In this document: one piece after another, positions 1-64,000 of the stretch
How the letters are laid out: each line of letters starts with the position of its first letter
Numbering within the stretch: the stretch's first letter is position 1
From: Burkholderia pyrrocinia
GTDB taxonomy: Bacteria; Pseudomonadota; Gammaproteobacteria; Burkholderiales; Burkholderiaceae
Assembly (NCBI RefSeq): GCF_018417535.1
Contig: NZ_CP070977.1
Span: 3,847,643 to 3,911,642, forward strand
DNA: 64,000 nt
Reading direction: 5' to 3'
The notes under the pieces: model-generated
Databases searched by the model: none
The model's input: the letters and a program-made list of their open reading frames with translations, nothing else
Told to the model about the DNA's origin: nothing
Translations under genes and position numbers: made by a program

Positions 1-77
1 ACGCGATGTCGGGTAGCTGACAGAGGTTCTCGGGCGTGACGCGCATCATAGCGCTCGGCGACCGACCAGGAGACGCG

Positions 78-602
78 ATGAAGACGCTCGAAGACCATCT
101 TTCCCAGTATGCGGCCTACCATCGCGACGCGCGCAACATCGCGACGCATCTGGTCGGCATCCCGATGATCGTGTTCGCGGTCGAGGTGCTGCTGTCGCGG
201 CCGGCGATCGGGATGCTGGCCGGCATCGCGCTGTCGCCGGCGCTGCTGCTTGCGATCGCGTTCGCGGTGTTCTACCTGCGTCTCGACCTGCGGTTCGGGA
301 TCGTGATGACCGCGCTGTTCGCGCTCGGCCTGTGGGCCGCGCGGGCGCTCGCGTTGCTGCCGACCGCGCAATGGCTCGCGATCGGCATCGGCGCGTTCGT
401 CGTCGGCTGGATCGTGCAGTTCGTCGGGCACTGGTTCGAAGGGCGCAAACCCGCGTTCGTCGACGATCTGGTCGGCCTGATGGTCGGACCGCTGTTCGTC
501 GTCGCCGAAGTCGCGTTCTTCGCGGGGTTGCGCGGCGACGTGCGCCGCGAAGTCGAGCGGCGGGCCGGGCCCGTGCGTGGCGGCGCGCACTCGCATGTCT
601 GA
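78..602 (+). CDS. Mpo1-like (DUF962) membrane protein
   Basis: A 174-residue inner-membrane protein of the DUF962/Mpo1-like family. The yeast member Mpo1 is an iron-dependent dioxygenase acting on 2-hydroxy fatty acids; the bacterial substrate is unknown. Family features visible are the N-terminal HLSQYAAYHRDARNIATHLVGIP block (quoted here in two parts: HLSQYAAYHRD then ARNIATHLVGIP), about four hydrophobic segments, and a conserved GHWFEGRKPA block before the last membrane segment. The start at 78 is chosen over an upstream in-frame ATG at 36 because AGGAG lies at 69-73 and the family motif begins directly after it. The stop overlaps the start of the next gene by 8 bases, so the two are probably co-transcribed. 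Confidence 0.85.
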   Translation: MKTLEDHLSQYAAYHRDARNIATHLVGIPMIVFAVEVLLSRPAIGMLAGIALSPALLLAIAFAVFYLRLDLRFGIVMTALFALGLWAARALALLPTAQWLAIGIGAFVVGWIVQFVGHWFEGRKPAFVDDLVGLMVGPLFVVAEVAFFAGLRGDVRREVERRAGPVRGGAHSHV

Positions 603-1641
603 TGCGCCGGTCTGCGTGTTCGGCGCGGGCGCCGTCGGCTGCTATCTCGGCGGCCGGCTCGCGGCAGCCGGCGCGAACGTGACGCTGGTCGGCCGCGCGC
701 GGATCGGCGACGCGATTCGTCTGCGCGGGCTCACGCTGACCGGCCAGCGCGGCTATCGTGCGACGCTCGCGCCGGCCGATGTCGCGTTCGCGACCGATCC
801 GGCTGCGGCGGCCGCCGCGCGGCTCGTGCTCGTCGCGGTGAAGTCGGCCGCGACGCGTGACGCGGCCGCGCAGCTTGCCGGCGTGCTGCGGCCCGGCACG
901 ATCGTGATCAGCTTCCAGAACGGCCTGCACAATGCCGACGTGCTGCGCGACGCACTGCCGCAAGCGATCGTGCTGGCCGGGATGGTGCCGTTCAACGTGA
1001 TCGAGCGCGGGCCCGGCGCGTTTCACCAGGGCTCGGCCGGCGCGCTCGCGGCCGATGCGTCGCCCGCGCTGCAGCCGTTCACCGGCGCATTCGCGCGCGC
1101 CGGGCTGCCGCTCGCGCTGCATCGCGACATGCCGGCCGTGCAGTGGGCGAAGTTGCTGCTCAACCTGAACAATGCGGTCAATGCGCTCGCGAACCTGCCG
1201 CTGCGCGACGAACTCGCGCAACGTGCGTACCGCCGCTGCGTCGCACTGGCCCAGCGCGAAGCGCTGCACTGGCTCGCGCGGGCCGCGATCCGCCCGGCGC
1301 GGCTGACGCCGTTGCCGGCCGCGTGGATTCCGGCCGTGCTCGATCTTCCCGACGCGGCTTTCCGCGTGCTCGGCGGCCGGATGCTTGCGATCGATCCGCT
1401 CGCGCGTTCGTCGATGTCCGACGATCTCGCGGCGAGCCGTGCGACGGAAGTCGAGTGGATCAACGGCGAGATCGTGCGACTGGCCACGGGTTTTGGCGCG
1501 CAGGCGCCCGTCAACGCGCGACTGTGCGCGCTCGTCCATGACGCGGAAGGCGCCGCGGCCCGTCCGGCGTGGCGCGGCGACGCGCTGTGGGCCGAGCTGA
1601 CCGCACCGGCGCCGCGCGCGGGCGCCGTGCGAGCCGCGTAG
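595..1641 (+). CDS. panE: 2-dehydropantoate 2-reductase family protein (KPR)
   Basis: A 348-residue NADPH-dependent ketopantoate reductase family protein. The family reduces 2-dehydropantoate to pantoate in coenzyme A synthesis. A Rossmann nucleotide-binding motif GAGAVGCYLGG sits at the extreme N terminus (about residues 10-20). The domain II signature WAKLLLNLNNAVNAL, which carries the catalytic lysine, is near residue 185. The length is slightly above the family norm of about 300. The start at 595 overlaps the upstream stop; an in-frame ATG at 577 would deepen the overlap. Burkholderia carry several KPR paralogues, so the physiological substrate is not certain and the symbol is a family-level assignment. 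Confidence 0.8.
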   Translation: MSDAPVCVFGAGAVGCYLGGRLAAAGANVTLVGRARIGDAIRLRGLTLTGQRGYRATLAPADVAFATDPAAAAAARLVLVAVKSAATRDAAAQLAGVLRPGTIVISFQNGLHNADVLRDALPQAIVLAGMVPFNVIERGPGAFHQGSAGALAADASPALQPFTGAFARAGLPLALHRDMPAVQWAKLLLNLNNAVNALANLPLRDELAQRAYRRCVALAQREALHWLARAAIRPARLTPLPAAWIPAVLDLPDAAFRVLGGRMLAIDPLARSSMSDDLAASRATEVEWINGEIVRLATGFGAQAPVNARLCALVHDAEGAAARPAWRGDALWAELTAPAPRAGAVRAA

Positions 1642-1747
1642 GGGCGGGATTTACCCGCCGTCGCGCGGGCCGTGCGTGCGACGTCACGTCAGCCGCGCAA
1701 CGGCTAAGATGGGGGACGTCTTACGACGCCTATGCGGAGCAATCGCC

Positions 1748-2353
1748 ATGGTGGATCGCCCGACTCTCGACGCCTACGATGCCCATGCCGCGCAATATGC
1801 GCAGGACTGGCTCGACCAGGCCGCGCCCGACGACATGTACGCGCTGCTCGAACAGCATTTCTCGCCGGGGCCGACCGCCGACGTCGGCTGCGGAGCGGGG
1901 CGCGACACGGCCTGGCTCGCTTCGCGCGGCTTCGACGTGCGCGGCTACGACGCGAGCGCCGCGCTGCTCGACGAGGCGCGGCGGCGCCATCCCGACCTGA
2001 GCTTCGAACTGGCCGCGCTGCCGGCGCTGGCCGGCGTGCCGTCCGGCGCGTTTCGCAACGTTCTGTGCGAGACGGTCGTCATGCACCTCGAACAGGCGGA
2101 CGCGGCGGCCGCCGCCGCGCGGCTGGCCGATCTCCTGATGCCGGGCGGCACGTTGTACCTGAGCTGGCGGGTGGCCGGAATCGGCGCGCTGCGCGACGAG
2201 CGCGGCCGCCTCTATACGCCGCTCGACTCGGCACGGATGCATGCGGCGCTCGGTGCCGGCACGCACGTGATCGACGAGCATGAAGTCGTCAGCGCGTCGT
2301 CCGGCAAGCGCGTGCACCGGCTGATCGTGCGCAAGGCGGCCGCTGCCGCGTGA
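1748..2353 (+). CDS. Class I SAM-dependent methyltransferase
   Basis: A 201-residue soluble methyltransferase. The SAM-binding motif I is DVGCGAGRDTAWLASRG (about residues 43-59), followed by an acidic motif II (GYDASAALLDEAR) and a motif IV-like stretch around VLCETVVMHL. The C-terminal part has the usual LMPGGTLYLSWR strand. The substrate cannot be told from sequence. The start at 1748 has GGAG about 10 bases upstream; an in-frame ATG at 1676 would add 24 residues without family features. It stands alone between the panE-type gene and a convergent EAL gene. Confidence 0.8.
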   Translation: MVDRPTLDAYDAHAAQYAQDWLDQAAPDDMYALLEQHFSPGPTADVGCGAGRDTAWLASRGFDVRGYDASAALLDEARRRHPDLSFELAALPALAGVPSGAFRNVLCETVVMHLEQADAAAAAARLADLLMPGGTLYLSWRVAGIGALRDERGRLYTPLDSARMHAALGAGTHVIDEHEVVSASSGKRVHRLIVRKAAAAA

Positions 2354-2372
2354 AAGCAGCGCGCCGTCGCGT

Positions 2373-3647
2373 TCATTCGCGGTTGAGCGCCGCTTCCCAG
2401 TTGATGTCGACGCAGAGCACCTGCATGCCGGCCGCGACGGGTGCGGCGATCGACGCGGTCACGCACAGGTGTGCCTCGTTGATCGACAGGTACGGCGGCG
2501 TCAGATGCACGCGGCCCGGCGCGCGCATTGCGTCGATGAAGTACGGGCGGCGCTCCCAGCTCGCGCCTTCGGAATGCAGCAGCGGCCGGAAGCGCTTGGC
2601 GCGCTGCGACACGCTGCCGCGTGCGAGCACGTTGTCGCCGATCTGGCGCCCCGATGCGTCGAGCAGGAAGCAGCGCGCGGTCTCGGGCAGCCCGAGCACC
2701 GCGGCGGCCGCGTCGATGAGCGATTCGCCCGCGCCAAGCTTCCGGCTTGCCTTCTCCAGCGCGGCGACATACGGCGCGAGCCGTTCCGCCTGCTTGCGCT
2801 CGCGTTGCGCGACGCGCCGCCGCAACGCGGCCGACAGCGTGTCCATGCAGCCGGCGGCGGCCTGCGGCTGCACCGGGTCGACGCTCGGCCCCGCGAAATA
2901 CTGGCCCTGCACGAAATCGACGTTGCACTCGAGCGCGATCATTGCGTCGCGCTCGGTCGCGAGGCCGCCCATCAGCACGAGCTGGCCGGATTCGTGCAGC
3001 AGCGACACGAGCCCCGGCAGCACGCGTTCGAGATGCGAGTGTTCGCTCGCCTGCGCGAGGATGCCGCGGTCGAGCGTGACGATGTCGGGATGCAGGTGCC
3101 ACACGCGGTCGATGTTCGAATGCTTCGCGCCGAACCCGCCGAGCGCGATCAGGAAGCCGGCCTTGCGCAGCCCGTCGACGATCGCCGCGTAGCGCGGCGT
3201 CTCGCCGCCCGCCTGCTCGGGCACCTCGAGCACCACGCGGTGCGGTGGCAGCCCGAGCGCCTTCAGGTTCGCGAGCAGCGCGTCGCCGTAGATGGTGTCC
3301 ATCAGCGCGGCCGGATGCAGGCTCAGGAAGAGCCATTCGTCGTGACTGTCGAACGCGTGGAAGTTGCCGAGATGCAGCGATTCGGCGAGCCGGCCGAGTT
3401 CGAGCAGGTCGCCGCGCCGTGCCGCCTGCGTGAACACCTCGTGCGACGCCACCTGGTGGCTTTCCTCGTCGTGCGCACGCAGCGAGGCGTGATAGCCGAT
3501 CGCGCGGCGGTGCGACACCGAGAAAACGGGCTGGAACACGCTGAACACGGTGTAGCCGCCGTACAGCACGGTGCGCCGGTTCCCGTCGTCGCCGGCGACG
3601 GGGCGGGGCGGCTGAAAGCCGGGGGGATCGATTTCGATCATGCTCAT
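2373..3647 (-). CDS. Degenerate EAL-domain protein
   Basis: A 424-residue protein with an EAL-like domain over about residues 35-285 and a C-terminal region (about 295-424) that could be a GAF/PAS-like sensor. EAL domains normally hydrolyse cyclic di-GMP. Here the catalytic signatures are replaced: the EAL motif reads HAS, the DDFGTG loop reads LGGFGAK, and the DYLKID lysine position reads VTLDRG. The glutamate in VVLEVPE and the terminal QGQYF are kept. The likely role is c-di-GMP binding or protein interaction rather than hydrolysis, which is inference. It converges on the methyltransferase with only 19 bases between stops. Confidence 0.8.
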   Translation of the reverse strand: MSMIEIDPPGFQPPRPVAGDDGNRRTVLYGGYTVFSVFQPVFSVSHRRAIGYHASLRAHDEESHQVASHEVFTQAARRGDLLELGRLAESLHLGNFHAFDSHDEWLFLSLHPAALMDTIYGDALLANLKALGLPPHRVVLEVPEQAGGETPRYAAIVDGLRKAGFLIALGGFGAKHSNIDRVWHLHPDIVTLDRGILAQASEHSHLERVLPGLVSLLHESGQLVLMGGLATERDAMIALECNVDFVQGQYFAGPSVDPVQPQAAAGCMDTLSAALRRRVAQRERKQAERLAPYVAALEKASRKLGAGESLIDAAAAVLGLPETARCFLLDASGRQIGDNVLARGSVSQRAKRFRPLLHSEGASWERRPYFIDAMRAPGRVHLTPPYLSINEAHLCVTASIAAPVAAGMQVLCVDINWEAALNRE

Positions 3648-3839
3648 GATGTCGGCCGAAGGAAGACTGCCAGTTTACCTAGAGAATAGGCGAGCAAGAA
3701 GCATGCACGGCGTCGCGTCACATGCGGCGGCCCGTCGCGGCGGGAGGACGGGGCATCGCAGCGCGCAGCGCAGGGGCGGGGTGCACCGTGATGGTGCGCG
3801 CGGTGGCGGTACGGCGCCCGAAACGGCGCGCGCCGCGCG

Positions 3840-5276
3840 TCATGCGCGCTCGGACGGGTCCGTCTTGCGCGCGCCGCCGCGGATCTCGGGCGCGAGCTGC
3901 GCGAAGATCCATGCGGATGCGGCCGTGATGATCCCGACGCAGATGAACGTCGCATGGAACGCGGGCAGCGTGTTGCTCGGCGTCACGGTGCGCAGCATGC
4001 CCGTGAACGTCGCGAGCAGCGCGCCGGCGACCGTGACGCCGAGGCTCATCGACAGCATCTGCACGAGCGAGAACAGGCTGTTGCCGCTGCTTGCGCCACC
4101 CGTGCCGAGGTCCTTCAGCGTCAGCGTGTTCATCGCGGTGAACTGCATCGAGTTGAAGCCGCCGAACAGCGCGAGGTGCACGACCTTCACCCACACGGGC
4201 ACCGTGTCGCGCATCAGCGCGAAGCTCGCCATCATCACGCCGACCATGATCGTGTTCGCGAGCAGCACCTTGCGGTAGCCGTGCTGCGTGATCAGGCGCG
4301 TGATGATCCGCTTCGAGAACATCCCGGCCGCCGCCACCGGCAGCATCATCAGCCCGGCCTCGAACGCCGAATAGCCGAGGCTCACCTGCAGCAGCAGCGG
4401 GATCAGGTACGGCATCGCGCCGCTGCCGATCCGCGCGAACAGATTGCCGAGCAGCCCGACGCTGAACGTGTGGATCCTGAACAGTTCGAGCGAGAAGATC
4501 GGTTGCGGCGCGCGCACCGCATACAGCCCGTACGCGACGAAGCACGCGAGGCTCAGGATCAGCAGCACGAGCACGGCTGCGTGCTGCATGCCGAGATCGG
4601 CGAGCCCGTCGAGCGACAGCGAGATCGCGACCATGCCGATCGTCAGCAGCAGATAGCCCTTCAGGTCGAAGCGGCCGACGGCCGGGTTGCGCGAATCGGG
4701 CATCGAATAGAAGGTCGCGATGCAGCCGGCGACGCCGACCGGCACGTTGATCAGGAAGATCCAGTGCCACGACGCGATCTTCACGAGCCAGCCGCCGAGC
4801 GTCGGCCCGATCAACGGGCCGATCAGGCCGGGAATCGCGACGAACGACAGCGCGGACAGGTAGCGTTCGGCCGGAAAGGTGCGCAGCACCGCGAGCCGCC
4901 CGACCGGCAGCAGCATCGCGCCGCCGACTCCCTGCACGACGCGGAACGCGACGAGCTGCGTCAGCGTATGCGCGTTCGCGCACAGCAGCGAGCCGAGCGA
5001 GAAGACCAGGATCGCGCTGAAGAACACGCGCCGGGTGCCGAACGTATCGGCGAGCCAGCCCGACACGGGGATCATCACCGCCATCGTCAGCGAGTACGCG
5101 ATCACGACCGATTGCATCCGCAGCGGCGATTCGCCGAGGCTCGCGGCCATCGACGGCAGCGCCGTATTGACGATCGTCGAATCGAGCGTCTGCATGAAGA
5201 AGCCCGTCGCAACGAGCCAGAGCATCACGGTGAGGTTCTTTTCGCCGGGAGCGGCGGCGGGCGGGCGTTGGAACAT
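3840..5276 (-). CDS. mdtD: MFS multidrug exporter, DHA2 family, MdtD-like
   Basis: A 478-residue transporter with 14 predicted membrane helices, typical of the DHA2 (14-TMS) drug/proton antiporters. It matches E. coli MdtD closely in my recollection: the N-terminal GFFMQTLDSTIVNTALPSMA block, the motif GWLADTFGTRRVF, the motif C-like stretch GLIGPLIGPTLGG, and the late TLKDLGTGGASSGNS block. It would export toxic organic compounds using the proton gradient. The start is uncertain; an ATG at 5309 would add 11 residues, and neither has a clear ribosome site. There is no adjacent RND system, unlike the E. coli mdtABCD operon. Confidence 0.82.
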   Translation of the reverse strand: MFQRPPAAAPGEKNLTVMLWLVATGFFMQTLDSTIVNTALPSMAASLGESPLRMQSVVIAYSLTMAVMIPVSGWLADTFGTRRVFFSAILVFSLGSLLCANAHTLTQLVAFRVVQGVGGAMLLPVGRLAVLRTFPAERYLSALSFVAIPGLIGPLIGPTLGGWLVKIASWHWIFLINVPVGVAGCIATFYSMPDSRNPAVGRFDLKGYLLLTIGMVAISLSLDGLADLGMQHAAVLVLLILSLACFVAYGLYAVRAPQPIFSLELFRIHTFSVGLLGNLFARIGSGAMPYLIPLLLQVSLGYSAFEAGLMMLPVAAAGMFSKRIITRLITQHGYRKVLLANTIMVGVMMASFALMRDTVPVWVKVVHLALFGGFNSMQFTAMNTLTLKDLGTGGASSGNSLFSLVQMLSMSLGVTVAGALLATFTGMLRTVTPSNTLPAFHATFICVGIITAASAWIFAQLAPEIRGGARKTDPSERA

Positions 5277-5498
5277 GAAGGCGGGGCGGTGGCGCGGGAC
5301 AGCCGACATTGTAGGGAAAGCCGCCGCGCCGTGCAGTTTCGGTACGGGCGCAGCGCAGCGCGAAGTCCGGCCGCGGATCCCCGTCCCCGTCGGTTGCCCA
5401 GTACAGTTCAGCCAAAAGTGTCTGCAGGCGTATCTGTTCGTGTGCTGCCACTGTCCGAAATACTGGTGCCATCGAACCCGTGCGACCAGGAGGCTGCC

Positions 5499-5822
5499 AT
5501 GCGCGAACTGCGATTCTATGTGATGGACGGTGACGAGCCGGCCGGACGGTGGCGGATCGTCGATCGCACCGTACTCGAGGTCGCCGAAGGCGACGCGTGG
5601 GTGACCGTCGAGGGCCGGCCCGACGACCATTGGCTCGGTGCCGGCGATTCGCTGACGTTGATGCCCGGCATGCGCGTGTGGGTCAGCGCGGGGCTGCACG
5701 GCGCGACGTTCGCGTTCGGTCCGCTCGCGGCGCCGGCCGCACGCGCCGCGCAGGCGTGGTGGCGGCCGCTCGTCGCGTGGCGCAACGGCCGGCGTCACGC
5801 GGCCGCGTCGCTGCCGACGTAG
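5499..5822 (+). CDS. DUF2917 domain protein
   Basis: A 107-residue protein of the DUF2917 family, found mostly in beta-proteobacteria and of unknown function. The sequence is consistent with a small cupin-like beta fold (WVTVEGRPDDHWLGAGDSLTL style repeats of hydrophobic strands) with an alanine/tryptophan-rich tail. A strong AGGAGG at 5488-5493 precedes the ATG. The last 28 bases overlap the 3' end of the convergent citrate-synthase-like gene. Confidence 0.75.
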   Translation: MRELRFYVMDGDEPAGRWRIVDRTVLEVAEGDAWVTVEGRPDDHWLGAGDSLTLMPGMRVWVSAGLHGATFAFGPLAAPAARAAQAWWRPLVAWRNGRRHAAASLPT

Positions 5823-7027
5823 CGTGCCCGGGGCCGGATCAGCTTGCCGTCCGCGTATTGTTCGAGCGCATGCGCGATCCAGCCGGCCGTGCGGCCGGCT
5901 GCGAACAGCGTGAACGCCGCGCCGTCCGGCAGCGCGAGCGTGCGCTCGAGCACCGCGAGCGCGAAATCGATCGCCGGACGCAGGCCCGTCGCCGCTTCGA
6001 CACGCGCGGCGAGCGTGCGTGCCATGCGTAGCGCCGGGCGGTCGGGCACCGCCGCGTGCAGCGCATCGAGCAGCGCCAGCGCGCGCGGATCGCCGTCCGG
6101 ATAGAGCGGGTGCGCGAAGCCGGACAGTTCCGTGCGGCCGCCGTCCGCGCGTTCGTCGTGCGCCAGCCGCAGCGCGAGGTAGCGATCGAGGTCGGCGGCG
6201 CGGGCCGCTTCGTCGAGCAACGTGCCCGCGCGGAACGTCTCGCCGCCGTGGCGCGGCCCCGACAGCGCCGCGAGCCCGCCCGCGATCGCACCGAACAGGT
6301 GGGTGCCGGTCGACGCGATGCAGCGCACCGCAAAGGTCGACGGATTCAGTTCGTGATCGGCGCACAGCACGAGCGCGCGGCGCAGCAGGTCGGCTTCGTC
6401 GCGCCGTCGCACGCGCCACGCGGCAGCGAGCTGCCGGTGCACGGGCGCGTCGCCCGCCGCGATGCCGGCGAGCGCCGCCGTCGCGACACGCAGCAGCAGC
6501 GTGGCCGAATCGAGTTGCGCGTCGCGCCCCTGCGCCCACAGGCGCGGCAGCGCCGCGGCCGCGGCCGGCAGCAGCACCAGCGTGCGTTCGAGCGGCGCGA
6601 GATGCGCCCAACGACGCGCCCAGTCGTCCCACTGCGCGGCGTCGAAACCGGTCGACGCGAGCGACGCGGCGGCAAGCCGTGCGGGCGGACAGTCCCAGAG
6701 CCTCGCGGCCGTTTGTTCCAGTGTCGCCTCGTCGGCAAGCGCGATCGCATCGGCGCCGCGGTAGCGCAGGCGGCCGTCGGCGATCTGGGTGATCCGCGAT
6801 TCGAGCACCGGCACGCCCCAGTCGAGCGACCGCTCGGCGACGCCGCCCGCGCGTTTCGCGTCGGCGCGGCGGCGCGCGAGCAGGCGCACCTCGTCCGCGT
6901 CGTAGCGGCGGCGCTTGGTCGCGCCGTCGGGCAGCGAGCGCAGCAGGCCGCGGCTCACATACGCATAGAGGGTGCTCACGCTGACGCCGAGGGTGCCGGC
7001 GGCTTCCTGCGCGCTGAGGGATGTCAT
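5795..7027 (-). CDS. Citrate synthase family protein with N-terminal helix-turn-helix
   Basis: A 410-residue protein with two parts. Residues 1-50 form a MerR/excisionase-like helix-turn-helix (SAQEAAGTLGVSVSTLYAYV, then the KRRRYDADEV wing). Residues from about 75 on are citrate-synthase-like. The catalytic residues appear intact: histidine in ADHELNPS, histidine in GPRHGGE, aspartate in PAIDFALAVLE, and arginine in GRTAGWIAH. The reaction would be condensation of an acyl-CoA with an oxo-acid; the natural substrate is unknown. It is divergent from a CoA-transferase gene 148 bases away, suggesting one pathway. Whether the HTH binds DNA is inference. Confidence 0.82.
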   Translation of the reverse strand: MTSLSAQEAAGTLGVSVSTLYAYVSRGLLRSLPDGATKRRRYDADEVRLLARRRADAKRAGGVAERSLDWGVPVLESRITQIADGRLRYRGADAIALADEATLEQTAARLWDCPPARLAAASLASTGFDAAQWDDWARRWAHLAPLERTLVLLPAAAAALPRLWAQGRDAQLDSATLLLRVATAALAGIAAGDAPVHRQLAAAWRVRRRDEADLLRRALVLCADHELNPSTFAVRCIASTGTHLFGAIAGGLAALSGPRHGGETFRAGTLLDEAARAADLDRYLALRLAHDERADGGRTELSGFAHPLYPDGDPRALALLDALHAAVPDRPALRMARTLAARVEAATGLRPAIDFALAVLERTLALPDGAAFTLFAAGRTAGWIAHALEQYADGKLIRPRARYVGSDAAA

Positions 7028-7175
7028 GCCGGTCGCTCCTGTCGGGGCGCATGAAGCGCGGCCCCGCTACAACTATTCGTTATGTATTGATTCGCGCAAT
7101 CAAGATTGATCGCGCCTGTCGCGAATTCTAGACTCGATTCCATCTCCCCTCCGACGCTGAGGCGCTCACTTCACC

Positions 7176-8567
7176 ATGACACCCGAACTCGCATTGACGC
7201 ATCTGTGGCAACTCGCACACGGCGACCGCGGCGCGCTGGCCCGCGCGACCGTGACGGGGCAGGACCCGACGCTGCCGTCGACGCTCCATGTCGGCACGCT
7301 TGCCGCGGCAACGATCGCGGCCGCCGGGCTCGCGGCGGCCGAATGCCACCGGCTTCGCACGGGCGTCGCGCAATCCGTCGACGTGTCGGTGCGCGACGCG
7401 CTCGTCGCGTTCCGCAGCGAACGCTACCTGCGCGTGGACGATGGCCCGCCGCCGGAGTTGCGTCATCCGGTGACGGGCTTCTTCGAGACGCGCGACGGGC
7501 GCTGGATCCAGTTGCACGCGAACTTCCCGCATCACCTGCACGGGATCCTCGACGTGCTCGGCTGCTGCGCGCAGCCGGCCGACGTCGCCGCGGCGATCCG
7601 CACGTGGGACGGTGTGGCACTCGATACCGCGCTGGCCGAGGCCGGCCTGTGCGCGGCATTGATCAGAACACCTGATGAATGGGCGGCGCACGAGCAGGCG
7701 CGCGCGATCGCGTCGCTGCCGCTGTTCGAGATCGAGCGGATCGGCGACGCGCCGGTCGAGCCGATCGGCTGCGGCGAGGCCGGCCAGCCGCTCGCGGGCG
7801 TGCGCGTGCTCGATCTCACGCGCATCATCGCGGGGCCGGTCGCGGGCCGCACGCTGGCGTCGCACGGTGCGCAGACGCTGCTCGTCAACGGCCCGCACCT
7901 GCCGAACATCGAGCCGCTCGTGATCGACAACGGGCGCGGCAAGCGTTCGACGTGGATCGACCTGCGCGACGCGGCAGGCATCGATACGCTGCACGCACTC
8001 GCGCGCGACGCGGATGTGTTCCTGCAGTCGTACCGGCCCGGCGCGCTCGCGGCGCGCGGTTTCGCGCCGCAGGCGCTGGCGGAGCTGCGGCCCGGCATCG
8101 TCTGCGTTTCGGTGTCCGCATACGGGCATGCGGGACCGTGGGCGAAGCGGCGCGGTTTCGACAGCCTCGTGCAGTCGGCGAGCGGGATCGCATGGCAGGA
8201 GCAGCAGGCCGCGCACGCGGACGAGCCGCGCCATCTGCCGTGCCAGGCGCTCGATCATGCGACGGGTTATCTCGCGGCGTTCGGCGCGATGATCGCGCTC
8301 GCGCGGCGGGCGCGCGAAGGGGGGAGCTGGCACGTGCGGCTGTCGCTCGCGCAGACGGGGCGCTGGCTGCAGTCGTTCGGCGCCGTGCCGGACGGCTTGC
8401 AGGCACCCGATCTCGCGGCTGCCGACGTGCGCGACCGGATCGACCGTATCGCGTCGCCGTTCGGCACGATCGACGCCGTGCGGCCGGCCGAGCGGTTGTC
8501 GGCGACACCGCCGTCGTTCGCGCGGCCGCCCGTGCCGCTCGGCACCGACGATGCGCGCTGGTCGTGA
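7176..8567 (+). CDS. CaiB/BaiF family CoA-transferase (permuted domain order)
   Basis: A 463-residue class III CoA-transferase. The canonical N-terminal start block of this family, LAGVRVLDLTRIIAGPVAG, is at about residue 207 instead of near residue 5. The preceding 200 residues resemble the small/C-terminal domain (SVRDALVAFRSERYLRVD, TRDGRWIQLHANFPHH). The candidate catalytic aspartate lies in QALDHATGYLAAFGAMIAL. It moves CoA between carboxylic acids; the substrate is unknown. It is divergent from the citrate-synthase-like gene, and the shared 148-base spacer probably holds both promoters. Confidence 0.8.
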   Translation: MTPELALTHLWQLAHGDRGALARATVTGQDPTLPSTLHVGTLAAATIAAAGLAAAECHRLRTGVAQSVDVSVRDALVAFRSERYLRVDDGPPPELRHPVTGFFETRDGRWIQLHANFPHHLHGILDVLGCCAQPADVAAAIRTWDGVALDTALAEAGLCAALIRTPDEWAAHEQARAIASLPLFEIERIGDAPVEPIGCGEAGQPLAGVRVLDLTRIIAGPVAGRTLASHGAQTLLVNGPHLPNIEPLVIDNGRGKRSTWIDLRDAAGIDTLHALARDADVFLQSYRPGALAARGFAPQALAELRPGIVCVSVSAYGHAGPWAKRRGFDSLVQSASGIAWQEQQAAHADEPRHLPCQALDHATGYLAAFGAMIALARRAREGGSWHVRLSLAQTGRWLQSFGAVPDGLQAPDLAAADVRDRIDRIASPFGTIDAVRPAERLSATPPSFARPPVPLGTDDARWS

Positions 8568-8588
8568 GTGCCGGCGGCGCGGCTCGCG

Positions 8589-9335
8589 TTACTTGCGCAG
8601 CTCGACGACGAAGTCGTAGTAGTCGTTGCGGCAGTAGGTATCGGTCAGCTCGATCGCGCGCTGGTCTGACGTATAGCCGATCCGCGTGATCAGCAGCAGC
8701 GCGTCATGCGGCGCGATGCCCATTTGTTCGGCGATCTCGTCGGTCGCGTTGACCGCGCGGAAATGTTGCAGCGCGCGCACGATCGGCGTGCCGCGCGCTT
8801 CGAGATAGCTGTACAGCGAACCGCCGATCGCCTGCGGATCGGGAATCAGCGTCGCGGGGAAGGTCGAGTTCTCGACGGCCATCACGATGCCGTCTGCGAG
8901 GCGCAGGCGCTTCAGGCGCGTGACCGACGCGGCCGGCGACAGCCCGAGCTGGATCACCTCGTCGCGGTTCGCGGGCTGGATCTCGCGTGCAAGCCATTGA
9001 GAACTCGGCTTGAAGCCGCGGCGCTCGAGCATTTCGCTGAAGCTCGACAGCCGCGACAGCGGATCCTCGTAGCGCGGCTGGATGAAGTTGCCCGCGCCTT
9101 GCGTGCGGCGGATCAAGCCCTGCTCGACGAGCAGCGCGATCGCCTTGCGTGCGGTGATGCGCGACACGCCGAGCGCATCGGACAGCACGCGCTCGGACGG
9201 CAGTGCCTCGCCGGCCGTCCAGCGGTTGTCGTGGATCGCGTCGCCGAGCTTGCGGGCGAGTTGCAGGTAGAGCGGCGTGTCGTTGTCTGGGTCGGGGCGC
9301 AGGTCCTGCCAGCGGTCGTCCGTGGGTGACTTCAT
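8589..9335 (-). CDS. GntR/HutC family transcriptional regulator
   Basis: A 248-residue repressor-type regulator. The winged helix-turn-helix occupies about residues 20-85 (PLYLQLARKLGDAI, PSERVLSDALGVSRITARKAI, then the wing QGAGNFI). A UTRA effector-binding domain follows (about 100-245), as in HutC, PhnF, NagR and DasR. The ligand is probably a small sugar phosphate or amino-acid derivative, but no target operon is visible here. It is divergent from the aldo/keto reductase, with 166 bases between starts, so it may control that gene or itself. Confidence 0.85.
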   Translation of the reverse strand: MKSPTDDRWQDLRPDPDNDTPLYLQLARKLGDAIHDNRWTAGEALPSERVLSDALGVSRITARKAIALLVEQGLIRRTQGAGNFIQPRYEDPLSRLSSFSEMLERRGFKPSSQWLAREIQPANRDEVIQLGLSPAASVTRLKRLRLADGIVMAVENSTFPATLIPDPQAIGGSLYSYLEARGTPIVRALQHFRAVNATDEIAEQMGIAPHDALLLITRIGYTSDQRAIELTDTYCRNDYYDFVVELRK

Positions 9336-9501
9336 GGAGTGGGTATCGATCAGGTTGCGGCCATTCTAAGTCATCATGCGGCGCCGTTATAGCCGGTTTT
9401 TGCCGTGCAATAGGCCGCCGGCGCGCCGATTGACTACACTGACGTGTCGTATTCGATGCTTCGGCCGCCGCGTGCGGCCCACCATCCGCAGCGAGGAGCG
9501 C

Positions 9502-10347
9502 ATGACAGACACGATCGCCACGGTCGTCCTGCCGGACGGCGAGACGATTCCGAAGCTCGGCCAGGGCACTTGGGAAATGGGCGAGCGGCCGGCCCGCCGC
9601 GCGGACGAGATCGCCGCGTTGCGCGAAGGTGTCGAACTCGGGATGACGCTGGTCGACACCGCCGAGATGTACGGCGAAGGCGCGACCGAGGCGCTCGTCG
9701 GCGAGGCGCTCGCCGGGCTGCGCGACGACGTGTTCCTCGTCAGCAAGGTCTATCCGCACCATGCGGGCCGGCGCGGCGTCGTCGCCGCGTGCGATGCGAG
9801 CCTCAAGCGCCTGCGTACCGATCGCCTCGACCTGTACCTGCTGCACTGGCGCGGCTCGGTGCCGCTCGAGGAGACGGTCGAGGGCTTCGAGGCGCTGCGG
9901 CGAGCGGGCAAGATCCGTCACTGGGGTGTGAGCAACTTCGATACGGCCGACATGGCCGAGCTCGTCGACGACGCAGGCGGCGGCGCGTGCGCGACCAACC
10001 AGATCCTCTACAACATCGCGCGGCGCGGCCCGGAATTCGACCTGCTGCCGTGGTTGGCCGAACAGCGGATGCCGGCGATGGCGTACAGCCCGGTCGATCA
10101 CGGGCGGCTGCCGAAGCGCTCGCCGCTCGACGAGATCGCGCGGCAGCGCGGTGTGTCGGTGATGCACGTCGCGCTGGCATGGGTACTCGCGCAGCCGGGT
10201 GTATTCGCGATCCCGAAGGCGTCGCGGATCGAACATGTGCGCGACAACCGTGCCGCGCTCGATTTCGTGTTGAGCGATGACGAGCGCGCGCAGCTTGACG
10301 CGTACTTCCGTCCGCCGCGCAGCAAGCGCGCGCTCGAGATGCTCTGA
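9502..10347 (+). CDS. Aldo/keto reductase
   Basis: A 281-residue NADPH-dependent oxidoreductase with the TIM-barrel AKR fold. The catalytic tetrad is visible: Asp and Tyr in VDTAEMYGEG, Lys in LVSKVYP, and His in LLHWRG. The NADP-binding end has IPKASRIEHVRDN. It would reduce aldehydes or ketones; the physiological substrate is unknown. The start at 9502 is preceded by GAGGAG at 9493-9498. An in-frame start far upstream at 9376 lies in the regulatory spacer and was rejected. The divergent GntR gene is the obvious candidate regulator. Confidence 0.87.
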   Translation: MTDTIATVVLPDGETIPKLGQGTWEMGERPARRADEIAALREGVELGMTLVDTAEMYGEGATEALVGEALAGLRDDVFLVSKVYPHHAGRRGVVAACDASLKRLRTDRLDLYLLHWRGSVPLEETVEGFEALRRAGKIRHWGVSNFDTADMAELVDDAGGGACATNQILYNIARRGPEFDLLPWLAEQRMPAMAYSPVDHGRLPKRSPLDEIARQRGVSVMHVALAWVLAQPGVFAIPKASRIEHVRDNRAALDFVLSDDERAQLDAYFRPPRSKRALEML

Positions 10348-10374
10348 CGGCACCCGGCCGGGCAACGCTTCCGG

Positions 10375-12312
10375 TCAGTGGTTGCCTCCGGACGATCCGC
10401 CGTTGCCGTGACCGCCGCCGTTGCCGTTGCCAGTGCCGTTGCCATTGCCGTTGCCATTGCCGACCCCGTTGGCACCGCCATTGCCCGCGCCACCACTGCC
10501 GTTGCCATTGCCATTGCCGTTGCCGTTGCCGCCGCCATTGCCGTGGCCACCGTTGCCGCCGGCACCACTGCCGTTACCGCCACCGTTACCCGCGCCGCCA
10601 TTGCCGTTGCCGCCGCCATTGCCGTGGCCACCGTTGCCGCCGGCACCACTGCCGCTACCACCACCGTTGCCCGCGCCGCCAGTGCCGTTGCCACCACCAT
10701 TGCCGTGGCCACCGTTGCCGCCGGCACCACTGCCGTTACCGCCACCGTTACCTGCGCCGCCAGTGCCGTTGCCGCCGCCATTGCCGTGGCCACCGTTGCC
10801 GCCAGCACCACTGCCGTTACCACCGCCGTTACCTGCGCCGCCATTGCCGTGGCCACCGTTGCCGCCGGCACCACTGCCGTTACCACCGCCGTTACCCGCG
10901 CCGCCAGCGCCGTTGCCACCGCCACTGCCGTGGCCACCGTTGCCGCCGGCACCACTGCCGCTACCGCCACCGTTACCCGCGCCGCCAGCGCCGTTGCCAC
11001 CGCCACTGCCGTGGCCACCGTTGCCGCCAGCACCACTGCCGCTACCGCCACCGTTACCCGCGCCGCCAGCGCCGTTGCCACCGCCACTGCCGTGGCCACC
11101 GTTGCCGCCAGCACCACTGCCGCTACCGCCACCGCTACCCGCGCCGCCAGTGCCGTTGCCACCGCCATTGCCGTGACCACCGTTGCCGTGGCCACCGCCG
11201 TCACCGTCGCCATGACTGCCGCCACCGTTGCCGTGGCCACCGCCGTCACCGTCGCCATGACTGCCGCCACCGTTGCCGTGGCCATTGCCATCACCGGCGC
11301 CGTTGCCGCCGCCATTGCCGTGGCCGCCACCGTCACCATCGCCATGGCCACCACCACCGTTGCCGTGACCACCGTCGTCACCACCGCCGTGACCGCCGCC
11401 GTCACCGCCGCCGTCACCGCCGCCGTCACCGCCGCCATGGCCACCATGTCCGCCATGGCCTCCGCTACCTGAGGTACCGCCACCCGAAGTGCCGCCACCC
11501 GAAGTGCCGCCACCCGAGGTACCGCCACCCGAGGTACCGCCACCCGAAGTGCCGCCACCCGAGGTACCGCCACCCGAAGTGCCGCCACCCGAGGTACCGC
11601 CACCCGAGGTACCGCCACCCGAGGTGCCGCCACCCGAAGTGCCGCCACCCGAGGTGCCGCCACCTGAAGTACCGCCACCTGAAGTACCGCCACCTGAAGT
11701 ACCGCCACCCGAGGTGCCGCCACCCGAGGTGCCGCCACCCGAAGTACCGCCACCCGAAGTGCCACCACCCGAAGTGCCACCACCCGAAGTGCCACCACCC
11801 GAAGTGCCGCCACCCGAGGTACCGCCACCCGAAGTGCCGCCACCCGAAGTGCCGCCACCCGAAGTGCCGCCACCCGAAGTACCGCCACCCGAGGTGCTTC
11901 CACCCGAACCACCGTCGCCGGACGCATTTCCTCCGCGACCCGTACCGCTCGTACCGCCGGACGTTGCGCCTGTCGCTCCGCCGACACCAGCAGGTCCGAC
12001 AGCGCCGTTCCCGTTATTTCCTCCGCTACCGCTACCGGGACTGCCGCCACTACCGCTCGCACCATGACCGCCACTTCCACCGCCGGCATAGACATGCGCC
12101 GCGCATGCAGCCGGATTGGCTGCACACGACGAAGCGTCCTCGACCAGCGTCATGACGGTGTCCGCGCTGGCAACCGCGTCGGGCGCGGAGTCAGGCGCGG
12201 TGTTCTGCGCGACTGCATACGAGCAGCAGCACGCAAACGCGGCTGCGGCGATCAAGGTCGCGCGATAGCACCGTCCCGCCGCGCGGAACGGCTGTTTCGT
12301 CTTAAGCATCAT
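10375..12312 (-). CDS. Secreted glycine-rich tandem-repeat protein
   Basis: A 645-residue protein of unrecognised function. Residues 1-36 form a signal peptide (basic start, hydrophobic core ending CCCSYAVAQ). After a short unique segment with two cysteines (about 62-71), the chain is almost entirely repeats. First come roughly 27-28 copies of the pentapeptide GGGTS (DNA about 11470-11900, 15-bp unit). Then there are G/H/D-rich repeats. Last are about ten longer units built on GGAGNGGGSGSGAGGNGGHG (about 10500-11170). GGGGAGG lies just before tandem ATGs at 12312 and 12309. It could be a surface or matrix protein. The repeat count is likely to vary between strains. Confidence 0.7.
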   Translation of the reverse strand: MMLKTKQPFRAAGRCYRATLIAAAAFACCCSYAVAQNTAPDSAPDAVASADTVMTLVEDASSCAANPAACAAHVYAGGGSGGHGASGSGGSPGSGSGGNNGNGAVGPAGVGGATGATSGGTSGTGRGGNASGDGGSGGSTSGGGTSGGGTSGGGTSGGGTSGGGTSGGGTSGGGTSGGGTSGGGTSGGGTSGGGTSGGGTSGGGTSGGGTSGGGTSGGGTSGGGTSGGGTSGGGTSGGGTSGGGTSGGGTSGGGTSGGGTSGGGTSGGGTSGGGTSGGGTSGSGGHGGHGGHGGGDGGGDGGGDGGGHGGGDDGGHGNGGGGHGDGDGGGHGNGGGNGAGDGNGHGNGGGSHGDGDGGGHGNGGGSHGDGDGGGHGNGGHGNGGGNGTGGAGSGGGSGSGAGGNGGHGSGGGNGAGGAGNGGGSGSGAGGNGGHGSGGGNGAGGAGNGGGSGSGAGGNGGHGSGGGNGAGGAGNGGGNGSGAGGNGGHGNGGAGNGGGNGSGAGGNGGHGNGGGNGTGGAGNGGGNGSGAGGNGGHGNGGGNGTGGAGNGGGSGSGAGGNGGHGNGGGNGNGGAGNGGGNGSGAGGNGGHGNGGGNGNGNGNGNGSGGAGNGGANGVGNGNGNGNGTGNGNGGGHGNGGSSGGNH

Positions 12313-12598
12313 GGCCTCCCCATGCGCGCGATGCCTCGTTGCCGCGCGGCTATCTACGTGTGGTGCAGGGGGCCAGCAAAGATTCGTTGTCCTTTCGGCG
12401 GCCGATTACCTTCGTGCTGGCGCTTGAAGCCAGCCGCGAACGCGGATCGGCACGCGGGCCCGCCTTGCGAAGCCCTATCAGCGAGATTCGTGCCACCGGC
12501 CGCTTACGCCCGTGGCGCAAGGCGCGCGCATGCATGCGACGGCGCATGAGGCGTCGATGCGGGCGTTTTGTTTCCGAAATGAAACGTCTGAGCGATGC

Positions 12599-13651
12599 TC
12601 AGCGCGCCGGTGCGTCGGCCGCGCGCTGCCAGCGGTGGAACAGGATCGATGCGATCCAGCAGACGAGGAACAGCGCGACGATGCCGTAGCCGATCGAGCC
12701 GAAGCGTTCGCCGAGCGCATCGAGCGCATCGAGCGCGTCGCGCACGGGGCCCGTCAGCGACAGCTTGTCGGCGAGCAGGCCGGCCGCCTCGATCCCGCCG
12801 ATCGCAAGCGCGACGGCCGCCGACACGAACGTGATGCTCGCGTTGTAGAGCAGTTTGCGCTGCGGATCGTCCATCGCCCAGCCGTACGCATGAATCATCA
12901 GCACGTTGTCGGTCGAGTCGATCAGCGTCATGCCGGCCGTGAACAAGGCGGGAAACAGCATGACGGTATAGACCGGCAACCCCTGGCTCGCCTGCGCGGC
13001 GGCAATCGCGAGCAGGCCGATTTCGGTTGCAGTATCGAAACCTAGCCCGAACAGCACGCCGACCGGATACATGTGCCAGCTCTTCGACACGAACCGGAAC
13101 AGCGGGCGCAGCAGCCGCGACACGAGTCCGGCCGGGCGGTGCACATGCGCGGCGCCGTGCGCATGCTCCGGCGCGCCGCGATAGCGCCGCCATACGTCAC
13201 GCAGGATCATCAGGTTCACACATGCGAGTACGAGCAGGAAGGTCGCCGACACCGCCGTTCCGATCGTGCCGCCGATCTCGCGGAACGCATCGAACCGGTC
13301 GCGCAGCGCGAACGCGGTCAGCGCGATGCCGAGCGTCGCGGCGATCACGATCGTCGAATGGCCGAGCGAGAAGAACAGCCCGACGCTTACCGGACGCTGG
13401 CCATCCTGCATCAGCTTGCGCGTCGCAACGTCGATTGCGGCGATGTGATCGGCGTCGACCGCATGACGCAGCCCGAGCCCGTACGCGATCGCCGCGGTGC
13501 CAAGCAGCAGCGGATGGTCGTGCAATACCGCGAGCGCCCACAGCCAGACGGCGACGTTCGCGGCGATCAGGCCGGCATAGAGGACCAGCAGGCGGCGCAG
13601 GGCAGGGGTGGGCGGCATCGGTGCGGTTCCATCTGACGAATCGCGATGCAT
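12599..13651 (-). CDS. Nickel/cobalt transporter, NiCoT family
   Basis: A 350-residue inner-membrane permease of the HoxN/NixA/NicT type with about eight membrane helices. The family signature HX4DH is present as RHAVDADHIAAID (about residues 62-74). Other NiCoT blocks are LGHSTIV and LGFDTATEI, and a histidine-rich loop (EHAHGAAHVH) lies mid-protein. It imports Ni2+ or Co2+ at high affinity. No urease, hydrogenase or cobalamin gene is adjacent, so the user enzyme is elsewhere. It lies downstream of fusA in the same direction, but a strong terminator separates them. Confidence 0.88.
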   Translation of the reverse strand: MHRDSSDGTAPMPPTPALRRLLVLYAGLIAANVAVWLWALAVLHDHPLLLGTAAIAYGLGLRHAVDADHIAAIDVATRKLMQDGQRPVSVGLFFSLGHSTIVIAATLGIALTAFALRDRFDAFREIGGTIGTAVSATFLLVLACVNLMILRDVWRRYRGAPEHAHGAAHVHRPAGLVSRLLRPLFRFVSKSWHMYPVGVLFGLGFDTATEIGLLAIAAAQASQGLPVYTVMLFPALFTAGMTLIDSTDNVLMIHAYGWAMDDPQRKLLYNASITFVSAAVALAIGGIEAAGLLADKLSLTGPVRDALDALDALGERFGSIGYGIVALFLVCWIASILFHRWQRAADAPAR

Positions 13652-13713
13652 TGTGGCATGCGCAAAAAACGCGTGGCGTACCGATCAAAAAGCCGCGAGC
13701 CGTGCGCATCGGA

Positions 13714-13748
13714 CAAAAAAAGCCCGTCCGGACGAACCGGACGGGCCT
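13714..13748 (-). terminator. Terminator after fusA
   Basis: On the minus strand a GC-rich stem (arms CCGGACGGGC and its complement, 5-base loop) is followed by a run of seven T. It lies 31 bases past the fusA stop and isolates fusA from the nickel permease gene. Confidence 0.9.
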
Positions 13749-13778
13749 TGCACGCGGCAGGGCGCAGTCGCCCGGCGC

Positions 13779-15890
13779 TTACTTCGTCTTCGCGCTGATC
13801 ACGCCTTCCGATACGTTGGCCGGCGTTTCCGCGTAGTGCTTGAACTCCATCGTGTACGTCGCGCGGCCCTGCGTTGCCGAACGCAGCGACGTCGAATAGC
13901 CGAACATCTCCGCGAGCGGCACCTCGGCGCGCACGAGCTTGCCGCCGCCGCCCGCGATGTCCTCCATCCCCTGCACGATGCCGCGCCGGCTCGACAGGTC
14001 GCCCATCACGTTGCCCATGAAGTCCTCGGGCGTTTCGACCTCGACCGCCATCATCGGCTCGAGCAGCACGGGCTTCGCACGGCGCATCGCTTCCTTGAAC
14101 GCCATCGAGCCGGCCATCCGGAACGCGTTTTCGTTCGAGTCGACGTCGTGGTACGAACCGAACGTCAGGTGCACCTTCACGTCGACGACCGGGTAGCCCG
14201 CGAGCACGCCGCTCTTCAGCGTTTCGGTGATGCCCTTGTCGACGGCCGGGATGAATTCGCGCGGAATCACGCCGCCCTTGATCTCGTCGAGGAACTCGTA
14301 GCCCTTGCCCGGGTTCGGCTCGAGCGTGATCACCGCATGGCCGTACTGGCCGCGGCCGCCCGACTGCTTGACGAACTTGCCCTCGACATCGGACGCCGTC
14401 GTGCGCACCGTCTCGCGATACGCGACCTGCGGCTTGCCGACCGTCGCTTCGACGCCGAATTCGCGCTTCATCCGGTCGACCAGGATTTCGAGGTGCAGCT
14501 CGCCCATCCCCGAAATGATCGTCTGGCCGGACTCTTCGTCGGTCTGCACGCGGAACGACGGGTCTTCCTGCGCGAGGCGGTTCAGCGCGAGGCCCATCTT
14601 TTCCTGGTCGGCCTTCGTCTTCGGCTCGACGGCCTGCGAGATCACCGGCTCCGGGAATTCCATCTTCTCGAGGATGATCGGCTTGGTCGGGTCGCACAGC
14701 GTGTCGCCGGTGGTCGCTTCCTTCAGGCCGACGGCCGCCGCGATGTCGCCTGCGCGCACTTCCTTGATTTCCTTGCGCTCGTTCGCATGCATCTGCAGGA
14801 TCCGGCCGAGCCGTTCCTTCTTGTCCTTCGTCGCGTTGAGCACCGTGTCGCCGGATTCGACGACGCCCGAATACACACGGAAGAAGATCAACTGGCCGAC
14901 GAACGGGTCGGTCATGATCTTGAACGCGAGCGCCGAGAACGGCTCGTCGTCGCTCGGATGACGTTCCGCCGGCTTTTCCGGATCGGCGAAGTCGTGGCCG
15001 AGGATCGCCGGCACGTCGACCGGCGACGGCAGGTAGTCGATCACCGCGTCGAGCATCGCCTGCACGCCCTTGTTCTTGAATGCGCTGCCGCACAGCATCG
15101 GCACGATCTCGTTCGCGATCGTGCGCTTGCGCAGCGCGCCCTTGATCTCGTCCTCGGTCAGCGACTCATGGTCGTGCAGATACTTCTCGAGCAGTTCCTC
15201 GCTCGCTTCCGCCGCGGCCTCGATCATCTTCTCGCGCCATTCGTGCGCGAGCTCGACGAGATTCGCGGGGATCTCCTCGTACGTGAACTTCACGCCCTGG
15301 CTTTCGTCGTCCCAGACGATCGCCTTCATCTTCACGAGATCGACGACACCCTGGAAATGATCTTCCGCGCCGACCGGAATCTGGATCGGCACGGCGATGC
15401 CCTTCAGGCGCTCGCCGATCTGCCGCTGCACGCGGAAGAAGTCGGCGCCGACGCGGTCCATCTTGTTGACGAACGCGATGCGCGGCACCTTGTACTTGTT
15501 CGCCTGGCGCCACACGGTTTCCGACTGCGGCTGCACGCCGCCGACCGAGTCGTAGACCATGCACGCGCCGTCGAGCACGCGCATCGAACGCTCGACCTCG
15601 ATCGTGAAGTCGACGTGCCCGGGCGTGTCGATGATGTTGATCCGGTGTTCCGGATAGTTGCCGGCCATGCCCTTCCAGAAGGCCGTGGTCGCCGCCGACG
15701 TGATCGTGATGCCGCGTTCCTGCTCCTGCTCCATCCAGTCCATCGTGGCCGCGCCGTCGTGCACTTCACCGATCTTGTGGCTCACGCCGGTGTAAAACAG
15801 GATGCGCTCGGTCGTCGTGGTTTTGCCGGCATCGATGTGAGCGCTGATCCCGATATTGCGATAGCGCTCGATGGGGGTTTTGCGGGGCAC
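13779..15890 (-). CDS. fusA: Elongation factor G (second copy, FusA2 type)
   Basis: A 703-residue translational GTPase that drives ribosomal translocation and recycling. GTP-binding motifs are in order: P loop [11 protein letters not shown] (about 17-27), the effector region [22 protein letters not shown], and NKMD. All later EF-G domains are present to the C-terminal [19 protein letters not shown] block. The GTG start at 15890 is chosen because AGGAGG lies 6 bases upstream and the protein then begins [17 protein letters not shown] longer open frame to 16016 was rejected. No rpsL, rpsG or tuf is adjacent, so this is the stand-alone EF-G and not the str-operon copy. Confidence 0.93.
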
Positions 15891-16040
15891 GTGAACCTCC
15901 TGGTGGTTCGGATCGTAAGCGGGGCGGCTGGGCCGGCCCGGGCTGGAACAAGACAGACTTAAAGCATAGCGCTTGCGCGTGGCTTTTGCAGATGCGGCCG
16001 GCACCGGCGGAATCAAGGCGGGCGTCGCCGCCGGCAGGCG

Positions 16041-16073
16041 AAAAAAAAGCCGGCGCGCAACGGGCGGCCGGCT
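16041..16073 (-). terminator. Terminator after the DUF192 gene
   Basis: Minus-strand arms AGCCGGC/GCCGGCT enclose a 12-base loop and are followed by eight T. It sits 38 bases beyond the stop of the DUF192 gene. Confidence 0.8.
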
Positions 16074-16110
16074 TCGGTCGGTGCGCGGCGCAAGGCCGCG
16101 GCGCTCGCCG

Positions 16111-16611
16111 TTACTGGGCCTTCGGCAGGCCGTCGAGCTTCATGCCGGGCTTGATGCCCTTCGCCGCGAACCAGCCCTTGCTCATTTCGAGCGCATAGAC
16201 GCCGTTGTTGCGCGGGCAGTGGTTGTCGGTCGTCTCTGCCTTCATCTCGTCGATGTCGGTGATCGTGCCGTCCGCGCGGATGAACGCGATCGACAGCGGG
16301 ATCAGCGTGTTCTTCATCCAGAAGCAATGCACGGCATTCTCGTTGAAGACGAACAGCATGCCTTCGTTCGGCGCGAGCTGCGAACGGTACATCAGCCCCT
16401 GTTCGCGGTCGGCGTCGTTCGCGGCGACAGCCGCGTCGATCACGTACATGCCGGCGCGCAGCTTCACGTGCGGGAACTCGCCCGGCTGCTTGGCGCCGGG
16501 CGGCATCTGCGCGCTGGCGGCCTGCATGCCGAGCGCGAGGACGGCGAGCGCGGCGGGAAACACGGCGGCGCGCGCAAGGCGGCCGAGCGACGAGCGCAGG
16601 GAGAATTGCAC
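16111..16611 (-). CDS. Secreted DUF192 protein
   Basis: A 166-residue exported protein of the DUF192 family (function unknown; small beta-barrel). An N-terminal signal peptide ([23 protein letters not shown]) is followed by the conserved core [31 protein letters not shown] and [12 protein letters not shown]. The GTG start at 16611 is preferred over the upstream ATG at 16671 because AGGAG lies about 8 bases before it and the signal peptide begins properly there. It stands between two terminators as a single-gene unit. Confidence 0.78.
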
Positions 16612-16671
16612 AGCAAGGCTCCTATCTGGAAAACGAGACCCGCATGGTACGCGATGCGCGCTGGCGGGCAC

Positions 16672-16712
16672 AAAAAAGAAAAAGGCAGATCGCCTTGCGG
16701 TGACCTGCCTTT
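16672..16712 (-). terminator. Terminator after the acid-shock-like gene
   Basis: On the minus strand AGGCAGGTCACC pairs imperfectly with the downstream GGCGATCTGCCT, followed by TTTTTCTTTTTT. It ends the small gene at 16772-16990. Confidence 0.8.
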
Positions 16713-16771
16713 CAACGCCGTAAGAACGGCAGAACTGCGTGTTCTTGACTGCGTTATTACAACTAGCTTGC

Positions 16772-16990
16772 TTAGTTCGAAGCAGCTGCCGGGGCTTCGG
16801 CTTCGCTCGCTGCCTTCTTAGCAGCGTGGTGCTTCTTGGCAGCGTGGTGCTTCTTGTGCGTTGCCTTCTTCGCCGGTGCCGAAGCAGCTTCTGCCGGAGC
16901 AGCAGCAGCCGGAGCGGCCGGAGCCGAAGCTTGTGCGAAAGCAGCCGTTGCGAAGAGACCAGCGACCAGAGCGGCGATCAGTTTGTTCAT
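16772..16990 (-). CDS. Small exported Ala/Lys/His-rich protein, acid-shock (Asr)-like
   Basis: A 72-residue protein with a clean signal peptide (MNKLIAALVAGLFATAAFAQ). The mature part is low complexity: alanine/proline-rich, then lysine and histidine-rich with the repeat HHAAKKHHAAKK. The plan resembles E. coli Asr, a periplasmic acid-shock protein, but no alignment could be run and this may be convergence. GAGGAA lies 8 bases before the ATG. It has its own terminator. The basic, histidine-rich tail could buffer protons or bind metal ions; that is inference. Confidence 0.72.
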   Translation of the reverse strand: MNKLIAALVAGLFATAAFAQASAPAAPAAAAPAEAASAPAKKATHKKHHAAKKHHAAKKAASEAEAPAAASN

Positions 16991-17270
16991 GTTGTGTTCC
17001 TCAGCTTTAGTTAATTAACCAAATGACCCGGCATAGGAGTCATGACGTCTAACGGTGCCATCCACCTTTCGGTTGACAGACGCTCCGAGAAATTTCTCAT
17101 TGCGCTGCGGGCGCCGAATCGTATTCGAAGAAAACGTCGCTTTCGTGACGCAAACACGGGTTCGGCTGCCAATGCCGGATAGCTCAGGGTGGCATCTGCG
17201 TGATTTAACGCGCGATCTTCGCAGGCGGTTGACGAAAAAGATGACGAAAAATTCGCGCGTCCCGAATCCG

Positions 17271-17849
17271 TCATCCGGCGGGCGCGAAACCGTCCCACGG
17301 CGCGCGTGGCGGTAGCGCGATTGTTTCGCCTGGCGCAATGCCGAGCGCGAATATGTCGAGCGCACCGATGCCGACGCGCACCAGACGCAACGTCGGGAAG
17401 CCGACGGCCGCCGTCATCCGGCGTACCTGCCGATTCTTGCCTTCGGTGATCGCGAGCTCGATCCACGTGGTCGGGATCGCTGCGCGGTAGCGGATCGGCG
17501 GATTGCGCGGCCACAGCGTGTCGGGCGGCTCGATGAACTCGGCGCGGCACGGGCGCGTCACGTAGTCGCCGAGATCGACGCCGCGTGCGAGCGCCTTCAG
17601 GTCGGCCGGGCCCGGCGCGCCCTCGACTTGCGCCCAGTAGCGCTTGACGAGCTTGTGGCGCGGCTCCGCGATGCGCGCCTGCAGCGCGCCGTCGTCGGTC
17701 AGCAGCAGCAGGCCCTCGCTGTCCGCGTCCAGCCGGCCGGCCGCATAGACACCGGGCGTTTTTACCCAGTCGCCGAGCGACGGTCGCGTCTCGTGCGCGG
17801 AAAACTGGCAAATCGTGCCGAACGGCTTGTTGAGGGCGATCAGGTTCAT
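17271..17849 (-). CDS. rluE: 23S rRNA pseudouridine synthase, RluE type
   Basis: A 192-residue RsuA/RluB/E/F-family pseudouridine synthase lacking the N-terminal S4 domain, as RluE does. The catalytic aspartate is in AGRLDADSEGLLLLTDDG (about residues 37-54). The start LIALNKPFGTICQFS and the NRQVRRMTAAVGFPTLRLVR block are standard for the family. E. coli RluE modifies U2457 of 23S rRNA. It is divergent from icd, with the palindrome at 17946-17959 in between. Confidence 0.87.
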   Translation of the reverse strand: MNLIALNKPFGTICQFSAHETRPSLGDWVKTPGVYAAGRLDADSEGLLLLTDDGALQARIAEPRHKLVKRYWAQVEGAPGPADLKALARGVDLGDYVTRPCRAEFIEPPDTLWPRNPPIRYRAAIPTTWIELAITEGKNRQVRRMTAAVGFPTLRLVRVGIGALDIFALGIAPGETIALPPRAPWDGFAPAG

Positions 17850-17945
17850 GGCAGGGCGCCCGCCCGGCGTGCCGCGGGAAGCGGGGCGGGCGGTCTATGG
17901 CAAATGGCGGAATCTTAATGCATAATACGGAACGGCAAGTCCTCT

Positions 17946-17959
17946 GTCTTATATAAGAC
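17946..17959. promoter_or_regulatory. Perfect 14-bp palindrome between rluE and icd
   Basis: GTCTTATATAAGAC is a perfect inverted repeat, followed directly by a further half-site-like ATAAG. It is AT-rich in a GC-rich genome and lies 97 bases from the rluE start and about 167 bases from the icd start. It is a candidate operator for a dimeric regulator, or overlaps a -10 element. I cannot name the regulator. Confidence 0.5.
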
Positions 17960-18125
17960 ATAAGTGAGGTCTTGATACGCAGTGCCGCGCTTCGTGCCGA
18001 AGTGCCCGGTTGGGGCGCTAGAATAGCGGCTCGCTGTTGCCGTCACGGGGTGGCCATGCCGCGCCCCCGCCGCGCGCGCAGCTTCGACCAGCATCACCTG
18101 CTCAGCCACGTCACTGGAGTCGATC

Positions 18126-19382
18126 ATGCCGTATCAGCACATCAAGGTTCCGGAAGGCGGTGACAAGATCACCGTCAACAAGGACTTCTCGCTCAACGTT
18201 TCCGATCAGCCGATCATTCCCTATATCGAAGGCGACGGTACGGGCTTCGATATCACGCCGGTCATGATCAAGGTCGTCGACGCGGCGGTCGCGCATGCCT
18301 ACAAGGGCAAGCGCAAGATCCACTGGATGGAGATTTTCGCGGGCGAGAAGGCGACGAAGGTGTACGGTCCGGACGTGTGGCTCCCGGACGAAACGCTGCA
18401 GGTGTTGAAGGAATACGTGGTGTCGATCAAGGGGCCGCTCACGACCCCGGTCGGTGGCGGCATCCGTTCGCTGAACGTCGCGCTGCGCCAGGAACTCGAC
18501 CTGTACGTGTGCCTGCGCCCGGTCCAGTACTTCAAGGGCGTGCCGTCGCCGGTGCGCGAGCCGCAAAAGATCGACATGGTGATCTTCCGCGAGAACTCGG
18601 AAGACATCTACGCGGGCATCGAATGGGCCGCGGGCTCCGAGCAGGCGAAGAAGGTGATCAAGTTCCTGCAGGACGAGATGGGCGTGAAGAAGATCCGCTT
18701 CCCGGAAACCTCGGGGATCGGCGTCAAGCCCGTGTCGACCGAAGGCACCGAGCGTCTCGTGCGCAAGGCGATCCAGTACGCGATCGACAACGATCGCAAG
18801 TCGGTCACGCTGGTGCACAAGGGCAACATCATGAAGTTCACGGAAGGCCTGTTCCGTGACGCCGGCTACGCGCTGGCCCAGAAGGAATTCGGCGGCGAGC
18901 TGATCGACGGCGGCCCGTGGATGCGCGTGAAGAACCCGAAGACGGGCAACGAGATCGTGATCAAGGATTCGATCGCCGACGCGTTCCTGCAGCAGATCCT
19001 GCTGCGCCCGGCCGAATACGACGTGATCGCGACGCTGAACCTGAACGGCGACTACATCTCCGACGCACTGGCCGCGCAGGTCGGCGGCATCGGGATCGCG
19101 CCGGGCGCGAACCTGTCGGATTCGGTCGCGATGTTCGAGGCGACGCACGGCACCGCGCCGAAGTACGCGGGCAAGGATTACGTGAACCCCGGTTCCGAGA
19201 TCCTGTCGGCGGAAATGATGCTGCGCCATCTCGGCTGGACGGAAGCGGCCGACACGATCATCGCCGCGATGGAGAAGTCGATCCTGCAGAAGCGCGTCAC
19301 GTACGACTTCGCGCGTCTGATGGAAGGCGCGACGCAGGTGTCGTGCTCGGGCTTCGGCGAAGTGCTGATCGAGAATATGTAA
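18126..19382 (+). CDS. icd: Isocitrate dehydrogenase (NADP), homodimeric type
   Basis: A 418-residue TCA-cycle enzyme converting isocitrate and NADP to 2-oxoglutarate, CO2 and NADPH. The phosphorylatable substrate-binding loop appears as [20 protein letters not shown], with the serine as in E. coli Icd. The metal and substrate motif is [23 protein letters not shown], and the NADP-binding site is [16 protein letters not shown] (segments quoted are within family blocks). The length equals the E. coli enzyme. The ATG follows GGAG. The next gene encodes the unrelated monomeric isozyme. Confidence 0.95.
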
Positions 19383-19417
19383 GACCCCTTGCGGGGTGGG
19401 CCGGAGCGTTTCCGGCC

Positions 19418-19449
19418 GCCCCGGCGCCACCTGCCGGCGCCGGGGCGTT
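19418..19449 (+). terminator. Probable terminator after icd
   Basis: A perfect 11-bp stem (GCCCCGGCGCC and its complement) with a 7-base loop is followed by a short GTTT. The weak T tract makes it less certain. A smaller stem (ACCCC-TTGC-GGGGT) precedes it. Confidence 0.55.
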
Positions 19450-19570
19450 TCGTGGATGGCAGGTTTGGTTTGACAGGGCGGTCCGGCGTGCGGGCCGCGG
19501 CGCCGCGAAGCGGCCCGGAGGCCCTGCAAGGTAGAACATGACGGCCCTCGCAACACCATCGCCCGGCTGA

Positions 19571-21892
<2,322 letters not shown>

Positions 21893-21967
21893 CGCCGGCC
21901 GCGCAATCGCGCGGGCCAATACGTGTGTCGGCGCGGCGGGTTCTACCGTCCGCCGCCCGATACAAAA

Positions 21968-21999
21968 GAAAAACGCCCCGGACGCCCGGGGCGTTTTTC
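21968..21999 (+). terminator. Bidirectional terminator between idh and the 74-aa gene
   Basis: AACGCCCCGG-ACG-CCCGGGGCGTTTTT forms a strong hairpin with T on one side and A-rich sequence on the other. It can stop both idh and the convergent small gene. Confidence 0.88.
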
Positions 22000-22015
22000 G
22001 TTGCAGGCTTGCCAT

Positions 22016-22240
22016 TCAGACGTGAACGATTTCCCACTCGGCGATTTCGTGCGGCACCTCGAGCGTCGCCGTGTCCATTTCGGACAGTTGCGGGCAGTCG
22101 CCGCGAGAGATGTGGTCGGCTGCCACTTCGGGGCACGAGAACGCGCCGAGCAGGGCGTTGCCGAACGTCGCTTCCCAGCCGCCGTTACCCGGCAGGATGT
22201 AGAACGACCCGAGCGCTGAACCAAAGCGAAATCCCTTCAT
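22016..22240 (-). CDS. Hypothetical 74-aa protein
   Basis: A short protein that I do not recognise. GGGAG lies 8 bases upstream of the ATG at 22240, and a strong terminator directly follows the stop, so it looks like a real gene. It starts [20 protein letters not shown] and is rich in acidic residues toward the C terminus ([20 protein letters not shown]), with two cysteines (FSCPE, GDCPQ). There is no signal peptide or membrane helix. The frame stays open to 22522, but that part lies in the AT-rich region and lacks a ribosome site. Confidence 0.62.
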
Positions 22241-22909
22241 TTCCGTTCTCCCTTTCTGATCACAAGCGATTCTGTTGTGCCGTCTGCCGGCTCGGCCGGC
22301 TGTGGCCCGACTGGCTGCCTGCGCCGGGTTCCGTATCGAACGTCGTGGCGAAGCGTCAGTGCATGGAACAAAGTCTACGTCCGTGGCCCGGTCGGATGGT
22401 GCGCGTAGAACAGCTTCTCGAAACAAAAAAATATCTTTTAAAAACAATGATATATTTCTTGCGTTTTGTATTGCGGAACGTTTTTTGGCATCGCGAAACG
22501 GGAAATTTGTGCCCTGCACCACGAATTTTTACAACGCAGGGACTTGTTCCGTATCGTGAAATATTCATGGTTTCGCGGGGGGATGACGCGACGATCGCCA
22601 ATGCGGGGACGAACGGCAGGCGCCAAGCGGTCGTCCGGAGGCCGTCATCGGAGCGGATAAATGGCCGCGATCGTTGGCGAAGGGCAGCGCGTCACTGATC
22701 GGCGCTGCCGTCGACGCGTGTCGATTCCGGCGCGGTAGCGCCGCGCACTGCGGCGTATCGCCGCCCGACCGGCGGCGGCGCGTTTCGACAGGGGCCTGCA
22801 GTTATGATGACGCGGGCATCAGGTTTCGCGTCGCGCATCGGCATTCCAGCCGGCCGACGCGGGCGTCGCGGCTGCCGCGCGACGCAGCATGGATAACGAG
22901 GAACGATTG
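22241..22909. other. 669-base intergenic region with an AT-rich core
   Basis: No convincing gene is present. About 22410-22575 is markedly AT-rich compared with everything around it. It holds two similar 17-mers in opposite orientation (22463-22479 and 22546-22562, sharing TTT...AT.CGGAAC) and an inverted repeat with arms CCCTGC/GCAGGG (22512-22541). This may be a promoter/operator region for the leftward 74-residue gene or residue of transferred DNA. The remainder up to the oxidase gene is GC-rich and featureless. Confidence 0.5.
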
Positions 22910-24508
22910 ATGATACGGAGAACCTTCCTGTCGCGCGCTATCGGCTTCGCGGTCGCGTCGCTGTTCGCGCGCACCGCGTGGGCGCAGCATGCCGGTCATG
23001 TGGGCATGGCCGGCATGGATTCGATGGACGACATGCCCGGCATGTCGGGGATGTCGGGTCACGCGCAGCACGGCAAGCCCGCGCCGGCCGCGCTCGCGGC
23101 CGCCGACGCGTTGCCGGCCGGCGCACCGCTCGCGGCGTTGCGCACGCTCGCGAACGAAAGCCGCGAGCCCGGCACGTTCCGGGCCACGCTGGTGGCGCAG
23201 CCCGTTGCGCGGCCGATGCTGCACGGTGCGCGGCCGACCACCTTCTGGCAGTTTGGCGCGGGCACGCAAGGCCCCGTCGTCGGCCCGCTGATCGATGTGC
23301 GCGAGGGCGATACGGTCGAGATCAAGTTCGTGAACAGGCTGCCGCAGCCGTCGACGATCCATTGGCACGGCCTGCCCGTGCCGCCCGACCAGGACGGCAA
23401 TCCGTCCGATCCCGTCGCGCCCGGCGCGTCGCGCGTGTACCGCTTCACGCTGCCGAAGGGCAGCGCCGGCACCTACTGGTACCACCCGCATCCGCACATG
23501 ATGACGGCCGAGCAGGTGTTTCGCGGGCTGGCCGGCCCGTTCGTCGTGCGCGCAGCGGACGATCCGCTCGCCGGCTGGCCCGAGCGCAACCTGTTCGTGT
23601 CGGACCTGAAGCTTGCGCACGACGGCACGATTGCACCGAACGACATGATGGACTGGATGAACGGCCGTGAAGGTCAGTTCGTGCTGGTCAACGGCGCACG
23701 CCGGCCGCGGATCGACGTCGCCGGCGACGAACGCTGGCGCGTATGGAATGCGTGCAGCGCGCGTTACCTGCGCGTCGCGTTCGACGACGGCCGCGCGTTC
23801 GAGCACGCGGGCACCGACGGCGGGCTGTTCGACGTGCCGCGCCGCGTGACGTCGCTGCTGATTGCGCCGGGCGAGCGCGCGGAGTTGCTGGTGCGCGCGG
23901 GCGATCGCGCGTCGCGCGCGGTGCTGCAGGCGGCCGAATACGACCGCCGCAAGATGGCGATGTCGCACGACGACGGCCACGGCAGCCTGCCGCCCGATCC
24001 GGCGCTGGCGCTGGCCGATGTCGCGTTTGCACCCGCCGAGGCGCGCGCGCTGCCCGCCACGCTGCGCGCGGTACCGCCGCTGGGCGAACCGGTTGCGCAC
24101 AAGACGGTCGCGTTCGGCGAGGAAATGGACATGGACGCGATGATGAAGGGTGCGGCGCACGGCCGCCCGGCGGGCATGCGCTTCACGATCAACGGCGAGA
24201 CCTACGCGCAGCACCGCGCGACGCTGACGAGCCGCCGCGGCGACGTCGAGCGTTGGGAGATCCGCAATGCCACCGACATGGATCACCCGTTCCACCTGCA
24301 CGGTACGCAGTTCCAGGTGATCGAGCGCGCGTCGGGCGGCTCGCGCACGAGCGAACCGTTCCGCGCATGGCGCGATACCGTGAACGTGCGCAGTGGTGAA
24401 ACCGTGACGATTCTCGTCACGCAAGACATGCCCGGCGAGCGCATGTTTCATTGTCACATTCTCGAACACGAGGATCTCGGCATGATGGGCACGCTGAAGG
24501 TCGTGTAA
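22910..24508 (+). CDS. Tat-exported multicopper oxidase
   Basis: A 532-residue periplasmic multicopper oxidase of the CueO/CopA type. The signal peptide carries a twin-arginine motif (RRTFLSR). A methionine/histidine-rich segment follows (HAGHVGMAGMDSMDDMPGM), typical of copper-handling oxidases. The copper ligand sets are intact: HWHG, WYHPHPH, HPFHLHG and HCHILEHEDLGMMG. It probably oxidises Cu(I) or other metals or phenols for copper tolerance. The ATG at 22910 is chosen because GAGGA is 8 bases upstream and the RR motif falls at residues 3-4. An in-frame ATG at 22889 is possible. No copB or copRS is adjacent. Confidence 0.88.
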   Translation: MIRRTFLSRAIGFAVASLFARTAWAQHAGHVGMAGMDSMDDMPGMSGMSGHAQHGKPAPAALAAADALPAGAPLAALRTLANESREPGTFRATLVAQPVARPMLHGARPTTFWQFGAGTQGPVVGPLIDVREGDTVEIKFVNRLPQPSTIHWHGLPVPPDQDGNPSDPVAPGASRVYRFTLPKGSAGTYWYHPHPHMMTAEQVFRGLAGPFVVRAADDPLAGWPERNLFVSDLKLAHDGTIAPNDMMDWMNGREGQFVLVNGARRPRIDVAGDERWRVWNACSARYLRVAFDDGRAFEHAGTDGGLFDVPRRVTSLLIAPGERAELLVRAGDRASRAVLQAAEYDRRKMAMSHDDGHGSLPPDPALALADVAFAPAEARALPATLRAVPPLGEPVAHKTVAFGEEMDMDAMMKGAAHGRPAGMRFTINGETYAQHRATLTSRRGDVERWEIRNATDMDHPFHLHGTQFQVIERASGGSRTSEPFRAWRDTVNVRSGETVTILVTQDMPGERMFHCHILEHEDLGMMGTLKVV

Positions 24509-24605
24509 CGAAGTGGTGAATGTGTTTCACGTGCGGGATCGATATTCGATCTGCGTGCGTGACAAGACAATGCGTGTTCGATTAACGGGATTGAACGAAA
24601 AGGCC

Positions 24606-24628
24606 GGCCAATCGATTATCGATTGGCC
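24606..24628. repeat. Perfect 11-bp inverted repeat with 1-base centre
   Basis: Arms GGCCAATCGAT and ATCGATTGGCC lie between the oxidase and cold-shock genes, next to the shared terminator. On the minus strand it is followed by GGCCTTTT, so it may be a second, weaker terminator for leftward transcription. Confidence 0.6.
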
Positions 24629-24634
24629 GACCTG

Positions 24635-24670
24635 AAAAAAAGAAACCCGGCGCAATGCGCCGGGTTTCTT
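24635..24670 (-). terminator. Bidirectional terminator of csp and the multicopper oxidase
   Basis: A 12-bp perfect stem (GAAACCCGGCGC and complement, 3-base loop) with TTTCTTTTTTT on the minus strand. On the plus strand it is followed by TTTCTTCG. It sits 20 bases past the cold-shock stop. Confidence 0.88.
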
Positions 24671-24689
24671 CGTCCGATATCCGATGCCT

Positions 24690-24893
24690 TTATGCGGCCT
24701 GGATGTTCGACGCTTGCTTGCCCTTCGGTCCTTGAACGACGTCAAAGCTCACCTTCTGGCCTTCCTTCAGCGTCTTGAAGCCATTCATGGTGATAGCCGA
24801 GAAGTGCGCAAACAGATCCTCACCGCCCTCGTCGGGAGTGATGAAACCGAAGCCCTTCGCGTCGTTGAACCACTTAACGATACCAGTTGCCAT
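24690..24893 (-). CDS. cspA: Cold-shock protein, CspA family
   Basis: A 67-residue single cold-shock domain, an RNA/ssDNA chaperone. RNP1 is KGFGFITP and RNP2 is DLFAHFSAI, both intact. The start at 24893 gives the standard [17 protein letters not shown] beginning; an open frame 15 codons longer was rejected. A good promoter about 150 bases upstream implies a long structured leader, as in known csp genes that are regulated after transcription. Confidence 0.95.
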
Positions 24894-25043
24894 ACCTACT
24901 TCCCCTGTCACACAGTCGCTGCTACTTACCACGAGCACGCTCGAAAAGCTAAACGACCGGAAACTGCAGCCGTTCCCCCCTCACAAGCTCACCTCGGCCT
25001 CTTTCATTTCGCCAACCGGCAATTTGAAAAAAGTGCCAGCTTG

Positions 25044-25072
25044 ATTGTTGGCGCTCTTTATTGGAGTGTCAA
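25044..25072 (-). promoter_or_regulatory. Promoter of the cold-shock gene
   Basis: TTGACA (minus strand, 25067-25072) and AACAAT (25044-25049) are separated by 17 bases. The predicted start near 25037 gives a leader of about 145 nt before the ATG. The rest of the 24900-25437 spacer holds no gene that I can see. Confidence 0.65.
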
Positions 25073-25437
25073 GAGGAATTTTTAGACGTATAGAGGGCCG
25101 TTGTAAAGAACCCATTTTCAGGGTTTTTCCGGCTTTGCTTGGCTGCATGCGGCCAAGCGCGGGGACTTGAAAAGCCGCATAATCGGCTCATATACCAGGC
25201 TCGAGTGACACGCGTTCGAGTCGTCCCGGCTTGTGGGATACTGGATGCGGATACGACGTTCCGGTGCGATTCCCCCTGACGGTTCGTGTTCCGCGCCACG
25301 CGTGAAAGCCGGCACCGCAGCCGGCTTTCGTATGGCGCGAAGACGATCGCGTGTTCCGGGATACCGGGGAGGGCGCCGGCCGGTCGGTCGGGTAATGGCA
25401 GGATTGCGGGCCTGTCCGAGTTGTTTAGAATGGGTGT

Positions 25438-25752
25438 ATGGCGATTATCCCGGACAAGCAGGACAGCACCGTCCTGGAACGCAAGCAGCAGAAGCTCAAG
25501 CCGCCTTCGATGTACAAGGTGGTGCTGCTGAACGACGACTTCACGCCGATGGAATTCGTCGTGATGGTGGTCCAGGAGTATTTCAAGAAGGATCGCGAGA
25601 CGGCCACGCAGATCATGCTGAAGGTCCATCGCGAAGGGCGAGGAGTTTGTGGGGTCTATACGCGGGACATCGCGTCGACCAAGGTTGAGCAAGTCGTTAC
25701 CCATGCGCGGCAGGCCGGGCATCCGCTGCAGTGCGTGATGGAGGAAGCATGA
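25438..25752 (+). CDS. clpS: ATP-dependent Clp protease adaptor ClpS
   Basis: A 104-residue adaptor that brings N-degron substrates to ClpAP. The core is standard: [18 protein letters not shown], the helix [17 protein letters not shown], and [15 protein letters not shown], with the N-degron pocket residues in [13 protein letters not shown] disordered N-terminal 25 residues precede it, as expected. The stop overlaps the clpA start (ATGA), so the pair is translationally coupled. Confidence 0.95.
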
Positions 25753-28049
25753 TTGCCCAGGAATTGGAAGTCAGCCTGCACATGGCGTTCATGGAAGCAC
25801 GTCAGGCGCGCCATGAGTTCATTACGGTCGAGCATCTGCTGCTGGCCCTGCTGGATAATCCGACCGCAGCCGAGGTGTTGCGCGCGTGCGCGGCAAACAT
25901 CGAGGACCTGCGTCAGAACCTGCGCAATTTCATCCACGACAACACACCTACCGTCCCGGGCACCGACGATGTCGATACCCAGCCGACGCTCGGTTTCCAG
26001 CGCGTGATCCAGCGCGCGATCATGCACGTCCAGTCGACGTCGAACGGCAAGAAGGAAGTGACCGGCGCGAACGTGCTGGTTGCGATCTTCGGCGAGAAGG
26101 ATTCGCACGCGGTGTACTACCTGCAGCAGCAGGGCGTCACGCGCCTCGACGTCGTGAACTTCATTTCGCACGGCATCGCGAAGACGAACAACGGCGAGGC
26201 CGCCAAGTCGACCGACGCGAACGCGGAAAGCGAGGACGCGAATGCGCAGAAGGAAACGCCGCTCGCGCAGTTCACGCAGAACCTGAACCAGATGGCGAAG
26301 GACGGCCGCATCGATCCGCTGATCGGGCGCGAGCCCGAAGTCGAGCGCGTCGTGCAGGTGCTGTGCCGCCGCCGCAAGAACAATCCGCTGCTCGTCGGCG
26401 AAGCCGGTGTCGGCAAGACCGCGATCGCGGAAGGGCTCGCCTATCGCATCACGCGCGGCGAAGTGCCGGACATCCTCGCGAATGCGCAGGTCTATTCGCT
26501 CGACATGGGCGCGCTGCTCGCAGGCACCAAGTATCGCGGCGATTTCGAGCAGCGCCTGAAGACGGTGCTGAAGGAGCTCAAGGAGCGTCCGCACGCGATC
26601 CTGTTCATCGACGAAATCCACACGCTGATCGGCGCGGGCGCCGCGTCGGGCGGCACGCTCGATGCGTCGAACCTGCTGAAGCCGGCGCTGTCGTCGGGCA
26701 CGCTCAAGTGCATCGGCGCGACCACGTTCACCGAATATCGCGGCATCTTCGAGAAGGATGCGGCGCTGTCGCGGCGCTTCCAGAAGGTCGACGTGAGCGA
26801 GCCGACCGTCGAGCAGACGGTTGCGATCCTGCGCGGCCTGAAGTCGCGCTTCGAGGAGCATCACGGCGTCAAGTATTCGTCGGGTGCGCTGTCGGCCGCG
26901 GCCGAGCTGTCGGCGCGCTTCATCACCGACCGTCACCTGCCGGACAAGGCAATCGACGTGATCGACGAGGCGGGCGCAGCACAGCGCATCCTGCCGAAGT
27001 CGAAGCAGAAGAAGACGATCGGCAAGAGCGAGATCGAGGAAATCATCTCGAAGATCGCGCGCGTGCCGCCGCAAAGCGTGTCGCAGGACGACCGCAGCAA
27101 GCTGCAGACGCTCGACCGCGACCTGAAGAGCGTCGTGTTCGGCCAGGATCCGGCGATCGACGCGCTCGCGGCGTCGATCAAGATGGCGCGCGCGGGGCTC
27201 GGCAAGATGGACAAGCCGATCGGCGCGTTCCTGTTCTCCGGCCCGACGGGCGTCGGCAAGACCGAAGTGGCGCGCCAGCTTGCGTTCACGCTCGGCATCG
27301 AGCTGATCCGCTTCGACATGTCGGAATACATGGAGCGTCACGCGGTGAGCCGCCTGATCGGCGCGCCGCCGGGCTACGTCGGGTTCGACCAGGGCGGGCT
27401 GCTGACCGAAGCCGTCACGAAGAAGCCGCATTGCGTGCTGTTGCTCGACGAAATCGAGAAGGCGCATCCGGACATCTACAACGTGCTGCTGCAGGTGATG
27501 GACCACGGCACGCTGACGGACAACAACGGCCGCAAGGCGGATTTCCGCAACGTCATCATCATCATGACGACGAACGCGGGCGCCGAGTCGATGCAGAAGG
27601 CGACGATCGGCTTCACGACGCGCCGCGAAACGGGCGACGAGATGACCGACATCAAGCGCCTGTTCACGCCGGAGTTCCGCAACCGCCTGGATTCGATCAT
27701 CAGCTTCCGCTCGCTCGATGAGGAAATCATCATGCGCGTGGTCGACAAGTTCCTGATCCAGCTCGAGGAACAGCTCCACGAGAAGAAGGTCGACGCGCTC
27801 TTTACCGACGCGTTGCGCAAGCATCTCGCGAAGCACGGCTTCGACCCGCTGATGGGCGCGCGGCCGATGCAGCGGCTGATCCAGGACACGATCCGTCGCG
27901 CGCTGGCCGACGAACTGCTGTTCGGCAAGCTCGTCAACGGTGGACACGTGACGGTCGACGTCGACGAAAACGACAAGGTGCAGTTGTCGTTCGACAAGCT
28001 GGCGAATCCGCCGCACAAGCCGAACGAAGAGACGGTCGAAGTCGAGTAA
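25749..28049 (+). CDS. clpA: ATP-dependent Clp protease ATPase subunit ClpA
   Basis: A 766-residue AAA+ unfoldase partner of ClpP. The N domain (residues 1-145) binds ClpS. The first ATPase module has Walker [10 protein letters not shown] and Walker [11 protein letters not shown]. The second has Walker [13 protein letters not shown] and Walker [13 protein letters not shown]. The ClpP-binding IGF-type loop is near the [14 protein letters not shown] segment. The start at 25749 overlaps the clpS stop and gives [18 protein letters not shown], the normal ClpA beginning. Confidence 0.96.
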
Positions 28050-28072
28050 GCGATAATTCGTTGTTCATGCGA

Positions 28073-28105
28073 ACGGCGCGGGAAGGTCTCCGCGCCGTTT
28101 CGTTT
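28073..28105 (+). terminator. Terminator after clpA
   Basis: A 9-bp stem (ACGGCGCGG/CCGCGCCGT) is followed by TTCGTTTT, starting 24 bases past the clpA stop. Confidence 0.75.
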
Positions 28106-28152
28106 TATCCGGCGCCGGCGGCGCAATGGTGGTGCAGGGGAGTGGTAACGCA

Positions 28153-29535
28153 GTGACACAACAACAACAACGTTCGTTCGACAGCATCGTCGCGCGCGAA
28201 CAAGGATTGCGCCACGCGCTGACGTCCGGGCAGATGGCGATGATCGCGATCGGCGGCGCGATCGGCACGGGGCTGTTCCTCGGCAGCGGGTTCGCGATCG
28301 GGCTCGCCGGCCCGAGCGTGCTGGTGTCGTATGCGATCGGCGCGTTGATCGCGCTGCTGCTGATGGGCGCGCTCGCGGAAATGACCGTCGCGCATCCGAC
28401 GGCCGGCTCGTTCGGCGCGTATGCCGAACACTACGTCGGCCCGCTCGCGGGCTTTCTGGTGCGTTATGCGTACTGGTTCGCGGTCGTGTTCGCGATCGGC
28501 ACCGAGATCAGCGCGATCGCCGTGTTCATGAAGTACTGGTTTCCGGGCGTGCCCGGCTGGTACTGGGTGATCGGCTTCTCCGCGCTGCTGATCGCCGTGA
28601 ACCTCGCGAGCGTCACGCTGTACGGCTCGGTCGAATACGCGTTCTCGCTGCTGAAGATCGCGGCGATCGTCGTGTTCATTTTGCTCGGTGCGTATTTCGT
28701 GTGGTCGGCGCCGGCCGCATCGGGCATCGGCTTCGCGAACTACACCGCGCACGGCGGCTTCATGCCGAAGGGGCCGTGGGGCACCTGGGTCGCGGTGATC
28801 GTCGCGATCTTCAGCTACATGAGCATCGAGGCCGTCGCGATCGCGGCCGGCGAAGCGCGCGATCCGCAGCACGCGGTCACGCGCGCGTTCCGCTCGACGG
28901 TGTTCCGGCTCGTGCTGTTCTACCTGCTGACGCTGTCGCTGATGCTCTCGATCGTGCCGTGGACGCAGGCCGGCACCAACGAAAGCCCGTTCGTGAAAGT
29001 GATGGCCGCGACGCACGTGCCGTACGCGGCGGGCGTGATCAACTTTGTGTTGCTGATCGCGGCGCTGTCGGCGATGAACAGCCAGCTCTACGTGACCACA
29101 CGGATGATGTTCAGCCTGTCGCGCGCACGGCTCGCGCCCGCGGTATTCGGCCGGCTCGGCACGAACGGTGTGCCGCGCGCGGCGCTGTGGATCTCGACGA
29201 GCGGCGTCGCGGTGGCGGCCGTGCTGGTCGCGCTGGCACCCGACACGGCGTTCACCGTGATGATGGCGATCGCGATGTTCGGCGCGCTGTTCACGTGGCT
29301 GATGATCTTTGTCACGCACCTGCGCTTTCGTTCGCGGTATCGCGGCCCCGCGCTCGCGTTCCGGATGTGGGGTCACCCGTTCGGCAGCCTGCTCGGCGCG
29401 GGGCTCGTCGCGGCGATCCTGTTCACGACCGCGTTTACGCGCGAATTCCGGATGACGATGGTGGTCGGTGTCGTGTTCGCCGTGCTGCTGACGCTCGCGT
29501 ATGCGCTGCACTACCGGCACCGGCACGCACGCTGA
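28153..29535 (+). CDS. Amino-acid permease, APC superfamily (GabP/AroP-like)
   Basis: A 460-residue inner-membrane permease with about 12 membrane helices. The amino-acid transporter signature GGAIGTGLFLGSGFAIGLAGP lies at helix I (quoted region is within residues 30-52). LPLAFRHALT-like cytosolic residues LRHALTSGQMAMIAI precede it. It imports an amino acid with protons; specificity cannot be read from sequence. The GTG at 28153 has AGGGGAG 10 bases upstream and gives MTQQQQRSFDSIVARE. An ATG at 28126 without a ribosome site is the alternative. Confidence 0.87.
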   Translation: MTQQQQRSFDSIVAREQGLRHALTSGQMAMIAIGGAIGTGLFLGSGFAIGLAGPSVLVSYAIGALIALLLMGALAEMTVAHPTAGSFGAYAEHYVGPLAGFLVRYAYWFAVVFAIGTEISAIAVFMKYWFPGVPGWYWVIGFSALLIAVNLASVTLYGSVEYAFSLLKIAAIVVFILLGAYFVWSAPAASGIGFANYTAHGGFMPKGPWGTWVAVIVAIFSYMSIEAVAIAAGEARDPQHAVTRAFRSTVFRLVLFYLLTLSLMLSIVPWTQAGTNESPFVKVMAATHVPYAAGVINFVLLIAALSAMNSQLYVTTRMMFSLSRARLAPAVFGRLGTNGVPRAALWISTSGVAVAAVLVALAPDTAFTVMMAIAMFGALFTWLMIFVTHLRFRSRYRGPALAFRMWGHPFGSLLGAGLVAAILFTTAFTREFRMTMVVGVVFAVLLTLAYALHYRHRHAR

Positions 29536-29683
29536 CGCGGCCAACCACGGTCGCGCTCGCCGGCCATCCCGATCCTCACGTTCGCTAAGGTTCCGTTAAG
29601 CCTGCGGCGACTAACATTCGATCCTGCCTGCAATGCGGGCCGGCACGCGCCGGCTTGCCGCTTTCCTGTAAAAAGGGGTTCGA

Positions 29684-30454
29684 ATGAACAAACTTCCCGA
29701 AATCACGCTTGCGTTCTGGATCATGAAGATCTGCGCGACGACGCTCGGCGAAACCGGTGGCGACCTGCTGTCGATGACGCTGAACGTCGGCTACGCGGTG
29801 AGCTCGATCCTGCTGTTCGGTTTCTTCCTCGTGACGCTGGGCGCGCAGCTCAAGACGACGCGTTATCGCCCCACGATCTACTGGGCCGTGATCGTCGCGA
29901 CGAGCACGGCCGGCACGACGATGTCCGACTTCATGGACCGTACGCTCGGCCTCGGCTATGCGGCCGGCTCGTCGATCCTCGTCGCGATCCTGCTGGCAAT
30001 CTTCGCGGTCTGGCGACTCAGCGGCGAATCGCTGTCGGTCGACCTGATCCGCACGCGCAAGGTCGAGCTGCTGTACTGGATCGCGATCCTGTTCTCGAAC
30101 ACGCTCGGCACCGCGCTCGGCGACTTCCTCGCGGACAGTTCGGGGCTCGGCTTCGGCGGCGGCGCGCTGCTGATCGGCGGCCTGCTTGCGGTGATCGTGC
30201 TCGCGCACTATTTCACGCGGATTTCGGGCGTGTTCCTGTTCTGGGCCGCGTTCGTGCTCACGCGTCCGTTCGGCGCGACGGTCGGCGACCTGCTGACGAA
30301 GCCGGTTGCGAAGGGCGGGCTCGCGCTCGGTACGGTCGGCTCGTCGGCCGTGCTGCTCGGCGTGCTGGCCGCGCTGGTGATCTATGCAAGCATCGCGCAG
30401 GCCCGGCGACGCGAACTGGTGCCCGCGCGGATCGCGCAGCCGGTAAGCGAATGA
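29684..30454 (+). CDS. DUF347 membrane protein with four internal repeats
   Basis: A 256-residue membrane protein of the DUF347/COG4705 type, function unknown. Four copies of a related motif can be seen: TTLGETGGDLLSMTL, STAGTTMSDFMDRTLGLGYAAG, NTLGTALGDFLADSSGLGFGGG (each shown in part) and RPFGATVGDLLTKPVAKGG. Each begins a pair of hydrophobic helices and carries a conserved T-x-G-(x)2-(G/S)D core. The repeated acidic/threonine positions inside the membrane suggest ion handling, which is inference. AAAAAGGGG precedes the ATG. Confidence 0.8.
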   Translation: MNKLPEITLAFWIMKICATTLGETGGDLLSMTLNVGYAVSSILLFGFFLVTLGAQLKTTRYRPTIYWAVIVATSTAGTTMSDFMDRTLGLGYAAGSSILVAILLAIFAVWRLSGESLSVDLIRTRKVELLYWIAILFSNTLGTALGDFLADSSGLGFGGGALLIGGLLAVIVLAHYFTRISGVFLFWAAFVLTRPFGATVGDLLTKPVAKGGLALGTVGSSAVLLGVLAALVIYASIAQARRRELVPARIAQPVSE

Positions 30455-30471
30455 CGGCGAACGGAACAAGC

Positions 30472-30496
30472 AAAAGGGGCCGCGGCCCCTTTTTTT
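30472..30496. terminator. Bidirectional terminator between the DUF347 gene and dut
   Basis: AAAAGGGG-CCGCGG-CCCCTTTTTTT is a compact hairpin with T on one side and A on the other, placed between the convergent stops at 30454 and 30509. Confidence 0.9.
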
Positions 30497-30508
30497 ATGT
30501 TGCGTCGC

Positions 30509-30955
30509 TCAGTGGCGGCCGGTGCTGCCGAAGCCGCCTTCGCCGCGATCGCTTTCCGCGAAGTCGTCGACGATATTGAACTGCGCCTGCACGACCGGCA
30601 CGATCACGAGTTGCGCGAGCCGTTCGAACGGGTTCAGCACGAACTCGGTCTGGCCGCGGTTCCACGTCGAGATCATCAACTGGCCCTGGTAGTCGGAGTC
30701 GATCAGGCCGACGAGGTTGCCGAGCACGATCCCGTGCTTGTGGCCGAGGCCCGAGCGCGGCAGGATCAGCGCCGCATAACCGGGATCGGCGACGTGGATC
30801 GCGAGGCCGGTCGGTACGAGCGTCGTTTCGCCCGGCTGCAGCGTGACCGGTGCGTCGAGGCATGCGCGCAGGTCGAGGCCGGCGCTGCCGGTGGTCGCGT
30901 AGGCGGGCAGGTAGTCGCGCATGCGCGCGTCGAGAATCTTCAGGTCGAGTTTCAT
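30509..30955 (-). CDS. dut: Deoxyuridine 5'-triphosphate nucleotidohydrolase
   Basis: A 148-residue trimeric dUTPase, which hydrolyses dUTP to dUMP and pyrophosphate and keeps uracil out of DNA. The five family motifs are visible, including [30 protein letters not shown] (motif 2-3 region), and the C-terminal flexible arm [12 protein letters not shown]. The length matches E. coli Dut. It is the last gene of the leftward ribF-ileS-lspA-coaBC-dut run. Confidence 0.96.
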
Positions 30956-31010
30956 GCGGTCGTCGAATCGGTCGGGAAGGGCGCGGCGGCGACAGCCGCC
31001 GCGCGGGAGA

Positions 31011-32222
31011 TCAGATCAGGCGGTTGTCGGGCAGGCGCTTCGCGATTTCCGCGACGAGCGCATGCGCGAGTTCGTCCTTCGGCGCGCGCGGCAGGCGTGT
31101 GAGGCCGGCGGCTTCGAACAGCACGACTTCGTTGTCGTCGCGACCGAACGTCAGCGGCCCGAGGTTGCCGACGAGCAGCGGCACGTTCTTGCGTTTGCGC
31201 TTCTCGTCGCCGTGCACGTCGAGGTCGCCGCTTTCGGCCGCGAACCCGACGCAGAACGGCGGATCGGGCAGCGCCGCGACCGACGCGAGGATGTCGGGGT
31301 TCTCGACGAATGCGAGCGCCGGCATCTTGCGGTCGGCCGTCTTCTTCATCTTGTGCTCGGCCGGCTGTGCGACGCGCCAGTCGGCGACCGCGGCCACCGC
31401 GATGAAGATGTCGGCATCGGCGACGGCATGCATCACCGCGTCGTACATCTGCTGCGCGGTTTGCACGTCCTGGCGGTAGACGCCCCACGGTGTGTCTAGC
31501 GCGACCGGCCCCGCGACGAGATGCACGTCGGCACCGGCCTGCTGCGCGGCGCGCGCGAGCGCGAAGCCCATCTTGCCGCTCGAGCGGTTCGTGAGGCCGC
31601 GCACGGGGTCGAGCGGTTCGAACGTCGGGCCGGCCGTGATCAGCACGCGCCGGTGCGCCAGCACCTTCGGCGCGAAGTGCGCGACGATCGCTTCATAGAT
31701 CGCCTCGGGCTCGAGCATGCGGCCGTCGCCGACTTCGCCACACGCCTGCGCGCCCGAATCGGGGCCGAGCACCGACACGCCGTCCGCGCGCAGTTGCGCG
31801 ACGTTGCGCTGCGTCGCCGGGTTTTGCCACATCTGGCGGTTCATCGCGGGAACGACGAGCAACGGACAGTCGCGCGCGACGCACAGCGTCGACAGCAGAT
31901 CGTCTGCGAACCCGTGCGCGAGCTTCGCGAGGAAATCCGTCGACGCGGGCGCGATCATGATCGCGTCGGCTTCGCGCGACAGGTCGATGTGCGCCATGTT
32001 GTTGTCGATGCGCGCGTCCCACTGGCTCGTAAAGACGGGCCGGCCCGACAACGCCTGCATCGTGACGGGCGTGATGAACTGCGTGGCGGCTTCGGTCATC
32101 GCGACCTGCACGGTCGCGCCGGCCTTCGTGAGCAGCCGCGTGAGCTCGGCGATCTTGTAGCAGGCGATGCCGCCCGTCAGGCCGAGAACGAGGTGTTTTC
32201 CTGCGAGTTCTGCGTGTGCCAA
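31011..32222 (-). CDS. coaBC: Phosphopantothenoylcysteine decarboxylase / phosphopantothenate-cysteine ligase
   Basis: A 403-residue bifunctional CoA-biosynthesis flavoprotein. The N-terminal CoaC half has the FMN-binding [14 protein letters not shown], the catalytic histidine region [25 protein letters not shown], and the conserved cysteine in [10 protein letters not shown]. The C-terminal CoaB half has the dimerisation/nucleotide block [22 protein letters not shown] and the lysine motif KMKK. It lies between lspA and dut in the same direction, as in other Burkholderiales. Confidence 0.96.
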
Positions 32223-32289
32223 CTCAGGCCTCCAAGGGTCAAACGGGACGGCCGGCGCGAGGCCGGCCGTCGACGCCGAGTATGCGCGC

Positions 32290-32790
32290 CTAGCGCGAGC
32301 CGCGCACGCGACGCAGTTCGTCGTAGATCAGCAGCACCGCGCCGACCGTGATCGCGGAATCGGCGAGGTTGAACGCCGGGAAGTGCCAGGCGCCGAGGTG
32401 GAAATCGAGGAAGTCGATCACGTGGCCGTAGACGAGGCGGTCGATCACGTTGCCGAGCGCGCCGCCGAGGATCAGCGCGAGCGACACGCTGAACAGCCGC
32501 TGGTGGCCGTGGCGCTTCAGCAGGAAGCAGATCACGAGCGTCGCGCCGATGCCGAGCGCGGTGAACGCCCAGCGCTGCCAGCCGTTCGCGGTCGACAGGA
32601 AGCCGAACGCGGCGCCGCGGTTGTACACCAGCACGAGGTTGAAGAACGACGTCAGCGCATGCTGCGCGCCATACGCGAACGTTTTCAGGATCGCGATCTT
32701 CGACAACTGGTCGAACAGGATCACGATCAGCGAAATGCCGAGCCAGGGCGCGAGCGCGCCGCTGGCCGGTTTCGACAGGGTTTTCGCCAT
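32290..32790 (-). CDS. lspA: Lipoprotein signal peptidase (signal peptidase II)
   Basis: A 166-residue inner-membrane aspartic protease that removes signal peptides from prolipoproteins. It has four membrane helices. The catalytic aspartates are in [22 protein letters not shown] (two Asp within this block), and the [10 protein letters not shown] motif is present. The start is 2 bases from the ileS stop, so the two are coupled. Confidence 0.95.
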
Positions 32791-32792
32791 AG

Positions 32793-35630
32793 TTAAGCAG
32801 CGCTCCGGATTTCGCCGTTTTCAAACAGGTTCGAGAAGCAGCGGCCGCACAGCGTCGGATGATCGGCGTGCGCGCCGACATCCTCGCGGTAGTGCCAGCA
32901 GCGTTCGCACTTCTGGTACTTCGACGCGGCCACGTCGACGCTTTCCTGCGCTTCGTCGCCGACCTCGACGACCGTCGCGGCCGACGTGATCAGCACGAAC
33001 TTCAGGTCTTCACCGAGGCTCGTGAGCGCGTCGTAACGCGCGCCGCTCGCGTGCACGGTCACTTCGGCCTGCAGCGACGAACCGATGCGGTTCGCGGTGC
33101 GCGCTTCCTCGAGCGCCTTCGTCACGTTGCCGCGGACGTCGCGCAGCAGCGCCCACTTGTCGATCAGCGCGGCCGAGCCGGCGACTTCCGGATACGCGTA
33201 GTAGGTTTCCGTGAAGATCGTTTCGCTGGCCGGCTGGAACACCTTCCACGCTTCTTCGGCCGTGAACGACAGGAACGGCGCGAGCACGCGCAGCAGGCCG
33301 TGCGTCAGGTGGTACAGCGCCGTCTGCGCGGAGCGGCGTGCGCGCGAATCGGCCGCGCTCGTGTACAGGCGATCCTTCAGCACGTCGAGATAGAAGCCGC
33401 CGAGATCTTCCGAGCAGTACGTCTGCAGCTTCGCGACGACCGGGTGGAATTCGTACTTCTCGTAGTGGCCGAGCAGTTCCGTCTGCAGTTGCTGCGAGAA
33501 CGCGACCGCATAGCGGTCGATCTCGAGCCATTCGTCGACCGGCACCGCGTGCTGCGCGTAGTCGAAGTCCGACAGGTTCGCGAGCAGGAAGCGCAGCGTA
33601 TTGCGGATGCGGCGATAGCCTTCGGTCACGCGCTTCAGGATTTCCTCGGAGATCGCGAGCTCGCCCGAATAGTCGGTCGACGCGATCCACAGGCGGATGA
33701 TTTCCGCGCCGAGGCGGTTCGCGACTTCATGCGGGTCGATGCCGTTGCCGAGCGACTTGCTCATCTTGCGGCCTTCGCCGTCGACCGTGAAGCCGTGCGT
33801 GAGCAGGCCCTTGTACGGCGCGCGGCCGTCGATCATCGACGCGGTCAGCAGCGACGAGTGGAACCAGCCGCGATGCTGGTCCGAGCCTTCCAGATACAGG
33901 TCGGCCGGGAACTGCAGTTGATCCTTGTGCGAGCCGCGCAGCACGTGCCAGTGCGTCGTGCCCGAGTCGAACCACACGTCGAGCGTGTCGCGGTTCTTTT
34001 CGTACAGGTTCGCGTCGTCGCCGATCAGCTCGCGCGGGTCGAGCGTCTGCCATGCCTCGATGCCCGACTGCTCGACGCGCTTCGCGACTTCCTCGAGCAG
34101 TTCGAGCGTGCGCGGGTGCAATTCGCCGGTTTCCTTGTGCACGAAGAACGCCATCGGCACGCCCCACTGGCGCTGGCGCGACAGCGTCCAGTCGGGACGG
34201 TTCGCGATCATGCTGAACAGGCGCTGCTTGCCCCACGACGGGTAGAACGCGGTCGCGTCGACGCCTTCGAGCGCCGTTTCGCGCAGCGTCTTGCTGCCGT
34301 CGCGCGGCGTCACGTCCATGCCGGCGAACCACTGCGACGTCGCGCGGTAGATGATCGGCGTCTTGTGGCGCCAGCAGTGCATGTAGCTGTGCGTGTACTT
34401 CTCGCTGCGCAGCAGCGAGCCGGCCGCGTTCAGCGCTTCGACGATCTTCGGGTTCGCATCCCAGATCGACAGGCCGCCGAACAGCGGCAGCGATTCGATA
34501 TAGCGGCCGTCGCCCATCACCGGGTTGATGAAGTCCGAGTCGGTCATCCCGTGCGCCTTGCAGGACATGAAGTCCTCGATACCGTACGCGGGCGACGAGT
34601 GCACGACGCCGGTACCGGTGTCGGTCGTCACGTAGTCGCCGAGGTAGACGGGCGCGGTGCGCTTGTAGCCGGGGTGGGCCGATGCGAGCGGGTGGTGGAA
34701 GCGCAGGTTCGCGAGCTTCACGCCCGGTGCGGTCGCGACGACGCGGCCTGTCAGCTTGAACTCTTCCATGCACGCGGCGACGCGCTCTTCGGCGATGATC
34801 AGCAGCCCGCGCTCGGTGTCGACCAGCGCGTAGACGATTTCCGGATGGAGGTTCAGCGCCTGGTTCGCCGGAATCGTCCACGGCGTGGTGGTCCAGATCA
34901 CGATGCCGCCTTCGGCGCGCGGCAGTGCCGGCAGGCCGAACGCCTGCGCGGTCTTTTCCGGTTCCGCGAATGCGAACATCACGTCGATCGTCGGATCGGT
35001 GCGGTCCTTGTACTCGACTTCCGCTTCGGCGAGCGCCGAGCCGCAGTCGAAGCACCAGTTCACCGGCTTCAGCCCGCGATACACATAACCCTTCTCGATG
35101 ATCTTGCCGAGCGCACGGAGCTCTTCCGCCTCGTTGACGAAGTTCATCGTCTTGTACGGATTGGCCCAGTCGCCGAGCACGCCGAGGCGCTTGAAGCCGA
35201 CCTTCTGCTTCTCGATCTGTTCGGTCGCGTACGCGCGCGCCTTGCTCATCACTTCGGCCGCCGGCAGCGACTTGCCGAACTGCTTCTCGATCTGGATCTC
35301 GATCGGCATCCCGTGGCAATCCCAGCCCGGCACGTACGGCGCGTCGAAGCCGGCCATGTTGCGCGACTTGACGACGATGTCCTTCAGGATCTTGTTGACG
35401 GCGTGGCCGAGGTGGATGTCGCCGTTCGCATACGGCGGGCCGTCGTGCAGGATGAACTTCGGCCGGCCCTGGCTGGCCGCGCGGATCTTGTCGTAGAGGC
35501 CGCGCTCTTCCCATTCCTTGACCCACTGCGGCTCGCGCTTGGGCAGGTCGCCGCGCATCGGGAACGGCGTGTCGAGCAGGTTGACCGGATACTTGGCCTG
35601 CGGTTTCGAATCGGCTTTCTTGTTGCTCAT
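32793..35630 (-). CDS. ileS: Isoleucyl-tRNA synthetase
   Basis: A 945-residue class I aminoacyl-tRNA synthetase. The HIGH motif is in [18 protein letters not shown] (about residues 66-83) and the KMSKS motif in [10 protein letters not shown]. The CP1 editing domain lies between them ([14 protein letters not shown]). A C-terminal zinc-binding region has [10 protein letters not shown] and CGRC. Length and order match bacterial IleS. The gene sits in the conserved ribF-ileS-lspA order, with 101 bases after ribF. Confidence 0.97.
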
Positions 35631-35731
35631 GATGGGATCGCTATCAAATCGGAGGACGCTCGTGCGTCGTGAATCGGGGATGCGCGCGCGTGTGCGACGC
35701 GTGGGTGCGGCGCGGGGCGCCGCCGTCCGGA

Positions 35732-36724
35732 TCAGCTAATTCGGTCGGTTGCCGACGTCGCGAAGCCCGTTGCGCGGCTACCCGGCGCACGGTCGCGCTC
35801 GATGAAGTACGCGCGCGCATTCGCGACGTCCAGCGCGATCGCGCGCGACAGTGCCTCGAGATCGTCGAATTTCGCCTCGTCGCGCAGCTTCTTCAGAAAT
35901 TCGACGCGGATGAGCTTGCCGTACGCATCGCCGTGCCAGTCGAGCAGGTGGACTTCGAGCAGCACGCGGCCCGAATCGTCGACGGTCGGGCGCAGGCCGA
36001 GGCTCGCGACGCCCGGCAGCGGGTCGGGGCCGAGGCCGTGCACCTGCACGACGAAGATGCCCGCGAGCGCCGGCCGCTTGTGCGCGATCGGCAGGTTCAG
36101 CGTCGGGAAGCCGAGGTCGCGGCCGAGCTTCAGCCCGTGCGCGACGTGGCCGCTGATCGCATAGCCGTGGCCGAGCGCCTGCGCGGCCGCGTCGAGATCG
36201 CCGGCCGCCAGCGCGGCGCGCACGCCCGAGCTCGAGATGCGCGTGCCGTCGCTGCCGGCCACCGTGCCCATCTGTTCGACCTCGAAGCCGTACTGCTCGC
36301 CGGCCGCCTTCAGCGTGTCGAACGTGCCAGCGCGCTTCGCGCCGTAGCAGAAATCGTCGCCGACCATCATCCAGCGCGTGTGCAGCCCGTTCACCAGCGT
36401 GCGCTCGACGAACGCTTGCGGCGTCTGGCTCGCGAACGTGTGGTTGAAGTGCTCGACGACCACGCGGTCGACGCCGTGATCGCGCAGCGCCTCGAGCTTG
36501 TCGCGCAGCATCGCGATGCGCGGCGGCGCGCCGGCCGGGTTGAAGAATTCACGCGGGTGCGGCTCGAAAGTCATGACGCACACGGGCAGGCCGCGTGCGT
36601 CCGCTGCCGCGCGCACGCGCGCGAGCAAGGCCTGGTGGCCGCGATGGACACCGTCGAAGTTGCCGATCGTCAGCGCGCACGGGGCGCGGCTCTCGGCGTT
36701 GGGCAGGCCGCGGAAGACTTTCAC
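35732..36724 (-). CDS. ribF: Bifunctional riboflavin kinase / FAD synthetase
   Basis: A 330-residue enzyme making FMN and then FAD from riboflavin. The N-terminal FAD synthetase domain begins with [19 protein letters not shown] and has [11 protein letters not shown]. The C-terminal kinase domain has [13 protein letters not shown] and [25 protein letters not shown] (segments). It is divergent from purN, with 122 bases between the starts for both promoters. Confidence 0.95.
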
Positions 36725-36846
36725 GATAGCGGATGCAGCGTCGGGGAATGGGCGGTGGGATGCCGCAAAGCAGAAGATTATAAACGTTCGGGCGGGCCGG
36801 CGGCCGAGAAGGGGGGAAACGCGGGGGCGAATGGTAAAATTCGCGG

Positions 36847-37509
36847 ATGAAAAAACTCGTGATCCTGATTTCCGGTCGCGGCAGCAACATGGAGGCCATC
36901 GTCCGCGCGTGCGCGCAGGAACGCTGGCCGGCCGAGGTCGCTGCCGTGATCGCCAACCGGCCCGATGCGGCCGGCCTGGCTTTTGCCGCGTCGCACGGGG
37001 TAGCGACCGCGGTGGTCGACCACCGGTCGTTCGACGGCCGCGACAGCTTCGACGCGGCGCTCGCCGCCGAGATCGACCGTTTCGCCCCCGATCTCGTGGT
37101 CCTCGCGGGCTTCATGCGCATCCTCACGCCGGCATTCGTCAGACGATACGAAGGCCGGCTGCTGAACATCCACCCGTCGCTGCTGCCGAGCTTCAAGGGC
37201 ATCCACACGCACCAGCAGGCGCTCGATGCGGGCGTCGCGCTGCATGGCGCGAGCGTGCACTTCGTGATTCCCGAGCTCGACAGCGGCGCGATCGTCGCGC
37301 AGGGCGCGGTGCCCGTACGAGCGGGCGACGATGCGGCCGCGCTCGCGCAGCGCGTGCTGACGGTCGAGCATGTGCTGTATCCGCGCGCGGTGCGCTGGTT
37401 CGTCGAGGGGCGTTTGCGCCTCGAGGACGGCCGGGCAGTGGTGGCGCCGGAAGAGGCGCGCTGGATTTTCGCGGATCAACCGCATACCGAAACGAGTGAG
37501 GGCGTATGA
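36847..37509 (+). CDS. purN: Phosphoribosylglycinamide formyltransferase
   Basis: A 220-residue GAR transformylase, third step of purine synthesis, using 10-formyl-tetrahydrofolate. The phosphate-binding GRGSNMEAIV starts at about residue 10. The folate and catalytic block is GFMRILTPAFVRRYEG then LLNIHPSLLPSFKG, with catalytic Asn and His, and HFVIPELDSGAIVAQ carries the Asp. The stop overlaps the next start by 4 bases (ATGA), so the following methyltransferase is translationally coupled. Confidence 0.95.
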   Translation: MKKLVILISGRGSNMEAIVRACAQERWPAEVAAVIANRPDAAGLAFAASHGVATAVVDHRSFDGRDSFDAALAAEIDRFAPDLVVLAGFMRILTPAFVRRYEGRLLNIHPSLLPSFKGIHTHQQALDAGVALHGASVHFVIPELDSGAIVAQGAVPVRAGDDAAALAQRVLTVEHVLYPRAVRWFVEGRLRLEDGRAVVAPEEARWIFADQPHTETSEGV

Positions 37510-38768
37510 AGCTGCACGGATTCCTGATCGGCCAGACCGAGACTTTGCTGGCCGAGGTGCTGAAGTTCGCCGGCCCCGCCGACGCGACGACGAGCCGGTT
37601 CTTCCGCGCGCACCCGAAGCTCGGGCATGCCGAGCGGGGCGTGATCGCCGAGGCCGTCTTCGCGGTGCTGCGCCGGAAGATGGAGTTTTCGCATCTGGCC
37701 GAGAGCGGCACGGGCACGCCCGCGCGGCGCCTCACGCTGCTCGGCCTGATGCAGACGGCCGGCCGCAACGCGCTGAGGCCGTTTTTGTCCGACACCGAGT
37801 CCGCGTGGCTCGAGCACGTGTCGAAGATCGATCCGGCGAGCCTGCCCGTGCGCGTACGCACGAACCTGCCCGACTGGATCCACCAGGCGCTGTCGGCCCG
37901 TTTCGATGCCGAGGAGCTCGCGCAGCTCGCCGCCGCGCTGAACTACCCGGCGCCGCTCGATCTGCGCGCCAACGCGCAGAAGGCAACCCGCGACCAGGTG
38001 ATCGACGCGCTGCGCGCGAACGGCATCGATGCGGGCGCGATGCCGTTTGCGCCGTTCGGCGTGCGCGTGGTCGGCAAGCCGGCGCTGACGCGCCTGAAGC
38101 TGTTCGAGGAAGGCCAGATCGAGGTGCAGGACGAAGGCAGCCAGCTGCTGTGCTCGCTGGTCGCGCCGCGCCGCGGCGAGATGGTCGTCGATTTCTGCGC
38201 GGGCGCGGGCGGCAAGACGCTCGCGCTGGGCGCGATGATGCGCTCGACCGGGCGCCTCTATGCGTTCGACGTGTCGGAAAAGCGTCTCGCGAAGCTGAAG
38301 CCGCGCCTTGCGCGCAGCGGGCTGTCGAACGTGAACCCGGTGCTGATCGACAGCGAGCACGACGCGAAGATCAAGCGGCTCGCCGGCAAGATCGACCGCG
38401 TGCTGGTCGACGCGCCGTGCAGCGGCCTCGGCACGCTGCGCCGCAACCCGGACCTGAAGTGGCGCCAGACGCGCACGGCGATCGACGAGCTGACGCCGAA
38501 GCAGGCGTCGATCCTCGCGAGCGCCGCGCGCCTCGTGAAGAAGGGCGGCCGGCTCGTCTACGCGACCTGCAGCGTGCTTGACGCCGAGAACGAGCGCATC
38601 GTCGAGCAGTTCCTGGCCGACCATCCCGAGTTCGTGCTGGTGCCCGCGCAGAAGGTGCTGGCCGACCAGCGCATCGAGCTCGAGACGGGCGACTACCTGT
38701 CGCTGTGGCCGCACCGTCACGCGACCGACGGCTTCTTCGCCGCGGTGCTCGAACGGCGCGCGCAGTAA
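37506..38768 (+). CDS. rRNA cytosine-C5 methyltransferase, RsmB/NOP family
   Basis: A 420-residue RsmB/NOL1-type methyltransferase. The C-terminal catalytic domain has SAM motif I DFCAGAGGKTLALGAMM, the proline-cysteine motif DAPCSGLGTLRRNPDLKW, and the nucleophile cysteine in YATCSVLDAEN. The N-terminal 140 residues form a helical domain that is not a clear NusB-like fold, so it may be RsmB-like or a paralogue. It is coupled to purN. Confidence 0.87.
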   Translation: MKLHGFLIGQTETLLAEVLKFAGPADATTSRFFRAHPKLGHAERGVIAEAVFAVLRRKMEFSHLAESGTGTPARRLTLLGLMQTAGRNALRPFLSDTESAWLEHVSKIDPASLPVRVRTNLPDWIHQALSARFDAEELAQLAAALNYPAPLDLRANAQKATRDQVIDALRANGIDAGAMPFAPFGVRVVGKPALTRLKLFEEGQIEVQDEGSQLLCSLVAPRRGEMVVDFCAGAGGKTLALGAMMRSTGRLYAFDVSEKRLAKLKPRLARSGLSNVNPVLIDSEHDAKIKRLAGKIDRVLVDAPCSGLGTLRRNPDLKWRQTRTAIDELTPKQASILASAARLVKKGGRLVYATCSVLDAENERIVEQFLADHPEFVLVPAQKVLADQRIELETGDYLSLWPHRHATDGFFAAVLERRAQ

Positions 38769-38786
38769 CGGCGGCCCGCACGGACG

Positions 38787-40166
38787 ATGGAGAATCTGCA
38801 GAGCCGCCTGCTGTCGCACCGACTGGCATCGGTGATTCGCGACTTTCACCAGCCGGTGATGATCTGGCAGGCGGCGATCCTCGTTGGGGCGCTGTGCTTC
38901 GCGTGGGTGGCCGCGCGCTTCGTGCACGGCCGGATCGATGCGCGCCGTCGGGCGGCCGGACGCGCGCCCGGCGCGGGCGCGCAAAGCCTGAAGCGCGCGT
39001 TGTTCCCGTTGTTCGGCGGCATCTTCGTGGGAGTTGCGCAGCTCGCGTTCGACCCGTTCATGTCGACGTCGCTGCTGTCGCTCGCGCTCGTGCCGTTGTT
39101 CGGCATCGGGCTGATCTACGTGCTGTTCTTCTTCGCGCGGCGCGTGTTCGCGCGCGACGGCCACACGCATGCGTGGCTGTCGATCGTCGAGAAGATCGTG
39201 TCGACCGCCGTGTGGGCCGCGATGGTGCTGACCGTGCTCGGCATCCAGCGCGACGTGCTCGGCTGGCTCGACAGCGTGCAGTTCCGTGTCGCCAATGCGC
39301 ATCTCACGCTGCTGTCGCTGATCTCCGGCGCGCTGTGGGTCTGCGTGACGCTGATGGTCGCGATGTGGCTCGGCTCGGTGCTCGAGGAGCGCCTCACGCG
39401 CGCGAGCACGCTCGACGCGAACCTGAAGGTCGTGCTGTCGCGGGTCGGCCGCGCGCTGCTCGTGTTCGCGGCGATCCTGATCGGGCTGTCGCTGGTCGGC
39501 ATCGACGTGACGGTGCTCGGCGTGTTCGGCGGCGCGGTCGGCGTCGGCCTCGGCTTCGGGCTGCAGAAGATCGCGAGCAACTACGTGTCGGGCTTCATCA
39601 TCCTGCTCGACCGCTCGCTGCGGCTCGGCGACGCGATCAGTGTCGGCGGGCTGCAGGGCATCGTCACGCAGATCCGCACGCGCTACACGGTCGTGCGCGG
39701 CCTCGACGGCAACGAGACGCTGATCCCGAACGAGAAGCTGATCACCGACGTCGTGCAGAACCAGTCGTCGTACCTGACGCGCGGTTACGCGAAGGTCGCG
39801 GTGCAGGTCGCGTATACGAGCGATGTCGAGCACGCGCTCGCGTTGCTTGCCGATGCCGCGAAGGGCGTGCCGCGCGTGCTGGCGGAGCCTGCGCCGACCC
39901 CGTATCTGGTGAGCTTCGGTGCGGACGGGATCGACCTGGAACTCGGCTTCTGGATCGAGGATTCGGCGAAAGGCACGTCGGGCGTGCGTTCGACCGTGAA
40001 CCGCAATATCTGGCGGCTGTTCAGCGAGCACGGGATTTCGATTCCGTTTCCGCAGCGCGAAGTGCGCGTCGTCGGGCTGCCGGACGGTTTTGCCGGCGCG
40101 GGCGCTGCGGCCAGCGATCCGGCGGCCGGCAACGGCACGGTGGACGGGCGTGCGCCGGCTGCGTAG
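38787..40166 (+). CDS. MscS-family mechanosensitive channel
   Basis: A 459-residue inner-membrane protein. About five hydrophobic helices precede the MscS core. The pore-lining helix and beta domain are recognisable as GVGLGFGLQKIASNYVSGFI then LLDRSLRLGDAI, with NEKLITDVVQN typical of the cytoplasmic beta domain. It opens under membrane tension to release solutes. The extra N-terminal helices are more like YbdG/MscM-type paralogues than E. coli MscS itself. Confidence 0.86.
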   Translation: MENLQSRLLSHRLASVIRDFHQPVMIWQAAILVGALCFAWVAARFVHGRIDARRRAAGRAPGAGAQSLKRALFPLFGGIFVGVAQLAFDPFMSTSLLSLALVPLFGIGLIYVLFFFARRVFARDGHTHAWLSIVEKIVSTAVWAAMVLTVLGIQRDVLGWLDSVQFRVANAHLTLLSLISGALWVCVTLMVAMWLGSVLEERLTRASTLDANLKVVLSRVGRALLVFAAILIGLSLVGIDVTVLGVFGGAVGVGLGFGLQKIASNYVSGFIILLDRSLRLGDAISVGGLQGIVTQIRTRYTVVRGLDGNETLIPNEKLITDVVQNQSSYLTRGYAKVAVQVAYTSDVEHALALLADAAKGVPRVLAEPAPTPYLVSFGADGIDLELGFWIEDSAKGTSGVRSTVNRNIWRLFSEHGISIPFPQREVRVVGLPDGFAGAGAAASDPAAGNGTVDGRAPAA

Positions 40167-40283
40167 CGCGCCGGTCGTCTATCGTATAGACCCAGCGGTC
40201 GGAACCGGATCGCGGGCCTTTCCAGGTCCGCCCGTGGACTGTTCCGGTTGCGCCAGGGCAAGAAAATATTCATTTTTTACAAA

Positions 40284-40314
40284 GACTTGGAACGGTTGAA
40301 GTAAAATCCAAGTC
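40284..40314. promoter_or_regulatory. Inverted repeat upstream of the desaturase gene
   Basis: Perfect 8-base arms GACTTGGA (40284-40291) and TCCAAGTC (40307-40314) with a 15-base AT-rich spacer. It is in the AT-rich promoter region about 70 bases before the desaturase start, so it is a candidate operator for a lipid-responsive repressor. Confidence 0.5.
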
Positions 40315-40384
40315 TATTCGCGGTATGCTTTCATTTTTCTGACGCCTGCGCGAGCCGGCGCCGCTCTCATCACAGGTAACTGCC

Positions 40385-41581
40385 TTGTTGAATTCCCTGC
40401 TCGATTTTCTTTCCCACGGGCTTCTGCATTTTTCGTGGTGGCAGGTCGCGCTGTTCGCGCTCGCCGTCACGCACGTCACGATCATCGGCGTGACGGTCTA
40501 CCTGCATCGCTGCCAGGCGCACCGCGCACTGGAGCTGCATCCGATCGCGAGCCACTTCTTCCGCGTCTGGCTGTGGATGACGACCGGCATGCTGACTGGC
40601 CAGTGGGCCGCGATTCACCGCAAGCACCACGCGAAGTGCGAGACCGAGGAAGATCCGCACAGCCCGCAGACGCGCGGCATCTGGAAGGTGTTCCTCGAGG
40701 GCGCCGAGCTGTATCGCGCGGAAGCGAAGAATGAAGAGACGATGCGCAAGTTCGGCCACGGCACGCCGAACGACTGGATCGAACGCAATCTCTACTCGAA
40801 GTACCCGATTCTCGGCATCAGCCTGATGATGGTGATCGACGTCGCGTTGTTCGGCGTGCTCGGCCTGACCGTGTGGGCCGTGCAGATGGTCTGGATTCCG
40901 TTCTGGGCGGCGGGCGTCGTCAACGGCTTCGGCCACTTCTGGGGCTACCGCAACTTCAACTCGGCCGACGCGAGCACGAACCTGTTCCCGTGGGGCATCG
41001 TGATCGGCGGCGAAGAACTGCACAACAACCACCACACGTTCGCGACGTCGGCGAAGCTGTCGAACAAGTGGTACGAGTTCGACATCGGCTGGATGTACAT
41101 CCGCATCATGTCGGCGTTCGGTCTCGCGAAGGTGAAGAAGGTTGCACCGACGCCGCGCCTGAACAAGCCGAAGACGGTGCTCGACCAGGAAACGCTGCAG
41201 GCCGTGCTGTCGAACCGCTACGAAGTGATGGCGCGCTACGGCAAGGCCGTGAAGCGTGCATACCGCCAGGAGCTCGCGCACCTGAAGGAACTCGGTTCGA
41301 GCGAGAAGTACCAGTTGATGCGCGGCGCGCGCAAGTGGTTCCACAAGGACGCCGACGGCCTCGACGAGCCGCAGAAGAAGCTGCTTCCGGAAATCTTCGC
41401 GAACAGCCAGAAGCTGCACACGTACTTCCAGTTGCGCCAGGATCTTGCCGCGATCTGGGATCGTTCGACCGCGTCGCGCGAACAGCTGCTCGCACAATTG
41501 CAGGATTGGTGTCATCGCGCGGAACAAAGCGGCATCAAGGCGCTGCAGGAATTCGCGACGCGCCTGCGTCGCTACGCCTGA
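40385..41581 (+). CDS. desA: Membrane fatty-acid (delta-9 type) desaturase
   Basis: A 398-residue integral-membrane di-iron desaturase that introduces a double bond into acyl chains. The three histidine boxes are intact: HRCQAHRALELH, HRKHH and HNNHH. Two hydrophobic hairpins flank them. No ATG is available near the start; two tandem TTG codons (40385 and 40388) precede LNSLLDFLSHG, with AGG about 8 bases before the first. The C-terminal 120 residues are a hydrophilic extension. The upstream inverted repeat suggests regulated expression. Confidence 0.88.
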   Translation: MLNSLLDFLSHGLLHFSWWQVALFALAVTHVTIIGVTVYLHRCQAHRALELHPIASHFFRVWLWMTTGMLTGQWAAIHRKHHAKCETEEDPHSPQTRGIWKVFLEGAELYRAEAKNEETMRKFGHGTPNDWIERNLYSKYPILGISLMMVIDVALFGVLGLTVWAVQMVWIPFWAAGVVNGFGHFWGYRNFNSADASTNLFPWGIVIGGEELHNNHHTFATSAKLSNKWYEFDIGWMYIRIMSAFGLAKVKKVAPTPRLNKPKTVLDQETLQAVLSNRYEVMARYGKAVKRAYRQELAHLKELGSSEKYQLMRGARKWFHKDADGLDEPQKKLLPEIFANSQKLHTYFQLRQDLAAIWDRSTASREQLLAQLQDWCHRAEQSGIKALQEFATRLRRYA

Positions 41582-41613
41582 TTCGAAATCGATTAGAATC
41601 TCAGGACGTCACA

Positions 41614-41637
41614 AACCCCGCGTTGGCGGGGTTTTTT
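41614..41637 (+). terminator. Terminator after the desaturase gene
   Basis: AACCCCGC-GTTG-GCGGGGTTTTTT, a strong hairpin with a six-T tail, 32 bases after the stop. Confidence 0.92.
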
Positions 41638-41727
41638 CATTTGGGCCGCCGGTTTTTGACGGACGCGATCGGCAGGGCCGGAATTTGTGTGAGGCTTGGG
41701 GCGGCGGCGCAACGGTGCCCCGGGGCG

Positions 41728-41874
41728 AGCGAAGAGGATGGGATCGGAGTAGTGTTGAAGCGCTGATTCTGGTGACCGCGAAGCATGGGACTGGAGTAAG
41801 TGCTAAGGCACTAACTCCGGTCGACCGCGAAGCATGGGACCGGAGTAAGCGCTAAAGCGCTAACTCTGGTCGAC
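41728..41874 (+). repeat. Three tandem 49-bp hairpin repeats in the nadA leader
   Basis: Copies at 41728-41776 (degenerate), 41777-41825 and 41826-41874 abut exactly. Each unit contains GCGAAGCATGGG followed by an inverted repeat; copy 3 reads ACCGGAGTAAGCGC-TAAA-GCGCTAACTCTGGT. Between copies 2 and 3 the stem shows compensatory changes (GTGC/GCAC versus GCGC/GCGC), which favours conserved RNA or DNA pairing. The last copy ends 13 bases before the nadA start and abuts its ribosome site. Confidence 0.85.
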
Positions 41875-41887
41875 AGGAGATATGGAG

Positions 41888-43024
41888 ATGCAATCGACGA
41901 TCAAACCCGTCGAGTACGACCGGCCCGTCGCAGCAGGGACCGTGTGCGGCGTGGGACAGGCGTGGGCCAAGGTGCCCGATGCGCCGTCCCCCGAGGAACG
42001 CGCTGCGCTGAAGGCGCGCATCAAGGCGCTGCTCGTGCGTGAAAAGGCCGTGCTGGTCGCACACTACTACGTGGACGCGGAACTGCAGGAACTCGCCGAC
42101 GAAACCGGCGGCTGCGTTGCCGATTCGCTTGAAATGGCCCGCTTCGGCCGCGATCACGATGCGCAGACGCTGGTCGTCGCCGGCGTGCGCTTCATGGGCG
42201 AAACCGCGAAGATCCTGAGCCCGAACAAGCGGATCCTGATGCCCGATCTCGATGCGACCTGCTCGCTCGACCTCGGCTGCCCGGTCGATGAATTCTCGGC
42301 GTTCTGCGATGCGCATCCCGACCGCACCGTCGTCGTCTACGCGAACACCAGCGCGGCCGTGAAGGCACGCGCGGACTGGATGGTCACATCGTCGATCGGC
42401 CTCGAGATCGTGGCCGACCTGCACGCGCGCGGCGAGAAGATCATCTGGGCACCCGATCGCCATCTCGGCAGCTATATCCAGAAGAAAACCGGCGCGGACA
42501 TGCTGCTGTGGCAGGGTTCGTGCCTCGTCCATGACGAGTTCAAGGGTATCGAGCTCGATCTGCTGCGCGCCGAATACCCGGACGCGAAGGTGCTCGTCCA
42601 TCCCGAATCGCCGGAAAACGTCGTTGCGCAGGCCGATGTCGTCGGCTCGACCACGCAACTGATCGACGCGGCCGTCAGGTTCGACGCGACGCGCTTCATC
42701 GTGGCGACCGATCTCGGCATCCTGCACAAGATGCAGCTCGCGGCGCCCGGCAAGACCTTCATTGCAGCGCCGACGGCCGGCAACAGTGCGACCTGCAAGA
42801 GCTGCGCGCACTGCCCGTGGATGGCGATGAACGGCCTTGCGAACCTCGCCGACGTGCTCGAACGCGGTCACAACGAGATCTTCGTTGATCCCGCGATCGG
42901 CGAGCGTGCGCGTTTGCCGATCGACCGGATGCTCGATTTCGCGGCCGCGCACAAGAAGCGCGTGCAGGCGAGCGGCGATCTGCAGCGCGACCAGCAATTG
43001 TTTGCGAACGTGGGGGCTGCATGA
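41888..43024 (+). CDS. nadA: Quinolinate synthase A
   Basis: A 378-residue [4Fe-4S] enzyme that condenses iminoaspartate with dihydroxyacetone phosphate to quinolinate, the second step of de novo NAD synthesis. Candidate cluster cysteines are in [24 protein letters not shown] and [29 protein letters not shown] and PEN-type motifs are also present. The ATG at 41888 is chosen over 41882 because AGGAG at 41875-41879 is then 8 bases away. It overlaps nadC (ATGA). Its leader holds the three hairpin repeats. Confidence 0.95.
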
Positions 43025-43989
43025 CGAACGGCCTCCATGCTCACGTTCGTTCGCTGCCCCCCGAGGGGGCGGCCGCCTTCCTTGGTGGCGGCCCGGCGGA
43101 ACGCGGCACGACGAGTGCTGTCTCCCCGCTGTTCGACATCGTCCGCGAGCAATACGGCGCGGCATTCGACGACGCGATCGCGCGCAACGTTGCCGATGCG
43201 ATCGCGGAAGACGTCGGCGCCGGCGACCAGACCGGGCGGCTCGTACCGGCCGGAGGGCGTCGCCGCGCGCGCATCATCGTGCGCGAGGAAGCCGTACTGT
43301 GCGGCGTGCCGTGGTTCGAGGCCGTGATCGGCCGGATCGATCCGGCGATCGCCGTGCAATGGCACTACCGCGAAGGCGACCGGATGACGCCCGATTCGAC
43401 TGTCTGCGAACTCGAAGGGCCGGCGCGTGCGCTGTTGACGGCGGAGCGCAACGGGCTGAACTTCCTGCAACTGCTGTCGGGTGTCGCGACCGCGACGCGC
43501 CGTTATGTCGATCGCGTCGAAGGCACGCGCGCGAAGATCCTCGATACGCGCAAGACGCTGCCAGGCCTGCGGCTCGCGCAGAAGTACGCGGTGCGCGTCG
43601 GCGGCGGCGAGAACCAGCGTCTCGCGCTGTACGACGGCATCCTGATCAAGGAGAACCACATCGCAGCGGCGGGTGGTGTCGGCGAGGCGCTCGACGCGGC
43701 GTTCGCGCTCGATTCGGGCGTGCCCGTGCAGGTTGAGGTCGAGACGCTCGCGCAGCTCGACACGGCGCTCGCGCATCGCGCGCAGTCGGTGCTGCTCGAC
43801 AACTTCACGCTCGACATGATGCGTGAAGCGGTGCGCGTGGCGGCCGGCAAGGCCGTGCTCGAAGTGTCGGGCGGCGTCAATTTCGATACGGTGCGCGCAT
43901 TCGCGGAGACGGGCGTCGATCGCATCTCGATCGGTGCACTGACGAAGGACGTACGCGCGACGGACTATTCGATGCGGATCGTCGACTGA
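43021..43989 (+). CDS. nadC: Nicotinate-nucleotide pyrophosphorylase (carboxylating)
   Basis: A 322-residue enzyme making nicotinate mononucleotide from quinolinate and PRPP. The core is intact: [14 protein letters not shown], the [16 protein letters not shown] block with PRPP/quinolinate-binding basic residues, GILIKENHI, and the late [13 protein letters not shown] and [10 protein letters not shown]. The N terminus is unusual. About residues 5-29 ([20 protein letters not shown] and on) look encoded by a REP-like palindromic element rather than by ancestral nadC. No alternative start lies between that stretch and the core, so the extension is probably translated. Confidence 0.94.
43040..43110. 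repeat. REP-like palindromic element inside the nadC 5' end
   Basis: Two adjacent hairpins: GCCCCC-CGA-GGGGGC (43056-43070) and GGCCGCC...GGCGGCC (43071-43093), flanked by TTCGTTCGCTG and CGGCGGAACGCGG. I recall similar sequences as dispersed extragenic palindromes in Burkholderia and relatives, but cannot confirm by search. Here the element stays in frame. Confidence 0.6.
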
Positions 43990-44010
43990 CCGAGCGTCGT
44001 ACGATCAGAC

Positions 44011-44048
44011 AAAAAAGCCGTTGGCGCACAAACGCCAACGGCTTTTTT
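44011..44048. terminator. Bidirectional terminator between nadC and nadB
   Basis: AAAAAAGCCGTTGGCG-CACAAA-CGCCAACGGCTTTTTT forms a long perfect stem with T and A tails, placed between two convergent genes. Confidence 0.93.
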
Positions 44049-44081
44049 CCTGTGCGGCCGCGGCCGGGAAAGGCGCGTCGT

Positions 44082-45668
44082 TCAGCGACGCGCGCGCGGC
44101 GTGAGCACGCTCGGCAGCGCCTTCGGCAGCGTGTTCGGCCAGTCGCGGCTGTAGTGCAGCCCGCGGCTTTCGCGGCGCGACTGCGCGCTCTTGACGATCA
44201 GTGTCGCCACGTCGACGAGGTTGCGCAATTCGAGCAGGTCGCGCGTCACGCGGAAATTCGCGTAGTACTCGTGGATCTCGTCACGTAACAGCGACAGCCG
44301 GTGCTTCGCGCGTTCGAGGCGCTTGTCGGTGCGCACGATGCCGACGTAGTTCCACATCAGGCGGCGCAGCTCGTCCCAGTTGTGCGCGACGACGACTTCC
44401 TCGTCCGCATCCGACACGCGGCTTTCGTCCCACGCGGGCAGCGTGGCCGGCGTTTCCGAATCGAAGCCGGCCGCCTCGATCGCCTCGGCCGCCGCGCGCC
44501 CGATCACGAGACATTCGAGCAGCGAGTTGCTGGCGAGCCGGTTCGCGCCGTGCAGCCCCGTGTACGACGTTTCGCCGACCGCGTACAGGCCCGCGAGATC
44601 GGTGCGCCCGGCGAGATCGGTCACGACGCCGCCGCACGTGTAGTGCGCGGCCGGCACGACGGGAATCGGCTCTTTCGCGATGTCGATGCCGAATTCGAGG
44701 CAGCGCGCATGGATCGTCGGGAAGTGTTCGCGCAGGAACGCTTCCGGCTGATGGCTGATGTCGAGATACACGCAGTCGATCCCGCGCTTCTTGATCTCGA
44801 AGTCGATCGCGCGCGCGACGATGTCGCGCGGCGCGAGCTCGGCGCGCGGATCGTGCGCGGGCATGAAGCGCGTGCCGTCGGGCAGCTTCAGCAGGCCGCC
44901 TTCGCCGCGCACGGCCTCTGAAATCAGGAACGATTTCGCATACGGATGGAACAGGCAGGTCGGGTGGAACTGGATGAATTCCATGTTCGACACGCGGCAG
45001 CCCGCGCGCCACGCCATCGCGATGCCGTCGCCGGTCGCCGTATCGGGGTTCGTCGTGTACAGGTAGACCTTGCCGGCGCCGCCCGTTGCGAGCACCGTAT
45101 GCGGCGCCTCGATCGTGATCGTGCGGTCGTTGTCGACGTCGAGCGCATACAGGCCGTGACAGCGGCGGCCGGGCAGGCCGAGCCGGTCCGACGTGATCAG
45201 GTCGATCGCATGGTGGTTTTCGAAGAACGTGATGTTCGGATGCTGGCGCGCGCGCTCCGACAGCGTCGCGAGCACCGCATGGCCGGTCGCGTCGGCCGCG
45301 TGGATGATCCGGCGGTGGCTGTGGCCGCCTTCGCGCGTCAGGTGGAAGCCGAGCTCGGCTGCGTCGTCCTTCGTGAAAGGCACGCCTTGCGAGATCAGCC
45401 ATTCGATTGCTTCGCGGCCGTGCTCGACGATATAGCGCGTCGCGCCTTCGTCGCACAGGCCGCCACCGGCGACCAGCGTGTCGTCGACATGGTTCTCGAT
45501 GCTGTCGGCCGAGTCGAGGACGGCCGCGATGCCGCCCTGCGCGTTATCGCTTGCCCCCTCCATCATCGAACGTTTCGCGATCAGCGCGACACGTCGCGTG
45601 CTGGCCAGATTGAGTGCGACCGACAGCCCTGCCAGGCCACTGCCGACGATCGCCACGTCGAATTTCAT
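44082..45668 (-). CDS. nadB: L-aspartate oxidase
   Basis: A 528-residue FAD flavoprotein that oxidises aspartate to iminoaspartate, the substrate of NadA. The FAD-binding start is [20 protein letters not shown]. Substrate and FAD blocks include [37 protein letters not shown] and [15 protein letters not shown]. The start at 45668 has GGAG 8 bases upstream; the frame is open 33 codons further, but without family sequence. It converges on nadA-nadC, giving a complete quinolinate/NaMN module in 4 kb. Confidence 0.95.
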
Positions 45669-45767
45669 GCTGCATCTCCATCGTTGCGCTTTTGATCTTG
45701 TGCGTTCCGGCGGCCACGGCCGCGGAAAGGGGAGAGCATACCGCGTCGGGCCCGGGCGTGCGCGCAA

Positions 45768-45796
45768 AACAAAAAGCCCCGCATGTGCGGGGCTTT
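45768..45796 (-). terminator. Terminator after rpmG
   Basis: Minus-strand AAGCCCCGCACATGCGGGGCTTTTTGTTTT, a strong stem with a T tail, 32 bases past the rpmG stop. Confidence 0.88.
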
Positions 45797-45828
45797 TCGG
45801 TCGCCGTCAGGCTGGCAGAAACCGGAGA

Positions 45829-45996
45829 TTACTTGATCTTGGTTTCTTTGTATTCCACATGCTTGCGGACGACGGGATCGAACTTCTTGATCGCCATCTT
45901 TTCCGGCATGTTGCGCTTGTTCTTCGTGGTCGTGTAGAAGTGACCCGTACCAGCGGTCGACTCCAGCTTGATCTTGTCGCGGGCGCCTTTTGCCAT
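45829..45996 (-). CDS. rpmG: 50S ribosomal protein L33
   Basis: A 55-residue ribosomal protein beginning [20 protein letters not shown], with the usual [13 protein letters not shown] and [11 protein letters not shown] blocks. It has no CXXC pairs, so it is the zinc-free (C-) form. It lies 17 bases downstream of rpmB, in the standard rpmB-rpmG operon. Confidence 0.95.
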
Positions 45997-46013
45997 GATT
46001 GTGCTCCTTGGGC

Positions 46014-46247
46014 TTAGGCTTCGCCGCGTGCGCGCAGGTCAGCGAGCACGGAATCGATGCCGTTCTTGTCGATCAGGCGCAGGCCGGCGTTCGAGACGCG
46101 CAGGCGCACCCAGCGGTTTTCGCTCTCTACCCAGAACCGGCGGTTTTGCAGGTTCGGCAGGAAGCGACGCTTGGTCTTGTTGTTGGCGTGGGAAACGTTG
46201 TTGCCGCTCATCGGCGCTTTCCCAGTTACTTGGCATACGCGTGCCAT
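46014..46247 (-). CDS. rpmB: 50S ribosomal protein L28
   Basis: A 77-residue ribosomal protein. [20 protein letters not shown] and [12 protein letters not shown] are diagnostic, followed by [21 protein letters not shown] (segments). It is the first gene of the rpmB-rpmG pair, with a leader of about 150 nt from the promoter at 46404-46433. Confidence 0.96.
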
Positions 46248-46403
46248 GAGAGCACTCCTAATACGCTAAATTCGGGGTTCGATCGCCGGTGAAGGTTCTC
46301 ATCGCACCGCCACGTGATCCATGGCTGCACTCTCAGAACGCCGTAGCCCTTACAGACAAGGCCCTTCGATGGCTAGAACTGGTTGGAAAAAAGACAGACG
46401 ACG

Positions 46404-46433
46404 ATTCTAGCAGAAAAAGTTCAGGAAAATCAA
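46404..46433 (-). promoter_or_regulatory. Promoter of rpmB-rpmG
   Basis: TTGATT (minus strand, 46428-46433) and TAGAAT (46404-46409) are 18 bases apart, in an AT-rich stretch upstream of rpmB. Confidence 0.65.
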
Positions 46434-46486
46434 ACCTAATTTCGCTTCGTCGTTGCGGCGCCCTGGGCGGGCTGCCGCGCCACAGT

Positions 46487-47260
46487 CTACAGCCAACCGG
46501 CACGCGCGAACGAGAAAGTATCGCTGGTGCCGACGACAACGTGGTCGAGCAGCCGCACGTCGACGAGTTCGAGCGCGTCGCGCAGCACGCGGGTCAGGCG
46601 GCGGTCTTCCGCGCTCGGCTGCACGGCGCCCGACGGATGGTTGTGCGCGACGATCAGCGCCGCGGCGTTGTGCGTCATCGCGCGGCGCACGATCTCGCGC
46701 GGGTAGACGGCCATGCGCGTCAGCGAGCCGCGTGTGATCTCCTCCATCTCGATCAGCCCGTGGCGGGCGTCGAGGTACACCGCGACGAACACTTCGTACG
46801 GGTGCTTGCCGATCGTCATCCGCAGATAATCCTCGACCGCGCCGGGCGAATCGATTTGCGTCCGCTCGTGTACTTTCTCCTTCAGCATGCGCCGCGCGAT
46901 CTCGGTGACCGCGGCCAGCCGCGTGGAGCGCGCGGGGCCGATGCCGGGGTGCGCCTCGAAATCGTCGGTCGTCGCCTCGAGCAGCCCGCGCAACGTTCCG
47001 AACTTCTTGACCAATGCGCGGGCGCTGGCGAATACGTCGTGCCCGGGCTTGCCGGTGCCGAGCAGCAGCACGATCAGTTCGTCGTCGGTCAGCGCGGCCG
47101 GCCCGCGCTCCAGCAACCGCTCGCGCGGCCGCTCGGGCCGCCAGTCGCCCGGGCGGCGCTTGCGCCGGCGGATCGGGAGGACGCGGCCGGGCGGATCGGC
47201 AGGCGCATCGGCGGTGTCGCGGCATTCGACCGGCGGCGGGGCGAGGCAAAGTGAGGGCAT
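46487..47260 (-). CDS. radC: RadC family (JAB/MPN domain) protein
   Basis: A 257-residue RadC-family protein. An N-terminal helix-hairpin-helix region ([18 protein letters not shown]) precedes the JAB metalloprotease-like domain with the metal motif HNHPSG and downstream Asp in LDHVVVG. Despite the name, a role in DNA repair is not well established. The N-terminal 45 residues are basic and variable. It is divergent from the prolyl isomerase gene. Confidence 0.88.
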
Positions 47261-47395
47261 GCTTGAAACTCCAATGGCGGCGGGCTGTCTGCGCGACGTC
47301 GTCGCACTTTCCGCCTTGCGCGCTCAGGTGACTTACAATATTGGCTTTGCGCCGGGCCTTTGGGCCGTATCGGGCGCCGACTGAACGAGTAATTC

Positions 47396-47851
47396 ATGAG
47401 CCTCATCGATCTATCCGAAGTGAAGCCCGGTTCCCACGTCACGTTGCATTACCGGCTGGCATTGGCCGACGGCGCCGACATCGTCAACACCTTCACCGAC
47501 AAGCCCGCCACGCTGCTGCTCGGCGCGGGACAACTGGCGCCGTCGCTGGAACAGATTCTGCTCGGGCTCAGGGTGGGTGACCACTCGACTTTTCAGCTAA
47601 CGCCCGAACAGGGGTTCGGTCCCCGGAATCCCGACATGCTCCAGCGCGTGACGCTGTCGACGCTGCGCGAGAACGGGATGGTCGGCGACGATTTCACGCC
47701 GGGCGAGCTGATCGAGTTCAACGCGCCGGACGGCGGCCGGTATGCAGGGGTGCTGAAGGAAGTCAGCGAAACCTCGGCGCTGTTCGACTTCAATCATCCG
47801 CTCGCGGGCCAGGCGCTCACGTTCGAAGTGAAAATCATCGGAATCCTGTAA
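47396..47851 (+). CDS. fkpB: FKBP-type peptidyl-prolyl isomerase, SlpA/FkpB type
   Basis: A 151-residue prolyl cis-trans isomerase of the SlyD-like FKBP group. FKBP features are [15 protein letters not shown] at the N terminus, [19 protein letters not shown], and the end [17 protein letters not shown]. There is no histidine-rich metal-binding tail, so it is SlpA/FkpB rather than SlyD. It is 2 bases upstream of ispH, the same pairing (fkpB-ispH) as in E. coli. Confidence 0.92.
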
Positions 47852-47853
47852 TC

Positions 47854-48834
47854 ATGAGCACCACCGATACGCTGTCCGGGCAGACCGTCGCCGCCGATGC
47901 CGAAATTCTGCTGGCCCAGCCGCGCGGCTTCTGCGCGGGCGTCGACCGCGCGATCGAGATCGTCGAGCGTGCGATCGCGATGCACGGTGCACCGATCTAC
48001 GTCCGTCACGAAATCGTCCACAACAAGTACGTGGTCGAGGATCTGAAAAAGAAAGGCGCGATCTTCGTCGAGGAGCTCGAGGAGGTGCCGGCCGGCAACA
48101 CCGTGATCTTCAGCGCGCACGGCGTGTCGAAGGCCGTGCGCGACGAAGCCGACGTGCGCGGGCTGCGCATTTACGACGCAACCTGTCCGCTCGTCACGAA
48201 GGTGCACGTCGAGGTGGCGAAGATGCGCCAGGACGGCGTCGATATCGTGATGATCGGGCACAAGGGCCATCCGGAAGTCGAAGGCACGATGGGGCAGGTC
48301 GAGCGCGGCATGCATCTCGTCGAGAGCGTCGAGGACGTGCAGAAGCTCGAGCTCGCCGATCCCGAGCGGATCGCGCTCGTCACGCAGACGACGCTGTCCG
48401 TCGACGACGCGGCAGAGATCATCGGGGCGCTGAAGGCAAAGTATCCGAAGATCCGCGAGCCGAAGAAGCAGGACATCTGCTACGCGACGCAGAACCGCCA
48501 GGATGCGGTGAAGTTCATGGCGCCGCAGTGTGACGTCGTGATCGTCGTCGGCAGCCCGAACAGCTCGAACTCGAGCCGCCTGCGCGAAGTGGCCGAGAAG
48601 CGCGGTGTGGACGCGTACATGGTCGATGCGCCCGACCAGATCGACCCCGCATGGGTCGCAGGCAAGCGCCGCATCGGCGTGACGGCCGGCGCGTCGGCCC
48701 CCGAAGTGCTCGCCCAGGCCGTGATCGCGCGGCTGCGCGAACTCGGCGTGCGCAACGTCCGCGCGCTCGACGGCATCGAGGAAAACGTGTCGTTTCCGCT
48801 GCCGCGCGGGTTGAACCTGCCGCCCGCCGCCTGA
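47854..48834 (+). CDS. ispH: 4-hydroxy-3-methylbut-2-enyl diphosphate reductase
   Basis: A 326-residue iron-sulfur enzyme, last step of the MEP isoprenoid pathway, producing IPP and DMAPP. The three cluster cysteines lie in [30 protein letters not shown] and [13 protein letters not shown]. The catalytic HGVSKAV and [14 protein letters not shown] blocks are present. It is coupled to fkpB and followed by a strong terminator. Confidence 0.96.
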
Positions 48835-48861
48835 TTGCCGCATCGCACCCGCGGAACACCG

Positions 48862-48889
48862 AAGCGCGCCTCCCGGCGCGCTTTTTTTT
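48862..48889 (+). terminator. Terminator after ispH
   Basis: AAGCGCGCC-TCCC-GGCGCGCTTTTTTTT, 27 bases after the stop. Confidence 0.92.
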
Positions 48890-49103
48890 GCGTATAGAAA
48901 TTGTAATTGCAACCATTATTCGCAATCATGGTGCAACCCGGTTGCTCTCCCTGTTTCCGACCGTCTCTCAAAATTGGTTGCAATGCAGGAAAACCCCATC
49001 GAATCAGGATTATTGGCGTTCTATAAATGGAGTTACAATGCGCCCGTTTTCAGGCCGGAATGGCTTTGAAATCGGGTTTTGGCAAGGCGCGGGAGACCAT
49101 TCA

Positions 49104-49790
49104 ATGCATGTGAAGTTGGCTTACGCCGAGTCCGTCGCCGCACCGGTTGCAATGCTTGCCGGTTGCAGCAAAAAGAGCGACGACGGGGCGGGCAGGGAGG
49201 CTGCGGTGTGCGCGGCACCGCCGGCCAGCGGCGTGCGCGTCGCCGGAACCGGTCGTGCGGCACCATCGGCGTGCCGCATCGCGCAATTGGGCAAGGACAA
49301 GGGAAACGGGGCACGTTTGGCGATCGAGGAAATCAACGCGCTTGGCCTGGCGAACGGTCGGGCAGCGGGCATGCAGGTTGCATCGCAGCAAGCCGCCGGT
49401 CGCGGTGTGACGACGACCGTGCGCGCCGATCGACGGATGCCGGCTACGGCGCCGCATGCATGCGGCGATGCGGGCAGCGCGCAGATGTCACCGGCCCCCT
49501 TTCATTTCGATTCGACGAGACAGCGTGTCGCCGCGAGCGGTGGTGTCGTGGCGCACGGTCTGGTTCGTACGATGGATTCCGACGCAGTCCTGACGAATGT
49601 CGGGCGCGGCTTTCGCGATGCCTTGCCAGGCGTCGCGGCGCGGAATCCGATCTGCCCGGGCGCGGGGTTCGCCTCGCACCGGACGGGAAAAGGCACGGAT
49701 GCCGGGCAACCGGACGATGGCCGTCTCGGCATGCTGCCCTACGACTTCAAGGAGGCCACGAACACCGTCCTCGACGTCGTGACGATTTAG
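49104..49790 (+). pseudogene. livK: Eroded remnant of livK (branched-chain amino-acid binding protein)
   Basis: A 228-codon open frame where livK belongs, directly before livHMGF. Homology is clear at several points: the lipobox VAMLAGCSKKSDDGAG, then IAQLGKDKGNGARLAIEEIN, SDAG-like DAGSAQMSPAP, a GQGLADEFEK-like stretch, and the terminal YDFKEATNTVLDVVTI. Intact LivK proteins have about 370-380 residues, so roughly 150 are missing after the middle, and the remaining parts are heavily substituted. The signal peptide core now contains YAES. The frame is still open, which is weak evidence in such GC-rich DNA. A ribosome site GGGAG remains at about 49090. Confidence 0.68.
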
Positions 49791-49804
49791 CGACGGGACT
49801 CATG

Positions 49805-49835
49805 ACGGCACCGGAACAGTGCGGTGCCGTTTTTG
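49805..49835 (+). terminator. Hairpin terminator between livK and livH
   Basis: ACGGCACCG-GAACAGTG-CGGTGCCGTTTTT lies 14 bases after the livK remnant stop. Such intercistronic terminators normally lower livHMGF expression relative to livK; here it now follows a decayed gene. Confidence 0.8.
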
Positions 49836-50001
49836 TATCCGTTCCGGCGGCAGGTCCGGCCGTACAGGCTGGGCGACGCGCGCCGGGACGATTCACCCTT
49901 ACCGGTATCGACTAGTACCCGCAGTGTCGCCGAGAAGGCGCGATTCCTCGCTTACCCGCGGGGCGCATCGTCCTCCGGCAGCACGGGCCAAGGAGCTTTA
50001 A

Positions 50002-50952
50002 ATGGATATTTTCGTCCAGCAGGTTCTCAACGGGCTGGTGCTCGGCAGTGTGTACGCCATCATCGCGTTGGGTTACACGATGGTGTACGGCATTCTCGGC
50101 ATCATCAACTTCGCGCACGGCGACGTGCTGATGATCGGCGCGATGGTCGCCCTGTCGGCCATTACCGTGCTGCAGAACCATTTCCCCGGACTCGGCAATG
50201 CCGCGACGCTGACGATCGGCCTTGGCATCGCCGCGGTCGTCTGTGCATTCGTCGGCTTCACGATCGAGCGCGTCGCATACCGGCCGCTGCGCCGCGCGCC
50301 GCGCCTCGCGCCGCTGATCACCGCGATCGGCGTGTCGATCCTGCTGCAGACGGCCGCGATGATCATCTGGTCGCGCAACCCGCTGCCGTTCCCGCAATTG
50401 CTGCCGACCGACCCGATCAACGTGATCAAGGCCACCGACACGACGCCCGGCGCCGTGATCTCGGTGACCGAAATCGTGATCATCGCGGTGGCGTTCATCG
50501 TGATGGGCGGCCTGCTGCTGCTCGTGCACAAGACCAAGCTCGGCCGTGCGATGCGCGCGATCGCCGAAAGCCCGAACACCGCGAGCCTGATGGGCGTGAA
50601 CCCGAACTTCGTGATTTCCGCGACGTTCATGATCGGCTCCGCGCTTGCCGCGCTGGCCGGCGTGATGATCGCGTCCGAATACGGCAACGTGCACTTCTAC
50701 ATGGGCTTCATCCCCGGCATGAAGGCGTTCACGGCAGCGGTGCTCGGCGGGATCGGCAACCTCGGCGGTGCGATGGTCGGCGGCGTGCTGCTCGGCCTGA
50801 TCGAGCAGCTCGGTGCCGGCTACATCGGCAACCTCACGGGCGGCGTATTCGGCAGTAACTACCAGGACGTGTTCGCCTTCATCGTGCTGATCATCGTGCT
50901 GGTGTTCCGTCCGTCGGGCCTGCTGGGCGAACGTGTCGCGGATCGCGCGTAA
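50002..50952 (+). CDS. livH: Branched-chain amino-acid ABC transporter permease LivH
   Basis: A 316-residue inner-membrane permease with about eight helices. LivH signatures are NGLVLGSVYAIIALGYTMVYGI near the N terminus (part of residues 9-30), FAHGDVLMIGA, and GMKAFTAAVLGGIGNLGGAMVGG. It forms the translocation pore with LivM. AAGGAGC lies before the ATG. Confidence 0.95.
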   Translation: MDIFVQQVLNGLVLGSVYAIIALGYTMVYGILGIINFAHGDVLMIGAMVALSAITVLQNHFPGLGNAATLTIGLGIAAVVCAFVGFTIERVAYRPLRRAPRLAPLITAIGVSILLQTAAMIIWSRNPLPFPQLLPTDPINVIKATDTTPGAVISVTEIVIIAVAFIVMGGLLLLVHKTKLGRAMRAIAESPNTASLMGVNPNFVISATFMIGSALAALAGVMIASEYGNVHFYMGFIPGMKAFTAAVLGGIGNLGGAMVGGVLLGLIEQLGAGYIGNLTGGVFGSNYQDVFAFIVLIIVLVFRPSGLLGERVADRA

Positions 50953-50970
50953 CGGAAGGGAGCAAACAAC

Positions 50971-52140
50971 ATGACATCCATTCAACCGATCGAATCCTCG
51001 ACGTCGCTCGTCGAAGAGCGCAACACCGCCAAGACCGTCGTCATCGGCATCCTGACCGCTGCGTTCGTGATCGCCGCGCCGATCATCATCGGCGCGGCCG
51101 GCGGCAACTACTGGGTCCGCGTGCTCGACTTCGCGATGCTTTACGTGATGCTCGCGCTCGGCCTGAACGTGGTGGTCGGCTTCGCCGGCCTGCTCGACCT
51201 GGGCTATATCGCGTTCTACGCGGTGGGCGCGTACACGGCAGCGTTGTTGAGCTCGCCGCACCTGACCTCGCAGTTCGAGTGGATCGCGAACCTGGCACCC
51301 GGCGGATTGCACATCCCGTTCCTGATCATCGTGCCGATCGCGATGGCGCTCGCGGCCACCTTCGGGATCCTGCTCGGCGCGCCGACGCTGCGCCTGCGCG
51401 GCGACTACCTGGCGATCGTCACGCTGGGCTTCGGCGAAATCGTCCGGATCTTCATGAACAACCTCGACCGTCCGGTGAACATCACCAACGGCCCGAAGGG
51501 GATCACGGGGATCGATCCGGTGCATGTCGGCGGCTTCAACCTGTCGCAGACGCACTCGCTGTTCGGCCTCCAGCTGCCGTCGGTCTACATGTACTACTAC
51601 CTGTTCGTGCTGTGCTCGCTGCTGGTGATCTGGACGTGTACGCGGCTGCAGCATTCGCGCATCGGCCGCGCATGGGCGGCAATCCGCGAGGACGAGATCG
51701 CGGCGAAGGCGATGGGCATCAACACCCGCAACGTGAAGCTGCTCGCGTTTGCGATGGGCGCGTCGTTCGGCGGCCTGTCGGGCGCGATGTTCGGTTCGTT
51801 CCAGGGCTTCGTGTCGCCGGAATCGTTCACGTTCTGGGAATCGATCGTGGTGCTGGCGTGCGTGGTGCTGGGCGGCATGGGCCACATCCCGGGCGTGATC
51901 CTCGGCGCGGTGCTGCTCGCGATCTTCCCGGAATTCCTGCGCTCGACGATGAGCCCGCTGCAGCATGCGCTGTTCGGTCATGACATCGTCGATACGGAAG
52001 TGATCCGTCAGGCGCTGTACGGCCTCGCGATGGTGATCATCATGCTGTACCGCTCGGAAGGCCTGTGGCCCGCGCCGAAGCATGAGGACAAGATCGCGAA
52101 ACTGGCGAAGCGCGCCAGCAAGAAGCCGGTGCGCGCCTAA
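50971..52140 (+). CDS. livM: Branched-chain amino-acid ABC transporter permease LivM
   Basis: A 389-residue permease with about nine helices. The family blocks are MLALGLNVVVGFAGLLDLGY, FGILLGAPTLRLRGDYLAIVTLGFGEI (in part), SRIGRAWAAIREDEIAA and FVSPESFTFWESI. It begins 18 bases after livH. It has a hydrophilic basic C terminus. It works with LivH, LivG and LivF. Confidence 0.95.
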   Translation: MTSIQPIESSTSLVEERNTAKTVVIGILTAAFVIAAPIIIGAAGGNYWVRVLDFAMLYVMLALGLNVVVGFAGLLDLGYIAFYAVGAYTAALLSSPHLTSQFEWIANLAPGGLHIPFLIIVPIAMALAATFGILLGAPTLRLRGDYLAIVTLGFGEIVRIFMNNLDRPVNITNGPKGITGIDPVHVGGFNLSQTHSLFGLQLPSVYMYYYLFVLCSLLVIWTCTRLQHSRIGRAWAAIREDEIAAKAMGINTRNVKLLAFAMGASFGGLSGAMFGSFQGFVSPESFTFWESIVVLACVVLGGMGHIPGVILGAVLLAIFPEFLRSTMSPLQHALFGHDIVDTEVIRQALYGLAMVIIMLYRSEGLWPAPKHEDKIAKLAKRASKKPVRA

Positions 52141-52163
52141 CCTACGGACAAGGGGATAAACAC

Positions 52164-52939
52164 ATGAGCGACAAGCAAATCCGACTGTCCGTGCAGGGCG
52201 TAAACAAACGCTTCGGCGGCCTGCAGGCACTGTCCGACGTCGGCCTGCAGATCAAGGAAGGCGAGATCTACGGTCTGATCGGCCCGAACGGCGCCGGCAA
52301 GACGACGTTCTTCAACGTGATCACGGGCCTCTACACGCCGGACTCCGGCGAGTTCAAGCTGGACGGCGCGGAATACAAGCCGACCGCGGTGCACCAGGTC
52401 GCGAAGACGGGCATTGCGCGCACGTTCCAGAATATCCGGCTGTTCGGCGGGATGACCGCGCTCGAGAACGTGATGGTGGGCCGCCATGTGCGCACCAAGC
52501 ATGGTCTGCTCGGCGCGGTGTTCCAGACGCCGGCGGAACGCCAGGAAGAGCGCGAGATCAAGGAACGCGCGATCGAGCTGCTCGAGTACGTCGGCGTGCT
52601 GCAGTACGCCGACTACACGTCACGCAACCTGTCGTACGGCCACCAGCGCCGGCTGGAGATCGCGCGCGCGCTGGCGACCGACCCGAAGCTGCTCGCGCTC
52701 GACGAGCCGGCGGCCGGGATGAACGCGACCGAGAAGGTCGAACTCACGCGCCTGCTCGACAAGATCCGTTCGGACGGCCGCACGATTCTGCTGATCGAGC
52801 ACGACGTGAAGCTCGTGATGCACTTGTGCAACCGGATGACGGTGCTCGATTACGGCAAGGTGATCGCCGAGGGTCTGCCGCAGGACGTGCAGAAGAATCC
52901 GAAGGTGATTGAGGCATATCTCGGCGCAGGGGTGCACTG

Positions 52940-52940
<1 letters not shown>
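52164..52940 (+). CDS. livG: Branched-chain amino-acid ABC transporter ATPase LivG
   Basis: A 258-residue ATPase. Walker A is GPNGAGKTTFFN, the signature is LSYGHQRRLEIARAL (Y replaces the usual G of LSGGQ, as is common in LivG), and Walker B is LLALDEPAAGM. The C-terminal VIEAYLGAG is typical. Its stop shares a base with the livF start. Confidence 0.95.
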
Positions 52941-53656
<716 letters not shown>

Positions 53657-53739
53657 GCGGATGAATGAGCGGATGAATGAGCGGGCCCGGTGACGCGCGG
53701 CGGCAGATGCCGCGTGCGTCGTGCCAGGGCTTTCGAAAG

Positions 53740-53771
53740 GCTGTCACGGGATACCGTGACAGCTTTTTTTT
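53740..53771 (+). terminator. Terminator of the liv operon
   Basis: GCTGTCACGG-GATA-CCGTGACAGCTTTTTTTT, a perfect 10-bp stem with an eight-T tail. Confidence 0.93.
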
Positions 53772-53941
53772 CGTGTTGTGCGATTCGTGTCGAACTGTGC
53801 GCGCGGAGGCGACTCCATTCGACAGTTGCGCCGCGCACGCGGCGCGGGAAACGACAGGGTCGGTCGTCCGACGCTGGCAGCCCGCAAACCGACACACGGG
53901 CCACGTAGCATCATCGGCCCATCGGGACACGGAGAACACGC

Positions 53942-54613
53942 ATGAGTCTGGATTACGGTTTCGTGAAGGCGAAGGTGACATCGGTGGCGCAGCTGAAGGG
54001 CTCGCCGCACGGCAGCGAGATCCAGTATCACATCCACCTGACGCTGGCGCTGCCGGGAGGCAACTGGGATGTCGCGATCAACGTCGGCACCAGCGATGCG
54101 GACGACTTGCTGAACTACAAGCTCGTCTACGATTTCCACCATCCCGTCACGCAGACGCTCGCGGCCGCGGCGGAAGGCTACACCGACCTCACGGGGCAGG
54201 CCGCGCTGCCCGCGCTCGACTACCTGCGCAGCGACATCCTGAACGAGACGGGCGCGTGGCGCGCAAGCGCGGTGATGGACGGCACCGAGAACCCGGAGCC
54301 GATCCCGTCGCTGCTGCGGCTCGTCAATGCCGCGCAGTCGCAGGGCCTCGACGTCGTCGTGTTCGGCCGCACGTATGCGGAAGGCAACGGCATTCACGAC
54401 ACGCACATGAACCAGGGCTCGACGGGCCCGAACTACCTGCATCGCGCAGGCGACGACCATAACGACCACAACGACGTCTGGCAGGACGGCGCGCTGATCG
54501 TGCGCGTGAGCGATACGCAGTGGGCCGCGTATTTCGCGGCGTTCGAACAGCAGGCCGTGCCGACCGACGCGCTCGGCAATCCGCTGCCGGGCGCGGGGCC
54601 GATCACGCGCTGA
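53942..54613 (+). CDS. DUF2278 (YukJ-like) protein
   Basis: A 223-residue protein of the DUF2278/YukJ family, function unknown. Conserved pieces are YGFVKAKVTS at the start, HGSEIQYHIHLTL, WDVAINVGTSD, and the C-terminal GIHDTHMNQGSTGPN then WQDGALIVRV. It has no signal peptide and several conserved histidines and aspartates (DDHNDHNDVWQDG), which could bind metal. It is a single gene that converges on the GNAT gene. Confidence 0.82.
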   Translation: MSLDYGFVKAKVTSVAQLKGSPHGSEIQYHIHLTLALPGGNWDVAINVGTSDADDLLNYKLVYDFHHPVTQTLAAAAEGYTDLTGQAALPALDYLRSDILNETGAWRASAVMDGTENPEPIPSLLRLVNAAQSQGLDVVVFGRTYAEGNGIHDTHMNQGSTGPNYLHRAGDDHNDHNDVWQDGALIVRVSDTQWAAYFAAFEQQAVPTDALGNPLPGAGPITR

Positions 54614-54637
54614 TACGGGCCACCGCTGCCGGCTGCA

Positions 54638-55093
54638 TCACGCGGCCGGCAGCGTCTTGCCGAACGAGATGCGCTCCTCGACGCGATAGCCGAGTGCCGC
54701 ATAGAAGCGGCACGCGTCGTCGTTGCCGGGCAGCACCTGCAGGTTGATCTTCAGGCAGCCGCGCGCGGCGAGCGCGCTTTCCGCGTGCGCGATCAGCGCG
54801 CGGCCGACGCCGAGCCGCCGCGCGTCGTTCGCGACGCCGAACGAGTAGAGCCAGCCGCGATGTCCGTCGAAACCCGCCATCAGCGTGCCGACGACGCGCG
54901 CGCCGCTGGTCGCGACGAAGAACAGTTCCGGCTGCGTCGCGAGCTTCAGCTCGATCGATCGCAGCGGATCGCGGTGCAGCGGCGCATCGGCTTCTTCGTA
55001 TTGCGGGAACGCGTCGCGCCATACCGCGAGTACGGCATCGGTGTCGGCGCGTTCGAACGGGCGGATAGCGACAGCATCGGCGGCGGCATCCAT
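54638..55093 (-). CDS. GNAT family N-acetyltransferase
   Basis: A 151-residue acetyltransferase. The acetyl-CoA-binding motif A is ANDARRLGVGRALIAHAE, preceded by the beta-strand LYSFGVA and followed by INLQVLPGNDDACRFYAALGY (in part). It resembles YpeA-type enzymes; the substrate is unknown. It lies 13 bases after argD in the same direction, so it is probably co-transcribed with it. Confidence 0.86.
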   Translation of the reverse strand: MDAAADAVAIRPFERADTDAVLAVWRDAFPQYEEADAPLHRDPLRSIELKLATQPELFFVATSGARVVGTLMAGFDGHRGWLYSFGVANDARRLGVGRALIAHAESALAARGCLKINLQVLPGNDDACRFYAALGYRVEERISFGKTLPAA

Positions 55094-55106
55094 CGCGGCG
55101 GTCTCC

Positions 55107-56291
55107 TTAGAGCGTATCGAGGATCGACCGCAGCATCGCCATCATCTGGTCGATCTCTTCGGTCGTCACGTTCAGCGCGGGCATGAAGCGCAGCAGGTTC
55201 GGCCGCGCGGCGTTCAGCAGCAGGCCGTCGGGCTGCATGTCGCGTGCCTTCTCGACGATCTGCGGGCCGATGTCCTTGCCGAGCAGCAGCGCGCGCAGCA
55301 GGCCTTCGCCGCGTTCGCCTTCGAAGCCGCGCTCTTCCGACAGCTCGAGCAGCTTGCGCTTCAGGTATTCGCCGCGTGCGCGCACGCCTTCGAGGAAGCC
55401 GGGCGCGACGAGCTGCGAGATCACCGAATAGCCGGCCGCCGTCATCAGCGGGTTGCCGTTGTACGTGCCGCCCTGGTCGCCGGCCTCGAACACCGCGACA
55501 TCGGCCTTCGACAGCAGCGCCGCGAGCGGTACGCCGCTGCCGATGCCCTTGCCGAGCGTCATGATGTCCGGCTCGATGTCGGCGAGCTCGTACGCGAACA
55601 GCGTACCTGCACGGCCGCAGCCGCTCTGCACTTCGTCGACGATCAGCAGCAGGTTGTGCTGCTTCGTCAGTGCGCGCAGCTCGCGCATGAATTCGCGCGT
55701 CGCCGGAATCACGCCGCCTTCACCCTGGATCGGTTCGAGCATCACGGCGACGGTCTTGTCGGTGATCAGTTTCTCGACCGAGTTGATGTTGTTCAGCTCG
55801 GCCTTCGGGAAGCCCGGCACCTGCGGCGCGTAGATCGTGTCCCAGCCCGGCTTGCCGCTGGCCGACATCGTCGCGAGCGTGCGGCCGTGGAAGCTGTGGT
55901 CGAACGTGATGATCTCGTACGCGCCGTTGCGGAACTTGCGGCCCCACTTGCGCGCGAGCTTGATCGCACCTTCGTTCGCTTCGGCGCCGCTGTTCGTGAA
56001 GAACACCTTGTCGAACACGCTGTGCTGCGTGAGCAGGCCCGCGAGCTTCGCCATCGGCTCGTTGTAGAACGCCGGCGACGGGTTCAGCAGCGTTTCCGCC
56101 TGCTGCTTCAGCGCTTCGACGACACCGTCGTTGCAGTGGCCGAGGCTGTTGACGGCCCAGCCCTGGATGAAGTCCAGATAGCGCTTGCCCGTGTGATCGT
56201 AGAGCCACGAACCCTTGCCGTGCGTAAACACGATGTCGGGGCGGTTCGTGATGTACATCAGCGAGTCGATCGGAAAATCGTTCAAGGGCAT
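55107..56291 (-). CDS. argD: Acetylornithine aminotransferase family protein
   Basis: A 394-residue class III PLP aminotransferase. ArgD transfers the amino group between glutamate and N-acetylornithine in arginine synthesis. PLP-site features are [48 protein letters not shown], and the Schiff-base lysine in [10 protein letters not shown]. The start at 56291 has GGAG upstream and begins [19 protein letters not shown]. The frame is open to 56432 but that part is the leader. The upstream terminator and arginine-rich leader ORF support an arginine function. Confidence 0.88.
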
Positions 56292-56332
56292 GGCAGCAGA
56301 CTCCAGCGGACGTTGAAAGGGAAACGGGCAAT

Positions 56333-56357
56333 AAAAAAGCCACGGAAGGCCGTGGCT
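56333..56357 (-). terminator. Attenuator-like terminator in the argD leader
   Basis: Minus-strand AGCCACGG-CCTT-CCGTGGCTTTTTT, a perfect 8-bp stem with a T tail, ends 41 bases before the argD ATG. It could end the upstream reductase gene, but it is 219 bases past that stop and lies downstream of a promoter and leader ORF. Confidence 0.85.
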
Positions 56358-56400
56358 GGTGGGTTCGAACAGCTTGTGCGTAACCGGTGAAGCAGTGGGG

Positions 56401-56484
56401 TTACGCGCGAGTCCGTGACGAGCCTGCGGCATCCGGGAGGAGCGGCGAGCGGCGACGTCGGAGAGCGGACAGGAAGCGGTTCAT
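56401..56484 (-). CDS. Candidate arginine-rich leader peptide of argD
   Basis: A 27-codon frame on the minus strand with ATG at 56482-56484 and TAA at 56401-56403. The product starts [14 protein letters not shown] and has seven arginines in 27 residues, four of them consecutive (CGA CGT CGC CGC, codons 9-12). The predicted transcription start falls on or next to its ATG, so it would be translated as a leaderless message; no ribosome site is seen. It ends about 44 bases before the terminator stem. Confidence 0.5.
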
Positions 56485-56490
56485 GTGCGC

Positions 56491-56520
56491 AAGCATAAGG
56501 CATCCCGCGCCCCACTGTAA
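56491..56520 (-). promoter_or_regulatory. Promoter of the argD leader
   Basis: On the minus strand TTACAG (near 56515-56520) and TATGCT (near 56492-56497) are separated by 17 bases. The expected start, seven bases on, is at or next to the A of the leader-peptide ATG. Confidence 0.6.
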
Positions 56521-56575
56521 ACCGCCGCGATGCCACGGATGTGACATCGCGGCGCGGGACGCGGGCGCGTGGGTC

Positions 56576-57607
56576 TCAGACCGGATGCGCGAGATCGGCG
56601 GCGCTCGTGAACGAGTCCGCGTAGAACTCGTCGGCCGGCAGTGCGTGGTGCAGCGTGAAGTCGCGCTGCGCGGATTCGACCATCACCGGCGCGCCGCACG
56701 CGTACACCTGATGACCCGACAGGTCGGGCAGGTCCTCGATCACCGCGCGATGGACGAAGCCCGTGCGGCCCGTCCACTGGTCGGCGTCGTCGGGCTCGGA
56801 GAGCACCGGCACGTACTTGAAGTTCGGGATCTCGCGCGCCCACTGCTCGGCGAGCTCGCCGAGGTAGATGTCCTTCTTGCGGCGTGCGCCCCAGTAGAGC
56901 GTCATCGGGCGCGTGATGCCCCGGTGCTTCACGTGCTCGATGATCGCCTTGATCGGCGCGAAGCCCGTGCCCGATGCAAGCAGTACGATCGGCTTGTCGG
57001 AATCCTCGCGCAGGAAGAACGTGCCGAGCGGGCCTTCGAAGCGCAGGATGTCGCGCTCCTTCATCGCGCCGAACACGTGATCGGTGAACTTGCCGCCCGG
57101 CATGTGGCGGATGTGCAGCTCGACCGGGCCTTCCTCGTGCGGCGCGTTCGCCATCGAGTAGCTGCGGCGCGAGCCGTCCTTCAGGATGAACTCGACGTAC
57201 TGGCCCGCGAGGTATTGCAGTCGTTCGTTGGCGGGGAGCTGCAGCTTCACGACCATCACGTCGTCGGCCTTGCGCTCGAGCGCGGCGATCCGGCACGGCA
57301 GCTTCTTGACCTGCACGCCGTCGACGCCGGCGATTTCGCGCACGTCGATCTCGAGATCGCACTGCGCCTTCGAGCAGCACAGCAGCGCGAGGCCGCGCGT
57401 GCGCTCATCATTGGACAGTGCCGACGCGGCATGCGGGCCCTGCTCGATCTGGCCCGACACGATCTGGCCCTTGCAGGAGCCGCACGCGCCGTTCTTGCAG
57501 CCGTACGGCAGATGGACGTTCTGGCGCAGCGCGGCTGCCAGCACGGTTTCGTCCGACTCGACCTGGAATTGCCGGCCGCTTTGCTTGAGAGTGACGTTGA
57601 ATGCCAT
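56576..57607 (-). CDS. Ferredoxin-FAD/NAD(P)H oxidoreductase (CDP-6-deoxy-glucoseen reductase-like)
   Basis: A 343-residue electron-transfer reductase. The N-terminal plant-type [2Fe-2S] domain has CKNGACGSCKG and a fourth cysteine in LLCCSK. The FAD-binding block is RSYSMANAP, and the NAD-binding region is LLASGTGFAPIKAIIEH with the terminal CGAPVMVESA. Database annotation usually calls it CDP-6-deoxy-delta-3,4-glucoseen reductase, but no deoxysugar genes are near, so a general reductase partner for an oxygenase is as likely. Confidence 0.87.
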   Translation of the reverse strand: MAFNVTLKQSGRQFQVESDETVLAAALRQNVHLPYGCKNGACGSCKGQIVSGQIEQGPHAASALSNDERTRGLALLCCSKAQCDLEIDVREIAGVDGVQVKKLPCRIAALERKADDVMVVKLQLPANERLQYLAGQYVEFILKDGSRRSYSMANAPHEEGPVELHIRHMPGGKFTDHVFGAMKERDILRFEGPLGTFFLREDSDKPIVLLASGTGFAPIKAIIEHVKHRGITRPMTLYWGARRKKDIYLGELAEQWAREIPNFKYVPVLSEPDDADQWTGRTGFVHRAVIEDLPDLSGHQVYACGAPVMVESAQRDFTLHHALPADEFYADSFTSAADLAHPV

Positions 57608-57670
57608 AGAACCAAACTAGAACAAAATGTGGGGACCGTGCATGTCGCGCACGGCAGCTACAATGCAAAC

Positions 57671-57691
57671 CCGTTGCGCGTCGCGCAACGG
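57671..57691. promoter_or_regulatory. Perfect 10-bp inverted repeat upstream of the YeeZ-like gene
   Basis: Arms CCGTTGCGCG and CGCGCAACGG with a single central T. It follows a TACAAT element by about seven bases, so it lies at or near the transcription start, either as an operator or as a 5' RNA hairpin. Confidence 0.6.
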
Positions 57692-57714
57692 TGGCTACTG
57701 ATTTCGCAACCAAC

Positions 57715-58752
57715 ATGATCGCGACTCGAATCCTGCGCCGGCCGCGCGCACTGATCGTCGGCTGCGGCGACGTCGGCATGCGCTGCGTCGCGCAATGGCG
57801 CGACACGCGCCGCAACCTGCGGATCTTCGCGCTGACGAGCCACCCGGCCCGTCGCGATGAACTGCGTGCCGCGGGCGCGACGCCGATCGTCGGCGACCTC
57901 GATCGCCCGGCGACGCTCGGCCGCCTCGCGGGTCTGGCCCGCACGATCCTGCATCTCGCGCCGCCGCAGTCCGACGGCCGCGACGACCGGCGCACGCGTG
58001 CGCTGATTGCCGCAACGACCGTACCTGCGCGACGGCCGACGGTGCCGCCGGCACCTGCGGTCGGCCGGCTCCGAACGCTGCGCGCCGCTGCCCGACAGGC
58101 CGGCGCGCCCGTTCGGGCAGCGGGTATTGTACCCGACGGTCTTCGCGCGCCGAGGCTCGTCTACGCAAGCACGACGGGTGTATACGGCGATTGCGGCGGG
58201 GCGCGCATCGACGAAACACACCCGCTGCGTCCTGCGAATCCGCGCGCGTTCCGACGCGTATCGGCCGAACGGCAACTGCGCGCGGCGACGGTGCGCGGCG
58301 TGCTGTCCGCGCGCATCGTGCGCATTCCCGGCATCTACGCGGCAAACCGTCTGCCGGTCGCGCGGCTCGAGCGCGGCACGCCGGCGCTCGAGCCGGCCGA
58401 CGACGTCTACACGAACCACATCCACGCGGACGATCTCGCGGCGATCCTGCGCCGCGCGGCCGAGTGCGGCAGGCCGGCGCGCGCCGTGCACGCGTCGGAC
58501 GACAGCGAACTGCGGATGGGGGAGTATTTCGACCGGGTCGCGCAGGTGCTCGGCCTGCCGCGGCCGCCGCGCGTCAGCCGCGCGGACGCCGAGCGCCAGC
58601 TCGAACCGACGCTGCTGTCGTTCATGCGTGAGTCGCGGCGCCTGTCCAACGCACGGCTCAAGGCCGAATTGTGCGTGACGTTGCGCTATCCGACCGTAGA
58701 CGATTTCCTTCAAACGCTCGCGCCGGGCAGCGCGTCAGGTCAGCGCCGGTAA
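57715..58752 (+). CDS. NAD-dependent epimerase/dehydratase family protein, YeeZ-like
   Basis: A 345-residue extended-SDR-type protein. The nucleotide motif is ALIVGCGDVGMRCVAQW at the N terminus, and the active-site-like region is VYASTTGVYGDCGG. The stretch around residues 105-150 is low complexity (TVPARRPTVPPAPAVGRLRT) and looks like an insertion relative to other YeeZ proteins. The start is uncertain: ATG at 57715, or GTG at 57691 inside the palindrome. The function is unknown. It overlaps the convergent small gene by 18 bases. Confidence 0.8.
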   Translation: MIATRILRRPRALIVGCGDVGMRCVAQWRDTRRNLRIFALTSHPARRDELRAAGATPIVGDLDRPATLGRLAGLARTILHLAPPQSDGRDDRRTRALIAATTVPARRPTVPPAPAVGRLRTLRAAARQAGAPVRAAGIVPDGLRAPRLVYASTTGVYGDCGGARIDETHPLRPANPRAFRRVSAERQLRAATVRGVLSARIVRIPGIYAANRLPVARLERGTPALEPADDVYTNHIHADDLAAILRRAAECGRPARAVHASDDSELRMGEYFDRVAQVLGLPRPPRVSRADAERQLEPTLLSFMRESRRLSNARLKAELCVTLRYPTVDDFLQTLAPGSASGQRR

Positions 58753-58923
58753 CGCCTCGATCAGCAGGAAGCACAGCAGCGCGCCGATCAGCGCACCAAT
58801 CAGGTTCGGATGATATTTGTGCTTCAGGTGCATCGCGGCCAACAGGCCGCCGATCACGATGACACCGATGACCGCGAACGCGATCATCACGTACGACAGT
58901 TCAAAAGAATGGTTGATGTTCAT
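58735..58923 (-). CDS. Small two-helix membrane protein
   Basis: A 62-residue protein I do not recognise. Two hydrophobic segments (about 11-30 and 42-60) are joined by a short basic loop, MHLKHKYHP. A GGGGAGACATC ribosome site precedes the ATG. Its 3' end overlaps the YeeZ-like gene. Confidence 0.68.
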   Translation of the reverse strand: MNINHSFELSYVMIAFAVIGVIVIGGLLAAMHLKHKYHPNLIGALIGALLCFLLIEALPALT

Positions 58924-59028
58924 GATGTCTCCCCTGCATCGCTGCTCGTACAGCTTGTGATTCGAGTATAGCGGGGGATCGTGCGGCCGAGACGCGGCCG
59001 GGCATCGAACGGTCGTGCGGATTTTCCC

Positions 59029-59745
59029 TTACAGGGTTTTGACGGGATTGCGCAGTGCTGAAAGGTCGGCGTCATCGAGCCACCGCCACGCGCCGGGTTC
59101 GAGGTCGCCCGGCAGCGCGAAGCCGCCGATGCTTTCGCGGTGCAGCAACTCGACGCGGTTGCTCGCCGCCGCGACCATGCGTTTCACCTGGTGATACTTG
59201 CCTTCGAGGACGGTCAGCGCGAGCGCGTGCGTGTCGCGTGCGTCGGCGGCGACCGCCGCGATCGGCTTCGGCTCGCCGTGGAGCTGCACGCCGGTGCGCA
59301 GCGCGTGCAGTTGCGCATCGTCGAGCGGATGGCGCACGGTTGCCACGTAGGTCTTCGGCACCTTGCGCTTCGGCGACGTGTACGCGTGCACGAACTGGCC
59401 GTCGTCGGACAGCAGCAGCAGGCCCGTCGTGTCCTGGTCGAGACGGCCGACGCACTGCACGCCGCGCGCGACGAGCGGCGCGGGCAGCAGGCTGAACACA
59501 CTCGCGTGATGTTGCGGATCGCGCGAACACTCGTAACCGGCCGGCTTGTTGAGCGCGAGATACGCGTGCGCGTGAAACGGCCATGCCGTATCGTCGACCG
59601 AGAACACGAGGCCGTCGGTGTCGAACGTCGCGTCGGGGTCGGTCGCGCTGGCGCCCGCGACGGCGATGCGGCCCGCTTCGATCAGGCCGCGGCACTGGCG
59701 GCGCGAGCCGAAGCCCTGGGTGTAGAGAATGCTTTCGAGATCCAT
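59029..59745 (-). CDS. rsuA: 16S rRNA pseudouridine synthase, RsuA type
   Basis: A 238-residue RsuA-family enzyme; E. coli RsuA makes pseudouridine 516 in 16S rRNA. An S4-like RNA-binding segment (GFGSRRQCRGLIEAGRIAVAG) occupies residues 11-32. The catalytic aspartate is in CVGRLDQDTTGLLLLSDDG, and the KTYVATVRHPL and YHQVKRMVAA blocks follow. It stands alone and is divergent from copC. Confidence 0.9.
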   Translation of the reverse strand: MDLESILYTQGFGSRRQCRGLIEAGRIAVAGASATDPDATFDTDGLVFSVDDTAWPFHAHAYLALNKPAGYECSRDPQHHASVFSLLPAPLVARGVQCVGRLDQDTTGLLLLSDDGQFVHAYTSPKRKVPKTYVATVRHPLDDAQLHALRTGVQLHGEPKPIAAVAADARDTHALALTVLEGKYHQVKRMVAAASNRVELLHRESIGGFALPGDLEPGAWRWLDDADLSALRNPVKTL

Positions 59746-59856
59746 AGCGGGCGCATTCTATCAAGCGGCGCGCGACCGGCATGAACACGCCTGCGCTGGT
59801 AAGCTGCCGGAACGCCGCGCAGCGCGTGGCGCTCGTTCATTCTTCACGGAAAGTCC

Positions 59857-60231
59857 ATGCATTTCGATTCGTTCCCGTTCGGCCGCAACGCTGCCGCCGT
59901 CATCCTTGCCGCGACCGTTTCGTCGGCCGCGTTCGCGCATGCGCATCTCGCGAAGAGCGATCCGGCAGCGGGCGCGGCGCTGGCCGCCGCACCGGCCGCC
60001 GTCGCGATCGACTTCACCGAGCCGCTGGAGCCGGCGTTCAGCTCGATCGTCGTCGTCGACGGCGACGGCAAGCCGGTGTCGGACGGCAAGGCGCGCATCG
60101 ATGCGTCGAACCGCAAGCGGATGACGGTGCCGCTCACGGCGGCCGGCACGGGCGCCTATACGGTGAAATGGGTGGCCGTCGCGACCGACGGGCACCGCAC
60201 GCAGGGGGCGTACGGCTTCAGCGTGAAGTGA
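59857..60231 (+). CDS. copC: Copper resistance protein CopC
   Basis: A 124-residue periplasmic copper-binding protein. After the signal peptide (AAVILAATVSSAAFA) the mature protein begins HAHLAKSDPAAG, with the N-terminal histidine brace that binds Cu(II). The late VKWVAVATDGHRTQGAYGFSV completes the site with Asp and His. No copD is adjacent, unlike many copC loci. The copper oxidase at 22910 is far away. Confidence 0.92.
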   Translation: MHFDSFPFGRNAAAVILAATVSSAAFAHAHLAKSDPAAGAALAAAPAAVAIDFTEPLEPAFSSIVVVDGDGKPVSDGKARIDASNRKRMTVPLTAAGTGAYTVKWVAVATDGHRTQGAYGFSVK

Positions 60232-60296
60232 CGCAACGGTGGCGGCAGGCCCGTGCCAGGGCTGCCGGCGCCCTTATCCGACAGGGAGTTTCCCGC

Positions 60297-60797
60297 ATGA
60301 ATCCGACGACGCTCGACGCACTCGCCGATTTCCCCCGTCTGCTCGAAGCCCATTTCGCGGCCGTGCCCGACGGCTATGCGCGCTGGACGCCCGACGACTG
60401 GGCCGGGATCCCCAGCGAGCACTTTTCGCCGCTCGGGCAGCTCTGCCACGTGCGCGACATCGAGATCGACGGCTATCACCTGCGGCTGCGGCGGATGCTC
60501 GACGAAGACCGGCCGCTGCTCGTGTCGATCGATGGCAACGCGCTCGCGATCGAGCGCCGCTACAACGACGCGTATGCGTCCGACGTGCTCGCGGCGATCC
60601 GCGAAGCGAGACGCGAGACGCTGGACCTCGTATCGCGCCTCACGCCCGAACAGTTCGAGCGTACCGGCGAGTTCGACGGCTACGGTACGCTGACCGTGCG
60701 CGGGCTCGTCCATTACCTGTGCAGCCACGACCAGCAGCATCTGGCCGGCATGCAGTGGCTGCTCGGCAAGATCGACGCGGCACTGTACGCGCGCTGA
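60297..60797 (+). CDS. DinB superfamily protein
   Basis: A 166-residue four-helix-bundle protein of the DinB/YfiT type. Two of the three metal-binding histidines are visible in GQLCHVRDIE and HDQQHLAGMQWL. These proteins often act as thiol-dependent S-transferases with mycothiol or bacillithiol; in Burkholderia the co-substrate is unknown. The ATG at 60297 has AGGGAG about 9 bases upstream. Confidence 0.82.
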   Translation: MNPTTLDALADFPRLLEAHFAAVPDGYARWTPDDWAGIPSEHFSPLGQLCHVRDIEIDGYHLRLRRMLDEDRPLLVSIDGNALAIERRYNDAYASDVLAAIREARRETLDLVSRLTPEQFERTGEFDGYGTLTVRGLVHYLCSHDQQHLAGMQWLLGKIDAALYAR

Positions 60798-60976
60798 GCC
60801 GGCCGGCGCTCGCGCGGCCGGATGGGGATTTCGGCGCCGTCGTCGGTGCGGACGATGACACGACATCGTTCGGATTGGATCGATTTTCTGGATAATCCAT
60901 CCAGCCGCGACCGGCTGACCGACGCGTCGCGCGTGCCTACACTCCAAGCTTCGTTCAACGAAAAAAGGAGTCAATC

Positions 60977-61750
60977 GTGGCCACTCACACGCTCGCAGAC
61001 AAGGTCGTCCTGATCGCAGGCGGCGCAAAGAATCTCGGCGGCCTGATCGCCCGGGACCTGGCGAGCCACGGCGCGAAGGCGGTGGCGATTCACTACAACA
61101 GCGCGGCGTCGCAGGCGCAGGCCGAGGAGACGGCCGCCGCGGTGCGCGCGGCCGGTGCCGAAGCCGCAACGTTCCAGGCCGACCTGACGACGGCCGCCGC
61201 GGTCGAGAAGCTGTTCGACGACGCGAAGCAGCGCTTCGGCAAGATCGACATCGCGATCAACACGGTCGGCAAGGTGCTGAAGAAGCCGTTCACCGAGATC
61301 AGCGAGGCCGAGTACGACGAGATGTTCGCGGTCAACAGCAAGTCGGCGTTCTTCTTCATCAAGGAAGCGGGGCGGCACCTCGAGGATCACGGCAAGCTCG
61401 TCACGCTCGTGACGTCGCTGCTCGGCGCGTTCACGCCGTTCTACGCAGCGTACGAAGGGTCGAAGGCGCCGGTCGAGCACTTCACGCGCGCGGCGTCGAA
61501 GGAGTACGGCGCACGCGGGATCTCGGTGACGGCCGTCGGGCCGGGCCCGATGGACACGCCGTTCTTCTATCCGGCCGAAGGCGCCGATGCGGTCGCGTAT
61601 CACAAGACGGCGGCCGCGCTGTCGCCGTTCAGCAAGACGGGCCTGACCGATATCGAGGACGTCGTGCCGTTCATCCGCCATCTCGTGACCGACGGCTGGT
61701 GGATCACGGGCCAGACGATCCTGATCAACGGTGGCTATACGACCAAGTAA
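60977..61750 (+). CDS. SDR family oxidoreductase
   Basis: A 257-residue short-chain dehydrogenase. The cofactor motif is IAGGAKNLGGLIARDLA, a variant of TGxxxGIG. The catalytic residues are Ser in VTSLLGAF, and Tyr and Lys in AYEGSKAP. It ends with GQTILINGGYTT, normal for the family. A GTG start with AAGGAG 6 bases upstream is clear. It is followed by a LysR regulator in the same direction after a terminator. Confidence 0.9.
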   Translation: MATHTLADKVVLIAGGAKNLGGLIARDLASHGAKAVAIHYNSAASQAQAEETAAAVRAAGAEAATFQADLTTAAAVEKLFDDAKQRFGKIDIAINTVGKVLKKPFTEISEAEYDEMFAVNSKSAFFFIKEAGRHLEDHGKLVTLVTSLLGAFTPFYAAYEGSKAPVEHFTRAASKEYGARGISVTAVGPGPMDTPFFYPAEGADAVAYHKTAAALSPFSKTGLTDIEDVVPFIRHLVTDGWWITGQTILINGGYTTK

Positions 61751-61828
61751 GCGATCACGCAACGGGTCGCGCCGGCCGCCGCCGCGGGCGCGCGGCGCAC
61801 CGCAATGGGCTGATTGCGTGGACAATGG

Positions 61829-61864
61829 ACGGGCGCGCAGCCGCGAGGCCGCGCGCCCGTTTTC
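61829..61864 (+). terminator. Terminator after the SDR gene
   Basis: ACGGGCGCGC (61829-61838) pairs with GCGCGCCCGT (61851-61860), followed by TTTCT. Confidence 0.75.
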
Positions 61865-61937
61865 TCGGTGCCGCCGGGCGCTGCCGCGATGCGCGACGGC
61901 TGGCGGCGACGATCGTCCGAACCCAGGTTCCCCGCCG

Positions 61938-62873
61938 ATGGACAAGCTGGATCAGGTCAGAATCTTCCTGCAGGTTGCCGAGATGGGCAGCTTCATCAAG
62001 GCCGCGCATGCGCTCGACATGCCGCGCGCGACCGTGTCGGCTGCCGTCCAGCAGCTCGAGGCGGGGCTCGGCACGCGCCTCTTGCACCGCACGACGCGCC
62101 AGGTGCAGTTGACCGCCGACGGCGTGCTGCTGCTCGAACGCGGCCGGCGCCTGCTCGCGGAGGCCGACGAGCTCGACCGCCTGTTCCGCCGCCGCGACCG
62201 CGACGTGGTCGGGCGGCTGAACGTCGACGTGCCGAGCCGGATCGCGCGCCGCGTGATCGCGCCCGCGCTGCCGTCGCTGTTTCGCCGCTACCCGAAGCTG
62301 CAACTGTCGCTCGGCTCGACGGACCGCTCGATCGACCTGGTGCAGGAGGGCGTCGACTGCGCGATCCGCGTCGGGCGGCTTGCGGACAGCAGCCTCGTCG
62401 TGCGGCCGCTCGGGCAGTTCACGCTGATCAACTGCGCGAGCCCCGACTACCTGCGCGAATGCGGCGTGCCCGAGCATCCGGATGCGCTCGCGCACGGGCA
62501 CTGGGCGATCGGCTATGCGTCGCCGACGACGGGGCGCGAGCTCGGGTGGGAATACTGCGTGGACGGCGAGCGGCACACGATGACGCTGCCGAGCCGCGTG
62601 ATCGTCAACAATGCCGAAACCTATATCGCCGGCTGCATCGCCGGGATGGGGCTGATCCAGATTCCGCGGTTCGACGTCGAGCATCTGCTCGACAGCGGCG
62701 CGCTCGTCGACGTGATGCCCGGGTACCGTGCCGCGCCGATGGACGTGTCGGCCGTGTATCCGCACCGGCGGCACCGGTCGCGCCGGCTCAATGCGTTCGT
62801 CGATTGGTTCGGGGAGTTGATGGCGGACGCGTTGACGGGGACAGCGGCGGGGAAGGGCGCGGAAGGCGACTGA
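61938..62873 (+). CDS. LysR family transcriptional regulator
   Basis: A 311-residue LysR-type regulator. The N-terminal helix-turn-helix is MGSFIKAAHALDMPRATVSA then QQLEAGLGTRLLHRTTR (residues 16-55). The effector domain has the usual RVGRLADSSLVVRPLG and GMGLIQIPRF blocks, similar to the DSF_/CrgA-like subgroup. It lies downstream of the SDR gene in the same direction; no divergent target is seen. Confidence 0.9.
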   Translation: MDKLDQVRIFLQVAEMGSFIKAAHALDMPRATVSAAVQQLEAGLGTRLLHRTTRQVQLTADGVLLLERGRRLLAEADELDRLFRRRDRDVVGRLNVDVPSRIARRVIAPALPSLFRRYPKLQLSLGSTDRSIDLVQEGVDCAIRVGRLADSSLVVRPLGQFTLINCASPDYLRECGVPEHPDALAHGHWAIGYASPTTGRELGWEYCVDGERHTMTLPSRVIVNNAETYIAGCIAGMGLIQIPRFDVEHLLDSGALVDVMPGYRAAPMDVSAVYPHRRHRSRRLNAFVDWFGELMADALTGTAAGKGAEGD

Positions 62874-62913
62874 TCGGGGCGGCTGGTGTGAGTCGTGCGC
62901 CGTCGCGCTTGTT

Positions 62914-63810
62914 TCAGTCGGCCGGCGCCGCGAACTGCCGGTTGCGCCCGGTTTCCCGCACCGCTTCGATCAGCGCCGCGCCGGCACCGTCCGGTTTCGA
63001 TGCGAACGCGTAGAAACGCGCGGCCGGCAGCACGGGCAGGCCGTCCTGCGGCCCGCATGCGCGCAACCCGTCGCGCAACTGGCTGCGCGCCAGCGCGGTG
63101 ACCGCGAAGCCCGCGAGCGCGGCCGATACGCAGCCGGCCATGCTGCTGCTCTCGAACAGCACGCGGAACGGCCGCAGCGCGGCGGCGAGCGCCGATACGG
63201 CGGCCTCCCGGTAGACGCACGGTTCCGGAAACAGCGCGAGCGGCACTTCGCCGCCGGCGTCGAGCGTGCGGTCCGACGCAAAGGCCCACACGAGCGGTTC
63301 TTCCCAGAGCAGTTCGCCCGGCGCGTCGACCTGCCGGCACTGCTTGCCGAACACGACATCAAGCCGGCCGAGCGTCTGCTCGCGCAGCAGCGACGCGGTG
63401 ATTCCGACCTTCAGCTCGATCGACGTCTGCGGGTGGCGGTCGCGGAACGTGCGCAGCACGTGCGGCAGCCAAGCACCCGCGAAATCCTCCGATGCGCCGA
63501 CGCGCAGCCGCCCGTGCGCCGGCGCGCCGCGCAGCTTCGCGCGCACTTCGCGCTCCATGTCGACGATGTTGCGCGCGTACGCGTACAGCATGTCGCCGGC
63601 CGGCGTGAGCGCGATACGGCGCGTCGTGCGCGCAAGCAGCACGGTGCCGGCCGCCTGTTCGAGCCGCTTGATATGACCGCTGACGGCGGACGGCGTCAGC
63701 GCGAGGCGTTCCGCTGCCGGCGCGAACCCGCGGCTGTCGACGACTTCGAGGAAGGTGCGCAGCAGTGAGAGGTCGAGCGAGGTCGACGCGGGATCGGTCA
63801 GCGGTTCCAT
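62914..63810 (-). CDS. LysR family transcriptional regulator
   Basis: A 298-residue LysR-type regulator. The helix-turn-helix is FAPAAERLALTPSAVSGHIK then RLEQAAGTVLLARTTRR. The substrate domain begins RLRVGASEDFAG. It is divergent from the hydrolase gene at 63917, the classic LysR arrangement, so that gene is the likely target. Confidence 0.9.
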   Translation of the reverse strand: MEPLTDPASTSLDLSLLRTFLEVVDSRGFAPAAERLALTPSAVSGHIKRLEQAAGTVLLARTTRRIALTPAGDMLYAYARNIVDMEREVRAKLRGAPAHGRLRVGASEDFAGAWLPHVLRTFRDRHPQTSIELKVGITASLLREQTLGRLDVVFGKQCRQVDAPGELLWEEPLVWAFASDRTLDAGGEVPLALFPEPCVYREAAVSALAAALRPFRVLFESSSMAGCVSAALAGFAVTALARSQLRDGLRACGPQDGLPVLPAARFYAFASKPDGAGAALIEAVRETGRNRQFAAPAD

Positions 63811-63841
63811 CGGTTAATTCAACGTAATACTCGAAGAGTGA

Positions 63842-63866
63842 ATCATGATACTCCGTGAATCGTGAT
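63842..63866. promoter_or_regulatory. Candidate LysR operator in the divergent spacer
   Basis: ATCATGAT and ATCGTGAT (one mismatch from a perfect inverted repeat) are 9 bases apart, midway between the LysR start and the hydrolase start. The rest of the 106-base spacer is AT-richer than its flanks. Confidence 0.4.
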
Positions 63867-63916
63867 GAAAGGTTGGCCTACGATCATCTGCTCAGGTTGA
63901 CCCGACGGAGAGCACG

Positions 63917-64000
63917 ATGACGACCTATGCGCATGCGACGACCGCGTCGCTCGATATTGCCTATCTCGAATGGAACCCGCGCGGCGAACGCGTGGCCGTG
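63917..64000 (+). CDS. Probable alpha/beta hydrolase, 5' fragment
   Basis: Only the first 28 codons lie in the window, beginning MTTYAHATTASLDIAYLEWN. The SLDIAYLEWNPRGERVAV pattern is typical of the first strands of alpha/beta hydrolases, but the catalytic triad is outside. ACGGAGAG precedes the ATG. It is divergent from the LysR gene. Confidence 0.55.
   Translation, partial: MTTYAHATTASLDIAYLEWNPRGERVAV

Follow-up and report, generated by a model that had tools for sequence, protein, structure and literature searches.

A candidate arginine-sensing, ribosome-mediated attenuator before argD in Burkholderia, located in the catalogued RNA BcKCsr7

In transcription attenuators of the trp type, an intrinsic terminator follows a leader ORF with repeated codons for the end-product amino acid, and the leader RNA can form the alternative pairings 1:2, 2:3 and 3:4. 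The leader peptide of Salmonella speF is named SpeFL. The short upstream ORF orf34 contains consecutive Arg codons, and ribosome pausing without arginine alters the folding of the mRNA. The target is an ornithine decarboxylase and no gene of arginine synthesis, and control there runs through Rho-dependent termination, RNase G and the accessibility of the ribosome-binding site, with no intrinsic-terminator switch (PMC6386406). Leader-peptide attenuators for Trp, Cys and Leu exist in Actinobacteria; the part of the survey drawn on here reports no conserved RNA structure before arginine operons of this phylum (PMC1262725). ArgR is described, in the section used, as conserved in many gammaproteobacterial groups and absent in other classes (PMC5343134). 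This agrees with the genomes searched here, as ArgR (PF01316), the repressor family known from E. coli, matched in none of 31 (the window's own, 18 of the genus and 12 others of the order) and in nine of 14 control genomes. How arginine synthesis is controlled in Burkholderia, Paraburkholderia and their relatives has therefore no obvious answer. Open-licence papers yielded no biosynthetic trp-type arginine attenuator and none that calls BcKCsr7, the RNA considered below, by that name. The original prediction had also known of no arginine attenuator at argD, which holds for this literature; it had missed that the RNA itself is already in Rfam as BcKCsr7.

The window, i.e. the whole stretch of 64,000 nucleotides from Burkholderia pyrrocinia that was analysed, contains argD on the minus strand (55107..56291). 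Its product, acetylornithine transaminase, matches NF002985 with 815.7 bits (cut-off 568, E 4.9e-246), and argD is the putative regulated gene. A likely Shine-Dalgarno sequence, GGAG, precedes it (56301..56304, minus strand, from sequence inspection). A reductase-like gene is located upstream (56576-57607), and between this gene and argD the minus strand carries a promoter, a leader ORF and a terminator. Sequence inspection and a promoter scan place the -35 element TTTACA at 56516..56521 and the -10 element TATGCT at 56492..56497, both on the minus strand, with the leader ATG 7 bases further on. The spacer measures 18 bases, or 17 if the -35 element is read as TTACAG, the form in which the original prediction had given the promoter together with an ATG at the expected place. 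Both are present, and the 1 kb scanned contained one promoter-like site against 0.1 expected from shuffles. The leader ORF (56401..56484, minus strand; ATG 56484-56482, stop TAA 56403-56401) comprises 27 codons, and its peptide contains seven Arg in all, four of them consecutive, exactly as had been claimed. These four regulatory codons, CGA CGT CGC CGC (56449..56460, minus strand), form the core of region 1, the protector strand in folding.

The intrinsic terminator, regions 3:4, consists of AGCCACGGCCTTCCGTGGCT and a T run (56333..56357, minus strand). The terminator scan returned one site against 0.5 expected, which is not unusual taken alone. From the end of the T run to the argD ATG (56291) there are 41 bases, the distance already proposed for this hairpin. 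Folding places region 3, ACCAGCCACGGC, at 56349..56360 (minus strand); it comprises the 5′ arm of the terminator with flanks and is the predicted antiterminator partner. Region 2, GCCGCAGGCTCGT (56418..56430, minus strand), is predicted by folding to pair with either region 1 or region 3; the partner-swap test described below supports the pairing with region 3. A linker hairpin, GCGTAAC / GTTACGC (56378..56406, minus strand), juxtaposes regions 2 and 3 in the minimum free energy folds.

An open frame from the ATG at 56432 would allow a long N-terminal extension of argD. It was rejected, as the NF002985 match begins at residue 1 of the protein starting at 56291. A GNAT acetyltransferase gene (54638-55107, minus strand; NF002959, 182.9 bits, cut-off 124) begins 13 bases past the end of argD. 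Because of this short distance, the attenuator probably controls an argD-GNAT operon. Elsewhere in the window, an odd tRNA-like gene with the incomplete anticodon call tRNA-??? was recorded by ARAGORN (43247-43335, plus strand).

The leader is interpreted as a ribosome-mediated transcription attenuator that senses the supply of arginyl-tRNA and controls argD, with a probability of roughly 0.86. From the position of the promoter we infer that transcription starts at the first base of the leader ATG or a few bases from it, and the leader would be translated from a leaderless RNA. With ample Arg-tRNA, the ribosome would pass the four Arg codons and cover or pass region 2, leaving the 3:4 terminator to form. 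Termination would release the published 'sRNA' BcKCsr7, with a length of about 147-152 nt. A shortage of Arg-tRNA would make the ribosome stall on the Arg run and mask region 1. Region 2 would then engage the terminator's 5′ arm ahead of the synthesis of the 3′ arm, resulting in read-through into argD and hence a response to arginine. An untranslated leader would adopt 1:2 and 3:4, which makes termination the default. The released RNA or the peptide may in addition act in trans.

Conservation was studied in 160 argD upstream regions from two sets of 80 genomes. Five genomes occur in both sets, leaving 155 distinct ones. The first set holds the closest argD matches and is biased to near relatives; the leader was present in 80/80 of its loci. 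The second set comprises 70 genomes fetched from 127 family genomes with an argD match (the window's own excluded) and 10 fetched from 18 argD matches outside the family, the latter from seven of nine families. An ORF was accepted if it started with ATG, had 6-60 codons and contained three consecutive Arg within residues 4-13; a preceding -10 element was preferred, yet optional. This rule demands three consecutive Arg, and run length is partly a selection effect. Together with the window, 161 sequences were screened, 135 passed, and a terminator followed the ORF in 133 of these. The two passes lacking a terminator, L186 and L190, look like chance ORFs and were dropped, leaving 133 leaders. Leader and terminator were thus found by script in 132 of the 160 regions, corresponding to 127 of 155 distinct genomes (window excluded).

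Inspection by eye added five of the 26 rule-failing regions: L120, L121 and L122 with RRSFR, L194 with RRTR, and L130, in which the start codon of the leader is masked by two N. The remaining 21 of 160 regions showed no such leader by script or, in the 15 inspected, by eye. Within the family, the leader is present in 12 of 19 genera having an argD match; seven genera (g2, g12, g15, g16, g18, g19 and g23; 16 regions) are without it. Outside the family, four of seven sampled families carry it, one of them by eye, and f21, f4 and f30 do not. In L138, L148, L149 and L152 (g12, g16 and g18), the attenuator is absent and argD lies close behind the upstream gene, a natural contrast. Examples of the leader come from Paraburkholderia, with P. 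xenovorans LB400 (L060) among the carriers, and Caballeronia, from g24 (MNQALHLRRRRTLLPPGSRAAVC), g11 (MNLIAIASIRRRRTLPQPGCRAARYRLR) and g3 (MNTAIIRRRARTLLPSGVPRG), and from another family (MNMIRTLLRRRSPLPLPGKPCA). An alignment across relatives had been proposed as a check of Arg run, ORF length and terminator. Arg run and terminator are conserved to the extent given by the script, while the C-terminal part varies in length. In a single GC-rich genome, an isolated Arg run or hairpin might be accidental; the observed conservation makes chance very unlikely.

The reading frame is kept. With the frame not assumed and the ATG defined as lying 5-9 bases after a -10-like hexamer, the motif CGACGYCG was in frame with the promoter-proximal ATG in 130/130 instances from 128 loci and 64 distinct sequences; motif and ATG are separated by 6-10 codons. 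In 131 of 133 leaders, 6-9 bases lie between the -10 element and the leader ATG. With a transcription start at the position indicated by the promoter, this spacing leaves no room for a Shine-Dalgarno sequence. The claim of a putative leaderless Arg leader ORF and terminator before argD has thus been borne out in anatomy, kept in frame across much of Burkholderiales and, as detailed below, predicted to switch.

Beyond the Arg run, many genera share a pattern RRR(R)-[S/T/A]-...-P. It could mark an arrest peptide, in which nascent RRRR, then S/T/A and a nearby Pro, would stall the ribosome in response to a small molecule, for instance arginine or ornithine, or to general translation stress, and not to a shortage of Arg-tRNA. 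A precedent is orf34 of Salmonella speF with its consecutive Arg codons, which answers to arginine and ornithine levels according to the passages used (PMC6386406). The stretch before the Arg run and the C-terminal part of the leaders vary in length and sequence, which argues against such a peptide. Since region 1 extends into the codons that follow the run, RNA pairing could account for their conservation. Arrest by the peptide itself is accordingly given little weight and considered improbable.

Codon choice within the Arg run is narrow. Among 89 distinct leaders, CGC occurred 175 times, CGA 94 times and CGT 77 times (346/346), and CGG, AGA and AGG were not used. The first codon of the run is CGA in 89/89. 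In six genes of the window, CGA makes up two of 92 Arg codons. CGA, CGU and CGC are the codon set read by the tRNA-Arg with anticodon ACG, which is inosine-modified. Because the run opens with CGA, a codon rare in window genes, and uses only CGA, CGU and CGC, the attenuator may be a gauge of one tRNA isoacceptor, with its charging, or its A34-to-I editing, reported by argD transcription; it might also be the chief point at which arginine regulates the pathway in a large part of the order. This extension is tentative and rather doubtful at present. The Arg codons double as region 1, and their conservation may partly be a pairing constraint.

Folding of the window leader yields the alternative pairings 1:2, 2:3 and 3:4, in which region 1 comprises the Arg codons and region 3 includes the 5′ arm of the terminator. 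The pairing of the Arg codons with region 2 is present in the untranslated minimum free energy fold. When a ribosome was placed on successive codons, the probability of the terminator was 0.98-0.99 at 24 of 28 positions scanned. It fell to 0.85, 0.16 and 0.04 with the second, third and fourth Arg codon in the A site, was 0.73 at the codon after the run, and reached 0.99 at the stop codon. Varying the ribosome footprint from 10 to 17 bases shifted this dip by about one codon only. The fold is thus predicted to switch when a ribosome sits on the Arg run. The elements of the trp-type scheme can be recognised. A short ORF with consecutive end-product codons (Arg x4 before argD) is present, and an intrinsic terminator lies between ORF and gene. 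By prediction, a ribosome stalled on the run would cover region 1 and leave region 2 available, whereas one at the stop codon would make region 2 inaccessible; an upstream segment is likewise predicted to pair with the 5′ arm of the terminator and to exclude the terminator, with negative alignment covariation.

The 27-codon Burkholderia type is represented by 23 leaders, the window among them and one genome counted twice; when stalled, 21 had a terminator probability below 0.5 at equilibrium, and all 23 exceeded 0.9 both with the ribosome at the stop codon and without translation. In the full set of 133 leaders, the probability was below 0.5 in 58 when stalled, and above 0.9 in 130 at the stop codon and in 133 untranslated. 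Leaders outside these 58 would need kinetic folding to lose the terminator upon stalling. Occlusion of the terminator 5′ arm by upstream RNA, before the 3′ arm is made, was compared with shuffles in 30 representatives of less than 80% identity drawn from the 133. The mean was 0.80 stalled and 0.40 at the stop codon. The untranslated state averaged 0.50 and is not uniformly open. For shuffled segments the value was 0.54, and the means of 100 shuffle sets reached at most 0.605. Only 15 of the 30 representatives were individually at or below 5/100 shuffles.

In a MAFFT alignment of 31 sequences, the terminator showed clear compensatory change. The 2:3 pairing was not above column shuffles (67% of cells paired, 80/500 as high; covariation score 139/500), and sliding dropped the pairing to 30-49%. 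For 1:2, no covariation excess over column shuffles was found in this alignment. Covariation is perhaps weakened by indels between genera and by the additional constraint of the terminator on region 3. An alignment-free partner-swap test compared the fit of each region 2 to its own region 3 with the fit to region 3 of another species. Own partners reached -17.05 kcal/mol and swapped partners -15.23 kcal/mol, and 0/2000 permutations were as good; with one sequence per group (22 groups), the result was 0/5000. As controls, the 3:4 terminator was positive like 2:3, and the linker was negative (1035/2000). No species-specific match was detected for 1:2 (1008/2000 permutations as good). The test leaves relatedness partly in, and in individual species another partner frequently fitted better than the own one, which ranked in the top three for eight of 30. 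Two correspondences are telling: L193 has AGGCCGCAC as terminator arm plus following loop base and GUGCGGCC at the start of region 2; L107 has AGCCACGCUCAGC as arm plus loop and GCUGGGUCUGGCU at the start of region 2.

These results change the predicted identity of the antiterminator. The original prediction had paired a segment GTCACGG, correctly located at 56419-56413, with the 3′ arm of the terminator. For the segment containing it, the same test gave -8.68 kcal/mol for own and -8.56 kcal/mol for swapped partners, with 805/3000 permutations as good, and this pairing was abandoned. Region 2, GCCGCAGGCTCGT, with the 5′ arm of the terminator takes its place, on the 0/2000 result.

Two observations speak for a fixed, unregulated attenuator or a leftover, in which RNA structure is what keeps a GC-rich segment conserved and the ORF is fortuitous: the negative alignment covariation for 1:2 and 2:3, and the constraint that pairing with region 2 puts on the letters of region 1. 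Such an element has no need of a frame, which is kept in every one of the 130 instances despite the 6-10 intervening codons, nor of the near-constant distance of 6-9 bases between -10 element and ATG (131/133); moreover, divergent loci with the RRSFR or RRTR variants still hold an open ORF by eye. A structure of this kind is extremely unlikely, and a translated attenuator responding to arginyl-tRNA is the preferred reading.

The leader RNA of argD is RF02884 (BcKCsr7) of Rfam, already catalogued and not a new transcript. The match covers 56333..56498 on the minus strand with 168.6 bits (gathering score 59) and model positions 1-157 of 157. At E up to 1, no T-box or other described RNA family was found; the only further match, to the Burkholderia sRNA family ncS54 (56395-56331, minus strand), is sub-threshold (16.7 bits, cut-off 43). 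It overlaps the terminator half and is probably due to chance or a common terminator shape. RF02884 occurs in 65/65 genomes of the genus and in 183 of 299 family genomes (134 above cut-off; nine of 25 genera), and in none of 14 control genomes. A further name is IG1_2967543. The review passages used give Bc_KC_sr7, RIT34 and nc5U30 as aliases of an RNA of 147 nt on chromosome 1 of Burkholderia cenocepacia J2315 (2,967,641-2,967,787). In B. cenocepacia, the RNA is expressed in biofilms, is lowered during Caenorhabditis elegans infection and is raised by organic peroxide (PMC10987360). A transcript of this length beginning at the first base of the leader ATG would span 56484-56338 in the window, and its last base would be the first U after the terminator stem. 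This agreement compares different strains, J2315 and the window, and is consistent with a leaderless start, no proof of it. It also agrees with an RNA of about 150 nt, as had been predicted. The RF02884 model begins 14 bases before the leader ATG (56498-56485) and covers the -10 element; if the leader RNA is leaderless, the 5′ boundary of the model is therefore too far upstream.

Rfam and a review table, in the parts used, list RF02884 as an sRNA (PMC10987360). BcKCsr7 could act in trans as catalogued, with its position before argD being secondary, and its expression in biofilms and its changes in C. elegans infection and with organic peroxide would suit such a role. Yet argD is directly downstream in 30/30 loci, the best-scoring 30 of more than 183 matches. 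The 3′ end of the RNA is formed by a terminator in competition with an upstream segment, and the in-frame Arg run is kept. The name nc5U30 fits the class of 82 'short 5′UTRs' ascribed to processing or attenuation in the passages used from Sass 2017, a link inferred from the prefix (PMC5688073). A purely trans-acting RNA is thus a poor candidate, with a low probability. The published descriptions of BcKCsr7, as given in the passages and review table used, connect it to no leader peptide, arginine or argD. The word argD is absent from the main texts of Sass 2017 (PMC5688073) and Sass 2015, and the main text of Naville and Gautheret (2010) contains neither arginine nor argD. Under attenuation by arginyl-tRNA supply, the published small RNA would become the terminated leader of a metabolic switch.

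The argD leader resembles the trp, his, leu and ilv attenuators in the run of end-product codons, the three alternative pairings and the intrinsic terminator. It differs by its Arg codons, the predicted leaderless ORF and argD as target. In Sinorhizobium, trpL, the leader ORF of an attenuator that encodes peTrpL, is reportedly leaderless as well; it concerns tryptophan and alphaproteobacteria. A T-box differs in binding the tRNA directly; the one of Firmicutes arginine genes is alike in sensing tRNA charging (PMC1262725). The carA leader of Pseudomonas (P32) is also located before a gene of arginine and pyrimidine synthesis, has a reported leader peptide in P. aeruginosa, and yields a short terminated RNA that was taken for an sRNA. 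In the passages used, its attenuation is ascribed to pyrimidines, and arginine is described as acting on transcription. In this comparison, the nearest arginine case to the argD leader is Salmonella speF orf34. As a concrete mechanism for arginine control, the candidate Arg-codon attenuator of argD would add arginine to the amino acids with biosynthetic ribosome-mediated attenuators.
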